Shown here in pieces: positions 1 to 52,680 of a stretch of DNA of 52,680 nucleotides. Below the pieces are notes generated by a model, which had not been told where the DNA came from, ran no database searches, and saw only the letters and a program-made list of their open reading frames with translations. The stretch lies in NCBI GenBank assembly GCA_031283085.1, contig JAITCM010000099.1:1-52680 (forward strand), written 5' to 3'. This DNA is from Chitinispirillales bacterium. Its GTDB lineage: Bacteria; Fibrobacterota; Chitinivibrionia; Chitinivibrionales; Chitinispirillaceae. A program made the translations under genes and the position numbers. Within the stretch, counting starts at the first letter, position 1. Each line of letters begins with the position of its first letter.

Positions 1-305
1 TCGCTCAATCTCATACTGATTCTCGCCGGATAATCTCCGCGTCCCGCGGCCCCGCCACATCCGCGGCCGCCGTCCGCCTGCCGGCGTTAATTCTCGTTCA
101 TGGCGGCAAATATTCATACTTATTTACTGTTATTTATAATTATTAGCCTGTTTTTATTAATACTTATTTACTATGCTTATATAATAAAAAAGTGAGTATC
201 CGCCGTTTTGTGCGGGTAACTCCCACGTGAAGACCCAAGGACGCGCCAAATTTTCTCAATCCGCCTGCCATCTTTCTCAAAATAACAAGGTTTGGCTCTT
301 CAGGA
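1..305. other. Left-edge spacer, no supported gene
   Basis: No convincing coding region is seen. The first 110 bases are GC-rich and bases 115-195 are very AT-rich. A minus-strand frame starting near base 61 is open to the left edge but has no clear ribosome binding site and only about 20 codons in the window, so it is not called. Confidence 0.4.
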
Positions 306-357
306 ATTATGGTGGGAAAGGGCATTTTTATTGTTGGCAAAGAATGGCTCGGCTTGC

Positions 358-395
358 GCGCCCCACCGGCGGTTATACCGCCGAGCCTGGGGCGC
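358..395. repeat. Two-tier hairpin, copy 1
   Basis: Outer stem GCGCCCCA (358-365) with TGGGGCGC (388-395); inner stem CGGCGGT (67-73 of this block of 300, i.e. 367-373) with ACCGCCG (377-383), loop TAT. It shares its inner stem and the AGCC spacer with copy 2, while the outer stem differs by a compensated base pair. Confidence 0.6.
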
Positions 396-453
396 TATTG
401 CAAAAGCCGCCGGTGAGGTTTTGCTTTTGACGTTAGCGTATCGTTTTTAGGAC

Positions 454-601
454 GCACCCCGTTAGGGGTGCGCCGCTCGGTAGAAAACGGAACCCCCCAA
501 GATTAACCCGCACCCCACCGGCGGTTTCACCGCCGAGCCTGGGTGCGGGAAATGATGGTGGGGCATACGTTCTACCGAGCGATGCACCCCTAACGGGGTG
601 C
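454..601. repeat. Large inverted repeat enclosing hairpin copy 2
   Basis: Arms 454-485 and 570-601 match in inverted orientation over 32 bases with two mismatches. Each arm is itself partly palindromic (GCACCCC...GGGGTGC). Hairpin copy 2 lies in the loop, so the whole block could fold into a long branched structure. Confidence 0.6.
507..549. repeat. Two-tier hairpin, copy 2
   Basis: Outer stem CCCGCACCCCA (507-517, one bulged C) with TGGGTGCGGG (540-549); inner stem CGGCGGT (519-525) with ACCGCCG (529-535), loop TTC. Compared with copy 1 the outer stem replaces a G-C pair (G360/C393) with an A-T pair (A512/T544), which keeps pairing. Confidence 0.6.
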
Positions 602-713
602 AAAAAACCAAAATCAGCAATAGAGACGCCCTATTAGCGGCGTCAAAACGCTGATAATTAGCCATGAAAACCGCATCCAATAAGGATGCCATATTTGGTT
701 CTTCCCACCATAA

Positions 714-1358
714 TGTCGGAAGCGCCTGGATATTAAGGTAACGTTGAAGTCGAAAACGAGAATAGACATTGAAATGCAGCGAGAAAAAATTGTGTATTTG
801 CGTGAGCGAGTATTATTTTATTGTTCAGGGATGGTCAGAGAGCAGATGATTTCGGGCGATAAATACGAAGATATTAAACGGGTCGTAAACATAACAATAG
901 CGAACCACGTGGCGATACCGGAAGATATGGCGTATCACCACCGCTATACCTTATACGACCCCGAAACGCGCTCGGAGTTTACGGACTTGTTGGAGGTTCA
1001 TGTAATCGAGTTGCCCAAGTTATCGCCGGAAGACGATGGTAGCGAATTATGGTGGTGGATGAAATTTTTAACCGTGAATACTAAGGAGGAATTGGCCATG
1101 ATAGCCGTAAAAAGCCCTGTATTGGAATGTGCGGCCGCCCGCCTGATTGAAGTGTCGGAAGACACGCAAACCCGCTGCCGCCTTGAAAACCAACTGATTT
1201 ACGAGTTGGACCAGCGGGACCGGATGAACGCGGCGAAGAAGGAAGGGAGGGAGGAAGGTATAGAAAAGGTAATATCACTCATTGAACAGGGCTTATCTTT
1301 GGACGAGGTCAAAGTGATATTGTCGAAAAAACAAGTGAAAGAGGGGAATAAACCATGA
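714..1358 (+). pseudogene. 5'-truncated Rpn / PD-(D/E)XK nuclease-transposase
   Basis: The protein matches the C-terminal two thirds of the Rpn/YhgA-like PD-(D/E)XK family: an IDIEMQ nuclease motif near the start, an LYYASKL-like segment (here FYCSGMVREQM), an ELPKL segment, and a Glu/Gly/Lys-rich helical tail (KEGREEGIEK) usual at the C-terminus. In-frame homology continues upstream of the first possible start (TTG at 744) through a RLDIKV stretch holding the other catalytic Asp (codon 729-731), then meets a stop at 711-713, exactly at the right end of the palindromic element. Family members are near 300 residues; about the first 50-70 are missing and no ribosome binding site suits the TTG. 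Family members promote recombination or act as nucleases; this copy is probably dead. Confidence 0.75.
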
Positions 1359-1936
1359 TAACCGAAAAGTGCCGGATACAGGAAAAAAGCGCCGACCGCC
1401 CACCCGGAACTTACCCTTGAACAAGGCCGTATAGACAGAATCCCCGCCACCATACAAGCCTGACAGCGGCGCCAGACGCCAAACCCACCCCCGCCACACC
1501 CCCAAATATCCCCCAAAAACCGATTGGCACGAAATTTGCGGTATAAATAATTGATGGGTAGCCGGGTTAAGGGCGGGTAAGCGGCCTGAACCCAAAAATA
1601 TTGCAATTTTTTGTTGAAAAATTACCCGATTAATTGTATATTATATAATGGTGTATGGGATAGATACCGGGTAAATGCCCAAAATCAGGCTAAAAACAAA
1701 GCGCCGACACCGGCAAAACGGCTGAACTAAGGCGGAAAATTACGCCGGGAGGCGGAAAAAAGTTCGCGGTTACGCCGGAAAACGGCAAAACCGCGCCTGA
1801 CAGCAAAAAAAACTAAAGAAACAGGGCGGGTTTCACGATATATTAAGTTATGGCCGGACTGTAGAGGGCATTCTAAAGGAGATGAACGAATCGATAGGGG
1901 GTATATTTTGATACGTGTATCCATGGGCGGCCATAT
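1359..1936. other. Intergenic region with nested hairpin
   Basis: No gene is supported in these 578 bases. A nested stem is present at 1765-1795 (CGCGGTT with AACCGCG, enclosing GCCG/CGGC). An AT-rich segment near 1625-1650 contains TATATT/TATAAT-like boxes and could hold a promoter. An AAAGGAG at 1876-1882 runs straight into an ATG (1882) of a nine-codon frame; the spacing is too short to be a normal start. Confidence 0.4.
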
Positions 1937-2185
1937 ATGGAAAAAATAGCCATCGACATTACTGACACCGAAGATATTTGGGCGGTGCGCAAGATAGGGT
2001 TGGACGCACTGGATAAGGCGTTGGGAGAGGAAGACACAAAAAGGTTTTTGAGACTTTGGAGCGGTTACGGAACCGGACGTGATTGCGTGAAAGCGCGGCA
2101 CGAGTTAAACAAAACAATAACGAACGAGGAAATAATGGCCGGAGCCTTGAAATTGCAGGAAGAAGGCGGCGACGCAAGCAAATAG
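1937..2185 (+). CDS. Small conserved hypothetical protein
   Basis: An 82-residue acidic protein with no signal peptide or membrane segment. The pattern RKIGLDALDKALG...FLRLWSGYGTGRD...RHEL...TNEEI resembles a small hypothetical family seen in spirochaetes and cyanobacteria, in which an 'R.IGL.AL...LG...FL...' helix is followed by a 'GYGDYTKERH' block; here that block is partly altered. Members of that family often neighbour toxin-like genes, but no partner is seen here. The start codon ATG at 1937 has no strong ribosome binding site. Function unknown; the family link is from memory and is moderate at best. Confidence 0.5.
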   Translation: MEKIAIDITDTEDIWAVRKIGLDALDKALGEEDTKRFLRLWSGYGTGRDCVKARHELNKTITNEEIMAGALKLQEEGGDASK

Positions 2186-2503
2186 ACGCAAATTAGTATG
2201 AATAAGCACGAAAACGTAAGTTTATAGCGCATACTCTGTAACTGGGAATTGAAAAATAACAAACGGCGGACGGAACAGGCCCGCAAAGACCGGGGGAAAG
2301 GAGGGTTTGTACTGGATGGAAAAATGACGGCGGCTAAGCGCCGCTCCGCCGTACAGTGCCGGATTTTTTGTACTTTTGGGTGAAGTACGAATGTCGGAAT
2401 CTCCACGGAAAGCGTATGGGTGACGCTGACCGTGGAATTGTATAGTTTTTACGTTCCTTTTTTCTAAACACTTTTGCCGTATACCCTTACAAAGGAGGGG
2501 ATT
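2186..2503. other. Intergenic leader before surface-protein gene
   Basis: No gene is supported. The last 60 bases are T-rich and end in AAAGGAGG (2491-2498), the ribosome binding site that fixes the start of the next gene at ATG 2504 rather than at the upstream in-frame ATG 2474. Confidence 0.5.
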
Positions 2504-3463
2504 ATGAGTACGAGTACGAGTAAGAAGTCTGTCGGCGCGCGGGTGCGCGAACTTGCGCGGGGGCTCTTTACGTTTGAGTCTGGGTGGAAGATGGCTATGG
2601 TTGCGGTGGCTTTGGGAGGGGTGATTGGGATTGCGTATACGGACCTACCGACAAACGCCCCAACAGATCCATCTGGGCTGACATCGGGAACGATGTCGGC
2701 ATCTTATACTGTGCAGAACATTGCCGAGCTCGAGGTGACACCGAAAAATCCTAAGGATACTGAACTCGGAAAAAATGTTACAGAAATCCTTAACGGAGCC
2801 GATTTTGGAAACTTGGGAATAATCCGTGTAAAAACTAATGCCACAGCTTGGGATGTCCAAATGACTGCGCTTGACAGTGGAAAATTGACTAAAGTCGGAT
2901 CACCTGAAGATTATGATTATGACACGTTGAAAGACTGGATAACCGGCGTGTATGTGCAACCTTTAAATATCACAGCCACACCAAAAGGAAGTCAAAAACG
3001 TCTGTTGAAACCAAGTGATAAATTTGTATCCGGGAGCACTGATAGCTGTGTGTATCTAGATGTTTCGATAGGGGTGGCCAAAACAGGTGCAGCCTTAGGT
3101 GTGGGAACACAAAGTGTGTTGTATCCACTAATCAGTGGAACCAATACGTTTGCGACACCAATTAAGGTGGGGCGTACTCATTTGGAGAAACCGGTGAGCT
3201 TTGCCGATTCAATAGGACACCACTATGCCGTTAGCGGTAATATCACCGGAGACTTCGCGAGTGGAATAAGGAAGTCTGCGACTGGAAGAGCAACATGGTC
3301 AAATATAAGTAGTGATGGTTTCCCGACACCGCAAGATAACTATGTACCCGATGAGGAATACTTCTATGTGAATGTTGGAGGTATCCACCCTGACAGCGTT
3401 GGCGCAAATCCTAACGGTACCTATAAATCAACGTTCAAATTCGACCTGAAGGCAAACTTTTAG
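2504..3463 (+). CDS. Secreted fimbria-like surface protein
   Basis: A 319-residue protein with a basic N-terminus and one hydrophobic segment (about residues 29-43, MAMVAVALGGVIGIAYT) that looks like a long signal sequence or anchor. The rest is Gly/Thr/Ser/Asn-rich and probably beta-stranded, and it ends in alternating hydrophobic residues (NGTYKSTFKFDLKANF), the kind of C-terminal strand seen in subunits handled by periplasmic chaperones. AAAGGAGG six bases before ATG 2504 sets the start. A PapD-like chaperone gene follows, so a structural subunit of a pilus or surface layer is a reasonable inference. I do not recognise a specific family, and no usher gene is nearby. Confidence 0.6.
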   Translation: MSTSTSKKSVGARVRELARGLFTFESGWKMAMVAVALGGVIGIAYTDLPTNAPTDPSGLTSGTMSASYTVQNIAELEVTPKNPKDTELGKNVTEILNGADFGNLGIIRVKTNATAWDVQMTALDSGKLTKVGSPEDYDYDTLKDWITGVYVQPLNITATPKGSQKRLLKPSDKFVSGSTDSCVYLDVSIGVAKTGAALGVGTQSVLYPLISGTNTFATPIKVGRTHLEKPVSFADSIGHHYAVSGNITGDFASGIRKSATGRATWSNISSDGFPTPQDNYVPDEEYFYVNVGGIHPDSVGANPNGTYKSTFKFDLKANF

Positions 3464-3543
3464 GTTTAAATCACCGGCACGGTACCTAACTTAACTAAAG
3501 AACCGTCAGCCGCCGGTAGTACGCAATTGGCACTGGTACGCAA

Positions 3544-3568
3544 GGGGCGATTCCATATCGCCCCATTT
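3544..3568 (+). terminator. Hairpin terminator or attenuator
   Basis: A perfect 8-bp stem, GGGGCGAT (3544-3551) with ATCGCCCC (3557-3564), loop TCCAT, is followed by ATTTTC. It lies between the surface-protein gene and the chaperone gene and may lower expression of the downstream genes relative to the structural subunit. The U-run is short, so termination may be partial. Confidence 0.6.
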
Positions 3569-3693
3569 TCAGGTCAGTTCATTATCAACCTTTCCTGATT
3601 CTTTGATTCCTGATTCTTGATTCCAGAGTTCCAGTCAAAATAAAAAGAAGAAATGGAAACAGCAAAAAGATTTATAAAAAAAGGAGGCTATCT

Positions 3694-4389
3694 TTGGTCA
3701 TACATAATATTTTTCGGTTGTGGTATCTATTGTTGTTAGCCGTTCCTACCGTCCAGGCGGCGTTTACCATTGAGCCGGCGTTGGTTTTATTTTTTGCGGA
3801 CAGGGGTGAGAAGACGGCGTTTGTTGAGATTGTGCACACGGGCGGTGACCCGGCCGCGGTGCAATTTAGCGTGTTTGAGCGGATATTGGACAACGACGGG
3901 AAACTCGTCAAGGATGGGATGCCTAAAAGTTCTGACTTCATAGTGCATCCGGCGCAGGTTATCCTGTATCCAAAAGAACGCGCCACCGTCCAAATCCAGT
4001 ACAGGGGCAAGGGCAGGGTGACAGCGGACAGGGCTTATGTGCTCTACTCGCAGGAGGTGCCTATAGACGTGGGGCGGGAGGATGACGGCGTCAATATGGC
4101 TGTGAGGGCGCTCACGAACTATCACACCGTCATCTCGCTGGACACCGGAAAACCCGGTAAGCTCGTGTTCGTCTCGTCTAATGTGGTAGGCGGCGGACGG
4201 ATAGAGGTATTAGCGGAGAACAGGGGCGCCGGACGTGTGAGGATGGAACGGATAAATCTCGTTGTAGAGGGCAGGTTAATCAGGGAGATGACGGGCAATA
4301 GCAATTCGATAATGCCAGGTCAGCAGCGCCGCTTCACCTTCGTGTGGCCGAGGGCTGTTACGGCCAAGGAGGTGAGGTTTGTCTACTGA
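3694..4389 (+). CDS. Periplasmic fimbrial (PapD/CsuC-like) chaperone
   Basis: A 231-residue protein with a cleavable-looking signal peptide (WYLLLLAVPTVQA, cut near residue 22) and an immunoglobulin-like chaperone fold. The first domain has FTIEPALVLF, a hydrophobic 'FVEIVHTG...VQFSVFERI' pair of strands, and the family pattern 'D.DG......SSDFIVHPAQVILYPKERATVQIQYRG', followed by the 'RAYVLYSQEVPID' strand. The start is TTG at 3694, set by GGAGG at 3683-3687; no in-frame ATG fits. Such chaperones donate a strand to fold pilus subunits in the periplasm and hand them to an outer-membrane usher. The substrate is probably the preceding gene product; the usher is not in the window. Confidence 0.75.
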   Translation: MVIHNIFRLWYLLLLAVPTVQAAFTIEPALVLFFADRGEKTAFVEIVHTGGDPAAVQFSVFERILDNDGKLVKDGMPKSSDFIVHPAQVILYPKERATVQIQYRGKGRVTADRAYVLYSQEVPIDVGREDDGVNMAVRALTNYHTVISLDTGKPGKLVFVSSNVVGGGRIEVLAENRGAGRVRMERINLVVEGRLIREMTGNSNSIMPGQQRRFTFVWPRAVTAKEVRFVY

Positions 4390-4457
4390 TATGGGTGTAT
4401 GACAGCCCCCGGCCTTGCGTTACACGGTTCAGAGTACGCTTTTTTTTGTTTAGCGAT

Positions 4458-4486
4458 TTGGATTTTTCAGATTTGTGATGTATATT
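4458..4486 (+). promoter_or_regulatory. Predicted sigma-70-type promoter
   Basis: TTGGAT (4458-4463), 17-base spacer, TATATT (4481-4486), just upstream of the 43-codon ORF at 4543. A short palindrome, ATATTC-AA-GAATAT (4487-4500), directly follows the -10 box and could be an operator. Both are predictions from sequence only. Confidence 0.45.
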
Positions 4487-4542
4487 ATATTCAAGAATAT
4501 ATATTTGAAATCTAAACCTGAAAAATTCACAGGAGAAGCGTT

Positions 4543-4674
4543 ATGGCGGTAAAAACCGCGGGAACGGCGTCGGCTAAAAGAGAGGTACCGGTCAAAAAGG
4601 CCAAAAAGGCCGTATCCGTCCAAAAATCTAATTGTTTTTTGCGTTTTGTATCATCCGCGACAGTATGTTTATAG
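4543..4674 (+). CDS. 43-residue Lys-rich small protein
   Basis: An ORF of 43 codons starts at ATG 4543 behind AGGAG (4531-4535). The product is Lys/Ala/Val-rich in its first half. Its first residues (MAVKT, then a Lys/Arg/Val/Pro-rich run) resemble the N-terminus of the coiled-coil nuclease-like protein at 47039-47878, whose upstream bases are also similar, so it may be the leftover 5' end of a lost paralogue. Its stop codon (4672-4674) overlaps the ribosome binding site of the next gene, which would permit translational coupling. It may be a leader, a relic, or nothing functional. Confidence 0.45.
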   Translation: MAVKTAGTASAKREVPVKKAKKAVSVQKSNCFLRFVSSATVCL

Positions 4675-4685
4675 GGAGGTGCGGT

Positions 4686-5360
4686 TTGTCTATTGAACGG
4701 TCAGAATCCGCTTACGTTTCGCGTTATGTCCTTTGGGCATTTGCCGCCCTGCTGTTTTTCGTCGCCGCGGCGTACCCGCAGGCCGTCCCGTACATAGAGG
4801 ACATTGTGGGCATGGATGGCATAGAAGCTTCCGTCGGCAAGAGGGTTGTGGCGGAGGATGATGACGGTGGATTGAGTTTGATAGGTACTTTCAAGCTCTT
4901 CAACCCCGACACCGTCCCGTTTTATCTGTGGGTATCGTTTGAGAACGGCGGCCGGCTGGCGCATTCGCGTCACCGGCGCGACTCTCCGGCGATACGTTTG
5001 GTTGACATGGAGCTTCGCTACCGTGACGCGTCGCAGCGCCCCATAGTGAAGGAGTTTCCCGACAACGCCGGCCCGCGTGTGAGGCCGCGTTTGGGTTGGG
5101 CTTCGTCGAGAAGCGTGAGCGGCGGCGCCGCCGGCCGGTTTGGGAGGAAGAAGGCGCATATAGAGCAATCCGCGGACGCGGCGTCGAGCGTCCGGCACCG
5201 CGGCATGGGCGCCGTCGAGATTGTCTTCTGGCAGGAGGACGCGCAGGCGTACTACGAGATGGAGCTATGGGGCGTCCTGTACGCGCCGGACGTGAGGAAG
5301 GCTGTGGTCGCGGGGAATTACGTGGAGAACATCAAGTTTGAGATAGAGGCCGTGAAGTGA
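4686..5360 (+). CDS. Exported protein of unknown function
   Basis: A 224-residue protein when started at TTG 4686, which sits six bases after GGGAGG (4674-4679); the upstream in-frame ATGs lack such a site. The N-terminus is a signal peptide (SRYVLWAFAALLFFVAAAYPQA). The mature part has possible beta-strands (SLIGTFKLFNPDTVPFYLWV) and an Arg/Gly/Ser-rich middle (about residues 135-165). I recognise no domain. Position after the fimbrial chaperone suggests an accessory or subunit protein of the same surface structure, but that is inference from context. Confidence 0.55.
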   Translation: MSIERSESAYVSRYVLWAFAALLFFVAAAYPQAVPYIEDIVGMDGIEASVGKRVVAEDDDGGLSLIGTFKLFNPDTVPFYLWVSFENGGRLAHSRHRRDSPAIRLVDMELRYRDASQRPIVKEFPDNAGPRVRPRLGWASSRSVSGGAAGRFGRKKAHIEQSADAASSVRHRGMGAVEIVFWQEDAQAYYEMELWGVLYAPDVRKAVVAGNYVENIKFEIEAVK

Positions 5361-5415
5361 CGAATCTTTTTTAAGAGCGGGCATCCCCACTAAAAAAATA
5401 CAAAAAACGTTTTTT

Positions 5416-5445
5416 TTGACACCTTTCCGCCGCGCAATGTATATT
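5416..5445 (+). promoter_or_regulatory. Predicted promoter of glutamate synthase operon
   Basis: TTGACA (5416-5421), 18-base spacer, TATATT (5440-5445), about 150 bases before the first glutamate synthase gene. The bases after the -10 box (CATTAATTGTTG) resemble those after the predicted argC -10 box. The leader of about 140 bases has no obvious known riboswitch. Confidence 0.55.
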
Positions 5446-5594
5446 CATTAATTGTTGAACAATGCCGTTCATCGGGTAGCGCTTGGGCCGGTGCGGGAGG
5501 GTATCTATCCTTTCTAAACTGTATGGGCCGTATTGCACTTTGCGGGGGGGCGCGCGACCGGGTGGGCGTTTTTTTACGACCGGGAGAGGGGTAT

Positions 5595-6719
5595 ATGCAA
5601 GAGTTTCAAACGCGGCGGCGTTGCGGGCGCGAGGGGCGGGTGCGGATACCGTCGGGTTGCGCCATAACGGGGATAATAAGCAAGTCCGGCAGGCGTATGA
5701 GCGGCGAGCGCGTCATCCGTTCCATTTCCGTGATGCACGACCGCTCCAACGGGCTGGGCGGCGGCTTCGCGGCTTATGGGATTTACCCGGAGTACCGGGA
5801 TTACTACGCTTTCCACATATTTTATGAGTCCTCGGCGGCAAAGAAGGAGTGCGAGGAGTTCTTAGAGCGCCATTTCGACATCATCAACCTGTCGAAAATC
5901 CCCACGCGGAAGGTCAAGGAAATCACCAACGAGCCGCTTATATGGCGCTACTTCCTCACCCCGCTGCCCACCAAGCTCGCCGACAGCCAGCTCGACGAGC
6001 GCGAGTTCGTTGTGAAGTGCGTTTTCCACATAAACGCCGGCGCGGATATGAAGGGCGCCTACGTCTTTTCATGCGGCAAGGATATGGGCGTGTTCAAGGC
6101 GGTGGGCTTCCCGGAGGACGTGGGGCGGTTTTACAAGCTGGAGGAGTACGAGGGGTACTGTTTCACGGCGCACGGGCGCTACCCCACAAACACGCCGGGC
6201 TGGTGGGGCGGCGCCCACCCGTTCGCGCTGCTCGACTACTCCGTGGTACACAACGGGGAAATATCCTCCTACGACGCCAACCGCCGCGCTATAGAGATGT
6301 ACGGGTACAAGTGCTCTCTCCAGACCGACACCGAGGTTATTACATATATAATAGATTATCTGCACCGGAAGAAGCGGCTCACGCTTGATGAGATAGCGCT
6401 GGTGGTCGCCGCGCCGTTTTGGCAGACGATAGGGCGCATGGAGCAACGCGACCGGGAGACGCACGAGTACCTGCGCACTATTTTCTCGTCGCAGCTCATC
6501 ACCGGCCCGTTCTCCATCCTTGTCGGGTTTGAGGGCGGGCTGATGGCCCTCAACGACCGCCTGAAGCTGCGCAGCATGGTTGTGGGCGAGCGGGCCGATA
6601 TGGTGTACATCGCGAGCGAGGAGGCGGCCATTCGGATAATCGAGCCGAATCTTGACGCCCTGTGGGCTCCATTAGGCGGCCAGCCGGTTATCATTCGCGC
6701 AAACGGAGGCGAAGCGTAA
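5595..6719 (+). CDS. Split glutamate synthase, glutaminase (GATase II) subunit
   Basis: A 374-residue class II glutamine amidotransferase that corresponds to the first domain of large glutamate synthases. It hydrolyses glutamine and supplies ammonia for glutamate formation from 2-oxoglutarate. The nucleophile Cys is in PSGCAITG (about residue 22), with the Arg/Asn substrate-pocket motifs seen in ISVMHDRSNGLGGGFAAYG, HGRYPTNTPGWWGGAHPF and VVHNGEISS. The start is ATG 5595 behind GAGAGGG; upstream in-frame codons from 5523 are not supported. The nucleophile is preceded by a short leader, as in other split-type members, so processing may be needed. It is the first gene of five tightly spaced or overlapping genes. 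Confidence 0.88.
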   Translation: MQEFQTRRRCGREGRVRIPSGCAITGIISKSGRRMSGERVIRSISVMHDRSNGLGGGFAAYGIYPEYRDYYAFHIFYESSAAKKECEEFLERHFDIINLSKIPTRKVKEITNEPLIWRYFLTPLPTKLADSQLDEREFVVKCVFHINAGADMKGAYVFSCGKDMGVFKAVGFPEDVGRFYKLEEYEGYCFTAHGRYPTNTPGWWGGAHPFALLDYSVVHNGEISSYDANRRAIEMYGYKCSLQTDTEVITYIIDYLHRKKRLTLDEIALVVAAPFWQTIGRMEQRDRETHEYLRTIFSSQLITGPFSILVGFEGGLMALNDRLKLRSMVVGERADMVYIASEEAAIRIIEPNLDALWAPLGGQPVIIRANGGEA

Positions 6720-8224
6720 TGGCTATAAACTTTTTATACCCCGACTACGAGGTCGCGAGGAACTGCGACAGGTGCATAGTCTGCCGCGCCTGCGAGCGGC
6801 AGTGCGCCAACGAGGTGCACGAATACGTCGACACGCTCAACAAGATGGTCTGCGACGACGCGAAGTGCGTCAACTGCCACCGCTGCGTGTCGCTCTGCCC
6901 CACGCGAGCGCTCAAAATCGTGAAGAGCGGCAATACCTACAAAGAGAATATGAATTGGAGCGGCAAGACGATAAACGAGGTTTACCGGCAGGCCGGTTCG
7001 GGCGGCGTGTTACTCTCCAGTATGGGGAACCCGGAGGAGTATCCCATCTATTTTGACAAAATCCTGCTAAACGCCTCCCAGGTGACGAACCCGTCCATAG
7101 ACCCGCTGCGCGAACCGATGGAGACGACTGTCTTTTTGGGCGCGAAGCCCCACAATATAGAGCGCGGCGAGGACGGGCGTATAAAAAATAATTTGCCGCC
7201 GCAGCTGAAACTCTCAATGCCCGTGATGTTCTCGGCGATGAGCTACGGTTCCATCAGCTACAACGCGCACGAGAGTTTGGCGCGGGCGGCGGAGGAGCTT
7301 GGTATTCTATACAACACCGGCGAGGGCGGCCTGCACGAGGATTTTTACCGCTACGGCAAGAACACGGTGGTACAGGTGGCGTCGGGGCGTTTCGGCGTCC
7401 ACCCTCAGTATTTGAACAGCGGCGCGGCGGTGGAAATCAAGATGGGCCAGGGGGCAAAGCCCGGCATCGGCGGCCACCTGCCCGGCGCGAAGATAGTGGG
7501 CGACATATCAAGGACGCGGATGATACCGGAGGGAAGCGACGCCATCTCCCCCGCCCCGCACCACGACATCTATTCCATTGAAGACCTGCGCCAGTTAGTC
7601 TATTCCCTGAAAGAGGCGACGGACTACAAGAAGCCTGTGATAGTCAAGATAGCCGCCGTCCACAACGTGGCGGCAATCGCCAGCGGCATAGCCCGCAGCG
7701 GCGCGGACATAATCTCAATAGACGGTTTCCGCGGCGGCACCGGCGCCGCCCCCACGCGCATAAGGGACAACGTCGGCATCCCGATAGAGTTAGCGTTAGC
7801 CAGCGTCGACAGCCGTTTGCGGGAGGAAGGGATAAGGGACGACGTATCGATAATAGTAGGCGGCAGCATCCGCTCCAGCGCCGACATAGTAAGAGCCGTG
7901 GCCTTAGGCGCCGACTGCGTCTATGTTGCCACATCGGCATTACTGGCTCTCGGCTGCCATTTGTGCAGAAGCTGCCACGCCGGCAAGTGCAACTGGGGCA
8001 TAGCCACGCAATCCCCGGAACTTGTAAAGCGTTTGAACCCTGATATAGGGTACAAACGCCTTGTCAACTTAATGACAGCGTGGCAGCATGAGATAAAAGA
8101 GATGATGGGCGGGATGGGAATCAACTCAATCGAGAGCCTGAAGGGAAACCGGTTGATGCTGCGGGGTGTGGGCCTAAACGAAAAGGAATTGTCTATATTG
8201 GGCATTAAGCACGCGGGGGAATGA
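6719..8224 (+). CDS. Split glutamate synthase, FMN/[Fe-S] synthase subunit
   Basis: A 501-residue protein. The N-terminal 70 residues hold two 4Fe-4S motifs (CDRCIVCRACERQC and CVNCHRCVSLC); the rest is the FMN-binding TIM-barrel of glutamate synthase, with SYGSISYNAHESLARAAEE, NTGEGGLHEDFYRYG, IKMGQGAKPGIGGHLPG, SIDGFRGGTGAAP and a late cysteine cluster (CHLCRSCHAGKCNWG) that fits the 3Fe-4S site of the family. It makes glutamate from 2-oxoglutarate, ammonia and reducing power. ATG 6719 overlaps the previous stop by one base (TAATG). Confidence 0.9.
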   Translation: MAINFLYPDYEVARNCDRCIVCRACERQCANEVHEYVDTLNKMVCDDAKCVNCHRCVSLCPTRALKIVKSGNTYKENMNWSGKTINEVYRQAGSGGVLLSSMGNPEEYPIYFDKILLNASQVTNPSIDPLREPMETTVFLGAKPHNIERGEDGRIKNNLPPQLKLSMPVMFSAMSYGSISYNAHESLARAAEELGILYNTGEGGLHEDFYRYGKNTVVQVASGRFGVHPQYLNSGAAVEIKMGQGAKPGIGGHLPGAKIVGDISRTRMIPEGSDAISPAPHHDIYSIEDLRQLVYSLKEATDYKKPVIVKIAAVHNVAAIASGIARSGADIISIDGFRGGTGAAPTRIRDNVGIPIELALASVDSRLREEGIRDDVSIIVGGSIRSSADIVRAVALGADCVYVATSALLALGCHLCRSCHAGKCNWGIATQSPELVKRLNPDIGYKRLVNLMTAWQHEIKEMMGGMGINSIESLKGNRLMLRGVGLNEKELSILGIKHAGE

Positions 8225-8235
8225 CAGGAAAACGT

Positions 8236-8333
8236 ATGATAGTTGAATTAAAAATAAAAGATGAATTGAAATAATGACAGCGATAATAAACGTTGATTTT
8301 GATGTTGATATCAATCAATACACAAGGCAATAA
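8236..8333 (+). other. Two possible tiny coupled ORFs
   Basis: In the AT-rich gap after the synthase subunit, a 12-codon ORF (8236-8274) behind AGGA is joined by TAATG to a 19-codon ORF (8274-8333), which ends four bases before the ferredoxin-like gene at 8338. A perfect palindrome TTGATATCAA lies at 8305-8314. They could carry ribosomes to the next gene, which has a weak binding site, or be chance frames. Confidence 0.25.
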
Positions 8334-8337
8334 AATT

Positions 8338-8775
8338 ATGAAACGTGTTTACGTAAACGAAAAATGGTGTTTGGGCTGCCACCTCTGCGAATACTACTGC
8401 GCGTTCGCGGGGACAAACGAGACCGATATGGCCCGCGCGCTCAAGGCTACGATAAAGATCAACCCGAAGATTAAAATCGAGGAGAAAGACGGGGTGAGCT
8501 TCGCCGTCTCCTGCCGGCACTGCAAGGAGCCGCTGTGCGTTAAGGGTTGCATCACCGGCGCGCTGACCATATCGGCGGACGGCGTCATCACCATAAACCA
8601 TGACCGCTGCGTGAGCTGCTTCACCTGCATCTTGAGCTGCCCTTACGGCGCGGTCTCCCCGTCGGAGGACGGCGCGGTGCAGAAGTGCGAGCTTTGCGTC
8701 AAGACGGCCAAGGGGCAGCCGGCCTGCGTGTCGGGGTGCCCCAACGGCGCTATCGTCTTTGAGGAGAGAGGGTGA
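8338..8775 (+). CDS. 4Fe-4S ferredoxin-like electron-transfer subunit
   Basis: A 145-residue HycB/DmsB-like iron-sulfur protein with four cysteine clusters: CLGCHLCEYYC, CRHCKEPLCVKGC, CVSCFTCILSC and CELCVKTAKGQPACVSGC. This gives room for up to four [4Fe-4S] clusters. It should pass electrons from the neighbouring FAD oxidoreductase or from reduced ferredoxin to the FMN synthase subunit. The start ATG 8338 (MKRVYVNEKW) is chosen over 8293 because the Fe-S fold begins there. In archaeal-type split glutamate synthases such a protein replaces part of the small subunit. Confidence 0.82.
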   Translation: MKRVYVNEKWCLGCHLCEYYCAFAGTNETDMARALKATIKINPKIKIEEKDGVSFAVSCRHCKEPLCVKGCITGALTISADGVITINHDRCVSCFTCILSCPYGAVSPSEDGAVQKCELCVKTAKGQPACVSGCPNGAIVFEERG

Positions 8776-8779
8776 TAAC

Positions 8780-10006
8780 ATGAAATACGTCATAATAGGA
8801 AATTCCGCGGCCGGCATCGGCGCCATAGAGGGTATACGGCAGGTCGATAAGAGCGGTGATATCACCGTCGTCACCAACGAGCCGCACCATACTTACTCCC
8901 GCCCGCTCATATCATATCTGCTTCTGGGCAAGGTCACGGAAGAGAAGATGAAGTACCGCAACGACGGCTTCTACGCGGAAAACCGCGTCAATATGCTGCA
9001 CGCCGTCGCCACTGGTATTGATACGGGCAAAAACCAGGTAATTCTGTCGGACGGCAACCGGATACCTTACAACAGACTGCTGGTCGCCGCGGGGTCGCAG
9101 CCTTTCGTGCCGCCGTTTGAGGGGCTTGATTCCGTTGCGGACAAGGTCACGTTCATGAGCCTCGACGACGCGCGGAAATTAGACGGCATGATTGCCGCAA
9201 ACAAGCGCGTATTGATTATCGGCGCCGGGCTTATCGGCCTGAAATGCGCGGAAGGGATTTCAAGCAGGGTCGCTCATATCACGGTGCTTGACCTCGCTCC
9301 GAGAATTTTGTCCAGCATCCTCGACGACGACGGAGCGAAGGCGGTTCAGAACCATCTTGAAAGCAAGGGGATTGAATTCAAACTCTCCGTAAATACCAAA
9401 AAATTCGATTGTAACACCGCCGTTCTTGAAAGCGGCGAGAGAATTGATTTTGACATCCTCGTCCTTGCCGTCGGCGTGCGTCCCAACACGGCGCTTCTCA
9501 ATGACATCGCTAAGGCAGAACGCGGTATTGTCGTCGATGAAAAATCCAAGACGACAGCGCCGGATATCTACGCCGCCGGCGACTGCACGCAGACGCTTGA
9601 CGTGTCGAGCGGGCAGAACAGGATAATGGCGCTGCTGCCCAACGCCTATATGCAAGGCGAGTGCGCGGGAATCAACATGGCGGGCGGCGAGAAGGTATTC
9701 GACAGGGCCATCCCGATGAACGCTATCGGTTTCTTCGGATTGCACGTCGTCACGGCGGGAAATTATACGGGCGATGTATACTCCGGCGGCGGAAAAGGGG
9801 ATTATAAGAAGTTGTTTTACGGCGATAATAAATTGAACGGCTACATTCTCATAGGCAATGTTGAGAAGGCGGGGATTTACACGAGCCTGATTCGTGAGCG
9901 CACGCCGCTCGACTCCATAGACTTCGCGCTTGTATGCGAAAAGCCGGGGCTTATGGCGTTCACGAAAGAGGAGAGAAAGATTAAACTGGGAGGCGGTGCG
10001 TCATGA
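8780..10006 (+). CDS. FAD-dependent NAD(P)H oxidoreductase of glutamate synthase
   Basis: A 408-residue pyridine nucleotide-disulphide oxidoreductase-class flavoprotein. The FAD-binding GxGxxA-like motif is IIGNSAAGIGAIEG (residues 4-17); the NAD(P)H site is VLIIGAGLIGLKCAEG (about residue 142); the second FAD motif is APDIYAAGDC. It has no redox CxxxxC, so it is of the NADH oxidase/rubredoxin reductase-like group. It begins at ATG 8780, five bases after the previous stop, behind a GGAGAGAGG-type site. The operon position indicates that it feeds NAD(P)H electrons to glutamate synthase. Confidence 0.82.
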   Translation: MKYVIIGNSAAGIGAIEGIRQVDKSGDITVVTNEPHHTYSRPLISYLLLGKVTEEKMKYRNDGFYAENRVNMLHAVATGIDTGKNQVILSDGNRIPYNRLLVAAGSQPFVPPFEGLDSVADKVTFMSLDDARKLDGMIAANKRVLIIGAGLIGLKCAEGISSRVAHITVLDLAPRILSSILDDDGAKAVQNHLESKGIEFKLSVNTKKFDCNTAVLESGERIDFDILVLAVGVRPNTALLNDIAKAERGIVVDEKSKTTAPDIYAAGDCTQTLDVSSGQNRIMALLPNAYMQGECAGINMAGGEKVFDRAIPMNAIGFFGLHVVTAGNYTGDVYSGGGKGDYKKLFYGDNKLNGYILIGNVEKAGIYTSLIRERTPLDSIDFALVCEKPGLMAFTKEERKIKLGGGAS

Positions 10007-10728
10007 GCGTATTGAATATATCGGCGCTGGAACTTGACTTTAAGGAGCTGAACAGGCGGGTGCGGGCGGCGAAAAGCGACGTGCGCATAGACGATTGCTA
10101 CGGTCAGCGCTTTATCGGCAGCGCGCTTAACGGGCGGACGCTCACCATAAACGGAACGCCGGGCAACGCGCTTGGCGCCTACCTCGACGGCGGCGTGATT
10201 GACGTAAAAGGCAACGCTCAGGACGCCGCCGGCGACACGATGAACGACGGCAAAATCATCATCCGCGGCAACGCCGGCGACGCGCTTGGCTACGCTATGC
10301 GCGGCGGACGTATCTTTGTCCAGGGCAACGCCGGATACAGAACCGGCATACACATGAAAGAGTACAGGGACAAGAAACCGGTGATAGTCATAGGCGGCAG
10401 GGTCGGCAGCTTTTTGGGCGAGTACCTCGCCGGCGGGCTTATTGTGGTGCTCGGTATAAACTGCGGGACCGTGCCGGTCGGCAATTTCACCGGAACCGGT
10501 ATGCACGGCGGGAAAATTTTTATCAGGACGGACAAAGAACCGTCGAACCTGCCGGAGCAGGTCGCGATAGATAAAGCTTCCGGCGGGGACTTGAAAGAAA
10601 TAGAACCCGACGTCTCCGAGTTCGCCGGCCACTTCGGCATGAACGCCGCGTCACTTTTGAAAGACAGGTTCTACGTGCTGAGGCCCAACGCGAAAAATCC
10701 GTATAAGCAGTTGTATACGGCTAATTAG
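10003..10728 (+). CDS. Split glutamate synthase, GXGXG beta-helix subunit
   Basis: A 241-residue protein equal to the C-terminal GXGXG domain of glutamate synthase large subunits. Repeated Gly-rich turns are plain: NGTPGNALGAYLDGG, KGNAQDAAGDTMNDG, RGNAGDALGYAMRGG, QGNAGYRTG and GGRVGSFLGEYLAGG. The domain forms a right-handed beta-helix with a structural role in the enzyme. It overlaps the oxidoreductase by four bases (ATGA), so the two are translationally coupled. It ends the operon. Confidence 0.88.
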   Translation: MSVLNISALELDFKELNRRVRAAKSDVRIDDCYGQRFIGSALNGRTLTINGTPGNALGAYLDGGVIDVKGNAQDAAGDTMNDGKIIIRGNAGDALGYAMRGGRIFVQGNAGYRTGIHMKEYRDKKPVIVIGGRVGSFLGEYLAGGLIVVLGINCGTVPVGNFTGTGMHGGKIFIRTDKEPSNLPEQVAIDKASGGDLKEIEPDVSEFAGHFGMNAASLLKDRFYVLRPNAKNPYKQLYTAN

Positions 10729-10824
10729 GCGGGAACGGTAATAAACGCTAAAATTACTGTATTTTTAACTTTAACGTAATCATTGTGTAATTAGTATATG
10801 ACCATATTTTTAAAGGAATTTACA

Positions 10825-11052
10825 ATGTCCCCTATACATACCGATGTTTGCCATTGCGCCACACGCGACTTGGCAGACTTATTAAAAAATCCGTCCCGGC
10901 CGCTTTCCCAAGAGGAAGAGGAACACTTCGATGAGTATATGTCCTTTAAAAACCACAGCAAATCGGCGGCGGATGTCAATTTGACCGATACAGTTAAGGA
11001 GGTGGTTTCCGATATTGATTACTATTTGGGGTTCAAGAGGGAAAAAGGGTAA
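10825..11052 (+). CDS. Hypothetical protein, AT-rich island
   Basis: A 75-residue acidic protein of unknown family with a likely helical, Glu-rich middle (SQEEEEHFDEYM). AAAGGA (10812-10817) eight bases before ATG 10825 sets the start. The stop codon is immediately followed by the ATG of the next gene, so the two form a pair. Base composition is clearly more AT-rich than the flanking operons, which suggests recent acquisition. A small partner or antitoxin-like role is possible but not shown. Confidence 0.5.
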   Translation: MSPIHTDVCHCATRDLADLLKNPSRPLSQEEEEHFDEYMSFKNHSKSAADVNLTDTVKEVVSDIDYYLGFKREKG

Positions 11053-11622
11053 ATGAGTATAAACAGAAATTCTACGCATTGGATGCCCGACCTAAAAGAA
11101 CTTGGTGATAGGTTTTATAACTTAAAGCTAAATTCTAAATATGTCAGGTATTGGAAAAATAACTATGGCGCGGTAAATAATATTTGCAACGCCATGACAG
11201 ACAAATTAAGAAAAGAGATGTACCCAGGTTCTGTCACCCAAAAAGATTGTTTGTTGGATTGGCACAAAATATTTGCCGTTCATGTTTTGGCGTTTTTAAC
11301 AAACAAGTTGTACTCAGACGGCGATACTACAACCGGAAGGAGCGTAACTGACCGTCTTGCGAATGAATACTATTGCCTTTTGCTGTTAAAAACCATCGCA
11401 AGGGCATGGCATAAAAGTAATGGAGCATATTGTGAACTTATAATCCCTGTCGATTATGAGCAATGCCTGATAAAAATATTTTATAAATACAGGCAATCAG
11501 GGCTGTTAAATGTAACGGATACTACTTTTACGTATGCGCTGGCCAGCATTGCTTATTTTTTAGAAAAATGTTTTTTGGTGCATGAAAGACCGTTAAAAAA
11601 AGACGCTTATCCGTGCACATAA
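11053..11622 (+). CDS. Hypothetical protein paired with preceding ORF
   Basis: A 189-residue protein, probably all-helical, with no signal peptide, no clear membrane segment and no motif I recognise. It starts one base after the stop of the 75-residue protein. Codon use and AT content match that gene and the DUF5655 gene after it, not the GC-rich surroundings. Its job is unknown; tight pairing with a small acidic protein on an AT-rich island would fit an accessory or defence module, but that is speculation. Confidence 0.5.
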   Translation: MSINRNSTHWMPDLKELGDRFYNLKLNSKYVRYWKNNYGAVNNICNAMTDKLRKEMYPGSVTQKDCLLDWHKIFAVHVLAFLTNKLYSDGDTTTGRSVTDRLANEYYCLLLLKTIARAWHKSNGAYCELIIPVDYEQCLIKIFYKYRQSGLLNVTDTTFTYALASIAYFLEKCFLVHERPLKKDAYPCT

Positions 11623-11667
11623 TATATATTGTATAAGTGAACTAAACGTAGCTACTCTCAATCAAGT

Positions 11668-11691
11668 TATATTGGGTCATAACTCAATATA
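11668..11691 (+). promoter_or_regulatory. Palindromic operator-like site
   Basis: TATATTGGGT and ACTCAATATA (arms of 10 bases, one mismatch, separated by CATA) lie directly upstream of the GGAGG site for the gene at 11706. The position could allow a repressor or an mRNA hairpin to control that gene. Confidence 0.4.
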
Positions 11692-11705
11692 TATGGAGGG
11701 AAATA

Positions 11706-12650
11706 ATGCCTTTATTTCATATTGATAAGAATAAATTAACGATAGCCAAACCTGTCAACTTCTCTAAAGAAAAAGAAATCCAAACATTAATTGAAAACAA
11801 CCTGGACGTTGTATTCAACTGTAAATTTATTGAGTCAGAGTTTTCTACAGGTCCTGAACATGCCGGTAGAATAGATACATTGGCGTTGTCGGAAGATAAT
11901 AATCCGGTTATTATTGAGTATAAAAAAATTGCTTCATCCGAACCGTTAAACCAAAGTTTATACTACTTGTCGTGGATTAAAGACCATAAGGGGGATTTTC
12001 AAGTAGCTGTAAATAAACGACTGGGGGAAAATATTGAAATCGACTGGGATGATATTCGAGTAATATGTATTGCTCCTGAATATAAAAAATTCGATCTTCA
12101 TGCTGTCAGAATGATGGGGGCAAATATAGAATTATGGCAATATAGATATTATGCTACAAATACATTGTATCTTGAGGAGATATTTAAGAAATCGTCGGCT
12201 TTGATGCCGCCAATGATAGAGGAATCCGATAAAAAAAATCCTGTTATGGTTGAGGCTGGTAGAAAGGCAGCGCAGACAAGAAAAACGGCGTCGTATACGC
12301 TTGATGAGCATTCAAACCGTTGTGATGAAAATATACAAAAAATATTACAAGATTTACGAGATTTTATTATAGGTATAGATGACTCTATTGAAGAAACTCC
12401 AAAGAAATATTACAAAGCGTATAAGGTTTCACAAAATTTTGTTTGTGTAGAGACAAAAAAAGAAAAAATCTTGTTATTCTTAAAACTGGACCCAAAAGAA
12501 GCAGAAGACATTCCGAATAAGAGAGGACGTGATATGAGCGCCATTGGACATCCGGGTACAGGTGATTTAGAAATAACAATAAAAACGCCGGAAGATATGG
12601 AAATGTCAAAAGAATATATAAAGCGTTCATTTGAAAATATTGGTGGATAA
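11706..12650 (+). CDS. DUF5655 protein with NucS-like nuclease domain
   Basis: A 314-residue protein. The N-terminal part (about 1-170) resembles the restriction-endonuclease-like domain of NucS-type proteins: FSKEKEIQTLIENNLDVVF, then RIDTLAL and the (D/E)xK-type core VIIEYKK, followed by ESLYYLSWI-like helix. The C-terminal part (about 205-314) is DUF5655: YKAYKVSQNFVCVETKKEKILLFLKL, then DMSAIGHPGTGDLEITI. GGAGG at 11695-11699 precedes ATG 11706. Related proteins are widespread on mobile or defence-rich islands and are often annotated as predicted transport proteins without support. The molecular function is not established; nuclease activity is inferred from the motif. Confidence 0.75.
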   Translation: MPLFHIDKNKLTIAKPVNFSKEKEIQTLIENNLDVVFNCKFIESEFSTGPEHAGRIDTLALSEDNNPVIIEYKKIASSEPLNQSLYYLSWIKDHKGDFQVAVNKRLGENIEIDWDDIRVICIAPEYKKFDLHAVRMMGANIELWQYRYYATNTLYLEEIFKKSSALMPPMIEESDKKNPVMVEAGRKAAQTRKTASYTLDEHSNRCDENIQKILQDLRDFIIGIDDSIEETPKKYYKAYKVSQNFVCVETKKEKILLFLKLDPKEAEDIPNKRGRDMSAIGHPGTGDLEITIKTPEDMEMSKEYIKRSFENIGG

Positions 12651-12785
12651 TATCTTAAGAATGGGATTTTTTTCAATATATAGTCGGAAACACCATTAAT
12701 TTTTGATTTGTAACAATGCCGACACTAATTTATTATTGGTTGGTGTAAAGAGTAATCACGCATAAGAAAGATATTCGATAACCGA

Positions 12786-13355
12786 ATGGAAAACGCTTTG
12801 ATAGTTTCAAGCTCCGAGAAAAGCGTTGCGTTCTTTACCGGGATGCTTAACGCGAACTCATGCGGCGCGGTCACCGTCTTGAAGACCGGCGCCGAGGCGC
12901 GGCGCGTTCTCTCCGAACACGAATTCGATATTGTGATAATCTATGTCCCGCTGCCCGACGAATCGGGCGAGAGTCTGTCACGGCACGTCGCCTCCAAAGA
13001 GACATCACTGGTCATACTTGTCGTAAAAGGCGAATATTTTGACGATATGTGCGCGGCCACCGAAGACGCCGGCGTTCTCGTCGTAGCCCGCCCGGTTGAC
13101 AGAACGCTCTTCAAGTCAACGCTCCGGCTTGTCAAATCGGCGCTGGCAAAACTGAAAACATTGCGCTCCGAGAACAGCGCTCTCAAGCAGAAAATTGAGG
13201 ATATCAAGATAATCGACCGCGCTAAGTATATCCTGATCTCTTATCTGAAGATGAGCGAACAGGAGGCGCACCGGTTTATCGAGAAACAGGCCATGGATAT
13301 GCGGGCGACACGCAGGTCTGTCGCGGAAGGAGTACTGCGGACGTATGAAAGCTGA
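12786..13355 (+). CDS. ANTAR-domain antiterminator with atypical receiver
   Basis: A 189-residue protein with an N-terminal receiver-like domain (1-120), a coiled linker (ALAKLKTLRSENSALKQKIEDIKIIDRAK) and a C-terminal ANTAR RNA-binding domain (about 135-189: AKYILISYLKMSEQEAHRFIEKQAMDMR..RSVAEGVL). ANTAR proteins bind paired hairpins in mRNA leaders and prevent termination, often in nitrogen metabolism. The usual phosphoacceptor Asp appears to be Tyr (DIVIIYVPLPDESG), so control by standard phosphorylation is doubtful. The gene overlaps purF by 11 bases, next to carA and not far from glutamate synthase, which suggests a link to glutamine-dependent metabolism. No strong ribosome binding site precedes the ATG. 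Confidence 0.82.
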   Translation: MENALIVSSSEKSVAFFTGMLNANSCGAVTVLKTGAEARRVLSEHEFDIVIIYVPLPDESGESLSRHVASKETSLVILVVKGEYFDDMCAATEDAGVLVVARPVDRTLFKSTLRLVKSALAKLKTLRSENSALKQKIEDIKIIDRAKYILISYLKMSEQEAHRFIEKQAMDMRATRRSVAEGVLRTYES

Positions 13356-14754
13356 CGGAAAACCGAGCGAAGAATGCGCCGTCTTCGGCGTTAGCCTGAC
13401 CTGCGACGCGGCGGCGGGGCTGACATACAACGGCTTGCTGGCGCTGCAGCACCGCGGACAGGAAGGAGCGGGAATCGCGGTGGCCAACAACCACAGCCTC
13501 GTGTGCCACAAAGACGTAGGGCTTGTAAGCGAGGTGTTTTCCGGCGAAACTATCGAACATATACCACGGGGCCGCGTCGCCGTGGGACACGCTCGCTACT
13601 CAACCACCGGACGCAACTCAAAAGAAAATGTCGGCCCGTTCGTCACGGAATACCTGACGGGCAGAATCGCGACCGCGCACAACGGCAATATCACCAACGC
13701 GCAGGCGATACGCGACAAACTCAGCAAGCGCGGCGTCATGTTCCGGGCGACCAGCGACAGCGAAGTCATCTCCGCGCTCATCGCCTACTACATAAGACAG
13801 GAGAAAAAAGCGCTGCCCGGAATCATCCGAGCGGCCGACCACCTGCGGGGGGCGTTCTCGCTTATCATCGCGAGCAGCAAAAACAAACTGATTGCCGTCC
13901 GCGACCCCAACGGCTTCCGGCCGCTGTGCCTCGGCAAAAGCGACATGGGCTACGCCGTGGCGTCGGAAAGCTGCGCCCTGGAGATATGCGGGTTTGAATT
14001 CGTGAGAGACGTGAAACCCGGCGAAATCATCACCATAAAGAACGGCGTGATAACATACGAAAGCATAAGCCTGCACAACAAGGAAGAGGGGCGAGGGTTT
14101 TGCATATTCGAGTACGTCTACTTCGCGAGGCCCGACTCGGTGCTTGACGGGCTTTCAATCTATGAGGCGCGCTACAACATGGGCGCGATTTTGGCGAAAG
14201 AGTACCCCGTGGACGCCGACGTGGTCTGCGGCGTGCCGGACAGCGGCCTGGTCGCGGCAAGCGGCTACAGCGCGGAAAGCGGCATCCCGCTCGTGTCGGG
14301 CTTTGTAAAGAACAGGTACATCGGGCGCAGCTTCATCTACCCCACGCAGACGCAGCGCGACAGCGCGGTGCGGCAAAAACTCAACCCTTTGACGGCAAAC
14401 GTAAAAGGGAAAAAGGTCGTTCTCGTGGACGACTCCATAGTACGCGGCACGACATGCGAAAAAATCATACGAAGCCTCAAAAACTCCGGGGCGGCGGAAG
14501 TCCACATGAGAGTATCGTCGCCGCCGTTCCGCCATACCTGCCACTACGGAACCGACATCGGCAGCGAAGAGAATCTCATCGCCAACAAGATGGGCACAGA
14601 CGAAATCCGTAAAAAATTCGGCGCGAACAGTTTGGGATATATAAGCATAAACGGGCTGAAAAAAGCGTGCGAAAAATGCGTTCTGCCGTTTTGCGCGGCC
14701 TGCTTCACCGGCGGCGACGAAACCGAGCGCGTCAGGAAAGATATTTTCGAATAA
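13345..14754 (+). CDS. purF: Amidophosphoribosyltransferase
   Basis: A 469-residue enzyme of the first committed step of purine synthesis: PRPP + glutamine to 5-phosphoribosylamine. After a ten-residue propeptide the Ntn nucleophile Cys11 starts ECAVFG; GLLALQHRGQEGAG and HARYSTTG are glutaminase motifs, and VVLVDDSIVRGTT is the PRPP-binding loop. Four late cysteines (CHYG, CEKC, CAAC region) fit the [4Fe-4S]-type PurF of Bacillus, as does the propeptide. GGAAGGAG precedes ATG 13345, inside the ANTAR gene. Other pur genes are absent here, and carA follows after nine bases. Confidence 0.95.
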   Translation: MKADGKPSEECAVFGVSLTCDAAAGLTYNGLLALQHRGQEGAGIAVANNHSLVCHKDVGLVSEVFSGETIEHIPRGRVAVGHARYSTTGRNSKENVGPFVTEYLTGRIATAHNGNITNAQAIRDKLSKRGVMFRATSDSEVISALIAYYIRQEKKALPGIIRAADHLRGAFSLIIASSKNKLIAVRDPNGFRPLCLGKSDMGYAVASESCALEICGFEFVRDVKPGEIITIKNGVITYESISLHNKEEGRGFCIFEYVYFARPDSVLDGLSIYEARYNMGAILAKEYPVDADVVCGVPDSGLVAASGYSAESGIPLVSGFVKNRYIGRSFIYPTQTQRDSAVRQKLNPLTANVKGKKVVLVDDSIVRGTTCEKIIRSLKNSGAAEVHMRVSSPPFRHTCHYGTDIGSEENLIANKMGTDEIRKKFGANSLGYISINGLKKACEKCVLPFCAACFTGGDETERVRKDIFE

Positions 14755-14763
14755 GGAGAGTAT

Positions 14764-15813
14764 ATGTCGAATACAGCGTATTTGATTTTGGAAAACGGAA
14801 CGGTATTCGAGGGAAAGCGCTTCGGCGCCGACGGCGAGGTGACCGGCGAAATCGTCTTCACGACGGGCATGACCGGATACCTCGAAACGCTGACCGACCA
14901 AAGCTATCACGGGCAGATAGTCCTGCAAACATTCCCGCTCATAGGCAACTACGGCGTAATCCCAGGCGACTTTGAAAGCGGCGGCGTAGGGGCAAAGGCG
15001 TACATCGTCAAGTACCCGTGCGCCCACCCGTCCAACTTCAGGAGCGAGGGGACGCTCGACGCCTTCCTGCGTGACCGAGGCATCGCGGGGCTGCACGGAA
15101 TCGACACGCGGGCGCTTACGAAAATCATCCGGCAAAACGGGGTGATGAACGGGAAAATCACCGCTTCCGCGCCGACGGACGCCGACCTCGCCGAAGTCAA
15201 AAGCTACTCGGTCGCCGCCCCCGTCGCCAATGTCTCGCGGCGCCAAGCCGAAAAACTCTGCGACGGCGGCCGCCGCGTGGCGCTGCTCGACTGCGGCGCG
15301 AAACGCGGCATAGCCAACGCCCTCGCGGCGCGCGGATGCGAAGTGTGGTCGTTCCCCTGCAACGCGCCGGCGGATGAAATAATGAAAATCAATCCGCAAG
15401 GCGTAATGCTCAGCAACGGCCCCGGCGACCCAGCCGACCCCGCAAACGACGCAATGGTCGAAACAATCCGCGCCATAACGCGAAACGGCGTCCCCATCTT
15501 CGGCATCTGCCTCGGCCACCAACTATTGGCATTGGCCAACGGCTACAAAACTAAAAAATTAAAATTCGGCCACCGCGGCGCGAACCAACCCGTCAAGGAA
15601 ACCGCGACAGGCCGCGTCTATATAACCAGCCAAAACCACGGATACGCCGTAATAGCCGAAAAAGGCTCCTCCTTCACCAACGTCAACGACGGCACCTGCG
15701 AAGGCCTTGACTACGGAGTCTCATTCTCCGTCCAATTCCACCCCGAAGCCAAAGGCGGGCCGCTCGACACCGGGTTCCTGTTCGACAGGTTTATGGAGAG
15801 AATGGCCTCTTAA
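14764..15813 (+). CDS. carA: Carbamoyl-phosphate synthase small subunit
   Basis: A 349-residue glutaminase subunit that supplies ammonia to CarB for carbamoyl phosphate (pyrimidine and arginine synthesis). The N-terminal CPSase domain carries GEIVFTTGMTGYLETLTDQSY; the class I amidotransferase domain has LSNGPGDP, nucleophile Cys in FGICLGHQLLALA, and the His/Glu pair in VQFHPEA. AAGGAG precedes ATG. The large subunit gene carB does not follow; a terminator and convergent nif genes do, so carB must be elsewhere. The sequence is full length. Confidence 0.95.
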   Translation: MSNTAYLILENGTVFEGKRFGADGEVTGEIVFTTGMTGYLETLTDQSYHGQIVLQTFPLIGNYGVIPGDFESGGVGAKAYIVKYPCAHPSNFRSEGTLDAFLRDRGIAGLHGIDTRALTKIIRQNGVMNGKITASAPTDADLAEVKSYSVAAPVANVSRRQAEKLCDGGRRVALLDCGAKRGIANALAARGCEVWSFPCNAPADEIMKINPQGVMLSNGPGDPADPANDAMVETIRAITRNGVPIFGICLGHQLLALANGYKTKKLKFGHRGANQPVKETATGRVYITSQNHGYAVIAEKGSSFTNVNDGTCEGLDYGVSFSVQFHPEAKGGPLDTGFLFDRFMERMAS

Positions 15814-15894
15814 AATCCTTGCTTTTGAGGAAACAAACAGCAACGCGGTTAGAGGAATATAGACAGGCTGAAAACCGCGCGAACCGTCATAGCA

Positions 15895-15923
15895 AATAAA
15901 AACGGGCGGCAACAGGGCCGCCC
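15895..15923 (-). terminator. Intrinsic terminator after nifK
   Basis: A 7-bp GC stem, GGGCGGC (15904-15910) with GCCGCCC (15917-15923). Read on the minus strand it is followed by GTTTTTATTT, a proper U-tract, so it ends the nif transcript. It lies between convergent carA and nifK and may also slow readthrough from carA, though there is no U-tract on the plus strand. Confidence 0.75.
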
Positions 15924-15958
15924 GCGGTCATCATAAAAACAACAACCGCGCCACGCGG

Positions 15959-17323
15959 CTACAACACAATCTCAAAATCCTCCTCCGCGCACGTCCTGTC
16001 GAACCTGTCCAACAGGGCGTTGACAATCTTTTCCACAAACAGAATACCGCCGCCGTAACCGACGACCGGCAGCAACGGCCCGCCGTATCTGTCTAAAACC
16101 GGGAAACCGGCGCGAATGAACGGGATGTCTTCGGCCCGCGCTATCTGCTTGCCGTAAGTCGAACCTATCAGCAAGTCGACCGGCTCGTTCTTTATCCATT
16201 GGTGCAGCTCGAAGAGGTCGGCGTTCGCTTTCGCCTTGCAATCCGTTACGCCGTACTTGTCGAAGAGCTCCGTAAGCTTACGCGTAAACTCTTCTTTGGG
16301 CGTTCCGGTAATGACGTACCTGGGAACCATGCCCATCTCAAGCGTGAGCGACGTGAGGCCGATGACCGTGTCGGGATCGCCGAAGAGCGCGACCTTTTTC
16401 CCGCTTGTATACTGAGCGGAATCCAACAACAGGTCAACGAGCCGGCCGCGTTCCGCCTCAAGCTCGGCTGGAACCTCCGTACGCGCCCGCTTCCGCAACG
16501 CGAGCACGTATTGGTCGGTGTACGAGACGCCCACCGGCAACGGCAACAGCGTGTACGGCACTTTCCATTTCTTATTGAGCACCTCGGCCGGCTCCACGCC
16601 GATTATTTCCCCAAGCGCAATTAAACCGTCGCTGTCGCCGAGGGAGCGAATCTCGTCAAGCGTCGTACCGCCTTCGGGGTAGAACTCGTACCTGCCGGTC
16701 ATGGGCGCGTCCAGGACGCCGCTTTGGTCGGGAAAGAAGAGCGTGGGAACGTTCATCAGGGCGGCTATGCGCTTGAGCTCGCGTATGTCGCCGGGGTTCA
16801 CCCATCCGGGGAAAACCGCCGTCTTACCGGTGGGCGTACCCGTCTTCTTTGTCAAGTAGTTCATGAAACCTATCATCATATTGAAGAAGCCGTTTATGTG
16901 CGACCCGACATAGCTCGGCGTGTTTGTGTGCACGACGATTTTGCCTTCCGGCAGCTCCAAGTCCATGATGAACGACGTCAAGTCGTCACCTATTGTTTCG
17001 GAGAGGCACGTGGTATGCACCGCGATGACGTCGGGGTTGTACATATCGAATATGTTCTTCGCCGACGTGTTGAGATTGCTCTTGCCGCCGAACACCGACG
17101 CGCCCTCAGTAAACGACGACGACGAGGCTATCGCCGGTTCCTTAAAGTGGCGCGACAGCACCGTTCTGTGGTACGAGCAGCAACCCTGCGAGCCGTGGCT
17201 GTGCGGCATACACTTCGACACGCCGAGCGCGGCATACATCGCGCCCACGGGCTGGCAGGTCTTGCACGGGTTCACGCGCAGCGCGGCGCGTTCCTTCACA
17301 TCCTTTGTCGTCATATCAAGCAT
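15959..17323 (-). CDS. nifK: Nitrogenase MoFe protein beta subunit
   Basis: A 454-residue NifK. P-cluster cysteines are seen in VNPCKTCQPVG, HGSQGCCSYHR and TTCLSETIGDD. The N-terminus is short, as in Clostridium pasteurianum-type NifK, rather than extended as in Azotobacter. With NifD it forms the alpha2beta2 MoFe protein that reduces N2. ATG 17323 follows GGAGGAGGG and overlaps the end of nifD by eight bases, so it is probably translationally coupled. It is the last gene of the nifH-I1-I2-D-K cluster. Confidence 0.95.
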   Translation of the reverse strand: MLDMTTKDVKERAALRVNPCKTCQPVGAMYAALGVSKCMPHSHGSQGCCSYHRTVLSRHFKEPAIASSSSFTEGASVFGGKSNLNTSAKNIFDMYNPDVIAVHTTCLSETIGDDLTSFIMDLELPEGKIVVHTNTPSYVGSHINGFFNMMIGFMNYLTKKTGTPTGKTAVFPGWVNPGDIRELKRIAALMNVPTLFFPDQSGVLDAPMTGRYEFYPEGGTTLDEIRSLGDSDGLIALGEIIGVEPAEVLNKKWKVPYTLLPLPVGVSYTDQYVLALRKRARTEVPAELEAERGRLVDLLLDSAQYTSGKKVALFGDPDTVIGLTSLTLEMGMVPRYVITGTPKEEFTRKLTELFDKYGVTDCKAKANADLFELHQWIKNEPVDLLIGSTYGKQIARAEDIPFIRAGFPVLDRYGGPLLPVVGYGGGILFVEKIVNALLDRFDRTCAEEDFEIVL

Positions 17324-18983
17324 TTTTTCCCTCCTCCGCGATTTTGCCGGTAAGCATGGGTTCGTGCTTCCACGGCGGCGTGACTAACTGCCACGCGTTT
17401 GTGTAAATGGCCATAGCGACATCCCTGCCGAAGTTCACGGCGCCCCGAAACCCGGAATAGGGGCCGGAATAGTCGTAAGAGTGTATCTGCCGCGACGACA
17501 CGCCCGCCTTCTGTATGGAGTGCTTGTCCTTGATGCCCGACAGGAATATGTCCGGCCTCACGGACTTGACGAGCGCGTCCGTCTCAAAGTGGTTGTAGTC
17601 GTCCACCACCACGTCGCCGGCGCACATCTCGGGAATCATCCCGTCGTACGTGTCGAGCTCTATGCCGCCATCGCCCGACTTGAGGCCGGCTATCTGCTGC
17701 GCGGTGTAGGTCTCGCGGTAGAATTTCTCATCGGGCTTTACGGTAATGCACTCAATGTTCTTGTTGTCGGCGTCTTCCTTAATCTGCGGGATTACGTCGC
17801 GCCCCTCGTAGTCGTCGCGGTGGGCGAACTCGTAGCCGGCAATTACGGTCTTCATACCCAGGTCTTGCAACAGCGCCTGATAGTGGTGCGACCGCGAACC
17901 GCCGGAGAATATGCCGGCCGTCTTGCCCGTCAACTTCGACCGGTAGTAATCCATATCATCCTTGATGGCCGCCGTCTCGTCCGCGATTACCTCTTCCACC
18001 CGCTTCGTCAATTCGGGGTCGTTGAAGTACTTAGCTATCTCCCGTAACGTCTTGCACGTCGCCTCGACTCCGATGAAGTTCACCTTCAGCCAGTCCAAGC
18101 CGTACTTCGTCTTCATCATCTCGGCTATGTAGTTGATGGAGCGGTGGCACATCACAAGGTTCAGGTGCGCCAGGTGCGCGCTCTTCAGCGACTCCACCGA
18201 CGCGTCGCCGGTGAACAGGTTGAGCACCTCGAACCCGCAACGCTTCAGGACGCGCACCTCTTCCCACCCGTCGCCGCCGATATTGTATTCGCCCAAAACG
18301 TTGACCGAGAATTTGGTCCTGGGCTTTTTGTCGCCCGTACCTATCACGTAGCGCATAAGCCCGTTGTTGGCTATGTGGTGGCCGCCCGACTGCGACACGC
18401 CCTTGTAGCCTTCACACGAGTAGCCGATGGCTTTAATGCCGTACTTCTCCTCGGTGCGCCGCGCCACAGCCTGCACGTCGTCGCCGATGAGGCCGACGGG
18501 ACAGGTGGAGCATATCATTATGCACTTGGGGCTGAAGAGCTCCATAGCCTCCTCAATGGCCTTCTCCAATTTCTTCTCGCCGCCGAAGACTATGTCCGGC
18601 TCCTGCATATCCGTGGAGAAGCAATAGGTGACGAAGTTCCTGTCGGTGTGTTCGTCGGGTTTGGCCCTGTTGCGCCGCGTGCCCCAACTGTAAAAACCGC
18701 AGCCGATAGGCCCGTGCGTAATGACGCACACGTCTTTCAACGGGCCGACCACGACACCCTTGCACCCCGCGTAGCAACACCCGCGCGCCGTCATAATGCC
18801 GGGAATGGTGCGGGTATTCGCGGCGATAGTGTTTTTCTCGCCCGTCTCGTCGAGCTGCAGGATGTGCTCCTTACGGTTCTTGTAAACCTTAGCGGAGTAC
18901 TTATCCAGCAATTTCTCTTTTATATGAGGGGACAACGGCCCCTTCGCCGCGCTCTTTATAACCGCGTTGTCGCCTGCGCTCAT
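17316..18983 (-). CDS. nifD: Nitrogenase MoFe protein alpha subunit
   Basis: A 555-residue NifD. P-cluster ligands: ARGCCYAGCKG, HGPIGCGFYSWG and STCPVGLIGDD. FeMo-co ligands: Cys in NLVMCHRSINYI and His in HSYDYSGPYSGFRG; the catalytic-site His is in GVSQSGGHHIAN. It is longer than Azotobacter NifD, consistent with the roughly 50-residue insertion in clostridial-type (group III) proteins. These ligands mark a molybdenum enzyme; no anfG/vnfG delta-subunit gene is present. It overlaps nifI2 by four bases (ATGA) behind GGGAGG. Confidence 0.96.
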   Translation of the reverse strand: MSAGDNAVIKSAAKGPLSPHIKEKLLDKYSAKVYKNRKEHILQLDETGEKNTIAANTRTIPGIMTARGCCYAGCKGVVVGPLKDVCVITHGPIGCGFYSWGTRRNRAKPDEHTDRNFVTYCFSTDMQEPDIVFGGEKKLEKAIEEAMELFSPKCIMICSTCPVGLIGDDVQAVARRTEEKYGIKAIGYSCEGYKGVSQSGGHHIANNGLMRYVIGTGDKKPRTKFSVNVLGEYNIGGDGWEEVRVLKRCGFEVLNLFTGDASVESLKSAHLAHLNLVMCHRSINYIAEMMKTKYGLDWLKVNFIGVEATCKTLREIAKYFNDPELTKRVEEVIADETAAIKDDMDYYRSKLTGKTAGIFSGGSRSHHYQALLQDLGMKTVIAGYEFAHRDDYEGRDVIPQIKEDADNKNIECITVKPDEKFYRETYTAQQIAGLKSGDGGIELDTYDGMIPEMCAGDVVVDDYNHFETDALVKSVRPDIFLSGIKDKHSIQKAGVSSRQIHSYDYSGPYSGFRGAVNFGRDVAMAIYTNAWQLVTPPWKHEPMLTGKIAEEGKNA

Positions 18984-19375
18984 ACGCCTCCCTTCGATAT
19001 TTCAGTGTGACCCTCGCCCGTCCTTACGGAGAACGTCTCCGTAATCGGCAAGACAAAAATTTTCCCGTCGCCCGGATTGCCCGTCTGATTCGCGGCGATA
19101 ATAGCGTCGACCGCTTTCTTCACGTCCCTGTCGTCAACGACGAGCGTGAAGAAGCGCTTGGCGATGAGACGCGCCGACTCCGTCAGATTCTCGCCGACGG
19201 GCGACATGGGCATCTCCCCCGTCGCGATTACCGCGTTGAGCAGTTCCGGGTCTATGCTCTTCTTGCCGCGGCCAAGACACTTGCGGCAGGTGAACGCGGG
19301 GAAGCCGTGTTCAGCCAACGCCCTCTTGGTGTCGTTCACCCTGTTCATCCTGATAAAGCACATTATTTCCCGCAT
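18980..19375 (-). CDS. nifI2: PII-like nitrogenase regulator NifI2
   Basis: A 131-residue GlnB-family protein when started at ATG 19375 (MREIMCFIRMNRVND); the upstream extension to 19435 overlaps nifI1 and lacks homology. It has the PII ATP-binding end (DGKIFVLPITETFSVRTGE) and a T-loop region enlarged relative to GlnB (GKKSIDPELLNAVIATGEMP), typical of NifI2. In methanogens NifI1-NifI2 binds MoFe protein and switches nitrogenase off when 2-oxoglutarate is low. Start follows a G-rich binding site. Confidence 0.92.
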   Translation of the reverse strand: MREIMCFIRMNRVNDTKRALAEHGFPAFTCRKCLGRGKKSIDPELLNAVIATGEMPMSPVGENLTESARLIAKRFFTLVVDDRDVKKAVDAIIAANQTGNPGDGKIFVLPITETFSVRTGEGHTEISKGGV

Positions 19376-19391
19376 AGCCTCGCTCCCCCCC

Positions 19392-19718
19392 TTACAGTCC
19401 GGCCTTGCCGGTGCTGATAGTGTACGCCGACTCAACGGGCGACACGAATATGCGCCCGTCGCCGAAAGCGCCCTTCGCTTCGGTCTTGGCCGTGCGGATG
19501 ATTATCTTCACGAGATCGTCCTTGTCTTCGTCGTTACAGACGATGACGAGCATATCCTTGGGTATCTCGTCGTAGTGTACCTCGCCTACGGTAATGCCCT
19601 TTTGCTTACCGCGCCCATAGACGTCGAGTTTGGTCACGGCGGGAAAGCCGGCGGCGGCTAATTCACGCATAACGACCCCCGACTTTTCGGGGCGGATAAT
19701 CGCTCTTACTAATAGCAT
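19392..19718 (-). CDS. nifI1: PII-like nitrogenase regulator NifI1
   Basis: A 108-residue GlnB-family protein (LLVRAIIRPEKSGVVMRELAAAGF; T-loop GRGKQKGITVGEVHYDEIPK; C-terminal GDGRIFVSPVESAYTISTG). It lacks the GlnB uridylylation Tyr context, as expected for NifI1. It works with NifI2 in post-translational control of nitrogenase by ammonium/2-oxoglutarate status. AAGGAG precedes ATG 19718. It is separated from nifH by 364 bases of hairpins and a tandem duplication. Confidence 0.92.
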   Translation of the reverse strand: MLLVRAIIRPEKSGVVMRELAAAGFPAVTKLDVYGRGKQKGITVGEVHYDEIPKDMLVIVCNDEDKDDLVKIIIRTAKTEAKGAFGDGRIFVSPVESAYTISTGKAGL

Positions 19719-19788
19719 GGATTGCTCCTTGTGTTGTTGTGATTGGAAATAATAAAGTCAAATTCTTTAAAGTCAAATACTAATATAA

Positions 19789-19871
19789 GGGGAGGGCTGC
19801 GCCCTCCCTCGCTCCATAAAATATAGCGGCTACGCCGCTATATTTTATGGAGCTACCCACCCTGCGGGGGG
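19789..19871 (-). repeat. Cluster of three hairpins between nifH and nifI1
   Basis: Three strong stems: GGGAGGGC/GCCCTCCC around loop TGC (19790-19808); a perfect 20-bp stem with a three-base loop (19811-19830 with 19834-19853); and a GCGGGGGG/CCCCCCGC-type stem with loop AAAAA (19864-19886). In other diazotrophs stems after nifH stabilise or terminate a nifH-only transcript, raising Fe protein over MoFe protein. A similar role is inferred here. Confidence 0.65.
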
Positions 19872-19905
19872 AAAAAGCCCCCCCGCCACGCCCCCCGTCA
19901 ACAAG

Positions 19906-21057
<1,152 letters not shown>

Positions 21058-21246
21058 TTAACGGGCCGGAAAGAATCACGCCCGAACATAACTAAGTATT
21101 AAGATAATATTAGCGGAAACAAAAAAGCAAACAAAAAAAAATTTTGTGACCGGCCGAAATCACGCATAACCGCTTTTTCATTGTTCCGCTGTTTCTTCAT
21201 CCTCTGTTTTTTATTCTTTTTCCATCAAAAGACTTATACTCCTTTA

Positions 21247-21276
21247 AAGATACATCACGGCGAACGGCGCTGTCAA
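21247..21276 (-). promoter_or_regulatory. Predicted nifH promoter
   Basis: On the minus strand TTGACA (21276-21271), an 18-base spacer, and TATCTT (21252-21247). It starts just after the nifE stop and would give a leader of about 340 bases before nifH that includes the conserved hairpin. Two partial direct repeats, GGCCGGAAAGAATCACGC (21064-21081) and GGCCGAAATCACGC (21152-21165), lie within this leader and could be protein sites. Confidence 0.5.
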
Positions 21277-21293
21277 TAGCGGCGTAGAAAATG

Positions 21294-22640
21294 TCAAGCC
21301 GCGTCCCCTTTCACGTACTTCCAAACGGGGCTGTTGATTGACGTATGTATCTCCTTGACAAAGTTTTCTATGCCCTCGAACCCCGCAAGCGGGTGCTTGC
21401 GCTCGTGGTTATGGTCGCAGAACGCCATTCCCAATTTGTACGCGAGCGGGCGCTCCTTTACGCCGCCCACCAAAATGTCGGCGCGTTTCTCCAACATGAA
21501 ACGCTCCAGTTCGGCGGGGTTCGCGTCGTCCAAAACGACCGCGCCGCCGCCGACAAGCGCCGCGATGGTCTCGTACTCGTCCTTCTTGCCGGTCTGCGTA
21601 CCCACGACCACCGTCTCCATACCCAGTTCGTTGAACTGGCGGATTAGCGATATTGCCTTGAACCCGCCGCCCACGAATATCGCGGCGCGCTTGCCTTCCA
21701 AACGCGGGCGGTATTTCTCCATGACAGGCATGACCGTCGCCGCGCGCCGCTCGGCAAAGGCGCGAGCGTTCGCCGAGATGTCCGGCCTGCCGAGCGCGTC
21801 CGCCACCCGCAGTAACGACGCCGTTGTGTCCTCCACGCCGAAGAAACTCACCTTTATATACGGTATTCCGAACTCCGCCTCCATGCGCTCCGCCAAATAC
21901 GCCGACGACCCGGCGCACTGCACGATGTTGAGCGTAGCCTGCGGCGCCCGCGTCAGCGCCTCGCAGGACGAGTCGCCCGTGACGGTCGAAATGACGGGTA
22001 TGCCGATTTCCTCCAAATAGTTTCTGATAATCCACATCTCGCCCGCGAGGTTGTAGTCGCCCAAAATGTTGACACCGAACCGCTTGGGCGAGCCGGCGTG
22101 CGGCCCCACGAGCGCCATTATCGCGTCGCAAGCGAGTTTGTACCCGCGCGTCTTTGTCCCGGAGAACCCCGGCGCCTTCACTGGGATAACGCGAATTCCG
22201 TGCTTCGCCTCCGCCGCCCCGCACACCGCGTCGACGTCGTCGCCTGTCACGCCCACAATGCAGGTCGCGAAGACGAAAATCAGTTTGGGCGCGGGCAACG
22301 CCTTCTCCATAAGCTCGTCGATGGCCGCCGCGAGTTTCTTTTCGCCGCCGAAGACGATGTCGGTTTCGCGCAGGTCGGTGGAGAAGCTGTTGCGGTAGGT
22401 CTCCGCGCCGGAGGTCAGGCTCCCGCGGATGTCCCACGTGTAACTCGCGCACCCTATCGGCCCGTGGACGATATGGTACGCGTCGGTGATGGGATTGAGC
22501 ACCACCCGCGCCCCACAGTACACGCATGCCCTCTGGCTCACCGCCCCGGACACGCTCTCCTTCTCGCAACAAATCCCGCCGCCCTTGCCGCAACTGTCGG
22601 ATATTGAGGCCTTGCGTTCCTCTAATACGCTCTTTTTCAC
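21294..22640 (-). CDS. nifE: FeMo-co scaffold subunit NifE
   Basis: A 448-residue NifD-like protein that, with NifN, forms the scaffold on which NifB-co becomes FeMo-co. Cluster cysteines: ACVYCGARVVL, HGPIGCASYTWDIRG, FATCIVGVTGDD; also NIVQCAGSSAYLAERM, and KERPLAYKLGMAFCDHNHERKHPLAGFEG near the C-terminus. A Cys-rich N-terminal stretch (DSCGKGGGICCEK) is notable. The start is GTG 22640 (VKKSVLEERKA) behind AAAGGGA; the longer frame to 22754 lies over the ferredoxin gene. Homology over the whole length separates it from NifD by lack of the FeMo-co Cys/His pair in its usual setting. Confidence 0.93.
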   Translation of the reverse strand: MKKSVLEERKASISDSCGKGGGICCEKESVSGAVSQRACVYCGARVVLNPITDAYHIVHGPIGCASYTWDIRGSLTSGAETYRNSFSTDLRETDIVFGGEKKLAAAIDELMEKALPAPKLIFVFATCIVGVTGDDVDAVCGAAEAKHGIRVIPVKAPGFSGTKTRGYKLACDAIMALVGPHAGSPKRFGVNILGDYNLAGEMWIIRNYLEEIGIPVISTVTGDSSCEALTRAPQATLNIVQCAGSSAYLAERMEAEFGIPYIKVSFFGVEDTTASLLRVADALGRPDISANARAFAERRAATVMPVMEKYRPRLEGKRAAIFVGGGFKAISLIRQFNELGMETVVVGTQTGKKDEYETIAALVGGGAVVLDDANPAELERFMLEKRADILVGGVKERPLAYKLGMAFCDHNHERKHPLAGFEGIENFVKEIHTSINSPVWKYVKGDAA

Positions 22641-22659
22641 GTAACACGTCCCTTTGCCG

Positions 22660-22968
22660 TTAAATCCTGTACTTCTCCACCGGCGTCCCGCCCTCAAAGT
22701 GCTTTTCGCAAATTTCCTCAACCGCGTCTTCGGTGAGATTCCCGTACCAGACACCCTCCGGATACACGACCGCCGCCGGGCCTTTGTCGCAAACGCTGAA
22801 GCACCCGGTGTTGGTCACGAGGCAGTCGGACGAAATGTCCCTGTCCTCTATCTCCTGCATGAACTTTTGCACCAGACCTACCGCCCCCTTCTGGTGGCAC
22901 GTACCCTTTTGCGTTCCGTTGATACGGCTGCTACCGCAGACGAAAATGTGATACTTAGGCGATACCAT
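22660..22968 (-). CDS. Thioredoxin-like [2Fe-2S] ferredoxin
   Basis: A 102-residue protein with the thioredoxin-fold ferredoxin cysteine pattern: FVCGSSRINGTQKGTC, then TGCFSVCDKGP. It matches the [2Fe-2S] ferredoxin of Clostridium pasteurianum, which associates with the MoFe protein. A direct role in electron delivery or cofactor assembly is inferred from position between nifN-B and nifE. ATG 22968 follows GGAG and overlaps the nifN-B end by 14 bases. Confidence 0.88.
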   Translation of the reverse strand: MVSPKYHIFVCGSSRINGTQKGTCHQKGAVGLVQKFMQEIEDRDISSDCLVTNTGCFSVCDKGPAAVVYPEGVWYGNLTEDAVEEICEKHFEGGTPVEKYRI

Positions 22969-25771
22969 CTGCAACACTCCTTTCTTTTGCCGCGCGAGCG
23001 ACGGCGTTTTCAACACGGTCATAAGTCATAATGGCGTCAATGCCGTTTTCCCTCAATCGCTTTTCGGGCGTGGGGCCGATTCGCATGGCAAGCACAGCCG
23101 CGCAGTCGGCGACCGCCCGGATAATAGGTTCCCATTTGTCCTCCTTGACGCTGCAATCGGGACCGCCGCAATACTTGCCGACCTTGCGCGTTTCCACGAA
23201 GCGCGTGTCCGCCGCGTCGCTCTCGTAGATGTAGAACTCGCCGGCGTGCCCGAAATGCAAGTCCACTATGGCGCCGCTCTTCGTCGCGACGGCGAAGCGC
23301 ATACGCTTGCCGGTCTCCAATTTGACGGTGTCGCCGCAAAACTCTATCGACCGGTCGTCGTCGAGCGTTCCGGCGGCGTCGGAGCGGCACTGGCGGCAGT
23401 GCGACATCTGTTTAACATACGCGCCGCAACTCTTGCGCAGCGCCGTAATCTCTATGTTGGTAACGCGGTCAAGCCCCTCAAACGCCGAACCCTTCACGGG
23501 AATGTGCGGCATGATATTCGCCATGAATACGCCGAGTTCCGACACAGTCTTAACGACTTCGGGAATGTGGTTGTCATTTATACCCTTTAGCGTAACGCAA
23601 TTTACCTTGCAAATAATTCCGGCGTCGGCAAGCATCTTTATTCCTGCGAGTTGGCTGGCAAGCAGAATCGACGCGCCCTCCGTGCCAGAATATGTTTTTC
23701 CCATATAGGAAATACGCCTGTAAATCTTCGCGCCCACGGCGGGATCGACCGCGTTGACCGTTACCGTAACGTGGCTGACGCCGAGTTCCCGCAGTTGCGA
23801 AACATATTGCGGTAATAACAACCCGTTTGTGGCGATACAGAACGTAACCCGCCTGTCATACTCGCGGATAAACCGAAACGTTTCGCGAGATAATTCAAAG
23901 TTCGCCAGCGCGTCGCCGGGGCCGGCGATTCCGGCAACGGTGAGGTTCGGCATCGTCTCCTTAAGGTGTACATAACGCTCAAACGCCTCGGCCGGCGAGA
24001 GAATCTTCGACGCGACGCCGGGGCGGCTCTCGTTCATGCAATCGTAGTCGCGCAGACAGTAATTGCACTGAATATTGCACTCCGGCGCAACAGGCAAGTG
24101 TACGCGGGCGTTTTGGCAGGCGTGTTCGCCGAAGCAGGGGTGCGACGCCGTATTGTCGGCGTTTACACCGGCGATACCAGTATTAACAGTATCCGTATTA
24201 ATGATATTCGCGCCAACCGTATCATCCGTATCAACAACATTCGTACCGCCCGTACCATCTTTATTGACGATATTCGTACTTACCGTGTTATTCATACTAA
24301 CAATACTCGCGTTGGCGGTGTCATCCGTATTAACGATATTTGTACTAACAGTATCATTATTGATGACATTCGCGCTAACGGTATCCGTATTAACAGCATT
24401 CGCCGGCGCGTACAGCTCGCCGTACAGCGACGAGCGGAAAGTCGATTCCGTTTTCTCTATCATCGCGTTCGCCGCCTGGTCAAGAATGTTCAGCGTCCCG
24501 TCAAAACCGAGTATGCGCACACGCTGGCCGCCGGTATAGTCATGGATTGGAAACGCGCAGCGTATCAGCGGAATACCCATAGACCGCGCAATCCTCCGCC
24601 CGTCCGAGCTGCCGATGAGCAGGTTCGCTCCCCTGTTGCGGCAAGCGTTCTCTATCGCGGCGAAGTCGCTGTCGTCGAGTATCTCAACATTCTCCTCAAA
24701 GTGATACTCCGCGCACTCCGCCGTTTCCCGCGTAAGCGCCTCCCGCAGTTTCGGCGAAACGGAGCCTGTCGCCGCCACGACCGGCAAGATTCCGTTCTCG
24801 CAGCAGAGCCTGACGAGCGCGGCGGTGAAGTCGGGGTCGCCGTAGACCGCCGCCCGCGCCTCGGCGCAATGCTTGTGGGAGTCCGCCATAGCGTCGAGAC
24901 AACGCCCGCGCGCTTTCATTACGGCGGCGCGTACCTTGCCGCCCGCGTCAGCCAGTGTGCTTATCAACCTGTCCATGCCGCGTATGCCTGCGGGCAGCGG
25001 CAGTTTGACGAAAGGAACGCCATGCGCCTCTTTCAGGTATTCGGCGGGCGAGTTTTGGGCGCCTGTGAACTCGGAGAACTCGATTGACAACCGCGCCCCA
25101 GCCATCGCCGCGACGGCTTCTATGGGCGTACCCTCCGTCTTCAGGCGGTTGTAGCGCTTCTCGGTGGCGCCGTCTAAATTTTCGGAGATGTCGGGCAACG
25201 GCACGCACTCAACCCCCATTCCCGCGAAGAAACTCTTTAGAAAGCGCGTGTCGGCGGGGCTTATCATAGGCGTAAAGACATTAACCTTCCCATTGGGCGC
25301 CGCGTTGGGTTCGGTCTGTTCAAGGACGGCGCGTATCGCGGCAAACCACCCCTCGTTCTGCGTACCGCCGTACCCCGGCGACGCGACGTTTATTATCTTG
25401 ACGCCCGCGCCCGGATTCTGCGCGAAAAACTTTTTGACGATGGCGCCAACATCCTCGCCGATGGTCTCCGCCAAGCAAGTGGTGCAGACTCCGATGACCT
25501 CCGGGGCGTAGAGGTCTATCATGTTCCGCAGACCCTTCAGCAGGTTCGCCTCGCCGCCGAACACCGTCCCCTCCTCCGTCAGCGACGAAGAGGCTATGTC
25601 TATCGGCTCGTTGTAGTGGGTTGCCGTATGCCGCCGGATGTAGGTGGCGCACCCCTGCGACCCGTGCAGTATGGACATACACCCCCTTATCCCGCAAAGC
25701 GCGCTGACAGCGCCCATTGGCATACACATCTTGCACGGGTTTACGTTCAGGTTGACCAGGTTGCCGCTCAT
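22955..25771 (-). CDS. nifN-B: NifN-NifB fusion with NifX-like tail
   Basis: A 938-residue fusion. Residues 1 to about 450 are NifN (NPCKMCMPMGAVSAL, HGSQGCATYIRRH, TTCLAETIGED), partner of NifE. Residues about 455-532 are an 11-residue repeat linker rich in Asn/Thr/Asp/Val. Then comes NifB, the radical-SAM enzyme that makes the 8Fe-9S-carbide NifB-co: CNIQCNYCLRDYDC, GPGDALANFE, and VTVNAVDPAVGAKIY. The last 105 residues (RMRFAVATKSGAIVDLHFGHAGEFYIYE) are a NifX/NafY-like cofactor-binding domain. NifN-B fusions are known in Clostridium pasteurianum; the repeat linker is the odd part. Start ATG 25771 is chosen because homology begins there; the frame to 25849 lies within the leader hairpin. 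Confidence 0.93.
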   Translation of the reverse strand: MSGNLVNLNVNPCKMCMPMGAVSALCGIRGCMSILHGSQGCATYIRRHTATHYNEPIDIASSSLTEEGTVFGGEANLLKGLRNMIDLYAPEVIGVCTTCLAETIGEDVGAIVKKFFAQNPGAGVKIINVASPGYGGTQNEGWFAAIRAVLEQTEPNAAPNGKVNVFTPMISPADTRFLKSFFAGMGVECVPLPDISENLDGATEKRYNRLKTEGTPIEAVAAMAGARLSIEFSEFTGAQNSPAEYLKEAHGVPFVKLPLPAGIRGMDRLISTLADAGGKVRAAVMKARGRCLDAMADSHKHCAEARAAVYGDPDFTAALVRLCCENGILPVVAATGSVSPKLREALTRETAECAEYHFEENVEILDDSDFAAIENACRNRGANLLIGSSDGRRIARSMGIPLIRCAFPIHDYTGGQRVRILGFDGTLNILDQAANAMIEKTESTFRSSLYGELYAPANAVNTDTVSANVINNDTVSTNIVNTDDTANASIVSMNNTVSTNIVNKDGTGGTNVVDTDDTVGANIINTDTVNTGIAGVNADNTASHPCFGEHACQNARVHLPVAPECNIQCNYCLRDYDCMNESRPGVASKILSPAEAFERYVHLKETMPNLTVAGIAGPGDALANFELSRETFRFIREYDRRVTFCIATNGLLLPQYVSQLRELGVSHVTVTVNAVDPAVGAKIYRRISYMGKTYSGTEGASILLASQLAGIKMLADAGIICKVNCVTLKGINDNHIPEVVKTVSELGVFMANIMPHIPVKGSAFEGLDRVTNIEITALRKSCGAYVKQMSHCRQCRSDAAGTLDDDRSIEFCGDTVKLETGKRMRFAVATKSGAIVDLHFGHAGEFYIYESDAADTRFVETRKVGKYCGGPDCSVKEDKWEPIIRAVADCAAVLAMRIGPTPEKRLRENGIDAIMTYDRVENAVARAAKERSVADGIA
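24175..24405 (-). repeat. 33-bp tandem repeats coding the NifN-NifB linker
   Basis: About seven imperfect 33-base units encode 11-residue repeats of the form DDTVSTNIVNT. Units vary by substitution and small in-frame deletions but stay in frame. They lie exactly between the NifN and NifB domains and have no counterpart in the well-known fusion. Confidence 0.85.
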
Positions 25772-25791
25772 GCCGCTTCCGCTTTCTCCAT

Positions 25792-25860
25792 AAAAAAAGG
25801 GTGATGTTCCGGCGCTGAGGTATCCCCTACCCCGGCGCGTAAACATCACCCCGTCGTGAT
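25792..25860 (-). promoter_or_regulatory. Conserved nif/mod leader hairpin, copy at nifN-B
   Basis: Read on the minus strand: TCACGACGGGGTGATGTTTA, GCGCC, GGGGTA...TACCTC hairpin, AGCGCC, GGAACATCACCC, then seven T. It ends about 22 bases before the ATG of nifN-B. It shares TCACGAC plus the outer arm with the modA copy (20 bases identical). Confidence 0.72.
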
Positions 25861-25951
25861 TTTCATTTTCGGTTTTGCCGGAGGCGTCAAATCCGCCCCC
25901 TTGCCCTGTAAAATAATATTCGGCGGCTTAAAATCAAAATCCTTAAAATTT

Positions 25952-28900
25952 TTAATTTTTCGCCGGCAAATACCTGCGCAGCTTGCTCATAACCTCTTCA
26001 ATATCGAGCGGCTTGCCGATGTGCCCGTCCATGCCGGCAGCCTCGCATTTTTCGATGTCTTCCTTGAAGACATTTGCGGTCATCGCTATGATGGGGATGG
26101 CCTTGGCTTTGGGAATGTCCATAGCCCGTATGCGCCGCGTCGCCTCGTAGCCGTCCATTTCGGGCATTTGGACATCCATGAAGATGAGACCGTACGCTTC
26201 CGGGGCGGCGGCAAATTTGCGCACGGCTTCCACTCCGTTTTCCGCGCAGTCTATCTGCAGCTGCGTCGGCTCAAGCAACGCCAATACTATCTCGCGGTTG
26301 ATTTCCACATCTTCCACAAGCAATACGCGTCTACCCGCGAAAAGGCCGGTAATGTCCGGCTCTTCTTTATCCGTTACATCTCCCGCGTCCGGCTCTTCCT
26401 TTGCGCAAGACCCTTTTTTTGCATGAACGGTAAAGGTAAACACGGAACCTTTTCCGAGTTCGGAGCGGATTCCTATTTTGCCGCCCATCATTTCCACGAT
26501 GCTTTTAGAAATAGCGAGGCCAAGCCCCGTGCCGCCGTACTTGCGCGTTGTGCTGGACTCAGCCTGCTGAAAGGAAGTGAACAGGTTTCTTTGCTGCTCT
26601 TCGTTTATCCCGATTCCCGTGTCGCTTACCGAAACCTGTATTGTGCAGAGACCGTTCTCCTCCCCAATGAACGACGCGGCAAGGGTGATGTCGCCCTCTT
26701 CCGGCGTGAATTTTACCGCGTTGCTCAGGAGGTTGGCGATAACCTGCGAGAGCCGCTGGTCGTCGGCCACGAGGGTTCGCGGGATGGCGTTGTCCAAGCG
26801 CACCGCGAGTTTTTGCCGTTTTTCATCCACGCGGAAATTGATTACCGCGATTACCCTTTGCAGCATCTTTTCAAAATTAAATTCGATGGGCGATAACTTC
26901 AGCATATTGGCCTCGATTTTCGACATGTCGAGCACGTCGCTTATGACGCCGAGCAGGTGCGTGGAGGCGTCCCCTATCTTGTCAAGCGCGTAGTCTTTGC
27001 GTTCCATGTCCTTCGCGTTCCTGCCGATTACCGTCATGCCGGTTATGGCGTTTAGGGGCGTGCGCATTTCGTGGCTCATGTTTGAGAGGAACGCCGACTT
27101 GGCGCGGCTGGCGCTAAGAGCCTGCTCCTCCATTGCCTTGCGCTGCGTTATGTTGTGCGATATGACCAACAGTCCGGTTGTTTGCCCGTTTTGCACGAGC
27201 GGGACTTTGGACGTTTCAAACAGCTGGCTGCTCCCGTCGGCGGCCGGTATATATTCCTCAATAACAACGATACGGCCCTCGCTGAGAATTTTACGGTCCG
27301 ACTCGCCGTACCGCTCCGCCAGGTCGGGAGGTATTCCGAGACCGTCAACATCCCCTTTTCCTATAATATCATCTTCGCGCACGTTAAAGTATTTTTCGAA
27401 TGTTTTGTTGCAGCGCGTGAAGCGCGAATCCAAATCCTTGCAAAACACCATATCGGGAGTCGCGTCAAACGCGGCGTTGATGGTCGCGCTCTGAATCACC
27501 AGCTCGTTTGTCCGCTGTTGCACCAGCGTTTCGAGCCGTTTTCCTATACGGCGGTTTTTTTGGAAGAGAACAAGCAAAAGCACGAGCACGGAAAGAAGCA
27601 AGGCCGCGGCGCTGATTAACCAAAAGCGGTGCATCCGCGCTATTTTCGCGCTGTAATCGTACGTCTTGCGCATCCACTGCCCCGATATTCCCTTCGTGTC
27701 GATAAGACAAAGCGCCTTGTCGACAATGGAACATAGAACGGCTTCGTCTTTATTAAACCCGAATGCGGATTCGAGGGCGAAATCGAATACTATATTTGCC
27801 TTGTAGCCCGCGCGCTCGTAGTAATTGGTAAGCATGAGCAACTGGCTTAAATTCGCCATAACTATATCGACTTTGCCGCGTTCCAGCGCGTCAAAAGCGG
27901 TGTTGGTGTTTTCGTATTCCACAACGTTATTATGATTCGGAAACCAGCTCCTGAACAAAGAGGCGTAGGCGGTATTCTTAATCAGCCCCACAGAAACGCT
28001 CAAGATATCGTTGACTTGAATGCGGGGATAATCCGACTTGGATATGAGCGCGTAATGGTCCGCCATTATAGCCGTTTGCGGCCACAGAAACACCCCGTCG
28101 CGTTCCGTCGAACGTAAAAGCTCGGTTATCATAGACACTTCACCGCGCTCCAGCAAACCCAGAAGCTCCGGCCATTCCGTGTTTTTATTGTTTGCTATCT
28201 TAAAAGCCAGTCCGGTAAGCGCCTCCAATTCCCTTAATACGTCATGGGCGATACCCTGCCATTTTTTCTCGTATTTGTTGTAAAAGCTGATAGGGTAGTT
28301 ATCATATTCGGCGGCAAGCGATATTACCGGATGTTCGCGTATATACGCTCTTTCCTCGGCGGACAGACGCATAGACAGCACGTGCCGTTTATGTTCGTTT
28401 TCCCCCATATTATACAGGTCGGTCAAGTAACCTATAGAGCCGCTTTGCAGGGCCTTTTGCACCACCGAGATAATTGACCGCAAATCGGGATTGCCGGTTG
28501 TCATGGAAACCGAGCTGTATATGATGGGCAAAAAATCCTCCGCGAGCACATCGCCGTAAACGTCAAAAGCGGCTTCCGCCGTGTTCTCCTCAAAATAGGC
28601 ATCGGCTTCCCCGCGTTTGAGCGTTTGGTACGCCGAATTATAGTCGTTCACAAGAATAATTTCATACTTGCCCTGCAAACGCGAAATAACCTCCTGAATT
28701 GTGGTGGTGCCTTCTAAGAAGCAGCTGCGCAACGGGCGGGACTGAATAATTTCCAAGATGGGTTTGCTGTCGGCAAGCCTGAACGTTTTTATCAAACGCT
28801 CGGCGATAGGGTCGGTCATAAAATAAGTTTTACGGCGTTCGTCGGTAGGGGTCATCTCCCCTGTAAAATCTATTTTGTGCGACTTAAGCCCCGCAACCAA

Positions 28901-29254
28901 ATCGCCCCAGTCGTAAATGGCGGGTTTAAACGGAATCCCGAAAAGCCGCGACAGCCATTCGCAAAACAGAGCGGCAAACCCCCCGATTTCACCGTTATCT
29001 CCGGCGAACGTTTCGGTGGTCGAAAGCATCCCATAGACAAAATGGGGAGTTTTACCCCTAAGCGCCTCGATGTCCCGGATTTCATCGTCCGTTACCCCCG
29101 GAATGTCCCGGTACGACGCGAATCTCACACCGCTTTGTTTGGAAGAAACTCTCCCGTAGCTGAAAAACGCCGCTACCGTCAATAAAAATATGACGACCGC
29201 TATTTTGCCGGCCGCCCGGGCCGAAAGCCGCCTCATCGCCATATTATCTTTCAT
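25952..29254 (-). CDS. Hybrid sensor histidine kinase with two periplasmic binding domains
   Basis: A BvgS-type kinase of about 1100 residues: N-terminal membrane segment (VVIFLLTVAAFFSYG), two tandem SBP_bac_3 solute-sensing domains (about 45-290 and 305-535), a membrane segment (FWLISAAALLLSVLVLLLVLF), a PAS domain (ATPDMVFCKDLDSRFTRCN), HisKA with the phospho-His in SNMSHEMRTPLNAITG, HATPase (NLLSNAVKFTPEEG; DTGIGI; GGTGLGLAIS) and a C-terminal receiver (phospho-Asp in LIFMDVQMPEMDGYE). ATG 29254 (MKDNMAMRR) is preferred over the codon at 29272. The ligand is unknown; amino acids are common for SBP_bac_3. It lies between nifN-B and nifV, but a role in nitrogen fixation is only inference. 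No DNA-binding response regulator is adjacent. Confidence 0.88.
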   Translation of the reverse strand: MKDNMAMRRLSARAAGKIAVVIFLLTVAAFFSYGRVSSKQSGVRFASYRDIPGVTDDEIRDIEALRGKTPHFVYGMLSTTETFAGDNGEIGGFAALFCEWLSRLFGIPFKPAIYDWGDLVAGLKSHKIDFTGEMTPTDERRKTYFMTDPIAERLIKTFRLADSKPILEIIQSRPLRSCFLEGTTTIQEVISRLQGKYEIILVNDYNSAYQTLKRGEADAYFEENTAEAAFDVYGDVLAEDFLPIIYSSVSMTTGNPDLRSIISVVQKALQSGSIGYLTDLYNMGENEHKRHVLSMRLSAEERAYIREHPVISLAAEYDNYPISFYNKYEKKWQGIAHDVLRELEALTGLAFKIANNKNTEWPELLGLLERGEVSMITELLRSTERDGVFLWPQTAIMADHYALISKSDYPRIQVNDILSVSVGLIKNTAYASLFRSWFPNHNNVVEYENTNTAFDALERGKVDIVMANLSQLLMLTNYYERAGYKANIVFDFALESAFGFNKDEAVLCSIVDKALCLIDTKGISGQWMRKTYDYSAKIARMHRFWLISAAALLLSVLVLLLVLFQKNRRIGKRLETLVQQRTNELVIQSATINAAFDATPDMVFCKDLDSRFTRCNKTFEKYFNVREDDIIGKGDVDGLGIPPDLAERYGESDRKILSEGRIVVIEEYIPAADGSSQLFETSKVPLVQNGQTTGLLVISHNITQRKAMEEQALSASRAKSAFLSNMSHEMRTPLNAITGMTVIGRNAKDMERKDYALDKIGDASTHLLGVISDVLDMSKIEANMLKLSPIEFNFEKMLQRVIAVINFRVDEKRQKLAVRLDNAIPRTLVADDQRLSQVIANLLSNAVKFTPEEGDITLAASFIGEENGLCTIQVSVSDTGIGINEEQQRNLFTSFQQAESSTTRKYGGTGLGLAISKSIVEMMGGKIGIRSELGKGSVFTFTVHAKKGSCAKEEPDAGDVTDKEEPDITGLFAGRRVLLVEDVEINREIVLALLEPTQLQIDCAENGVEAVRKFAAAPEAYGLIFMDVQMPEMDGYEATRRIRAMDIPKAKAIPIIAMTANVFKEDIEKCEAAGMDGHIGKPLDIEEVMSKLRRYLPAKN

Positions 29255-29362
29255 CTCATCACCGCCTATCAAGGGTTTTTCATAGTTCCCGCGTTATGAT
29301 TTCGGTTATCCGGGGCCTAATATTGCGCCTCTATTGCCAATATAATATTTGGGATAGAAAGC

Positions 29363-29391
29363 TTGCGATATTATTTATTATATTGTATATA
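29363..29391 (+). promoter_or_regulatory. Predicted nifV promoter
   Basis: TTGCGA (29363-29368), 17-base spacer, TATATA (29386-29391), about 30 bases before TTG 29425, which has AGGAG at 29412-29416. The surrounding 29330-29400 is very AT-rich. Confidence 0.45.
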
Positions 29392-29424
29392 TACGTATAA
29401 ACGCAACCCACAGGAGCGCTACGC

Positions 29425-31323
29425 TTGGTTTGTATCACGGACAGAACGCTGTCGTGCTTAGACGGCTTGCCGCCGGACAGGGCCGCGCTTTCGCGGTTCC
29501 TGTTATTAATGACCGAATTGGACCCCGGCGCGATTGAACTTTCGGAAGGGATGAACCGGCTGCTGTCGCCGCTACCGGAGTATCCGGCCTACGTATTACG
29601 CCTTTCGCGGGCGGCCGACGCCGTAAAATATCCATACATATCCGAATTTGTCTGCCCCGAAAGAACACCGGACGCGGATGAAAGGATTCGTACGGAAATA
29701 TTACTGCACAACATAAGCGGCGCGGGCAAAGCCGGCATTGTCGCCGCCGACAACAACCGCGCCGACTGTAAAAAGTTGCGCGTGGTGGGGTTGGACAATG
29801 CGCTCTGCGGTGATTATCAACAAACGTTCACGTCGTTGAAACAGAAGCATCGCTCCGTTGATTTCTGCCCAACGAACCGCTTCCACTGCGCGACCGCTCT
29901 CGCGGCGGAGTGGGTATTAAGCGGTACGGGGGGCAGCGTTGTTACAACCTTCGGAGGCATCGGCGGATTCGCGGCCACCGAAGAAGCGATTATGATTTTC
30001 CGGACAAACAACCTGCTCGGTATCGACAAAAACTACGGCTTCCTGCCGGAGATGGCAAGTTTATTCGGGATAATCGCGAAAAAAAACGTGGCGCCGAACA
30101 AGCCGATTATCGGCAAGCGAATATTCCACGTAGAGTCCGGCGTCCACGTGGACGGGATACTCAAACAGCCGATGTGCTACGAACCGTTTCCGCCGGGGGT
30201 TGTCGGACAAACGCGAAAAATTGTTCTGGGAAAGCAAAGCGGCATAGCGTCGATTCGCGCCAAGCTGTCGGAACTCAAATCGCGGTGTGACGAAGAAAAC
30301 CTGCCGCTCATCCTCGCCGGCGTCAAGGCAAAGGCGGCGGAAAAAAAGGGGGCGGTTACGGACAGGGAATTTCGCGCAATCGTTGCATCGGCGCGTCGCG
30401 GCAATACGACGGTCAGTGTTAACGACGCCGCGTCAATACATTGCGGTAATAACACGACCGTTAGCGTTAATAACGTCACATCAATCGACATATCTAAAGC
30501 GACAACCGCAGGCGCAAAACCGCGGCGGTACATCGTTGACACCACCCTGCGCGACGGAGAGCAGACGCCTGGCATATTCTTTTCAGCGCGTCAAAAATTA
30601 GAGATAGCCGCGCTTCTCGATTCCGGCGGCGTTCATCAGATAGAGGCGGGCGTTCCGGCCGCGTCAAAGGAAGATAAGGAAACTATCGTCAAGATAATCG
30701 AAAACCGCAGAAAAACCGTAATATCCGTATGGGCGCGGTTAGCCCCGTCCGATATCGAACACGCGATTGACGTACGCCCCGACCTGATACACGTCTGCGT
30801 CCCGGTCTCGCAAACGCAAATACGCGAAAAACTGCGCGCGGATAAAGAGAGCGTAATCAACAGGCTGCGCGACTGTTTACACGCCGTTGAAAAGAGCGGC
30901 ATCCCGCTCTCCGTGGGATTTGAAGACGCTTTTCGGGCTGACACGGACGTCATGATATTAATATCGCAAATCCTGCTTGACTCCGGCGTAACCCGCATAC
31001 GCCTTTCCGATACAGTCGGCGTCGCCTCGCCGTCCCAATGCCGTACGCTCTTGAAAAACATCTTCGTAGAACTGAATGATAAAGCAAAACTGGGCATTCA
31101 CGCCCACAACGACCTGGGCATGGCCGTCGCGAACACAATAGAGGCGGCAAAGTCAGGCTGCCTGTACGCCGACGTAACAGCCGGAGGCATAGGCGAACGG
31201 ACGGGAAACTGCGACTTGGCGCAATTAATCCGCGCAAGCTCGTCAATATTTGATTGGGGGATGACGGCGACCGAAGCACAAAAATTGCAAAAAGCCGTTA
31301 ATCGGTTTGTATCGCATTCATAA
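29425..31323 (+). CDS. nifV: Homocitrate synthase, fused NifV omega-alpha
   Basis: A 632-residue protein. Residues 1 to about 320 resemble NifV-omega (C-terminal half: TTFGGIGGFAATEEA, HVESGVHVDGILKQP, IVLGKQSGIASIRAKL). Residues about 365-632 are the catalytic TIM barrel, NifV-alpha: YIVDTTLRDGEQTPGIFF, QIEAGVPAASKEDKE, GVTRIRLSDTVGVASP, LGIHAHNDLGMAVAN and TAGGIGERTGNCDLA. Homocitrate synthase joins acetyl-CoA and 2-oxoglutarate; homocitrate is a ligand of FeMo-co. Separate omega and alpha genes are known in Clostridium pasteurianum; here they are fused in the order omega then alpha, opposite to a normal NifV chain, through an Asn/Thr/Val-rich linker (about 322-365). TTG start behind AGGAG. 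Confidence 0.88.
   Translation: MVCITDRTLSCLDGLPPDRAALSRFLLLMTELDPGAIELSEGMNRLLSPLPEYPAYVLRLSRAADAVKYPYISEFVCPERTPDADERIRTEILLHNISGAGKAGIVAADNNRADCKKLRVVGLDNALCGDYQQTFTSLKQKHRSVDFCPTNRFHCATALAAEWVLSGTGGSVVTTFGGIGGFAATEEAIMIFRTNNLLGIDKNYGFLPEMASLFGIIAKKNVAPNKPIIGKRIFHVESGVHVDGILKQPMCYEPFPPGVVGQTRKIVLGKQSGIASIRAKLSELKSRCDEENLPLILAGVKAKAAEKKGAVTDREFRAIVASARRGNTTVSVNDAASIHCGNNTTVSVNNVTSIDISKATTAGAKPRRYIVDTTLRDGEQTPGIFFSARQKLEIAALLDSGGVHQIEAGVPAASKEDKETIVKIIENRRKTVISVWARLAPSDIEHAIDVRPDLIHVCVPVSQTQIREKLRADKESVINRLRDCLHAVEKSGIPLSVGFEDAFRADTDVMILISQILLDSGVTRIRLSDTVGVASPSQCRTLLKNIFVELNDKAKLGIHAHNDLGMAVANTIEAAKSGCLYADVTAGGIGERTGNCDLAQLIRASSSIFDWGMTATEAQKLQKAVNRFVSHS
30395..30500 (+). repeat. Repeat linker inside fused NifV
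   Basis: Two imperfect repeats encode NTTVSVNDAASI and NTTVSVNNVTSI between the omega and alpha domains. Base and residue make-up (GTTAA/TAAC-rich; Asn, Thr, Val, Ser, Ile) resembles the NifN-NifB linker repeats. Confidence 0.7.
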
Positions 31324-31362
31324 ACGCTTCCCTCCATCACGCCGGACGATCTCAAGGCCAAG

Positions 31363-31908
31363 ATGGTGGCGGAGATTGAAAAAGACAAAAAAGACTTGCG
31401 TTCGGGCGAGGAAAGCGGTATATTAAAAGGTGTGGACAGAAACAGCATAAGCTCGCCGATAGAGGCGGGGCGTACCGACGGTGTAGGCGAGCCGTGGGCT
31501 ATAGCGCGGCACGGCAAACCGCTCAACGACAGGCAGCAAGCCCTTTTAGATAAGCTACCCGGATATGACAGTAAAGCGGAGGTCGATAAAAGCGACATTT
31601 CGATGATGGACTTGGCGGCTTTGACGGCTAAGACGGGGGACGAGTTCGCGATGTTCACGCGGGGGTCTAAGCGGCTTGTTGTAAGAGGCAACGATGAGCG
31701 TGTGAACATAAATCCGGGGAGCGCGGCGGAGTTGAGCGCCCAAGGGTATAAATGGAGCGGACACACGCATCCGGGGGATAGTAAGACGGTATTGCACTCA
31801 TCTGAAGGAGATAAGGACGTGCTGAAAGCATTTAAACAAGGTATGAGTGTTATATATAATTCATTAGGGCAGTACCAAACGTTTGACAAAAAAGGAAAGT
31901 GGGGTTAA
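31363..31908 (+). pseudogene. Toxin C-terminal (JAMM-like) fragment
   Basis: A 181-residue fragment that resembles the C-terminal tip of polymorphic/contact-dependent toxins: IARHGKPLNDRQQALLDKLP linker, then DEFAMFTRGSKRLVVRGNDERVNINPG, GYKWSGHTHPGDS..LHSSEGD, KQGMSVIYNSLGQYQTF. The HTHP...S..D arrangement fits a JAB/JAMM metal site. The frame is open upstream straight to the nifV stop codon (31321-31323) without a start or ribosome binding site at ATG 31363, so the large N-terminal delivery part is missing. It is probably a displaced tip cassette. Expression could occur only by internal initiation or coupling. Confidence 0.65.
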
Positions 31909-31909
31909 T

Positions 31910-32224
31910 ATGGCGAGCAAAATCTTTAAGGAACACAAAAACGAAATAAAGGAATATTGCGTTGAAAACAAGCTGAGCTTTGATAAGCTGTGTGAGTCCC
32001 CGTGGTGTTATGACAACGAAGAAATTATTATACAGCGAAACGAACGAGACCCGGAAAGGGCAAAGCTCGGATTAGCGGATAATATCCCTACGCCGTCGAC
32101 ATTGGAGATTTACCTTGAAAACGGCAAGCTCCGCTTCGAACAGACAGAACACACGCGCAAGTATTTAGGCGCGGAGGAAGAGCACGATGTTGTTCGCGTG
32201 CCGCGGGTTGCGGTAGCTGTGTAG
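31910..32224 (+). CDS. Possible immunity protein for the toxin fragment
   Basis: A 104-residue soluble, acidic protein with no recognised domain. ATG 31910 is one base after the stop of the toxin fragment, behind AAAGGAAAG. Immunity genes always follow toxin tips in this way, so that role is inferred from order and size alone. Its end is followed by the modA leader hairpin. Confidence 0.5.
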   Translation: MASKIFKEHKNEIKEYCVENKLSFDKLCESPWCYDNEEIIIQRNERDPERAKLGLADNIPTPSTLEIYLENGKLRFEQTEHTRKYLGAEEEHDVVRVPRVAVAV

Positions 32225-32248
32225 AAACCGCCATCAATAAATCAAAGA

Positions 32249-32326
32249 CTCACGACGGGGTGATGTTTAGGCGCTAAATTAAGGATAGCGATATCCGCGC
32301 GCCAAAGCATCGCCCCTTTTTTATTT
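32249..32326 (+). promoter_or_regulatory. Conserved nif/mod leader hairpin, copy at modA
   Basis: TCACGACGGGGTGATGTTTA (32250-32269), GGCGC, a GGATA-GCGA-TATCC hairpin, GCGCC, AAGCATCGCCCC, then TTTTTTATTT. The outer arm pairs with two T.G wobbles where the nifN-B copy has T-A, so pairing is kept as RNA rather than as a perfect DNA palindrome. It lies about 35 bases before modA. It could also end the toxin-immunity transcript. Confidence 0.72.
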
Positions 32327-32360
32327 AATATCACTTAATCCTCACGAAAGGGGGATTTTT

Positions 32361-33179
32361 ATGACCAAACGGTTTTCAGTGTTCTCAACCCTCTCCGCCG
32401 CCGCGCTGTGCGCCGCGCTCTCTATCGCCGGTTGCGGCAACAACAAAAACGAGAAACAGCAGCAGCCCGTCAACGCCGCGCCGGCGCCGGTAACGCTGAG
32501 CGTCTTCGCCGCCGCCAGCCTGACGGAGGCGCTTACGGAGATATCGGCGCTCTACAAGGCGTCCGCCCCGGCTGTGACGCTCTCCTTCAACTTCGACTCA
32601 AGCGGCAAACTGCAGACGCAGATTGAAAACGGCGCGGAGGCCGACGTGTTCTTCTCAGCCGGGCAGAAGCAGATGGACGCGCTCGCGGAATGCTGCGTTG
32701 ACGCCGCCACGCGCAAGGATTTGTTAGTCAACAAGATAGTGCTGATCGCGCCGCAGGAGAACAGGGCCGGCGTCGCGTCGTTTGAGGACTGCATGACCAA
32801 GAAAGTGAAGCTGATAGCGCTGGGCAATGAAAGCGTTCCCGTGGGGCAGTACGCCAAAGAGATATTCGAAAGTCTGAAAGGCTGGGATAAGGTCTCGTCC
32901 AAGGCGTCGCTTGGGACAAACGTGAAGGAGGTGCTGTCGCAGACGGAGAGCGGGAGCGTGGACTGCGGCGTTGTGTACTCCACCGACGCGGCGACATCGA
33001 AGGGCGGGATAAAGGTAGTCGCCACCGCGCCCGAAGGCAGCCACAAACCTGCGGTCTACCCCGCCGCCGCTCTGAAAAAATCGGCAAACGCGGAAGCGGC
33101 AAAGGCGTTCTTAGACTATCTGAGCTCGCCGGAAGCGGTGTCCGTATTTGAGAAGATTGGGTTTGAAACCGTCAAATAA
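32361..33179 (+). CDS. modA: Molybdate ABC transporter substrate-binding lipoprotein
   Basis: A 272-residue lipoprotein: signal peptide with lipobox LSIAGC (Cys about 25), linker, then ModA: LSVFAAASLTEALTEI, FNFDSSGKLQTQIENGAEADVFFSAG, LVNKIVLIAPQ, ALGNESVPVGQYAKEIF, DCGVVYSTDA. It binds molybdate (or tungstate) in the periplasm and delivers it to ModBC. ATG 32361 follows AAAGGGGG. Its placement beside nif genes fits the Mo demand of nitrogenase. Confidence 0.94.
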   Translation: MTKRFSVFSTLSAAALCAALSIAGCGNNKNEKQQQPVNAAPAPVTLSVFAAASLTEALTEISALYKASAPAVTLSFNFDSSGKLQTQIENGAEADVFFSAGQKQMDALAECCVDAATRKDLLVNKIVLIAPQENRAGVASFEDCMTKKVKLIALGNESVPVGQYAKEIFESLKGWDKVSSKASLGTNVKEVLSQTESGSVDCGVVYSTDAATSKGGIKVVATAPEGSHKPAVYPAAALKKSANAEAAKAFLDYLSSPEAVSVFEKIGFETVK

Positions 33180-33842
33180 ATGGACTTATTTCCGCTATAC
33201 AATTCATTGCGTGTTTCGGTTATCGGCGTATCCGCCGCGTTTGCCGCCGGCGTCCTCGCGGCATTCGCGGCCGTGCGCCTGCCCAAAACCCTAAAGGGCG
33301 TGTGCGATACCGTCCTGACCATTCCGATGGTGCTGCCGCCAACGGTGGTCGGATACTTCATCCTTGTGTCGCTGTCGCCCAAGAGCGCTGTCGGGGCAAA
33401 GCTGCATGATTGGTTTTCGCTGACCGTTACTATGCGGTGGTACGCCTCCGTCGTGGCCGTCGCGATAATCGCGTTTCCGTTTGTCTATCGGACGGTACGC
33501 GGGGCATTTGAGAGTTTTGACCGCAACCTGCTCGACGCGGGGCGCACGTTGGGTCTATCCGAGCGGTATATATTTTTTCGGGTGCTGCTCCCCAACTGCA
33601 AGCCCGTTATCATCGCCGGAGCCGCGCTCGCGTTTGCCCGCGGGATTGGGGAGTACGGCGCGACAAGCATGGTTTCCGGGTACATCGCCGGCAAGACCGC
33701 CACCGTGTCTACGGCCGTGGCGTATTACTGGCAAATAAATCAGGACGATATGGCAATGTACTGGGTGATAATAAACCTCGCGGTATCGTTCGTGTTTATG
33801 ATGACAATCAACGCCTTTACCAAACCGCGGGTAAGGGGGTAG
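33180..33842 (+). CDS. modB: Molybdate ABC transporter permease
   Basis: A 220-residue inner-membrane permease with about five membrane helices and the conserved cytoplasmic ABC-contact loop (RTVRGAFESFDRNLLDAGRTLGLSERYIFFRVLLPNCKP). ATG follows directly after the modA stop codon, so translation is probably coupled. Works as a dimer with ModC. Confidence 0.94.
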   Translation: MDLFPLYNSLRVSVIGVSAAFAAGVLAAFAAVRLPKTLKGVCDTVLTIPMVLPPTVVGYFILVSLSPKSAVGAKLHDWFSLTVTMRWYASVVAVAIIAFPFVYRTVRGAFESFDRNLLDAGRTLGLSERYIFFRVLLPNCKPVIIAGAALAFARGIGEYGATSMVSGYIAGKTATVSTAVAYYWQINQDDMAMYWVIINLAVSFVFMMTINAFTKPRVRG

Positions 33843-33847
33843 CCGAT

Positions 33848-34900
33848 ATGCTTGTGTGCGATATCAAAAAGAAACTAAGCGGATTCTCCCTTGACGTAAA
33901 CCTTACCGCGAAATCGGGAGTAACCGCCCTGATGGGGGCGTCGGGCAGCGGCAAGAGCATGACGCTGCGGTGCGTCGCGGGAATATCGCGGCCCGACAGC
34001 GGGCGCATAGAGCTAAACGGCGTCACGCTGTTCGATTCCGAAAAGAGAATCAACCTGCCGCCGCAAGTACGGAACACTGGCTTTCTGTTTCAAGACTCGG
34101 CGCTCTTTCCCAACATGACGGTACGGCAAAATATCATGGCAGGCGCTAAAAAGAAACCCCGCGGAGAGCGTGCCGATGCCGCCGTGAGATTGGCGGAAAC
34201 TTTCCACATATCACCGCACCTTGACAAGTACCCCCACGAACTTTCCGGCGGCGAGAAACAGCGTTGCGCTTTGGCGCGAATCATGGCCGGCTCACCGGAT
34301 ATTCTCATGCTCGACGAACCCTTCGCGGCGCTCGACAGCCACCTCCGTTGGGAATTGGAACTGGAACTGGCGGCGGCGTTTATGCGCTTCCAAAAACCGG
34401 TACTCTACGTCTCCCACAACCGCGACGAGGTATACAGACTGTGCGGCGACATCGCTATTATTGACCGCGGCAAAAACGAGGCGGCGCGCGACAAATGGGA
34501 ATTGTTCGAGAATCCGGTAACCGTTCATGCGGCAAGGTTGACAGGTTGTAAAAATATCGCGGCTGCGGAGGCCGAAGGGACGCGGGTTTTCGTGAGCGAT
34601 TGGGGCATTGACTTTGAACGCGGCGAAAAAGGCGGCGGCATACGCCATGTCGGTATACGGGCAAACAACATCGTCCCCGCGTCGGCGGCGGAAGCAGCCG
34701 ACGACATAGCGGCTTCGTTCCCGTTTGAGATTGTGAACGAGATTGAGGATACTTTCACTTGTATCCTGATGGTACGCAAACGCGGCACGAAGCTACCGCC
34801 CATCCGTTGGGAGATGCGAAAGAAAGACCGCGCCGCGCTACGGGAGATGCCGCAGGAACTGGCGTTCCTGCGTAAACACATTCTGCTTCTATATTCTTGA
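33848..34900 (+). CDS. modC: Molybdate ABC transporter ATPase
   Basis: A 350-residue ABC ATPase. Walker A GASGSGKS, Q-loop FLFQDSALFPNMTV, signature LSGGEKQRCALARIMA, Walker B ILMLDEPFAALD, H-loop VSHNRDE. The C-terminal part (about 230-350) resembles a molybdate/TOBE-like regulatory domain (HVGIRANNIVPA; FEIVNEIEDTFTCILMVRK). AAGGGGG precedes ATG 33848. It powers Mo uptake. Confidence 0.92.
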   Translation: MLVCDIKKKLSGFSLDVNLTAKSGVTALMGASGSGKSMTLRCVAGISRPDSGRIELNGVTLFDSEKRINLPPQVRNTGFLFQDSALFPNMTVRQNIMAGAKKKPRGERADAAVRLAETFHISPHLDKYPHELSGGEKQRCALARIMAGSPDILMLDEPFAALDSHLRWELELELAAAFMRFQKPVLYVSHNRDEVYRLCGDIAIIDRGKNEAARDKWELFENPVTVHAARLTGCKNIAAAEAEGTRVFVSDWGIDFERGEKGGGIRHVGIRANNIVPASAAEAADDIAASFPFEIVNEIEDTFTCILMVRKRGTKLPPIRWEMRKKDRAALREMPQELAFLRKHILLLYS

Positions 34901-34984
34901 CCGGCTAACGGAATAACGCGGGGGCGGAAGGCACTATAAATGTGACGTGCGGGGGTAAAACACTAAGTCGGTTTTGTAAAAAAA

Positions 34985-36553
34985 TCAGCACCCCGCCACC
35001 GTCACCCGTTTCCCGTCAACCATCTCCTCCTTCATGTAAATTTTCTCGTCCCAACTCTTCCCCGTATCCTTATCAAAAATGACGAGCCACCCGATGTCCG
35101 ACCCGATTTTGTCCATGTATCCCAGTATTTGGTCTAATACTTTTGCGTTGTTTCTTATGCTTTGCCGTATCTTGAGTTCTATCGGGTACTTCTCTCCCCC
35201 ATAGACCACGCACAAATCAGCCCGCTTTTTGCCGAGCGCCAGCTCGCGAATGACCTGCCCGCCGCCGTTTACCACACGTTGCAGGAAGGCCAGCATGACC
35301 AAGTGTGTGGCATACTCGTTGTACCGGTAGGAGTTCTTCTTGTAGTCAGCCTCCAATATCTCGCTGTTTTCGCGCCAATACTCCTGAAAGTCCCTCATCA
35401 AAAAGCCTATGTCCAACTTCCCGCCTTTTATGTAGGACGGGATGGCGTATTCTTCGGGTATAGACTTCTGAACGCTCCTCGTCAGCGTCCTGATTATCAG
35501 TTCCGCGTAGATGGGGTTTGCGGGCTCCGTTTTGCCGCGGTCATCGCGTATCAGGCCCAAGTCCCGCGTGTACAGGTAGTCGTCGCTCTCTTCGTCGGTG
35601 TTTTCGCCGACAATAAGCGGCCCGATGACATTGCGCACCCGTTCCTCTTTGAGCCTCTCGAATATGCTGTCAATATGCGTACCCCGCGCGAGGATTATGT
35701 TGCGGATGGCCTGTTCCGCCATGCTTTGCGTGACGGGCACGGCGTAGTCCCTTTTGGTTATCTCATCCACACACTCGCGGGCTATGGCGTTTACGAGCCA
35801 GGGTTGCCCCTGCGTCTGCTCAAAAGCGTAGCTTACAGCCTGTGGCTCAAACACCTGTCCCGTCTCAGCCGTGTGCTGCGCGTAGAGGGCGGCGGTCTCC
35901 GCCTCGGTGAAGTTTCTTAGGCTCATGGCTTTCGTCACGATGTTAAACGGGCTCGCGCTACCGAGCGTCGCGGTATCGGGGCGGATTCTGCCCTTGTAGT
36001 CGCGGATGTTCCGCATACCCACGAGGGCAATAGAGTGAACAAACGGCACGTCAGCCCTGTTCACGTACCCGTCCCTAAGTTGCCGCAAAAACGTTATCAG
36101 CGTCCCGTTGGAGAGGCAGTCGGCCTCGTCAAAAAATATGACGAGCGGCTTACTTAGCGTGTTGCAGTAGGTAATGAGCGATTTTCTGAGCACGTTAGGG
36201 GCATCGCCATAGTCCGCGTTAGCCGCAAAACCGTCCGGCATACCGCTGTCCTCAAAGGCGGATGCCATCCTTTTTACGACCGCCGGAATCCCTTTCTCCG
36301 GTTCTATCAGCAACTGAACTGTCTCCAACGAACAGTACTGGGCATAATACTCGCCCCCGGCGTTGAGGTCGCGGACCAACTGCTTCAAGAGCGTGGTCTT
36401 CCCGCTCTGGCGGGCGGCGTGAATGACGAAGTAGTGCTTTTGGTCAATTAAATCCATCAACTCCCCGCCGATGCCGCGCAACGGGTCGAGCATATAATGG
36501 TCGCCGGGCACACACGGACCGGCTACGTTGAATTCTATTCTGCGCTTGCGCAT
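34985..36553 (-). CDS. AAA-like ATPase with C-terminal nuclease-like domain
   Basis: A 522-residue protein with AAA_35-type ATPase at the N-terminus: GDHYMLDPL, Walker A HAARQSGKTTLL, Walker B LVIFFDEADCL, and a downstream helical lid (QTQGQPWLVNAIARECV). The C-terminal region (about 400-510) has RADLCVVYGGEKYPIELKI, an (D/E)xK-type restriction-nuclease core. Such proteins are common multi-copy genes in gut spirochaetes and Fibrobacter relatives; a role in mobile-element biology or defence is suspected but not proven. Only a modest AGGCGG-type site precedes the ATG. Confidence 0.78.
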   Translation of the reverse strand: MRKRRIEFNVAGPCVPGDHYMLDPLRGIGGELMDLIDQKHYFVIHAARQSGKTTLLKQLVRDLNAGGEYYAQYCSLETVQLLIEPEKGIPAVVKRMASAFEDSGMPDGFAANADYGDAPNVLRKSLITYCNTLSKPLVIFFDEADCLSNGTLITFLRQLRDGYVNRADVPFVHSIALVGMRNIRDYKGRIRPDTATLGSASPFNIVTKAMSLRNFTEAETAALYAQHTAETGQVFEPQAVSYAFEQTQGQPWLVNAIARECVDEITKRDYAVPVTQSMAEQAIRNIILARGTHIDSIFERLKEERVRNVIGPLIVGENTDEESDDYLYTRDLGLIRDDRGKTEPANPIYAELIIRTLTRSVQKSIPEEYAIPSYIKGGKLDIGFLMRDFQEYWRENSEILEADYKKNSYRYNEYATHLVMLAFLQRVVNGGGQVIRELALGKKRADLCVVYGGEKYPIELKIRQSIRNNAKVLDQILGYMDKIGSDIGWLVIFDKDTGKSWDEKIYMKEEMVDGKRVTVAGC

Positions 36554-36710
36554 TTGCGATTGCCGCCTGTTCTTTGGGGTGGGGATGACGGGCGAACAAA
36601 GTTCGCCCCTGCAATATACGCATATTACGCGTAATAATATAAATTATGGCGCGGCACGGAGGCGGCTGTTTCGAGGTTGAGGCATATATGTTTTTTCGTC
36701 CGCTTCCCCC

Positions 36711-37172
36711 TCACTCCTTTAACGGTTCCCCCGCGATATAACTTTCGTATATGTACCTCGGATTCTCAAAGTACATACTGCTGTTGTAGTCGTCAATCTT
36801 GCCGCTAATCGGTGAGGAGTACGCGGCTATGAGCGCCGCGGCGGGCGGCATCCCCCGCGTTTTGGCCACGGAGAAAGCCAGCCGCTTATAGACCTTGGCA
36901 ATGTCAAACACCGTCGGAAGATTATACTCACACTCCCCGGCATTATCAAAGGCGCCGACGGTTATACCGTACTTTTCGGTTAAATCGCCGGCGGTATTCT
37001 CCAACGGCTCGCAGTGAAACACATCCGCAAGTTCAACAAGCCTCTCTATCTCCTTTTCCCCAAGCTGCCGCACAACGTCAACGCGGCGGTTCTTTGTCCC
37101 GCGCCCGATATGCTCAATAAGCGAGCAGACAAAAAACATATCGTTTTCAAGTTTGGATTCTCTTCCGGTCAT
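36711..37172 (-). CDS. Putative antitoxin partner of DUF3990 protein
   Basis: A 153-residue protein whose first half (DMFFVCSLIEHIGRGTKNRR..VVRQLGEKEIERLVELADVFHCE) matches the small protein usually encoded beside DUF3990, probably the antitoxin. A second conserved piece, LPTVFDIAKVYKRLAFSVAK and ESYIAGE at the end, follows. It starts three bases after the stop of the DUF3990 gene, so they form a two-gene unit. The antitoxin role is inferred. Confidence 0.65.
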   Translation of the reverse strand: MTGRESKLENDMFFVCSLIEHIGRGTKNRRVDVVRQLGEKEIERLVELADVFHCEPLENTAGDLTEKYGITVGAFDNAGECEYNLPTVFDIAKVYKRLAFSVAKTRGMPPAAALIAAYSSPISGKIDDYNSSMYFENPRYIYESYIAGEPLKE

Positions 37173-37175
37173 AAC

Positions 37176-37625
37176 CTAAGCCCCGTAACTTTCGATAAAC
37201 GTCAAACAAGAGAGCGAACGCGGCGAACAGAACGCTATTTGGTGCGTGGGGCGCTTGAATTTCGCCAGCGCCCAAAACTGTTCCCGCGTCAATATCCCGT
37301 CGATATAATCGGCGATATAGTTCCACACCTGGTCATTCGCCATCGCGCCCGTGACAATTTCATGGCCGTGCGGCTTTCCGCTGCGGCAGTCAACTATAAA
37401 ATCAAGCCATTCTTCCGTCATTGTTTCAAAACGCAAAATATCAACATCGGGTATTTCAACGTAATCAAATACGCTTACGATATGTTTTTCAAAACGCTTC
37501 GCCCAACGCTTAGCCTGTATCTGAAACCCGGTGCAATAAAAACCCTGCCCGAAGTCCTTATTGTGGCCCGACAAGCGTATTTCCGGCGTTTTTATTTCGC
37601 AATAGCCGCCGTGATAAACCCTCAT
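37176..37625 (-). CDS. DUF3990 ADP-ribosyltransferase-like toxin
   Basis: A 149-residue DUF3990 protein: RVYHGGYCEIKTPEIRLSGHNKDFGQGFYCTG at the N-terminus, QAKRWAKRF, then VWNYIADYIDG and QIAFCSPRSLSCL. DUF3990 is structurally related to ADP-ribosyltransferases, and the YHG...DFG.GFY.T pattern is the putative NAD pocket. GGAGG lies before ATG 37625. Gene order (toxin first) and a tight downstream partner suggest a toxin-antitoxin pair; target unknown. Confidence 0.75.
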   Translation of the reverse strand: MRVYHGGYCEIKTPEIRLSGHNKDFGQGFYCTGFQIQAKRWAKRFEKHIVSVFDYVEIPDVDILRFETMTEEWLDFIVDCRSGKPHGHEIVTGAMANDQVWNYIADYIDGILTREQFWALAKFKRPTHQIAFCSPRSLSCLTFIESYGA

Positions 37626-37638
37626 TGACGTACCTCCG

Positions 37639-38583
37639 TCACACGTTGGAAAACGGCACGATGTTGAACACGTCGGTATGCTCCATCACCAACTGTTTGT
37701 TATAGGCGAAGAACACCGTCCCGTCGACCGGCGACATTATCCGGCCTATCGTGTTTCCCTCCAACGGGTGGATTATCTCGCATAGCAGGTCGCCCTCGGC
37801 CACCTCGTCGCCCACCGAGACGTGCTTTTTAAGCATTCCGGCGCGTGCCGCCTTGACGGTTCTTATCGACTCCTCGTTCAGTATGCGGGTGTGCATACCG
37901 CGGTGCAGCGTCCATTTGAGTATCCCCTTGGCGATTAGGAAGCGAAGCGCCGCGTTCACGGCGGTCTGCATAGACTGCTTACCGATGTGGTCGGTGTAGG
38001 TCGAAAAGAGCGAGTAGGCGCGGCAACCCCACACCTGCCAATTGTAGTTTAACGTCGTGGTGTCGTAGGGATGCGGCGTCCTGAGCAGGCCGTAAGGCAG
38101 GCCGAAATCGGAGAGCGACTCGTAGGTCTCGAGCTTCCCGTAGTCGGTGTCCATCACCTTAATATGCGGCAGGAATTCGCCCTCGCGGTAAAAACTCGCC
38201 ATCTGTATGCCGTATACGTAGTCTCTAATCGACTTGAACAGCCCGTCCGCGATGCGCTGCGTCGTCTCGCCCTGGTCGTAGCCGGGGAACATACGGTTGA
38301 TGTCGGTGTTGTCCATAGTCCAAAAGCGCTTGCCGATGTTCATAGAGTAGGTGTTGGCGCAAGGGATAATCATTATGCTTTTGCCTGGGATGACGCACCC
38401 GTTTTCCTCCAGGCGCTTGAGCGTGTCAACCAACTGCGCGCAGATTGCCATCTGCTGAATCTCATTGCCGCGCAACGCCCCCACCACGCAACAAGAGCGC
38501 TCGCCGGCGCCGAAAGTGTACCCTACGATGTCCATACTCTGGCGGTACGGCGATTTAATCGAGTATATAATGTCCTTAACCAT
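37639..38583 (-). CDS. AstE/AspA-family protein lacking zinc ligands
   Basis: A 314-residue member of the succinylglutamate desuccinylase/aspartoacylase branch of M14 metallopeptidases, with a C-terminal barrel-sandwich part (KKHVSVGDEVAEGDLLCEI). In the usual G-x-H-G-x-E zinc motif the His is Arg (GALRGNEIQQ), and the later I-H-S zinc His is Gln (YGIQMAS), so two of three zinc ligands are lost. It overlaps the following paralogue by eight bases. It is likely a non-catalytic partner or ligand-binding subunit of its intact neighbour. Confidence 0.75.
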   Translation of the reverse strand: MVKDIIYSIKSPYRQSMDIVGYTFGAGERSCCVVGALRGNEIQQMAICAQLVDTLKRLEENGCVIPGKSIMIIPCANTYSMNIGKRFWTMDNTDINRMFPGYDQGETTQRIADGLFKSIRDYVYGIQMASFYREGEFLPHIKVMDTDYGKLETYESLSDFGLPYGLLRTPHPYDTTTLNYNWQVWGCRAYSLFSTYTDHIGKQSMQTAVNAALRFLIAKGILKWTLHRGMHTRILNEESIRTVKAARAGMLKKHVSVGDEVAEGDLLCEIIHPLEGNTIGRIMSPVDGTVFFAYNKQLVMEHTDVFNIVPFSNV

Positions 38584-39520
38584 TTTTAACGTCCTCCATT
38601 ATCCGCGCCAGAAGCGAACCGCCGAAAACGACGGGGTATTCCCGTAGCGTAAACAGCAAGCCGCTGCACGGCGCAAGGGTTTCTTCCACAATGGCGCCGG
38701 TGAACGGGTCTATGACGATGCCCACGCTGTCGCCTGTGTTGACGTGGCTGCCGTGCGCGGCGCGCGGTATGAATATCCCCCCCGCGTCGGAATTCAGGAA
38801 ACCGACGTTGCGGTCCTTTGAGACGAGCGGCGTCCGCGTCTGCCCGCCCGCCCCGCTCCATATACCGAGTTCGCGCAATATGTTCAGTATGCCGTCTAAG
38901 AGCTGCGAGCAGTAGCTCTCCGTAATGCGCATCCCGACGCCCATCTCGACCACCAGCGTCTTCACGCCGCGCATATTGAGCGTGTGGGCGAGGGTGGATT
39001 CGAGCACGGTAGCCGAGGCGTGTATCCACACGAGGTCGACGTTGAGCATCATCGCGAACGGCAACAGCGCGCCTTCGTTCTGTTCGCTGACGCGCACTTG
39101 GGGCACCTCGCGCAGGAAGATGTTGCTTGAGTGGATGTCTATGCACATATCCGCGCCGTCGATGTCACGGATGATGTCGTGCGCCGCGACCTCCGCGAGC
39201 GACCCCGACGACGAACCGGGGAATATGCGGTTCATGTCCAGGTCGAACATAGGGAACCCCCGCGTGACGGAGTCTATCCCCAGCGGGTTCACGGCGGGAT
39301 AGATATCCACAATGCCCGAAAGCTTCTGCTTCCCGTCGCTCAAAATCTTCGCCAGCCGCGCGCAGACGTACTGCCCCTCCAGCTCGTCGCCGTGGGTACC
39401 CGTAACGACGCAAACTCGCTTGGAAGCCGCCTCCGGTCCGGCGTTGTTCTCAATACGGTTTTTCTGTATAACAAAGTTCTCCGCGACGGGTAGCGCCGCC
39501 ACAGACACGGGTTTTATCAT
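38576..39520 (-). CDS. AstE/AspA-family zinc deacylase
   Basis: A 314-residue M14-type enzyme with complete zinc motif VTGTHGDELEG and DIHSS, LDMNRIFPG for substrate binding, and the catalytic Glu region VVEMGVG. The family removes acyl groups from amino acids or related amides; the substrate here is unknown. ATG 39520 behind GGGGG is preferred over the TTG three bases upstream. It is encoded before, and overlaps, a paralogue without zinc ligands. Confidence 0.82.
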   Translation of the reverse strand: MIKPVSVAALPVAENFVIQKNRIENNAGPEAASKRVCVVTGTHGDELEGQYVCARLAKILSDGKQKLSGIVDIYPAVNPLGIDSVTRGFPMFDLDMNRIFPGSSSGSLAEVAAHDIIRDIDGADMCIDIHSSNIFLREVPQVRVSEQNEGALLPFAMMLNVDLVWIHASATVLESTLAHTLNMRGVKTLVVEMGVGMRITESYCSQLLDGILNILRELGIWSGAGGQTRTPLVSKDRNVGFLNSDAGGIFIPRAAHGSHVNTGDSVGIVIDPFTGAIVEETLAPCSGLLFTLREYPVVFGGSLLARIMEDVKNG

Positions 39521-39667
39521 CAAGGCCCCCTGTTTACGATACTTGCGGGTATTGGGTCTGTTTCAAAAAGTGTGTAAACTCTTGACAGTATGTAAAGCTA
39601 AAGCAATAAGTCAATATTTTTTTCACTACCGTCCCAGACATTTTGGGCTGTAGACCGCATACGCGTT

Positions 39668-40909
39668 CTAAAACTGCCCCCGCACTCCCATCGCCCCCAG
39701 TATCCTCTTGGGGATGTCGGTGTTGTCCATCCGGCCCATGAACCGCTCGCTGCCGACGCCCAGCGCGTAGACGGGTACCGGTTCCCCGGTGTGAGCGCCT
39801 GTCGTCCAACCGAAGCCGGCCTCGGCATCCTTGCCTCTGCCGTTTTTTAGCAGCTCCGGCTTTAGCTCGTAGGGGATGCCCGCGTTACCGAGGGATAAAC
39901 CGCCGGTCGCGTGGTCGGCGGTTACCACAAGCAGCGTCTCATCAGGATGCTTCCTGTAAAACTCAACGGCTATCTCAACCGACCCGGCCAAGTCGATTAC
40001 CTCGCAGATTACCCCCGCCGCGTCGTTGGCGTGGCCGGCCCAGTCTATCTGCCCGCCCTCCACCATAAAGAAGAACCCTTTGTTATCCACATCTAAGCGG
40101 ACTGTTCCCGCCCTCGTGAAATCGGCGAGCGTCCACCCGTCCTTGCCGGTACGGTTAGCCGCCGGCACCAGCGCCGAACAGTTACGGGACTCCTCTTGAA
40201 GCAGTATTAACTTTTTTGACGCGGGGATTTTCTTTAACTCCGCGGGCGTCCTGGCAACGGCGTAACCCTCTTTCTCCAATTGCGCGAACACGCTCTCCCC
40301 CTTGCCGTCTTCACCGCGAGGCCGGAGGAAACCGGAACCGGCGAAAAAATCAAAACCGGACGGCGCGAGTTGCCGCGCGATGGCGTAGAAGTTATCGCGG
40401 TTCTCCTCCACCGCGTAGAACACCGCCGGCGTGGCATGGTCAATAGAAACGTTGGTGGCAATCCCAATCCTGTATCCGGCGTCTTTCAGAATGTAAGCAA
40501 TGCTCTTGTACTTCTGCCCCTGCGGCCCCACGCATACCATGCCGTTGTTCGTCTTGTACCCCGTGGCAAAAGCCGTGCCCGACGCCGCGGAGCACGTTAT
40601 ATAGGAGTCGGCCGAAAACGTGGAAACCAACCCGCCCGCCGCAAACCGGGTAAACGAAAGCTCGGCGTTCCCGACCCTGTCGGAGGCCGCGGACAGAAAA
40701 GCCTCGGCGGCGGCGACGTGGGACAGCCCCATGCCGTCGCCTATGAACAGGAAGACGTACTTTGCGGTCAACGACGAGTCGGCGGCGACCGTAAGGTCAA
40801 TGTCGGCCTGACGGACAGGTTCCTGTTGCCTGGCGCAGCCGGAGAGCATTAAGGCCGCGGCGCACAAAAGCGCGGACAGCAACGGCGTTGTCGATACCGA
40901 TACCCTCAT
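39668..40909 (-). CDS. Alkaline phosphatase, lipoprotein
   Basis: A 413-residue exported alkaline phosphatase: lipobox LMLSGC, metal site VFLFIGDGMGLSH, catalytic Ser in ITCSAASGTAFATGYKT, EGGQIDWAGHAND, VTADHATGG, and TTGAHTGEPVPVYALG. In the E. coli enzyme the residue before the nucleophile is Asp101; here it is Cys, which may alter rate or substrate. It releases phosphate from esters outside the inner membrane. ATG 40909 follows GAGAGG; the longer frame to 41305 lies over larB and is not coding. Divergent from larB. Confidence 0.88.
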   Translation of the reverse strand: MRVSVSTTPLLSALLCAAALMLSGCARQQEPVRQADIDLTVAADSSLTAKYVFLFIGDGMGLSHVAAAEAFLSAASDRVGNAELSFTRFAAGGLVSTFSADSYITCSAASGTAFATGYKTNNGMVCVGPQGQKYKSIAYILKDAGYRIGIATNVSIDHATPAVFYAVEENRDNFYAIARQLAPSGFDFFAGSGFLRPRGEDGKGESVFAQLEKEGYAVARTPAELKKIPASKKLILLQEESRNCSALVPAANRTGKDGWTLADFTRAGTVRLDVDNKGFFFMVEGGQIDWAGHANDAAGVICEVIDLAGSVEIAVEFYRKHPDETLLVVTADHATGGLSLGNAGIPYELKPELLKNGRGKDAEAGFGWTTGAHTGEPVPVYALGVGSERFMGRMDNTDIPKRILGAMGVRGQF

Positions 40910-40967
40910 TTCAGGCCTCTCTTTTAATGTATGAAAATACGTTATTGCGGGCGAATTGTCAAAAGAA

Positions 40968-40996
40968 TTGTTTTTTAACTCGGAAAGTGTTATAAT
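40968..40996 (+). promoter_or_regulatory. larB promoter, apparently leaderless
   Basis: TTGTTT (40968-40973), 17-base spacer, perfect TATAAT (40991-40996). The larB ATG begins only six bases after the -10 box, so transcription should start at or next to the A of the start codon. There is no ribosome binding site. Confidence 0.65.
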
Positions 40997-41002
40997 AATA
41001 TT

Positions 41003-41767
41003 ATGAACCGACAGGAAACACTGACCCTGTTGACCCAAATCCGCGACGGCGCCGTCTCCCCCGAAGACGCCCTGTTTCGGTTGCGCGCCGCGCCGTTTGA
41101 GGACTTGGGCTACGCCAAGCCCGACCACCACCGCGGACTGCGGCGGGGTGTCCCGGAGGTGATATACGGGGCGGGCAAAAGCCCCGAACAGATAGCCGGC
41201 ATCGCCTCCGCCATGCGCGGCGGCGGGCAGGAGACGGTCATCATCACGCGGCTTTCCAAAGACGCCGCCGAAGCGGTCAACAGGAGTATCCCCATCGCCT
41301 ACCACGCGGACGCGAGGATAGGGCTCGCGGGCGAGATGCCCGCGCCGGACGGAACAGGCAAGGTCGTAGTCGCCACCGGCGGCACAAGCGATATACCCGT
41401 GGCGGAGGAGGCGGCGGTTACCGCCGAGGCGCTCGGCAACGAGGTCGTCCGCCTGTACGACGTGGGCGTGGCCGGCCTACACAGACTGACGGCGCGTCTA
41501 AGCGACATCATGGACGCCCAGGTAATCATATCCATCGCGGGGATGGAAGGGGCGCTGACCAGCGTCATCGGCGGGTTGGCCGACTGTCCTGTCATAGGCG
41601 TCCCGACGAGCGTCGGCTACGGCGCCTCGTTCGGCGGAGTCAGCGCGCTGCTCTCAATGCTCAACTCTTGCGCGTCGGGGGTGAGCGTGGTGAACATCGA
41701 CAACGGGTTCGGGGCGGGGTATGTCGCGAGCCTGATAAATCATCGGCGTCAAAACAGGAAACAGTAG
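41003..41767 (+). CDS. larB: Nickel-pincer cofactor biosynthesis protein LarB
   Basis: A 254-residue LarB (AIR carboxylase-like C-terminal domain): FEDLGYAKPDHHRGLRRGVPEVIYG, VVATGGTSDIPVAEEAAVTAE, IISIAGMEGALTSVIGGL, PTSVGYGASFGGVSALLSMLNSC. LarB carboxylates nicotinic acid adenine dinucleotide and releases AMP in the first step of the pincer cofactor pathway. larC follows after one base, but larE and the lactate racemase larA are not in the window. Confidence 0.94.
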   Translation: MNRQETLTLLTQIRDGAVSPEDALFRLRAAPFEDLGYAKPDHHRGLRRGVPEVIYGAGKSPEQIAGIASAMRGGGQETVIITRLSKDAAEAVNRSIPIAYHADARIGLAGEMPAPDGTGKVVVATGGTSDIPVAEEAAVTAEALGNEVVRLYDVGVAGLHRLTARLSDIMDAQVIISIAGMEGALTSVIGGLADCPVIGVPTSVGYGASFGGVSALLSMLNSCASGVSVVNIDNGFGAGYVASLINHRRQNRKQ

Positions 41768-41768
41768 C

Positions 41769-43124
41769 GTGGAAACAAAAATATTATACATTGAGTGCGG
41801 TATGGGCGCGGCGGGGGATATGTTGATGGCCGGGCTTCTGGAATTGCTTGATGATAATGGGCGCGTTGATTTTTTGAAACGATTGAACGACGCCGGGATA
41901 CCTGGGGTTGATGTCCGCGTCGAACCGGCTGTGAAGTGCGGAATAGCCGGGACACGGGTGTCGGTCAGCGTTGACGGGCGCGTTGAGGGGGATGAGCAGA
42001 GCCACGACAACAACGTCCGCCATGACGACCGTCACGCCGGCAATCATCATCGCGATAACGAACACACTGGTAATCATCACCACAGTAATAACAATCATCG
42101 CCATAACGACGAACATCATAATAATCACGCCGCTCACCGCCACAACGACTACGGCGGCATAGAACGCTTAGTCAACAGCCTCCGCGTCGGCGATAACGCG
42201 AAGAAAAACGCTCTCGATGTCTACAAACTGCTCGCCGACGCCGAGAGTTACGTCCACGGGAAACCGGTTGACAGGATACATTTTCACGAAGTAGGCGACA
42301 TGGACGCCGTGGCCGACATTGTGGGCGTTTGCGTGTTGATTGATGAACTCTCTCCCAGCCTGATTCTCGCCTCCCCGATAAACGTGGGCGGCGGCGGCGT
42401 GCGCTGCGCACACGGCGTTATGCCCGTCCCCTCCCCCGCCGCGGCCTGCCTGCTGCGGAACATTCCCATATATGGAGACGACGGGCGCGGCGAACTTTGT
42501 ACGCCGACCGGAGCGGCGCTGCTTAAATACTTTGTCAACAAATTTTGCGCTCTGCCGACGATGTCCGTTGATAAAATCGGTTACGGGATGGGGAAAAAGG
42601 ATTTCGAGCGGGCGAACTGTCTGCGCGTTTATATCGGTAGCGCCGATAACAGTATTAACGGCGTTAATGACAGCGATGATATTAATAACATCAACGGTAT
42701 CAATCCCAATGACCGAATCGCCGAATTGGTCTGCGCGCTCGACGATATGACGCCGGAGGCAGTCGCGTTCGCGCAGGAGACACTGCTTTCCGCCGGCGCG
42801 CTTGACGTCTGCGCCACACCGACCGTCATGAAGAAAGGACGCGCCGGTATCGTGTTCACCTGTCTATGCCGTATTGACGACAGAGACACAATACTGCCGC
42901 TGATGTTTAAGCATACGTCCACATTGGGTATCCGCGAATACATCGTCAACAGATACACCCTGTGTAGGGAGCGGTACGCAATCCAAACGAAATACGGCGC
43001 GGCGCGGGTCAAGTCGGCGAGCGGGTTCGGTGTAAAGAAATCAAAGCCCGAGTACGACGACGTCGCGGCCATAGCCCGTGAACACGGGATGTCTTTGGGG
43101 GATGTTTTGAAAGAAATAAAATGA
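41769..43124 (+). CDS. larC: Nickel-pincer cofactor biosynthesis protein LarC
   Basis: A 451-residue CTP-dependent nickel insertase: LYIECGMGAAGDMLMAGL, HFHEVGDMDAVADIVG, PINVGGGGVRCAHGVMPVPSPA, CTPTGAALLKYF, then the LarC2 half (LVCALDDMTPEAVAFAQETLL). The His-rich insert (about 78-134, 16 His with many Asn/Asp) is longer than usual and probably holds nickel. A second low-complexity insert (NSINGVNDSDDINNINGIN, about 290-312) lies at the junction of LarC1 and LarC2; in Lactobacillus these are joined by ribosomal frameshifting. Here the frame is continuous. GTG start 41769. Confidence 0.92.
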   Translation: METKILYIECGMGAAGDMLMAGLLELLDDNGRVDFLKRLNDAGIPGVDVRVEPAVKCGIAGTRVSVSVDGRVEGDEQSHDNNVRHDDRHAGNHHRDNEHTGNHHHSNNNHRHNDEHHNNHAAHRHNDYGGIERLVNSLRVGDNAKKNALDVYKLLADAESYVHGKPVDRIHFHEVGDMDAVADIVGVCVLIDELSPSLILASPINVGGGGVRCAHGVMPVPSPAAACLLRNIPIYGDDGRGELCTPTGAALLKYFVNKFCALPTMSVDKIGYGMGKKDFERANCLRVYIGSADNSINGVNDSDDINNINGINPNDRIAELVCALDDMTPEAVAFAQETLLSAGALDVCATPTVMKKGRAGIVFTCLCRIDDRDTILPLMFKHTSTLGIREYIVNRYTLCRERYAIQTKYGAARVKSASGFGVKKSKPEYDDVAAIAREHGMSLGDVLKEIK

Positions 43125-43202
43125 CGGTTGCGGGCGGCATATACTATACTGACACATAACAATATATACGATTCGTACTCAATATCAAAAAAAGGATTCA
43201 CA

Positions 43203-43955
43203 ATGGACACAATCGACTGCTACGACGACGCTGATGAGTCTGCCGACCGCGACGATGAGGCGGACGGGTATTACGACAAAGGTCAGACCTTTGTCGTCGA
43301 GGGAAAATATAAGGCGGCGCTGTTGTGCGTAAGCAAAGCCATCGAACTGCGGGCTCCCGGCGACGCCTACGATTACTACGGGCGCGGCGCGGTCTATTAC
43401 AAGCTCGAAAACTACATGGAAGCCGTCCGCGACATAACAAAAGCCATCGAACTGCGCGATGAGGAATACGCCCACGATTATTACGGGCGCGGAAAAGCTT
43501 ACGTCGAGTTGGAAAAGTTCGACGAGGCTATCGGCGACTTGACCAAAGCGATTGAAATTTGCAGCGCTCCGGCAAACTGGTTTGAAATGACGGAGGACTG
43601 CGCCGACGCGTATAACGAGCGCGGAATAACGTATTTCCGTATCGGAAAATACAACGACGCGATAAACGACCTGACACACGCAATCAACATGAGGACGGAG
43701 GCGAACCTCTACGATTACATAGCGCGCGGAATCGCTTATCTTGAGAACAGAAATTACGGGAAAGCGATTAGCGACCTGACCAAAGTCATGACATTGAGGA
43801 TTGAGGAAAACCACATGGATTACCATCTTCGGGCGGTCGCCAATTTTCGCGGCGGGAACCGCAACGCCGCGCTATGCGACGTCGATAAGGCGCTGAGATT
43901 AAACCCGAACAGTAAAGAATCTAAGGCGCTGCGTCGGCAAATAACAAGTTCATAA
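43203..43955 (+). CDS. Tetratricopeptide repeat protein
   Basis: A 250-residue soluble protein with six or so TPR units (for example YDYYGRGAVYYKLENYMEAVRDITKAIELR; AYNERGITYFRIGKYNDAINDLTHAI). The N-terminus is strongly acidic (DDADESADRDDEADGYYD). TPRs form a helical scaffold for protein contacts; partner unknown. AAAGGA precedes ATG 43203. A predicted TATACT box lies near 43140. Confidence 0.8.
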   Translation: MDTIDCYDDADESADRDDEADGYYDKGQTFVVEGKYKAALLCVSKAIELRAPGDAYDYYGRGAVYYKLENYMEAVRDITKAIELRDEEYAHDYYGRGKAYVELEKFDEAIGDLTKAIEICSAPANWFEMTEDCADAYNERGITYFRIGKYNDAINDLTHAINMRTEANLYDYIARGIAYLENRNYGKAISDLTKVMTLRIEENHMDYHLRAVANFRGGNRNAALCDVDKALRLNPNSKESKALRRQITSS

Positions 43956-44004
43956 TTTACCAAATTCCCGACACACATCCACGCCCAGGATATATATTTG
44001 TGCT

Positions 44005-44301
44005 ATGGCGACAACAAAAAGCAAAGCGGCCCCCGGCAAGTCCGGCGATTCCGCCCCTACTTTCGAGTCCGCGCTCTCCGAGCTTGAGAGCATCATAGAG
44101 CGATTGGAGCGCGACGACCTCACGCTCGACTCCGCGCTCGGGTACTTTGAGGAAGGGGTGCGGCTGATGCGTTTTTGCGACACCCGTCTCAAATCCGCCA
44201 GGGGACGGCTATTGGAGCTCACGCGGGGCGAGGACGGCGAATTTGTGACTAATATTCTTGGCGAAGGCCTCGAATCCTTTACTGACCCGGAGGCCAGCTA
44301 G
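44005..44301 (+). CDS. xseB: Exodeoxyribonuclease VII small subunit
   Basis: A 98-residue XseB: FESALSELESIIERLERDDLTLDSALGYFEEGVRLMRFCDTRL is the family core. It binds XseA for processing single-stranded DNA. There is TATATT (43992-43997) seven bases before the ATG, so the transcript may be leaderless or the box may be chance. ispA starts two bases after its stop, a common pairing in bacteria. Confidence 0.92.
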   Translation: MATTKSKAAPGKSGDSAPTFESALSELESIIERLERDDLTLDSALGYFEEGVRLMRFCDTRLKSARGRLLELTRGEDGEFVTNILGEGLESFTDPEAS

Positions 44302-44303
44302 AA

Positions 44304-45176
<873 letters not shown>

Positions 45177-45242
45177 CCCCCCAATGCGGTATTTTTATAA
45201 TAAAATATCAAAAATCCTTCCCAAAGAGGCTTTTTTTCTGAT

Positions 45243-45730
45243 ATGTACGCCGGTTTTGATAAAACAAAGAAAACGCCGTGGCTAGAGCTATCCGTGCGCG
45301 TGTACGACATCAATATAAAGGCCACAGCATTGATATGGTAAATAAAAGCCGGATTCTCCGCGGCTATGTGTCGTTAGTTGCCAAGATTCGCGAAAACAAA
45401 AAGGACATGAATCTTGACGACGCGATAAAAAAGGCGATAACCGAGTGTTTGGGAGAGGGGCTCTTAACCGATTTTTTAAATAAACACAAAGCGGAGGTTA
45501 TAGATATGCTCGTAACGGAATGGAATTATGATTTAGAAATGGAAGTAAGGGAAGAAAAAGGCATACGAAAGGGGCGACAGGAAGGGCGGCAGGAGGGGCT
45601 TCGGGAAGGGCAGTTGCTGGGGCAAAAGGCACTTGTTGACAACATGAGACAAATGGGCAGAAGCATTGATGAAATCGCGGCGTTTACCGGCCTTTCCGTC
45701 GATAAAATCTGTAACATCCTGGGCTTGTGA
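45243..45730 (+). pseudogene. Frameshifted Rpn/PD-(D/E)XK nuclease relic
   Basis: The family segment PWLELSVRVYDIN is coded in the frame of ATG 45243, and the next segment (YKGHSIDMVNKSRILRGY, AKIRENKKDMNLDDAIKKAITECL, LTEWNYDLEMEVREEKG, RQEGRQEG tail) is in another frame, so a one-base frameshift sits near 45312-45316. The nuclease core is absent. It is thus a dead C-terminal half of a second member of the family at 714-1358. Confidence 0.75.
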
Positions 45731-45848
45731 AAACAAGCCCGATTTTCCCAAAAAAAATTTCGGCCCGCCGCTACCGTAGCGGGCAACGTCAAAAGATGGT
45801 GAAAACATTACGGCAACGTCAAAACACCGTCATTTCAACGTTCACACC

Positions 45849-45927
45849 GTTGTAGGGGCGACCGTCCCGGTCGCCCTTTGTTGGACAAACAAAAGGCAGG
45901 GCGACCGAGGACGGTCGCCCCTACAAC
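45849..45927. repeat. Long inverted repeat (GTAGGGGCGACC type)
   Basis: Left arm GTTGTAGGGGCGACCGTCC and onward pairs with the right arm ending GGTCGCCCCTACAAC; stem of about 33 pairs with a few mismatches. Arms of this GTAGGGGCGACC/GAACC type are common dispersed repeats in anaerobe genomes. Confidence 0.7.
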
Positions 45928-45972
45928 ACAATCATCACATCCACACATTATCTTTGCCATCATACACGTTGG

Positions 45973-46018
45973 TTGGCTTCGCCGAGATAAACAAGTTGGC
46001 TTCGCCGAGATAAACAAG
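45973..46018. repeat. 23-base perfect tandem direct repeat
   Basis: Two identical units beginning TTGGCTTCGCCGAGATAAAC, one following the other without a gap. Each contains GCTTCGCCGAG. No coding meaning is evident. Confidence 0.75.
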
Positions 46019-46093
46019 TTGCCCCTTGCGGGGCTAACAACGGCGGGGGCGCGGCCATTGAGCGAAGTCGAAATGCGCCTACCGTATCGTGCT

Positions 46094-46990
46094 TCAGTCC
46101 CCAACACAACGAACAGAATAGCCGTAACTCACGTCGTAGAGGTAGTGCTCGATCACGCCGTCGTCGTAGTAGTCCATGCGCCACCAGTAGTACGCGTCGC
46201 CGCCCCCGAACTCCGTAGCCGTCCACCAGAAGCCGATGTAGCCGGCACTGAGGAAACTGCCATCGGAGCTGCGGTCGCCGCCCGGCAGAGCCGTAAATCC
46301 GTACGCATCCGTCCCATTACCACTTGCTCCGTCATAATCATTCCAACCGGACGTCGACTTCAAATTCCTACCAGCACGCGTCCAATAGTATGCCGTGTCG
46401 CTTCCATCTATCCAATTAACTTCCTTTGTCCCGCCTACATTTGCCGCATCCGACAACGCATCCCATTCCGCTTGCGTCGGCAACCGCCATCCACTCCCCA
46501 ACAACTGACACGCCGAACGCGCCGCCGACCACGTATAAAGCCTCCCATACTTCGCGCAGTTCGCTTGTACCTCACTACTCGTTATCGTCTCCCCATCATG
46601 CCCAGCGTCATACACCGGACCACCTTCCCCGTAACACCACGAATCCGACGTCTGCACATTCAAATTCTTCTTCATCCACTTCCGACCGCCTATCGTTACA
46701 AACTCAACATCCCCGCCATTACCCCCATTGCAACCCACCCCTGTCAACACCGCTATCTCTCGCGTCTCCCGGTGACTCGCGTCTTGCGTACACGTCCGCG
46801 CCTCCAATCCCGGCGCGTCGCACGTCGCGGGCGTCGCCACAACCCAACCACCCCAACTATGGACATGGCCGGGAGCGGGGTCGACTACGGCATCCGACCC
46901 GCCGTCACCGCCGCAACCCAACATCCAAAACACACCTGCCGCCGCCAACAACAGCGTCCGCCCATGCCACAGCCCCGTACGCAGCTTCAT
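46094..46990 (-). CDS. FISUMP-domain lipoprotein
   Basis: A 298-residue lipoprotein (lipobox GVFWMLGC) with a Gly/Asp-rich spacer, a His/Cys-containing segment (HVHSWGGWVVATPATCDAPGL) and a C-terminal FISUMP domain (Fibrobacter succinogenes major paralogous domain): GRKWMKKNLNV, YGRLYTWSAA, GWRLPTQAEWDAL, AYYWTRAG, GFWWTATE, YGYSVRCVGD. FISUMP proteins are numerous in Fibrobacter and some Bacteroidota; they are surface proteins of unknown job. AAAGGAG precedes ATG 46990. It is the main hint to the phylum. Confidence 0.86.
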   Translation of the reverse strand: MKLRTGLWHGRTLLLAAAGVFWMLGCGGDGGSDAVVDPAPGHVHSWGGWVVATPATCDAPGLEARTCTQDASHRETREIAVLTGVGCNGGNGGDVEFVTIGGRKWMKKNLNVQTSDSWCYGEGGPVYDAGHDGETITSSEVQANCAKYGRLYTWSAARSACQLLGSGWRLPTQAEWDALSDAANVGGTKEVNWIDGSDTAYYWTRAGRNLKSTSGWNDYDGASGNGTDAYGFTALPGGDRSSDGSFLSAGYIGFWWTATEFGGGDAYYWWRMDYYDDGVIEHYLYDVSYGYSVRCVGD

Positions 46991-47038
46991 AAGAAAACTC
47001 CTTTGATGAAAATTTGGTTGCCGATTAGGTAACAAATA

Positions 47039-47878
47039 TTACCAGGCCTTAACGGTCGTCTCGTTACTTTCAAGAGATTCCCCGTTGGGCTTAAGCGTGC
47101 CGATTCCGCGGGACAGCGCCTCCGCCTCCACGCCGTCCTCAAAGGACATTCCGCAAAGCCCCAAGTAATACGTATAATCCTTATACTGCGGGAAAAACAG
47201 CTTAAACCGCGGCAGCTGCTCATCTATCAGTTTGGTAATGTCATCCGTTCTTACGCGGTTTTTCGCCTCAATAAGCGCAATCGATGTTCCGTTGTAGAGG
47301 ACAACGTCGTACTCGCCCTTTATCTTCGTACCGTCGGGAAGCCTCCTTTTCCTGTTTACGCCCACCTCCATGTCGTCAAACCGCACGCCGGCAAACGTCA
47401 TTCGCGAGTTAAAAAAACTGTACGCTAAGCTCTCAACGGCACGGCCGTCGCTGTCGCTAAGACCCGCTAACTGGCTTTTCGTCTCATTAACCACACGGTC
47501 TAATTCGGCAAATGACGCCGCCATGCTGGCGTTAGCCGCCGCGATCTTGGCATCTGTCTCCACCTTAGACGCCGCCATTTTGGCATCTGACGCCGCAATA
47601 CTGGCATTGGCCTCCGCGATCTTGGCATCTGTCTCCGTCTTAGACGCCGCCATCTTGGCATCTGTCTCCACCTTAGACGCCGCAATGCTGGCGGTCATTG
47701 CCAACAGCGACTTGTCCATCTTCTCACCCAAACGCTCAATACTCTCGCCGAGACTCTTATTCATGGCGATTATTGCCTTTTCCAGCCCATTGCCGGCCGC
47801 TCTCCTGGCTATTGCCTTTGACTTTGGGACTGGGGCAACCTTTTTGGACACTGCCCTTTTTTTAGTTTTTACCGCCAT
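47039..47878 (-). CDS. Coiled-coil protein with nuclease-like C-terminus
   Basis: A 279-residue protein. Basic N-terminus (MAVKTKKRAVSKK), then a coiled-coil of repeated 11-16-residue units (KVETDAKMAAS, KTETDAKIAEAN, SIAASDAKMAAS) from about 65 to 125, then a PD-(D/E)XK-like region: GEYDVVLYNGTSIALIEAKNRV (Asp...Glu-x-Lys) and QLPRFKLFFPQYKD. This architecture resembles DUF3782-type proteins. AAAGGAG precedes the ATG. Repeats at the DNA level suggest unequal exchange. Its N-terminus is echoed in the 43-residue ORF at 4543. Confidence 0.75.
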   Translation of the reverse strand: MAVKTKKRAVSKKVAPVPKSKAIARRAAGNGLEKAIIAMNKSLGESIERLGEKMDKSLLAMTASIAASKVETDAKMAASKTETDAKIAEANASIAASDAKMAASKVETDAKIAAANASMAASFAELDRVVNETKSQLAGLSDSDGRAVESLAYSFFNSRMTFAGVRFDDMEVGVNRKRRLPDGTKIKGEYDVVLYNGTSIALIEAKNRVRTDDITKLIDEQLPRFKLFFPQYKDYTYYLGLCGMSFEDGVEAEALSRGIGTLKPNGESLESNETTVKAW

Positions 47879-47984
47879 ATTGCTCTCCTTTAATAAAAAT
47901 GATAAACCAACATCCGCCCGGCTGAAATCCGGGAACCCCTACCGCGGTAATATAATGTTTTCGCGGGGGAAAGCCGATTTTTTC

Positions 47985-50621
47985 TTAAATCTTTTCCCCT
48001 AAAAACTCCCCGATATTGACTAACAGCGCCTCCAAACCGCTTATGAACCCCGGCGTGTGTTCATCTATATATTCGCGGTTTTCCTGCCGGCCGGCCATCT
48101 CCAGGGCCAAAGCCGTCGCCGACAGCCCGGCTGCGCCGATACTTGCCAGAGCGCTTTTTAGCCCATGGACGTAGGTGGTGTAGAGGCGCAGGTCGGACGC
48201 GTTTAAGGCGTCGTTTATTTCGTTGATTTTTTCCTGCCCGCCCTTGTGGAAGACGCCTATTATCCGCTTGTAAATTTGCGCGTTGCCGTGCATCATTTCT
48301 AGCCCCTTGGCGGTGTCTAAGCCCTCTATTTTCATCTCGGCGGACGCATTGCCGGTGGCGGTTCTTGCCGTAGCCGCCAGGTCTTCAGGGCGGACGGATT
48401 GTTTATCATTGCCCGCCGCATGGGTCGCCGGATTGCCGGTAACCGCGGCCGCGATATCTTCTTCGGTTTGCGTGACCTGCTTTTCTTTGGGTATCCACCT
48501 TTCGAGGACGGCGCCCAGTTTCGAGATTTCTATGGGCTTGGAGATGTAGCCGTTGAAGCCGCTGCGCTCGAACATCTCTTTCATGCCGGAGACGGCGTTG
48601 GCGGTTAGAGCTATTATCGGGAGCTCCGCGTAGCGGCTGCCGAGGGCGCGTATTTGCGCCGTGGCCTCTATGCCGTCCATGTCGGGCATCATGTGGTCCA
48701 TGAAGACTATGTCGTAGCTGCGCACGGTTACGGCGTCTATGGCTTCCGTGCCGCTGAGGCAGGTATCGACCGCTATGTCATATATCGAGAGCAGGCCCTG
48801 GGCGACCGCGAGATTTGTGGGGACGTCGTCCACGACAAGAACCCTCGCCGCCGGCGCTTTGAACAGCGCCGCGGCGGCCGCCCCGTCGGCAACGCCCTCC
48901 TGCCTGCATATCTCCTGCGGCAACTCGACCGTGAACACGCTCCCCTTGCCGTACTCCGACCGCACATCTATCGTGCCGCCCATAGCCTTTACGAGGCTGC
49001 GCGTGATGGCGAGGCCTAAGCCCGTCCCCTCTATCCCCTTGTTTTTAACCAGGTCTATCTGGACAAAGTCTTTGAAGAGCTTGCTTATATCCTCCGGCCT
49101 TATGCCCCTGCCGCTGTCGGCTATCTCTATTATGATATTCACGACCTCGTCGTCAATGCGACGGCACTTCACGGACAGGGAAACAAAGCCTTTGGCCGTG
49201 TACTTGACGGCGTTACCCAAAAGATTGAGGATGATTTGGCGGATTCTCGCCTCGTCGCCCACCAGAGCCTGCGGGATGCCGTCGTCAACGTCTACGCGGA
49301 ACTCTATCTGCGAATCCGCGACCTTTATCCCTATAATGCTCGTGACGTCTTTGACGAGCGACATGAAGCGGTAGCCGGCGGGAACGATTTCGAGCTTGCC
49401 GCTGTCTATCTTTGAGAAGTCGAGGATGTCGTTGATGATAGAGAGCAGGTTCGAGCCCGACTTCCTTATGGTGAGCACGTGCTCCCTGGCGCGCGGCGGC
49501 ATATCCTTCTCGCGTATGGCGAGCTCGGCCATGCCCAGTATGGCGTTCATGGGGGTGCGTATCTCGTGGCTCATCATGGCTAAGAACTCGCTCTTGTACT
49601 TTGAGGAGGCTTTGAGGGAGTCCATGGTGCGGCGCAGCGATCTCAGGAAGCGGGCGATGAAGATATTGGAGACGACGAATATCATAGCTATCACGACGAG
49701 CATCACCACAAAGACGGCGGCGACGGGGGTCTTGTAGTCGTCCGAGGTATCGGGCATGATTGCCGCGGCGTACCACTCAAGCGCCGGAATGGCGCAAACG
49801 GCGGTCTTGCCGGACGGGGAGTCGCGGGTTACTATCCCGCCCTCTTTGAGCCCGAGCGCCATGCTCAAAACGCCCTCGCCCGCGGTACCCAAAATATCCG
49901 TGATGAGCCTTTTATCGACCACGTGCCCGACATCACGCGAGCCGGTAATCTCCCCGCCGGCGTTGAAATAGTAGATATCCGCCTTGCCGGTATGCTGCTC
50001 GTAAATTTTTTGTATAAACGCGGTAATATCGACGCCCAGGCCGACCATGCCCAGCGGCTTGGCCCGTTCCTTATCGAAGACCGGCGCGTTTATCCACAGA
50101 TTGGTAACTTTGAGGTCCGGGTTGTAGTTGATGTTGAAGTTGTACTCCCTGGTTCTGTAGAGCGTCATGTTGTACCAGTAGTTCTCCGGAGCTTCCGGAT
50201 CGACGATGTAGGGCGCGTTGTCGTCGATGTAGAACTTTTTGTCTTTGTCACTTACCCAAAAGACCGATACTGACCGCGCGTGGCCTCGATAGGCTTTGAG
50301 CTCCTCAATAGCCATATTCTCAAGCCCGTGTGTGCCGGGGTCTCCAATGTAACGCCTTATAATCGGCGACTCCGCCATCTTCACGGCGAAAGCAATCTCG
50401 CTGTTGACGAAAGCCGAAAGCATTATGCGCTCGTTCTCAAGCATTCGCATGAGCTCGTTGCCCTTGTTGTCCCTTATAATATGCCGCATTGAGAAGAAAA
50501 AGGCCGTGCCGCCGACAATGAGGATTATCAGGAAAAGCGCGATTGAAAACGCGACGAACTCTTGCACTGAGCCGTAGCGCTTGTCTTCGGTTTCGGGTTC
50601 GGTTTTAGGTTCGCTGTTCAT
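47985..50621 (-). CDS. Hybrid sensor histidine kinase with Cache, REC and Hpt domains
   Basis: An 878-residue kinase: TM helix (FVAFSIALFLIILIVGGTAFFF), periplasmic dCache-type sensor (about 60-300, SVFWVSDKDKKFYI; WINAPVFD), TM helix (AAVFVVMLVVIAMIFVVSNIFI), HisKA with His in AMMSHEIRTPMNAILG, HATPase (NLLGNAVKYTAKG; GTGLGLAI), REC (DIVFMDHMMPDMDGIE) and C-terminal Hpt (TTYVHGLKSALASIGA). All relay sites are present in one chain; no partner regulator is adjacent. Signal unknown. It is divergent from argC. Confidence 0.9.
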   Translation of the reverse strand: MNSEPKTEPETEDKRYGSVQEFVAFSIALFLIILIVGGTAFFFSMRHIIRDNKGNELMRMLENERIMLSAFVNSEIAFAVKMAESPIIRRYIGDPGTHGLENMAIEELKAYRGHARSVSVFWVSDKDKKFYIDDNAPYIVDPEAPENYWYNMTLYRTREYNFNINYNPDLKVTNLWINAPVFDKERAKPLGMVGLGVDITAFIQKIYEQHTGKADIYYFNAGGEITGSRDVGHVVDKRLITDILGTAGEGVLSMALGLKEGGIVTRDSPSGKTAVCAIPALEWYAAAIMPDTSDDYKTPVAAVFVVMLVVIAMIFVVSNIFIARFLRSLRRTMDSLKASSKYKSEFLAMMSHEIRTPMNAILGMAELAIREKDMPPRAREHVLTIRKSGSNLLSIINDILDFSKIDSGKLEIVPAGYRFMSLVKDVTSIIGIKVADSQIEFRVDVDDGIPQALVGDEARIRQIILNLLGNAVKYTAKGFVSLSVKCRRIDDEVVNIIIEIADSGRGIRPEDISKLFKDFVQIDLVKNKGIEGTGLGLAITRSLVKAMGGTIDVRSEYGKGSVFTVELPQEICRQEGVADGAAAAALFKAPAARVLVVDDVPTNLAVAQGLLSIYDIAVDTCLSGTEAIDAVTVRSYDIVFMDHMMPDMDGIEATAQIRALGSRYAELPIIALTANAVSGMKEMFERSGFNGYISKPIEISKLGAVLERWIPKEKQVTQTEEDIAAAVTGNPATHAAGNDKQSVRPEDLAATARTATGNASAEMKIEGLDTAKGLEMMHGNAQIYKRIIGVFHKGGQEKINEINDALNASDLRLYTTYVHGLKSALASIGAAGLSATALALEMAGRQENREYIDEHTPGFISGLEALLVNIGEFLGEKI

Positions 50622-51048
50622 TATGCTCTATGATACTCTTAATAGTAACAGTTACATAGTGATAGTAGATTAGACGCAAACCCTGTCGAACAGTATCGGG
50701 TTTCTCAATATAAATATACTTTACGGGCGCGGCAAAAAGCAAGCGGTTGAAGATTTTCAACGCGGCGCCGGTGCTGTCGGCGCCGTCCGACGCGTCAGGG
50801 CAACGGGGCGCAAAGGATTGCAATGGGAATCGGGTGGACTTTACGCTGTAAGCGCAGTAAAGCATAATCGGGTCGTCTGCGGACGCGAAAAAGAAAATGG
50901 CATAACGGCGGCCGGCCGCCGGCAAGCCCTTTTTCTAAAGATTTTGACTTTCAGCGTCCATATATTATATTTGTTAATTGTCGCGGCAGCACCCGAAACC
51001 ATCCATGCCATAAGTCAAAGTATACGGTATCAACCGGGGGCATCAATA
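50622..51048. other. Divergent intergenic region, kinase/argC
   Basis: No gene is called in these 427 bases; the frame running from 50818 into argC is upstream extension without homology. It contains the predicted argC promoter (50944-50971). Confidence 0.5.
50944..50971 (+). promoter_or_regulatory. Predicted argC promoter
   Basis: TTGACT (50944-50949), 16-base spacer, TATATT (50966-50971), followed by TGTTAATTGTCG. The start of argC is about 75 bases downstream. The bases after the -10 box match those at the glutamate synthase promoter (TATATTCATTAATTGTTG). Confidence 0.5.
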
Positions 51049-52098
51049 ATGCTATATGCGCGTAAGGATAAAGTAAAAGTCGGCGTATTGGGCGCGACCT
51101 CCTACACGGGGGCCGAACTTGTGAGGCTGCTTAGCTTCCACCCCGGCGCGTCGATTCGCTACGTCTCCTCTCAGAGCTACGAGGGGAAGACGCTTTCCTC
51201 CGTATTTCCGGCGCTTGCGGGGATATGCGACGACGTGTTGCTATCGCCGAGGGAGGCCGTCGCTACGGACGCGGAATGCGTCTTCTCGTGCCTGCCGCAC
51301 GCGGCCAGCGCCGAGCTTTTGTTGCCTGTTATCGAGCGTGGGATAAAGGTGATTGACCTCAGCGCCGACTTCCGGCTCAGGGACGCTAACGTCTACAAGG
51401 AATGGTACTGCGACGAATCGCACCCCGGCCACCCCGCCCCGCAGTTGCTTGAAAAGGCGGTCTATGGGCTATGCGAGCATTACCGGGAACATATTGCCGG
51501 AGCGTCCATTATAGCCAACCCCGGCTGCTACGTGACCAGCGTCCTCTTGCCGCTACTCCCCCTCTACAAGGGCGGGGTGAAGATTGATTGGGCGATAGCC
51601 GACTCGAAGTCCGGGGTCAGCGGGGCGGGGCGGGGGCTAAAGCAGAACACGCACTTCCCGGAGGCCAACGAGAACTTCAGCGCCTACTCAATCGGGCACA
51701 GGCACAGGCACACGCCGGAGATGGAGCAGGAACTGTCGGTCGCGGCGGGCAGGCCGGTAACGCTCACCTTTTCGCCGCACCTCTTGCCGGTGAACCGGGG
51801 GATACTGTCAACGATATACCTGAAGACGGAGAGTACGGCGGCGGAGTGCGCCGAGACAGTCAAAAAGTTCTACTCCGGCGAGGCGTTCGTGCGGGTGCGC
51901 GGCGCGTCGGATTTGCCGCAAATATCCTCCGTTGTCCACACAAATTATTGCGACATAGCCTTTACCGGCGGCGGCGCGGGGCAGCCGGTTATCGCGGTGT
52001 CGGCGCTTGACAATCTGGTGAAGGGGGCGAGCGGGCAGGCGTTGCAAAATATGAATATCATGTTTGGGCTTCCGGAGACGGCGGGGCTTTTGCGGTAA
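51049..52098 (+). CDS. argC: N-acetyl-gamma-glutamyl-phosphate reductase
   Basis: A 349-residue enzyme of arginine biosynthesis: NADPH-dependent reduction of N-acetylglutamyl phosphate. NADP site VGVLGATSYTGAELVRLL; catalytic Cys in NPGCYVTSVLL; HRHRHTPEMEQEL and FSPHLLPVNRGILSTIY; C-terminal ALDNLVKGASGQALQNMN. ATG 51049 behind GGGGG is chosen over ATG 50818. No other arg gene follows; carA in the same window supplies the same pathway. Confidence 0.95.
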   Translation: MLYARKDKVKVGVLGATSYTGAELVRLLSFHPGASIRYVSSQSYEGKTLSSVFPALAGICDDVLLSPREAVATDAECVFSCLPHAASAELLLPVIERGIKVIDLSADFRLRDANVYKEWYCDESHPGHPAPQLLEKAVYGLCEHYREHIAGASIIANPGCYVTSVLLPLLPLYKGGVKIDWAIADSKSGVSGAGRGLKQNTHFPEANENFSAYSIGHRHRHTPEMEQELSVAAGRPVTLTFSPHLLPVNRGILSTIYLKTESTAAECAETVKKFYSGEAFVRVRGASDLPQISSVVHTNYCDIAFTGGGAGQPVIAVSALDNLVKGASGQALQNMNIMFGLPETAGLLR

Positions 52099-52182
52099 AA
52101 CAAGATTTTTTCACGTGGGAAGTAGCGTTAGTCACACTTAACACGCCGGTTCATCCGTGTAACGACGAAAAAGGGGCTTATT

Positions 52183-52680
52183 TTGACGGAGAATAAAACA
52201 AATACGGCTAAGTCTTCGGCAAGCGCAAACGGGGCCAACCAGTATATTTATATTGTTCAGGCGTCGCTGGAGCCGTCAAAATGCAAAATCGGCAAGACCA
52301 ATGACCTTGACCGGCGGCTGAAAGAATATAATAACATGACCGGCAAGTCCCAGGAAAACGTTTACAGGTATCTGTTCACCTGTGAGGTTAAAGATATGGC
52401 GCGGGTGGAAAGCGCCGTTAAAAAAGAGTTTTTCGAGGTTCGTGAGGACGCGGCCAAAGAAATATACTTTTACACCATCCACCTGTTTAAGAAATATGTC
52501 GATTTTATTAAATCGCATAAGTTGTTCGTAAAGGAAATTTTCATCAAAGAGGATGATAACGGGCAAATAGTAAAAATAGTGAAAAAAACAACGCCGTCCC
52601 TTGCGGTTCGGGGGCTGTCGCCGAAAGATGTGATGCAAAAAGCGCAGAAAGTAAAAAATGATGAATTTTACACCAGGTAT
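52183..52680 (+). CDS. GIY-YIG-like/adenine methylase fusion, partial
   Basis: The frame is open from TTG 52183 (behind AAGGGG) to the window edge (166 codons), so it is partial. Residues about 21-105 form a T5orf172/MUG113-type GIY-YIG-like domain: QYIYIVQASLEPSKCKIGKTNDLDRRL, and ARVESAVKKEF. Near the edge KVKNDEFYTRY matches the start of EcoRI-type adenine-specific methyltransferases (N-D-E-F-Y-T-R-Y). A joined GIY-YIG-like domain and methylase suggests restriction-modification or an orphan methyltransferase. The methylase part is inferred from seven or so residues. Confidence 0.7.
   Translation, partial: MTENKTNTAKSSASANGANQYIYIVQASLEPSKCKIGKTNDLDRRLKEYNNMTGKSQENVYRYLFTCEVKDMARVESAVKKEFFEVREDAAKEIYFYTIHLFKKYVDFIKSHKLFVKEIFIKEDDNGQIVKIVKKTTPSLAVRGLSPKDVMQKAQKVKNDEFYTRY

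Follow-up and report, generated by a model that had tools for sequence, protein, structure and literature searches.

The window analyzed here, a stretch of 52,680 bp that represents the entire contig C16 of the Chitinispirillales assembly G000, ends within an open frame, and the question raised by this locus is whether the frame encodes a DNA nuclease and a DNA methylase in one polypeptide and, if so, what such a protein might do. In a preliminary description of the window, the frame was taken for a GIY-YIG-like (T5orf172/MUG113-like) domain joined to the start of an EcoRI-type adenine methylase, and a new fused restriction-modification (R-M) protein was proposed. The features of this end of the window are as follows.

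51049..52098, plus strand: argC (Pfam semialdehyde dehydrogenase), the host gene that precedes the inserted fusion
52183..52680, plus strand: first 166 codons of the gene in which T5orf172/GIY-YIG and an EcoRI-type methylase are fused, with a TTG start and an open 3' end
52240..52464, plus strand: T5orf172 nuclease domain (GIY-YIG clan), residues 20-94 (Pfam 3.1e-11, over the cut-off)
52465..52656, plus strand: linker before the methylase, with the conserved stretch ...KKTTPSL..RG...VMQKAQ (alignment A1)
52657..52674, plus strand: NDEFYT, the most N-terminal of the motifs conserved in the EcoRI-type methylase domain (alignment A2; PF13651 begins nearby in relatives)

The frame is indeed organized as described. 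Besides T5orf172, it matches the Pfam model MUG113 over the cut-off (1.7e-7) and GIY-YIG below the cut-off (6e-4), and its end, ...KNDEFYTRY, aligns to the start of the EcoRI_methylase domain of intact relatives, the contig end at position 52680 cutting the frame within the first residues of this domain. When IMG/VR was scanned with the 166-residue product of the frame, a single locus was found, L004, which lies on a viral contig and encodes an intact fusion of 438 amino acids. Residues 4-150 of this protein are 69% identical to residues 20-166 of the window frame, and Pfam recognizes in it both T5orf172 (6e-11) and EcoRI_methylase (1.9e-38), the PF13651 match running from residue 135 onward. 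We then aligned (alignment A2) a total of 47 rows, consisting of 40 of the 48 loci of the family described below, extra copies from gene arrays, L004 and the window, after omission of eight loci that are split, deleted or cut (L074, L077, L079-L083 and L085). Both domains and the C-terminus are present in 32 of the 47 rows, and thus the domain join is not a matter of chance. In the NDEFYT columns of this alignment D, E, F and T are invariant and Y is nearly invariant.

The preliminary description had recommended extension of the sequence and a search for the NPPF/DPPF motif of methylases. By searching the assembly of the window with argB of a congener, we found contig C56, which ends with 89 codons of the family C-terminus, the stop codon being located 31 nt before the ATG of argB. 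This tail of 89 residues matches residues 347-434 of the L004 protein at 68%, and by itself gave no Pfam match. The names argC and argB are those we presume for the two genes; Pfam supports both enzyme classes, the argB product being an amino acid kinase. The fusion frame begins 84 bases downstream of argC. The order argC then argB is found in congeners G007, G001 and G002, that is, in three of the five with a readable gene after argC, and a tRNA-synthetase gene follows argC in the other two, G004 and G005 (by Pfam for the G004 gene); in G006 the contig ends within argC, and G003 gave no match. Since the family tail stands just before argB on C56 and three congeners carry the argC-argB order, the fusion of the window organism is very probably situated between argC and argB, in the same direction as both. 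We infer the joining of contigs C16 and C56 from this synteny; when the last 30 bases of the window were compared with other contigs, allowing up to 2 mismatches, no overlap was found. The extension thus supplied the C-terminal end of the gene, and about 195 codons of the middle, including the NPPF region, fall into the assembly gap between the two contigs. As to the motif itself, NPPF was found in 45 of the 46 aligned rows in which the middle of the methylase can be read, the remaining row, an array copy, having NPSF (the eight omitted loci are outside this count). A lack of methylase motifs in the rest of the gene, named beforehand as evidence against a fusion, is hence not what the relatives and the tail before argB indicate.

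The complete EcoRI-type methylase gene on contig C90 of the same assembly was considered as the missing part and rejected; it is a separate gene. This stand-alone methylase (G000:C90:60987-62003; L002:395-2532) is the only PF13651 match in the assembly and overlaps by 4 bases with a gene for a GmrSD_N/HNH endonuclease; the two are unusual partners and seem to be a further R-M system in this genome.

Both PF13651 and T5orf172 are matched over the cut-off in all eight intact fusions scanned, PF13651 with values from 3e-36 to 2e-43, and the family shares with M.EcoRI-type methylases (PF13651) both the NDEFYT start and NPPF. A model of the whole L004 protein (pLDDT 84.9) resembles class I adenine methylases, including M.TaqI (Z 9.8, rmsd 3.1, 148 aligned), the top row being an rRNA adenine methylase (Z 11.5); in a Foldseek search with this model no E value was under 0.001. 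By sequence, solved structures gave no match at E<=1 and NCBIfam gave two matches, both far below the cut-off. PADLOC assigned a Type II methylase model together with the candidate model PDC-S57 on the N-terminal domain, and the PHROGs matches were to families of unknown function.

At the presumed nuclease site, the columns of A2 contain Y in 34 of 34 rows, K in 34 of 38, R in 37 of 37, Y in 38 of 39, E in 39 of 39 and N in 37 of 40. The window copy has Y23, K35, R45, Y49 and E76, and it carries T98, just outside the Pfam match, at the position of the Asn, so that with Thr in place of Asn the nuclease of this copy may be weak or dead. Membership of the GIY-YIG superfamily is indicated by the domain match together with Y23, K35-I-G, R45 and E76. 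The Tyr of the YIG half-motif is replaced by the above-mentioned Lys; of the four rows with other residues, three represent leader residues of the methylase-only copies in L053 (see below). The superfamily allows this Lys, since it is found also in R.Hpy188I, a GIY-YIG restriction enzyme with the proposed site residues Y63, K73, R84, Y88, E149 and Q169 (PMC2630997). By order and spacing, the six residues of the family may be equated with this set, both then reading Y-K-R-Y-E-(N/Q). The structure modelled for residues 1-126 of the window frame (mean pLDDT 82) was aligned with Slx1 (6sei_C) at Z 8.2 (rmsd 3.4, 105 aligned) and with At-HIGLE at Z 7.2, as compared with 4.2 for the first unrelated chain, 3.9 for I-TevI and 3.2 for UvrC; Foldseek gave a best E value of 0.004 with a probability of 1.00, none being under 0.001. 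DNA cleavage by a T5orf172 enzyme has been reported for Odn, for which the E180A mutant does not cut (PMC8263062). The nuclease is, however, not always kept in the family, as indicated by methylase-only copies, by a deletion within the nuclease domain of L074, and by loci split into separate frames.

Matches were found in 5 of 100 related genomes, that of the window included. In a profile scan of genomes, one per species, at least 80 loci were kept, and among the matches listed the top 48 (L038-L085) share 52% identity or more with the query in the best segment, whereas the following loci are at most 36% identical and match from residue 117 or later, i.e. in the methylase alone. By this comparison the 48 loci form a group separate from other EcoRI-type methylases. 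Among the matches listed they belong to 38 genomes of 8 phyla: Bacteroidota (9 genomes), Campylobacterota (9), Pseudomonadota (6), Spirochaetota (5), Planctomycetota (3), Elusimicrobiota (3), Fibrobacterota (2) and Acidobacteriota (1). Rumen is named in the titles of several of these genomes, many others are presumably termite-gut MAGs, and the seven Helicobacter members we take to be gastric species. The phyla are mixed in the tree, with Planctomycetaceae grouped with Prevotellaceae (97/72) and Elusimicrobiaceae with a proteobacterium (98/93), in a tree with many weak forks and 19 well-supported inner branches out of 52. Seven of the 48 loci are split into separate frames, including those of 4 of the 7 Helicobacter species, in which a check for phase variation revealed repeat runs of only 6-8 that are present also in 2 of 3 intact copies. 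A small gene of about 170 amino acids lies upstream of the fusion in six of the seven Helicobacter loci (L065, L077, L078, L079, L082 and L085); it is split in L079, is accompanied in L085 by an extra frame before the fusion, and has no Pfam match in its L078 copy. Among mobile genomes, a second viral scan yielded 78 loci, of which, as judged by the residues matched, the N-terminal domain was matched by the L004 contig alone. When the N-terminal part of the window frame was searched at 1e-5 against 72,556 plasmid and 50,697 phage records, nothing was matched. A Helicobacter member is matched by 52 plasmid records, none of which covers 80% of it, and the best 15 of the 52 match from residue 132 on only.

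The gene is multiplied in some genomes, in two different manners. In the Chitinivibrionia genome G038 (the WRFX MAG) it is found at 13 places (9 genes that are complete and 4 truncated by contig ends), and because four of the places are partial, the genome holds 11-13 copies. These are dispersed, none being side by side, and the 11 rows of this genome form a single clade in the tree (98/99). The pN/pS ratio among the 11 copies is between 0.19 and 0.39 in every region, with 0.25 in the nuclease domain, values that indicate purifying selection. The second manner is the tandem array. In L053 (Holophagaceae), one fusion is followed by three methylase-only genes of 346 amino acids, and in L055 (Planctomycetaceae) two fusions are accompanied by one methylase-only gene; L076 and L084 carry one methylase-only copy each. 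The three methylase-only copies of L053 (L053:5259-8419) share a distinct leader of about 37 residues instead of the nuclease domain.

The copies within genomes were also compared part by part. In L053, the identity between copies 5259 and 6319 drops at residue 285, from 98% on its N-terminal side to 69% on the other, and their synonymous difference is 0.09 for residues 119-285 versus 0.89 thereafter. For the copies 3935 and 7379 the relation is reversed (0.31 in the last part versus 0.43 before). With two copies so alike as far as NPPF and so different beyond it, the presumed recognition half would seem to be exchangeable. A breakpoint test, which ignores differing constraint along the protein, was significant in all six pairs of L053, three of the breakpoints marking only the unrelated leader and the others being located at 285, 300 and 388; of the two lines of evidence, we give more weight to the synonymous contrast in L053. 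In G038 the test was significant in 33 of 55 pairs, and among the best 20 of these 33 breakpoints, 9 are at 278-300, just after NPPF, 5 at 84-118 and 4 at 409-414. In some G038 pairs the nuclease part is near-identical, as in L034/L027_16260, which differ at synonymous sites by 0.06 in this part and by 0.63 in the last part. For this genome as a whole, the mean synonymous difference increases only slightly at residue 285 (0.53 before it, 0.58 after it). In L055 the test was significant in one of three pairs, at residue 50.

In order to see with what the gene is associated, we surveyed the neighbours at 49 loci, leaving out 7 Helicobacter and 7 duplicate WRFX loci. The only gene adjoining the fusion in two genomes was an IS1595-type transposase; the other shared neighbour pairs adjoined each other in no more than one locus, were confined to one genome, or came from a contig represented twice. 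A control of 32 methylase-only loci was of no use, for its 942 pairs include the methylase itself. Both transposase cases are apparently elements of the IS1595 family with the fusion as a passenger. That in L063 (Alphaproteobacteria SIG50; 1781-5313) has a transposase (2.5e-42), perfect 24-bp inverted repeats and an 8-bp duplication, and is located inside a Cys-rich repeat gene with EGF-type matches below the cut-off. That in L037 (G053; 5884-8724) has a transposase 59% identical to the former and perfect 24-bp inverted repeats, of which the first 14 bases are as in L063, without a clear duplication. The host of L037 is a family f8 member of the phylum of the window. The repeat core is absent from 47 of the 49 places, and also from the window, the right flank of which is missing from the contig; to be a passenger of IS1595 is thus a property of two members as judged from their flanks, and not of the family. 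On the viral contig L004, imperfect direct repeats of 225 bp (79%; 4427-4651 and 6367-6582) flank the fusion next to a tyrosine recombinase. Among 22 other places, 19 have no flanking repeats and L041, L046 and L030 have only repeats of 16-17 bp. Ten neighbours, chosen by eye, were examined in G038 and included EF-G, Hsp70 and IMP dehydrogenase, with two other DNA methylases on C45. A copy on contig C31 (L028) adjoins a gene for a type IV coupling protein, and with Rep3 and ParA genes on the same contig this copy appears to be on a plasmid-like contig (plasmid or conjugative element), which may, as may the viral contig L004, represent a further vehicle. Most copies have no mobile partner among the neighbours examined. 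The flanks of two G038 copies, when tested, were found on different contigs in the copy-free congener G029 and were not syntenic there.

We also counted palindromes. GAATTC is present in 400 kb of G038 at 0.22 of expectation (45 seen, 205 expected), as compared with 0.63 in a congener without the gene; the window contains 7 versus 9.3 expected, and G053, with one copy of the gene, 37 versus 49 expected, avoidance being not evident in the window and slight in G053. The depletion in G038 fits with R-M, though many other palindromes are depleted as well, both in G038 and in G029. CTCGAG and CTGCAG are absent from 400 kb of G038 (L228-L247). In 400 kb of G029 (L248-L267), GTATAC is absent and GTCGAC and GTAGAC are rare, a pattern that we take to be AccI-like.

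The fusion with its intact motifs, the purifying selection, the spread across phyla, the copy expansion, the sharp divergence after NPPF in one array and the two IS1595-borne copies are all apparent from the sequences, and taken together they suggest that the family probably represents a single-chain R-M enzyme, similar to Type IIC/IIG, in which GIY-YIG replaces the PD-(D/E)XK nuclease. In such an enzyme the C-terminal EcoRI-type N6-adenine methylase would bind a short DNA site through the recognition half after NPPF, the N-terminal GIY-YIG (T5orf172) domain would cut DNA at unmethylated sites, and methylation by the same protein would shield the host. The cleavage and methylation would thus be coupled in one chain with a presumable role in defence. 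Because one recognition half would serve both activities, its swap by recombination would alter restriction and modification together, and for this reason a genome could keep many copies of differing specificity, either dispersed or in tandem arrays. With respect to the claim of a fused R-M protein, the methylase fusion is borne out by NPPF and PF13651 of the relatives, and restriction itself is predicted.

The known Type IIC/IIG enzymes such as MmeI, Eco57I and BcgI likewise have a nuclease followed by a gamma-class NPP(F/Y/W) methylase in one polypeptide, with a C-terminal recognition part in many (PMC4081073), and this architecture, in this order, is found in 32 of the 47 rows. The family differs from them in its GIY-YIG/T5orf172 domain instead of the N-terminal PD-(D/E)XK nuclease of the majority form, in its length of about 430 residues, and in its EcoRI-type methylase; the PD-(D/E)XK nuclease is not strictly defining for this class, and several Type IIG systems per genome do occur, up to 20 in Borrelia (PMC4081073). 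The GIY-YIG enzymes R.Hpy188I, R.Eco29kI and R.Cfr42I differ in being encoded apart from their methylase, and two of them, Eco29kI and Hpy188I, work as homodimers (PMC4081073). An artificial R-M fusion made from Eco29kI was functional and was classed as Type IIC (PMC3039593). In Helicobacter pylori, specificity is changed by recombination of recognition parts within and between genes, there mainly in Type I and III systems and not in a fused GIY-YIG enzyme (PMC3983042). By analogy, the cleavage by Odn, the man-made Eco29kI fusion and this domain movement lend support to the parts of the one-chain R-M reading. Phage ICP1 likewise has T5orf172 nucleases, namely Odn and putative homing genes, that are amplified and diversified within a genome (PMC8263062, PMC10448857), but they are joined to DNA-binding domains and carried by phages, with no methylase mentioned (PMC10448857). 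Nearest in print, within the paper searches, are yeeC, a T5orf172 gene that stands separately in the Bacillus dnmA cluster (PMC9973331), and the Slx1-type GIY-YIG of five Lactobacillales, a natural one-chain protein with an NPPY methyltransferase (PMC1564403). The latter belongs to the Slx1 branch, its COG4123 class I methyltransferase is N-terminal, and in the cited portion it is not presented as restriction-modification (PMC1564403). The literature searched by title and start of abstract, REBASE being outside its scope, contained no T5orf172/GIY-YIG and EcoRI methylase fusion, and that on termite-gut R-M nothing on the family. The family may accordingly be called new within these paper searches, the Lactobacillales protein being a different GIY-YIG and methyltransferase fusion already in print.

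Other explanations assign the same protein different functions. It could be a selfish gene of the homing type, in which T5orf172 makes breaks by which the gene is copied into new places, the methylase protects the host from the nuclease and restriction of phages is incidental. This would agree with a solitary gene without an evident fixed partner that is scattered 11-13 times as one clade in G038, with its location between argC and argB in the window organism, and with the reading of the amplified T5orf172 genes of ICP1 as homing genes (PMC10448857). We nevertheless consider homing unlikely, because the neighbours hardly recur and so reveal no insertion-site preference, no occupied site with a cleanly bounded empty counterpart was seen (the non-syntenic G029 flanks included), the copies have diverged at synonymous sites under purifying selection, and some travel in ordinary vehicles, namely the IS1595 elements and the plasmid-like contig. 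No greater chance is given to a mainly epigenetic methylase with a GIY-YIG domain that is inactive or an aid for DNA binding, for which the swaps of recognition would diversify the methylome and not restriction: the methylase-only array copies, the split Helicobacter genes and T98 of the window copy point in this direction, but the residues of the nuclease site are conserved wherever the domain is present, and the nuclease domain is under constraint among the G038 copies.

A modification-dependent (Type IV-like) nuclease, or a counter-defence nuclease of phages or plasmids with a methylase for self-protection only, is very improbable. The copy near the tyrosine recombinase in the IMG/VR contig and that next to the coupling protein gene on C31 would suit it, yet no matching plasmid record covers 80% of the Helicobacter member, the N-terminal part of the window frame has no plasmid or phage match at 1e-5, no further fusion was detected among the 78 viral loci, and other copies adjoin genes such as EF-G and Hsp70. 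The single-chain R-M enzyme could also be extended to a one-gene R-M element that spreads and diversifies itself, in which GIY-YIG not only restricts but also drives the copying and gene conversion of its own gene, building about a dozen specificities with the recognition halves reshuffled and the nuclease and catalytic halves kept alike; this extension is speculative, and we hold it to be improbable, if marginally less so than homing.

If the single-chain R-M reading is correct, the family would represent a naturally occurring one-chain R-M enzyme that cuts by means of a GIY-YIG domain and is distributed over 8 bacterial phyla. If active, the family would provide small enzymes in which changes of recognition can be studied, and would open to test the growth of restriction repertoires and their movement between phyla.
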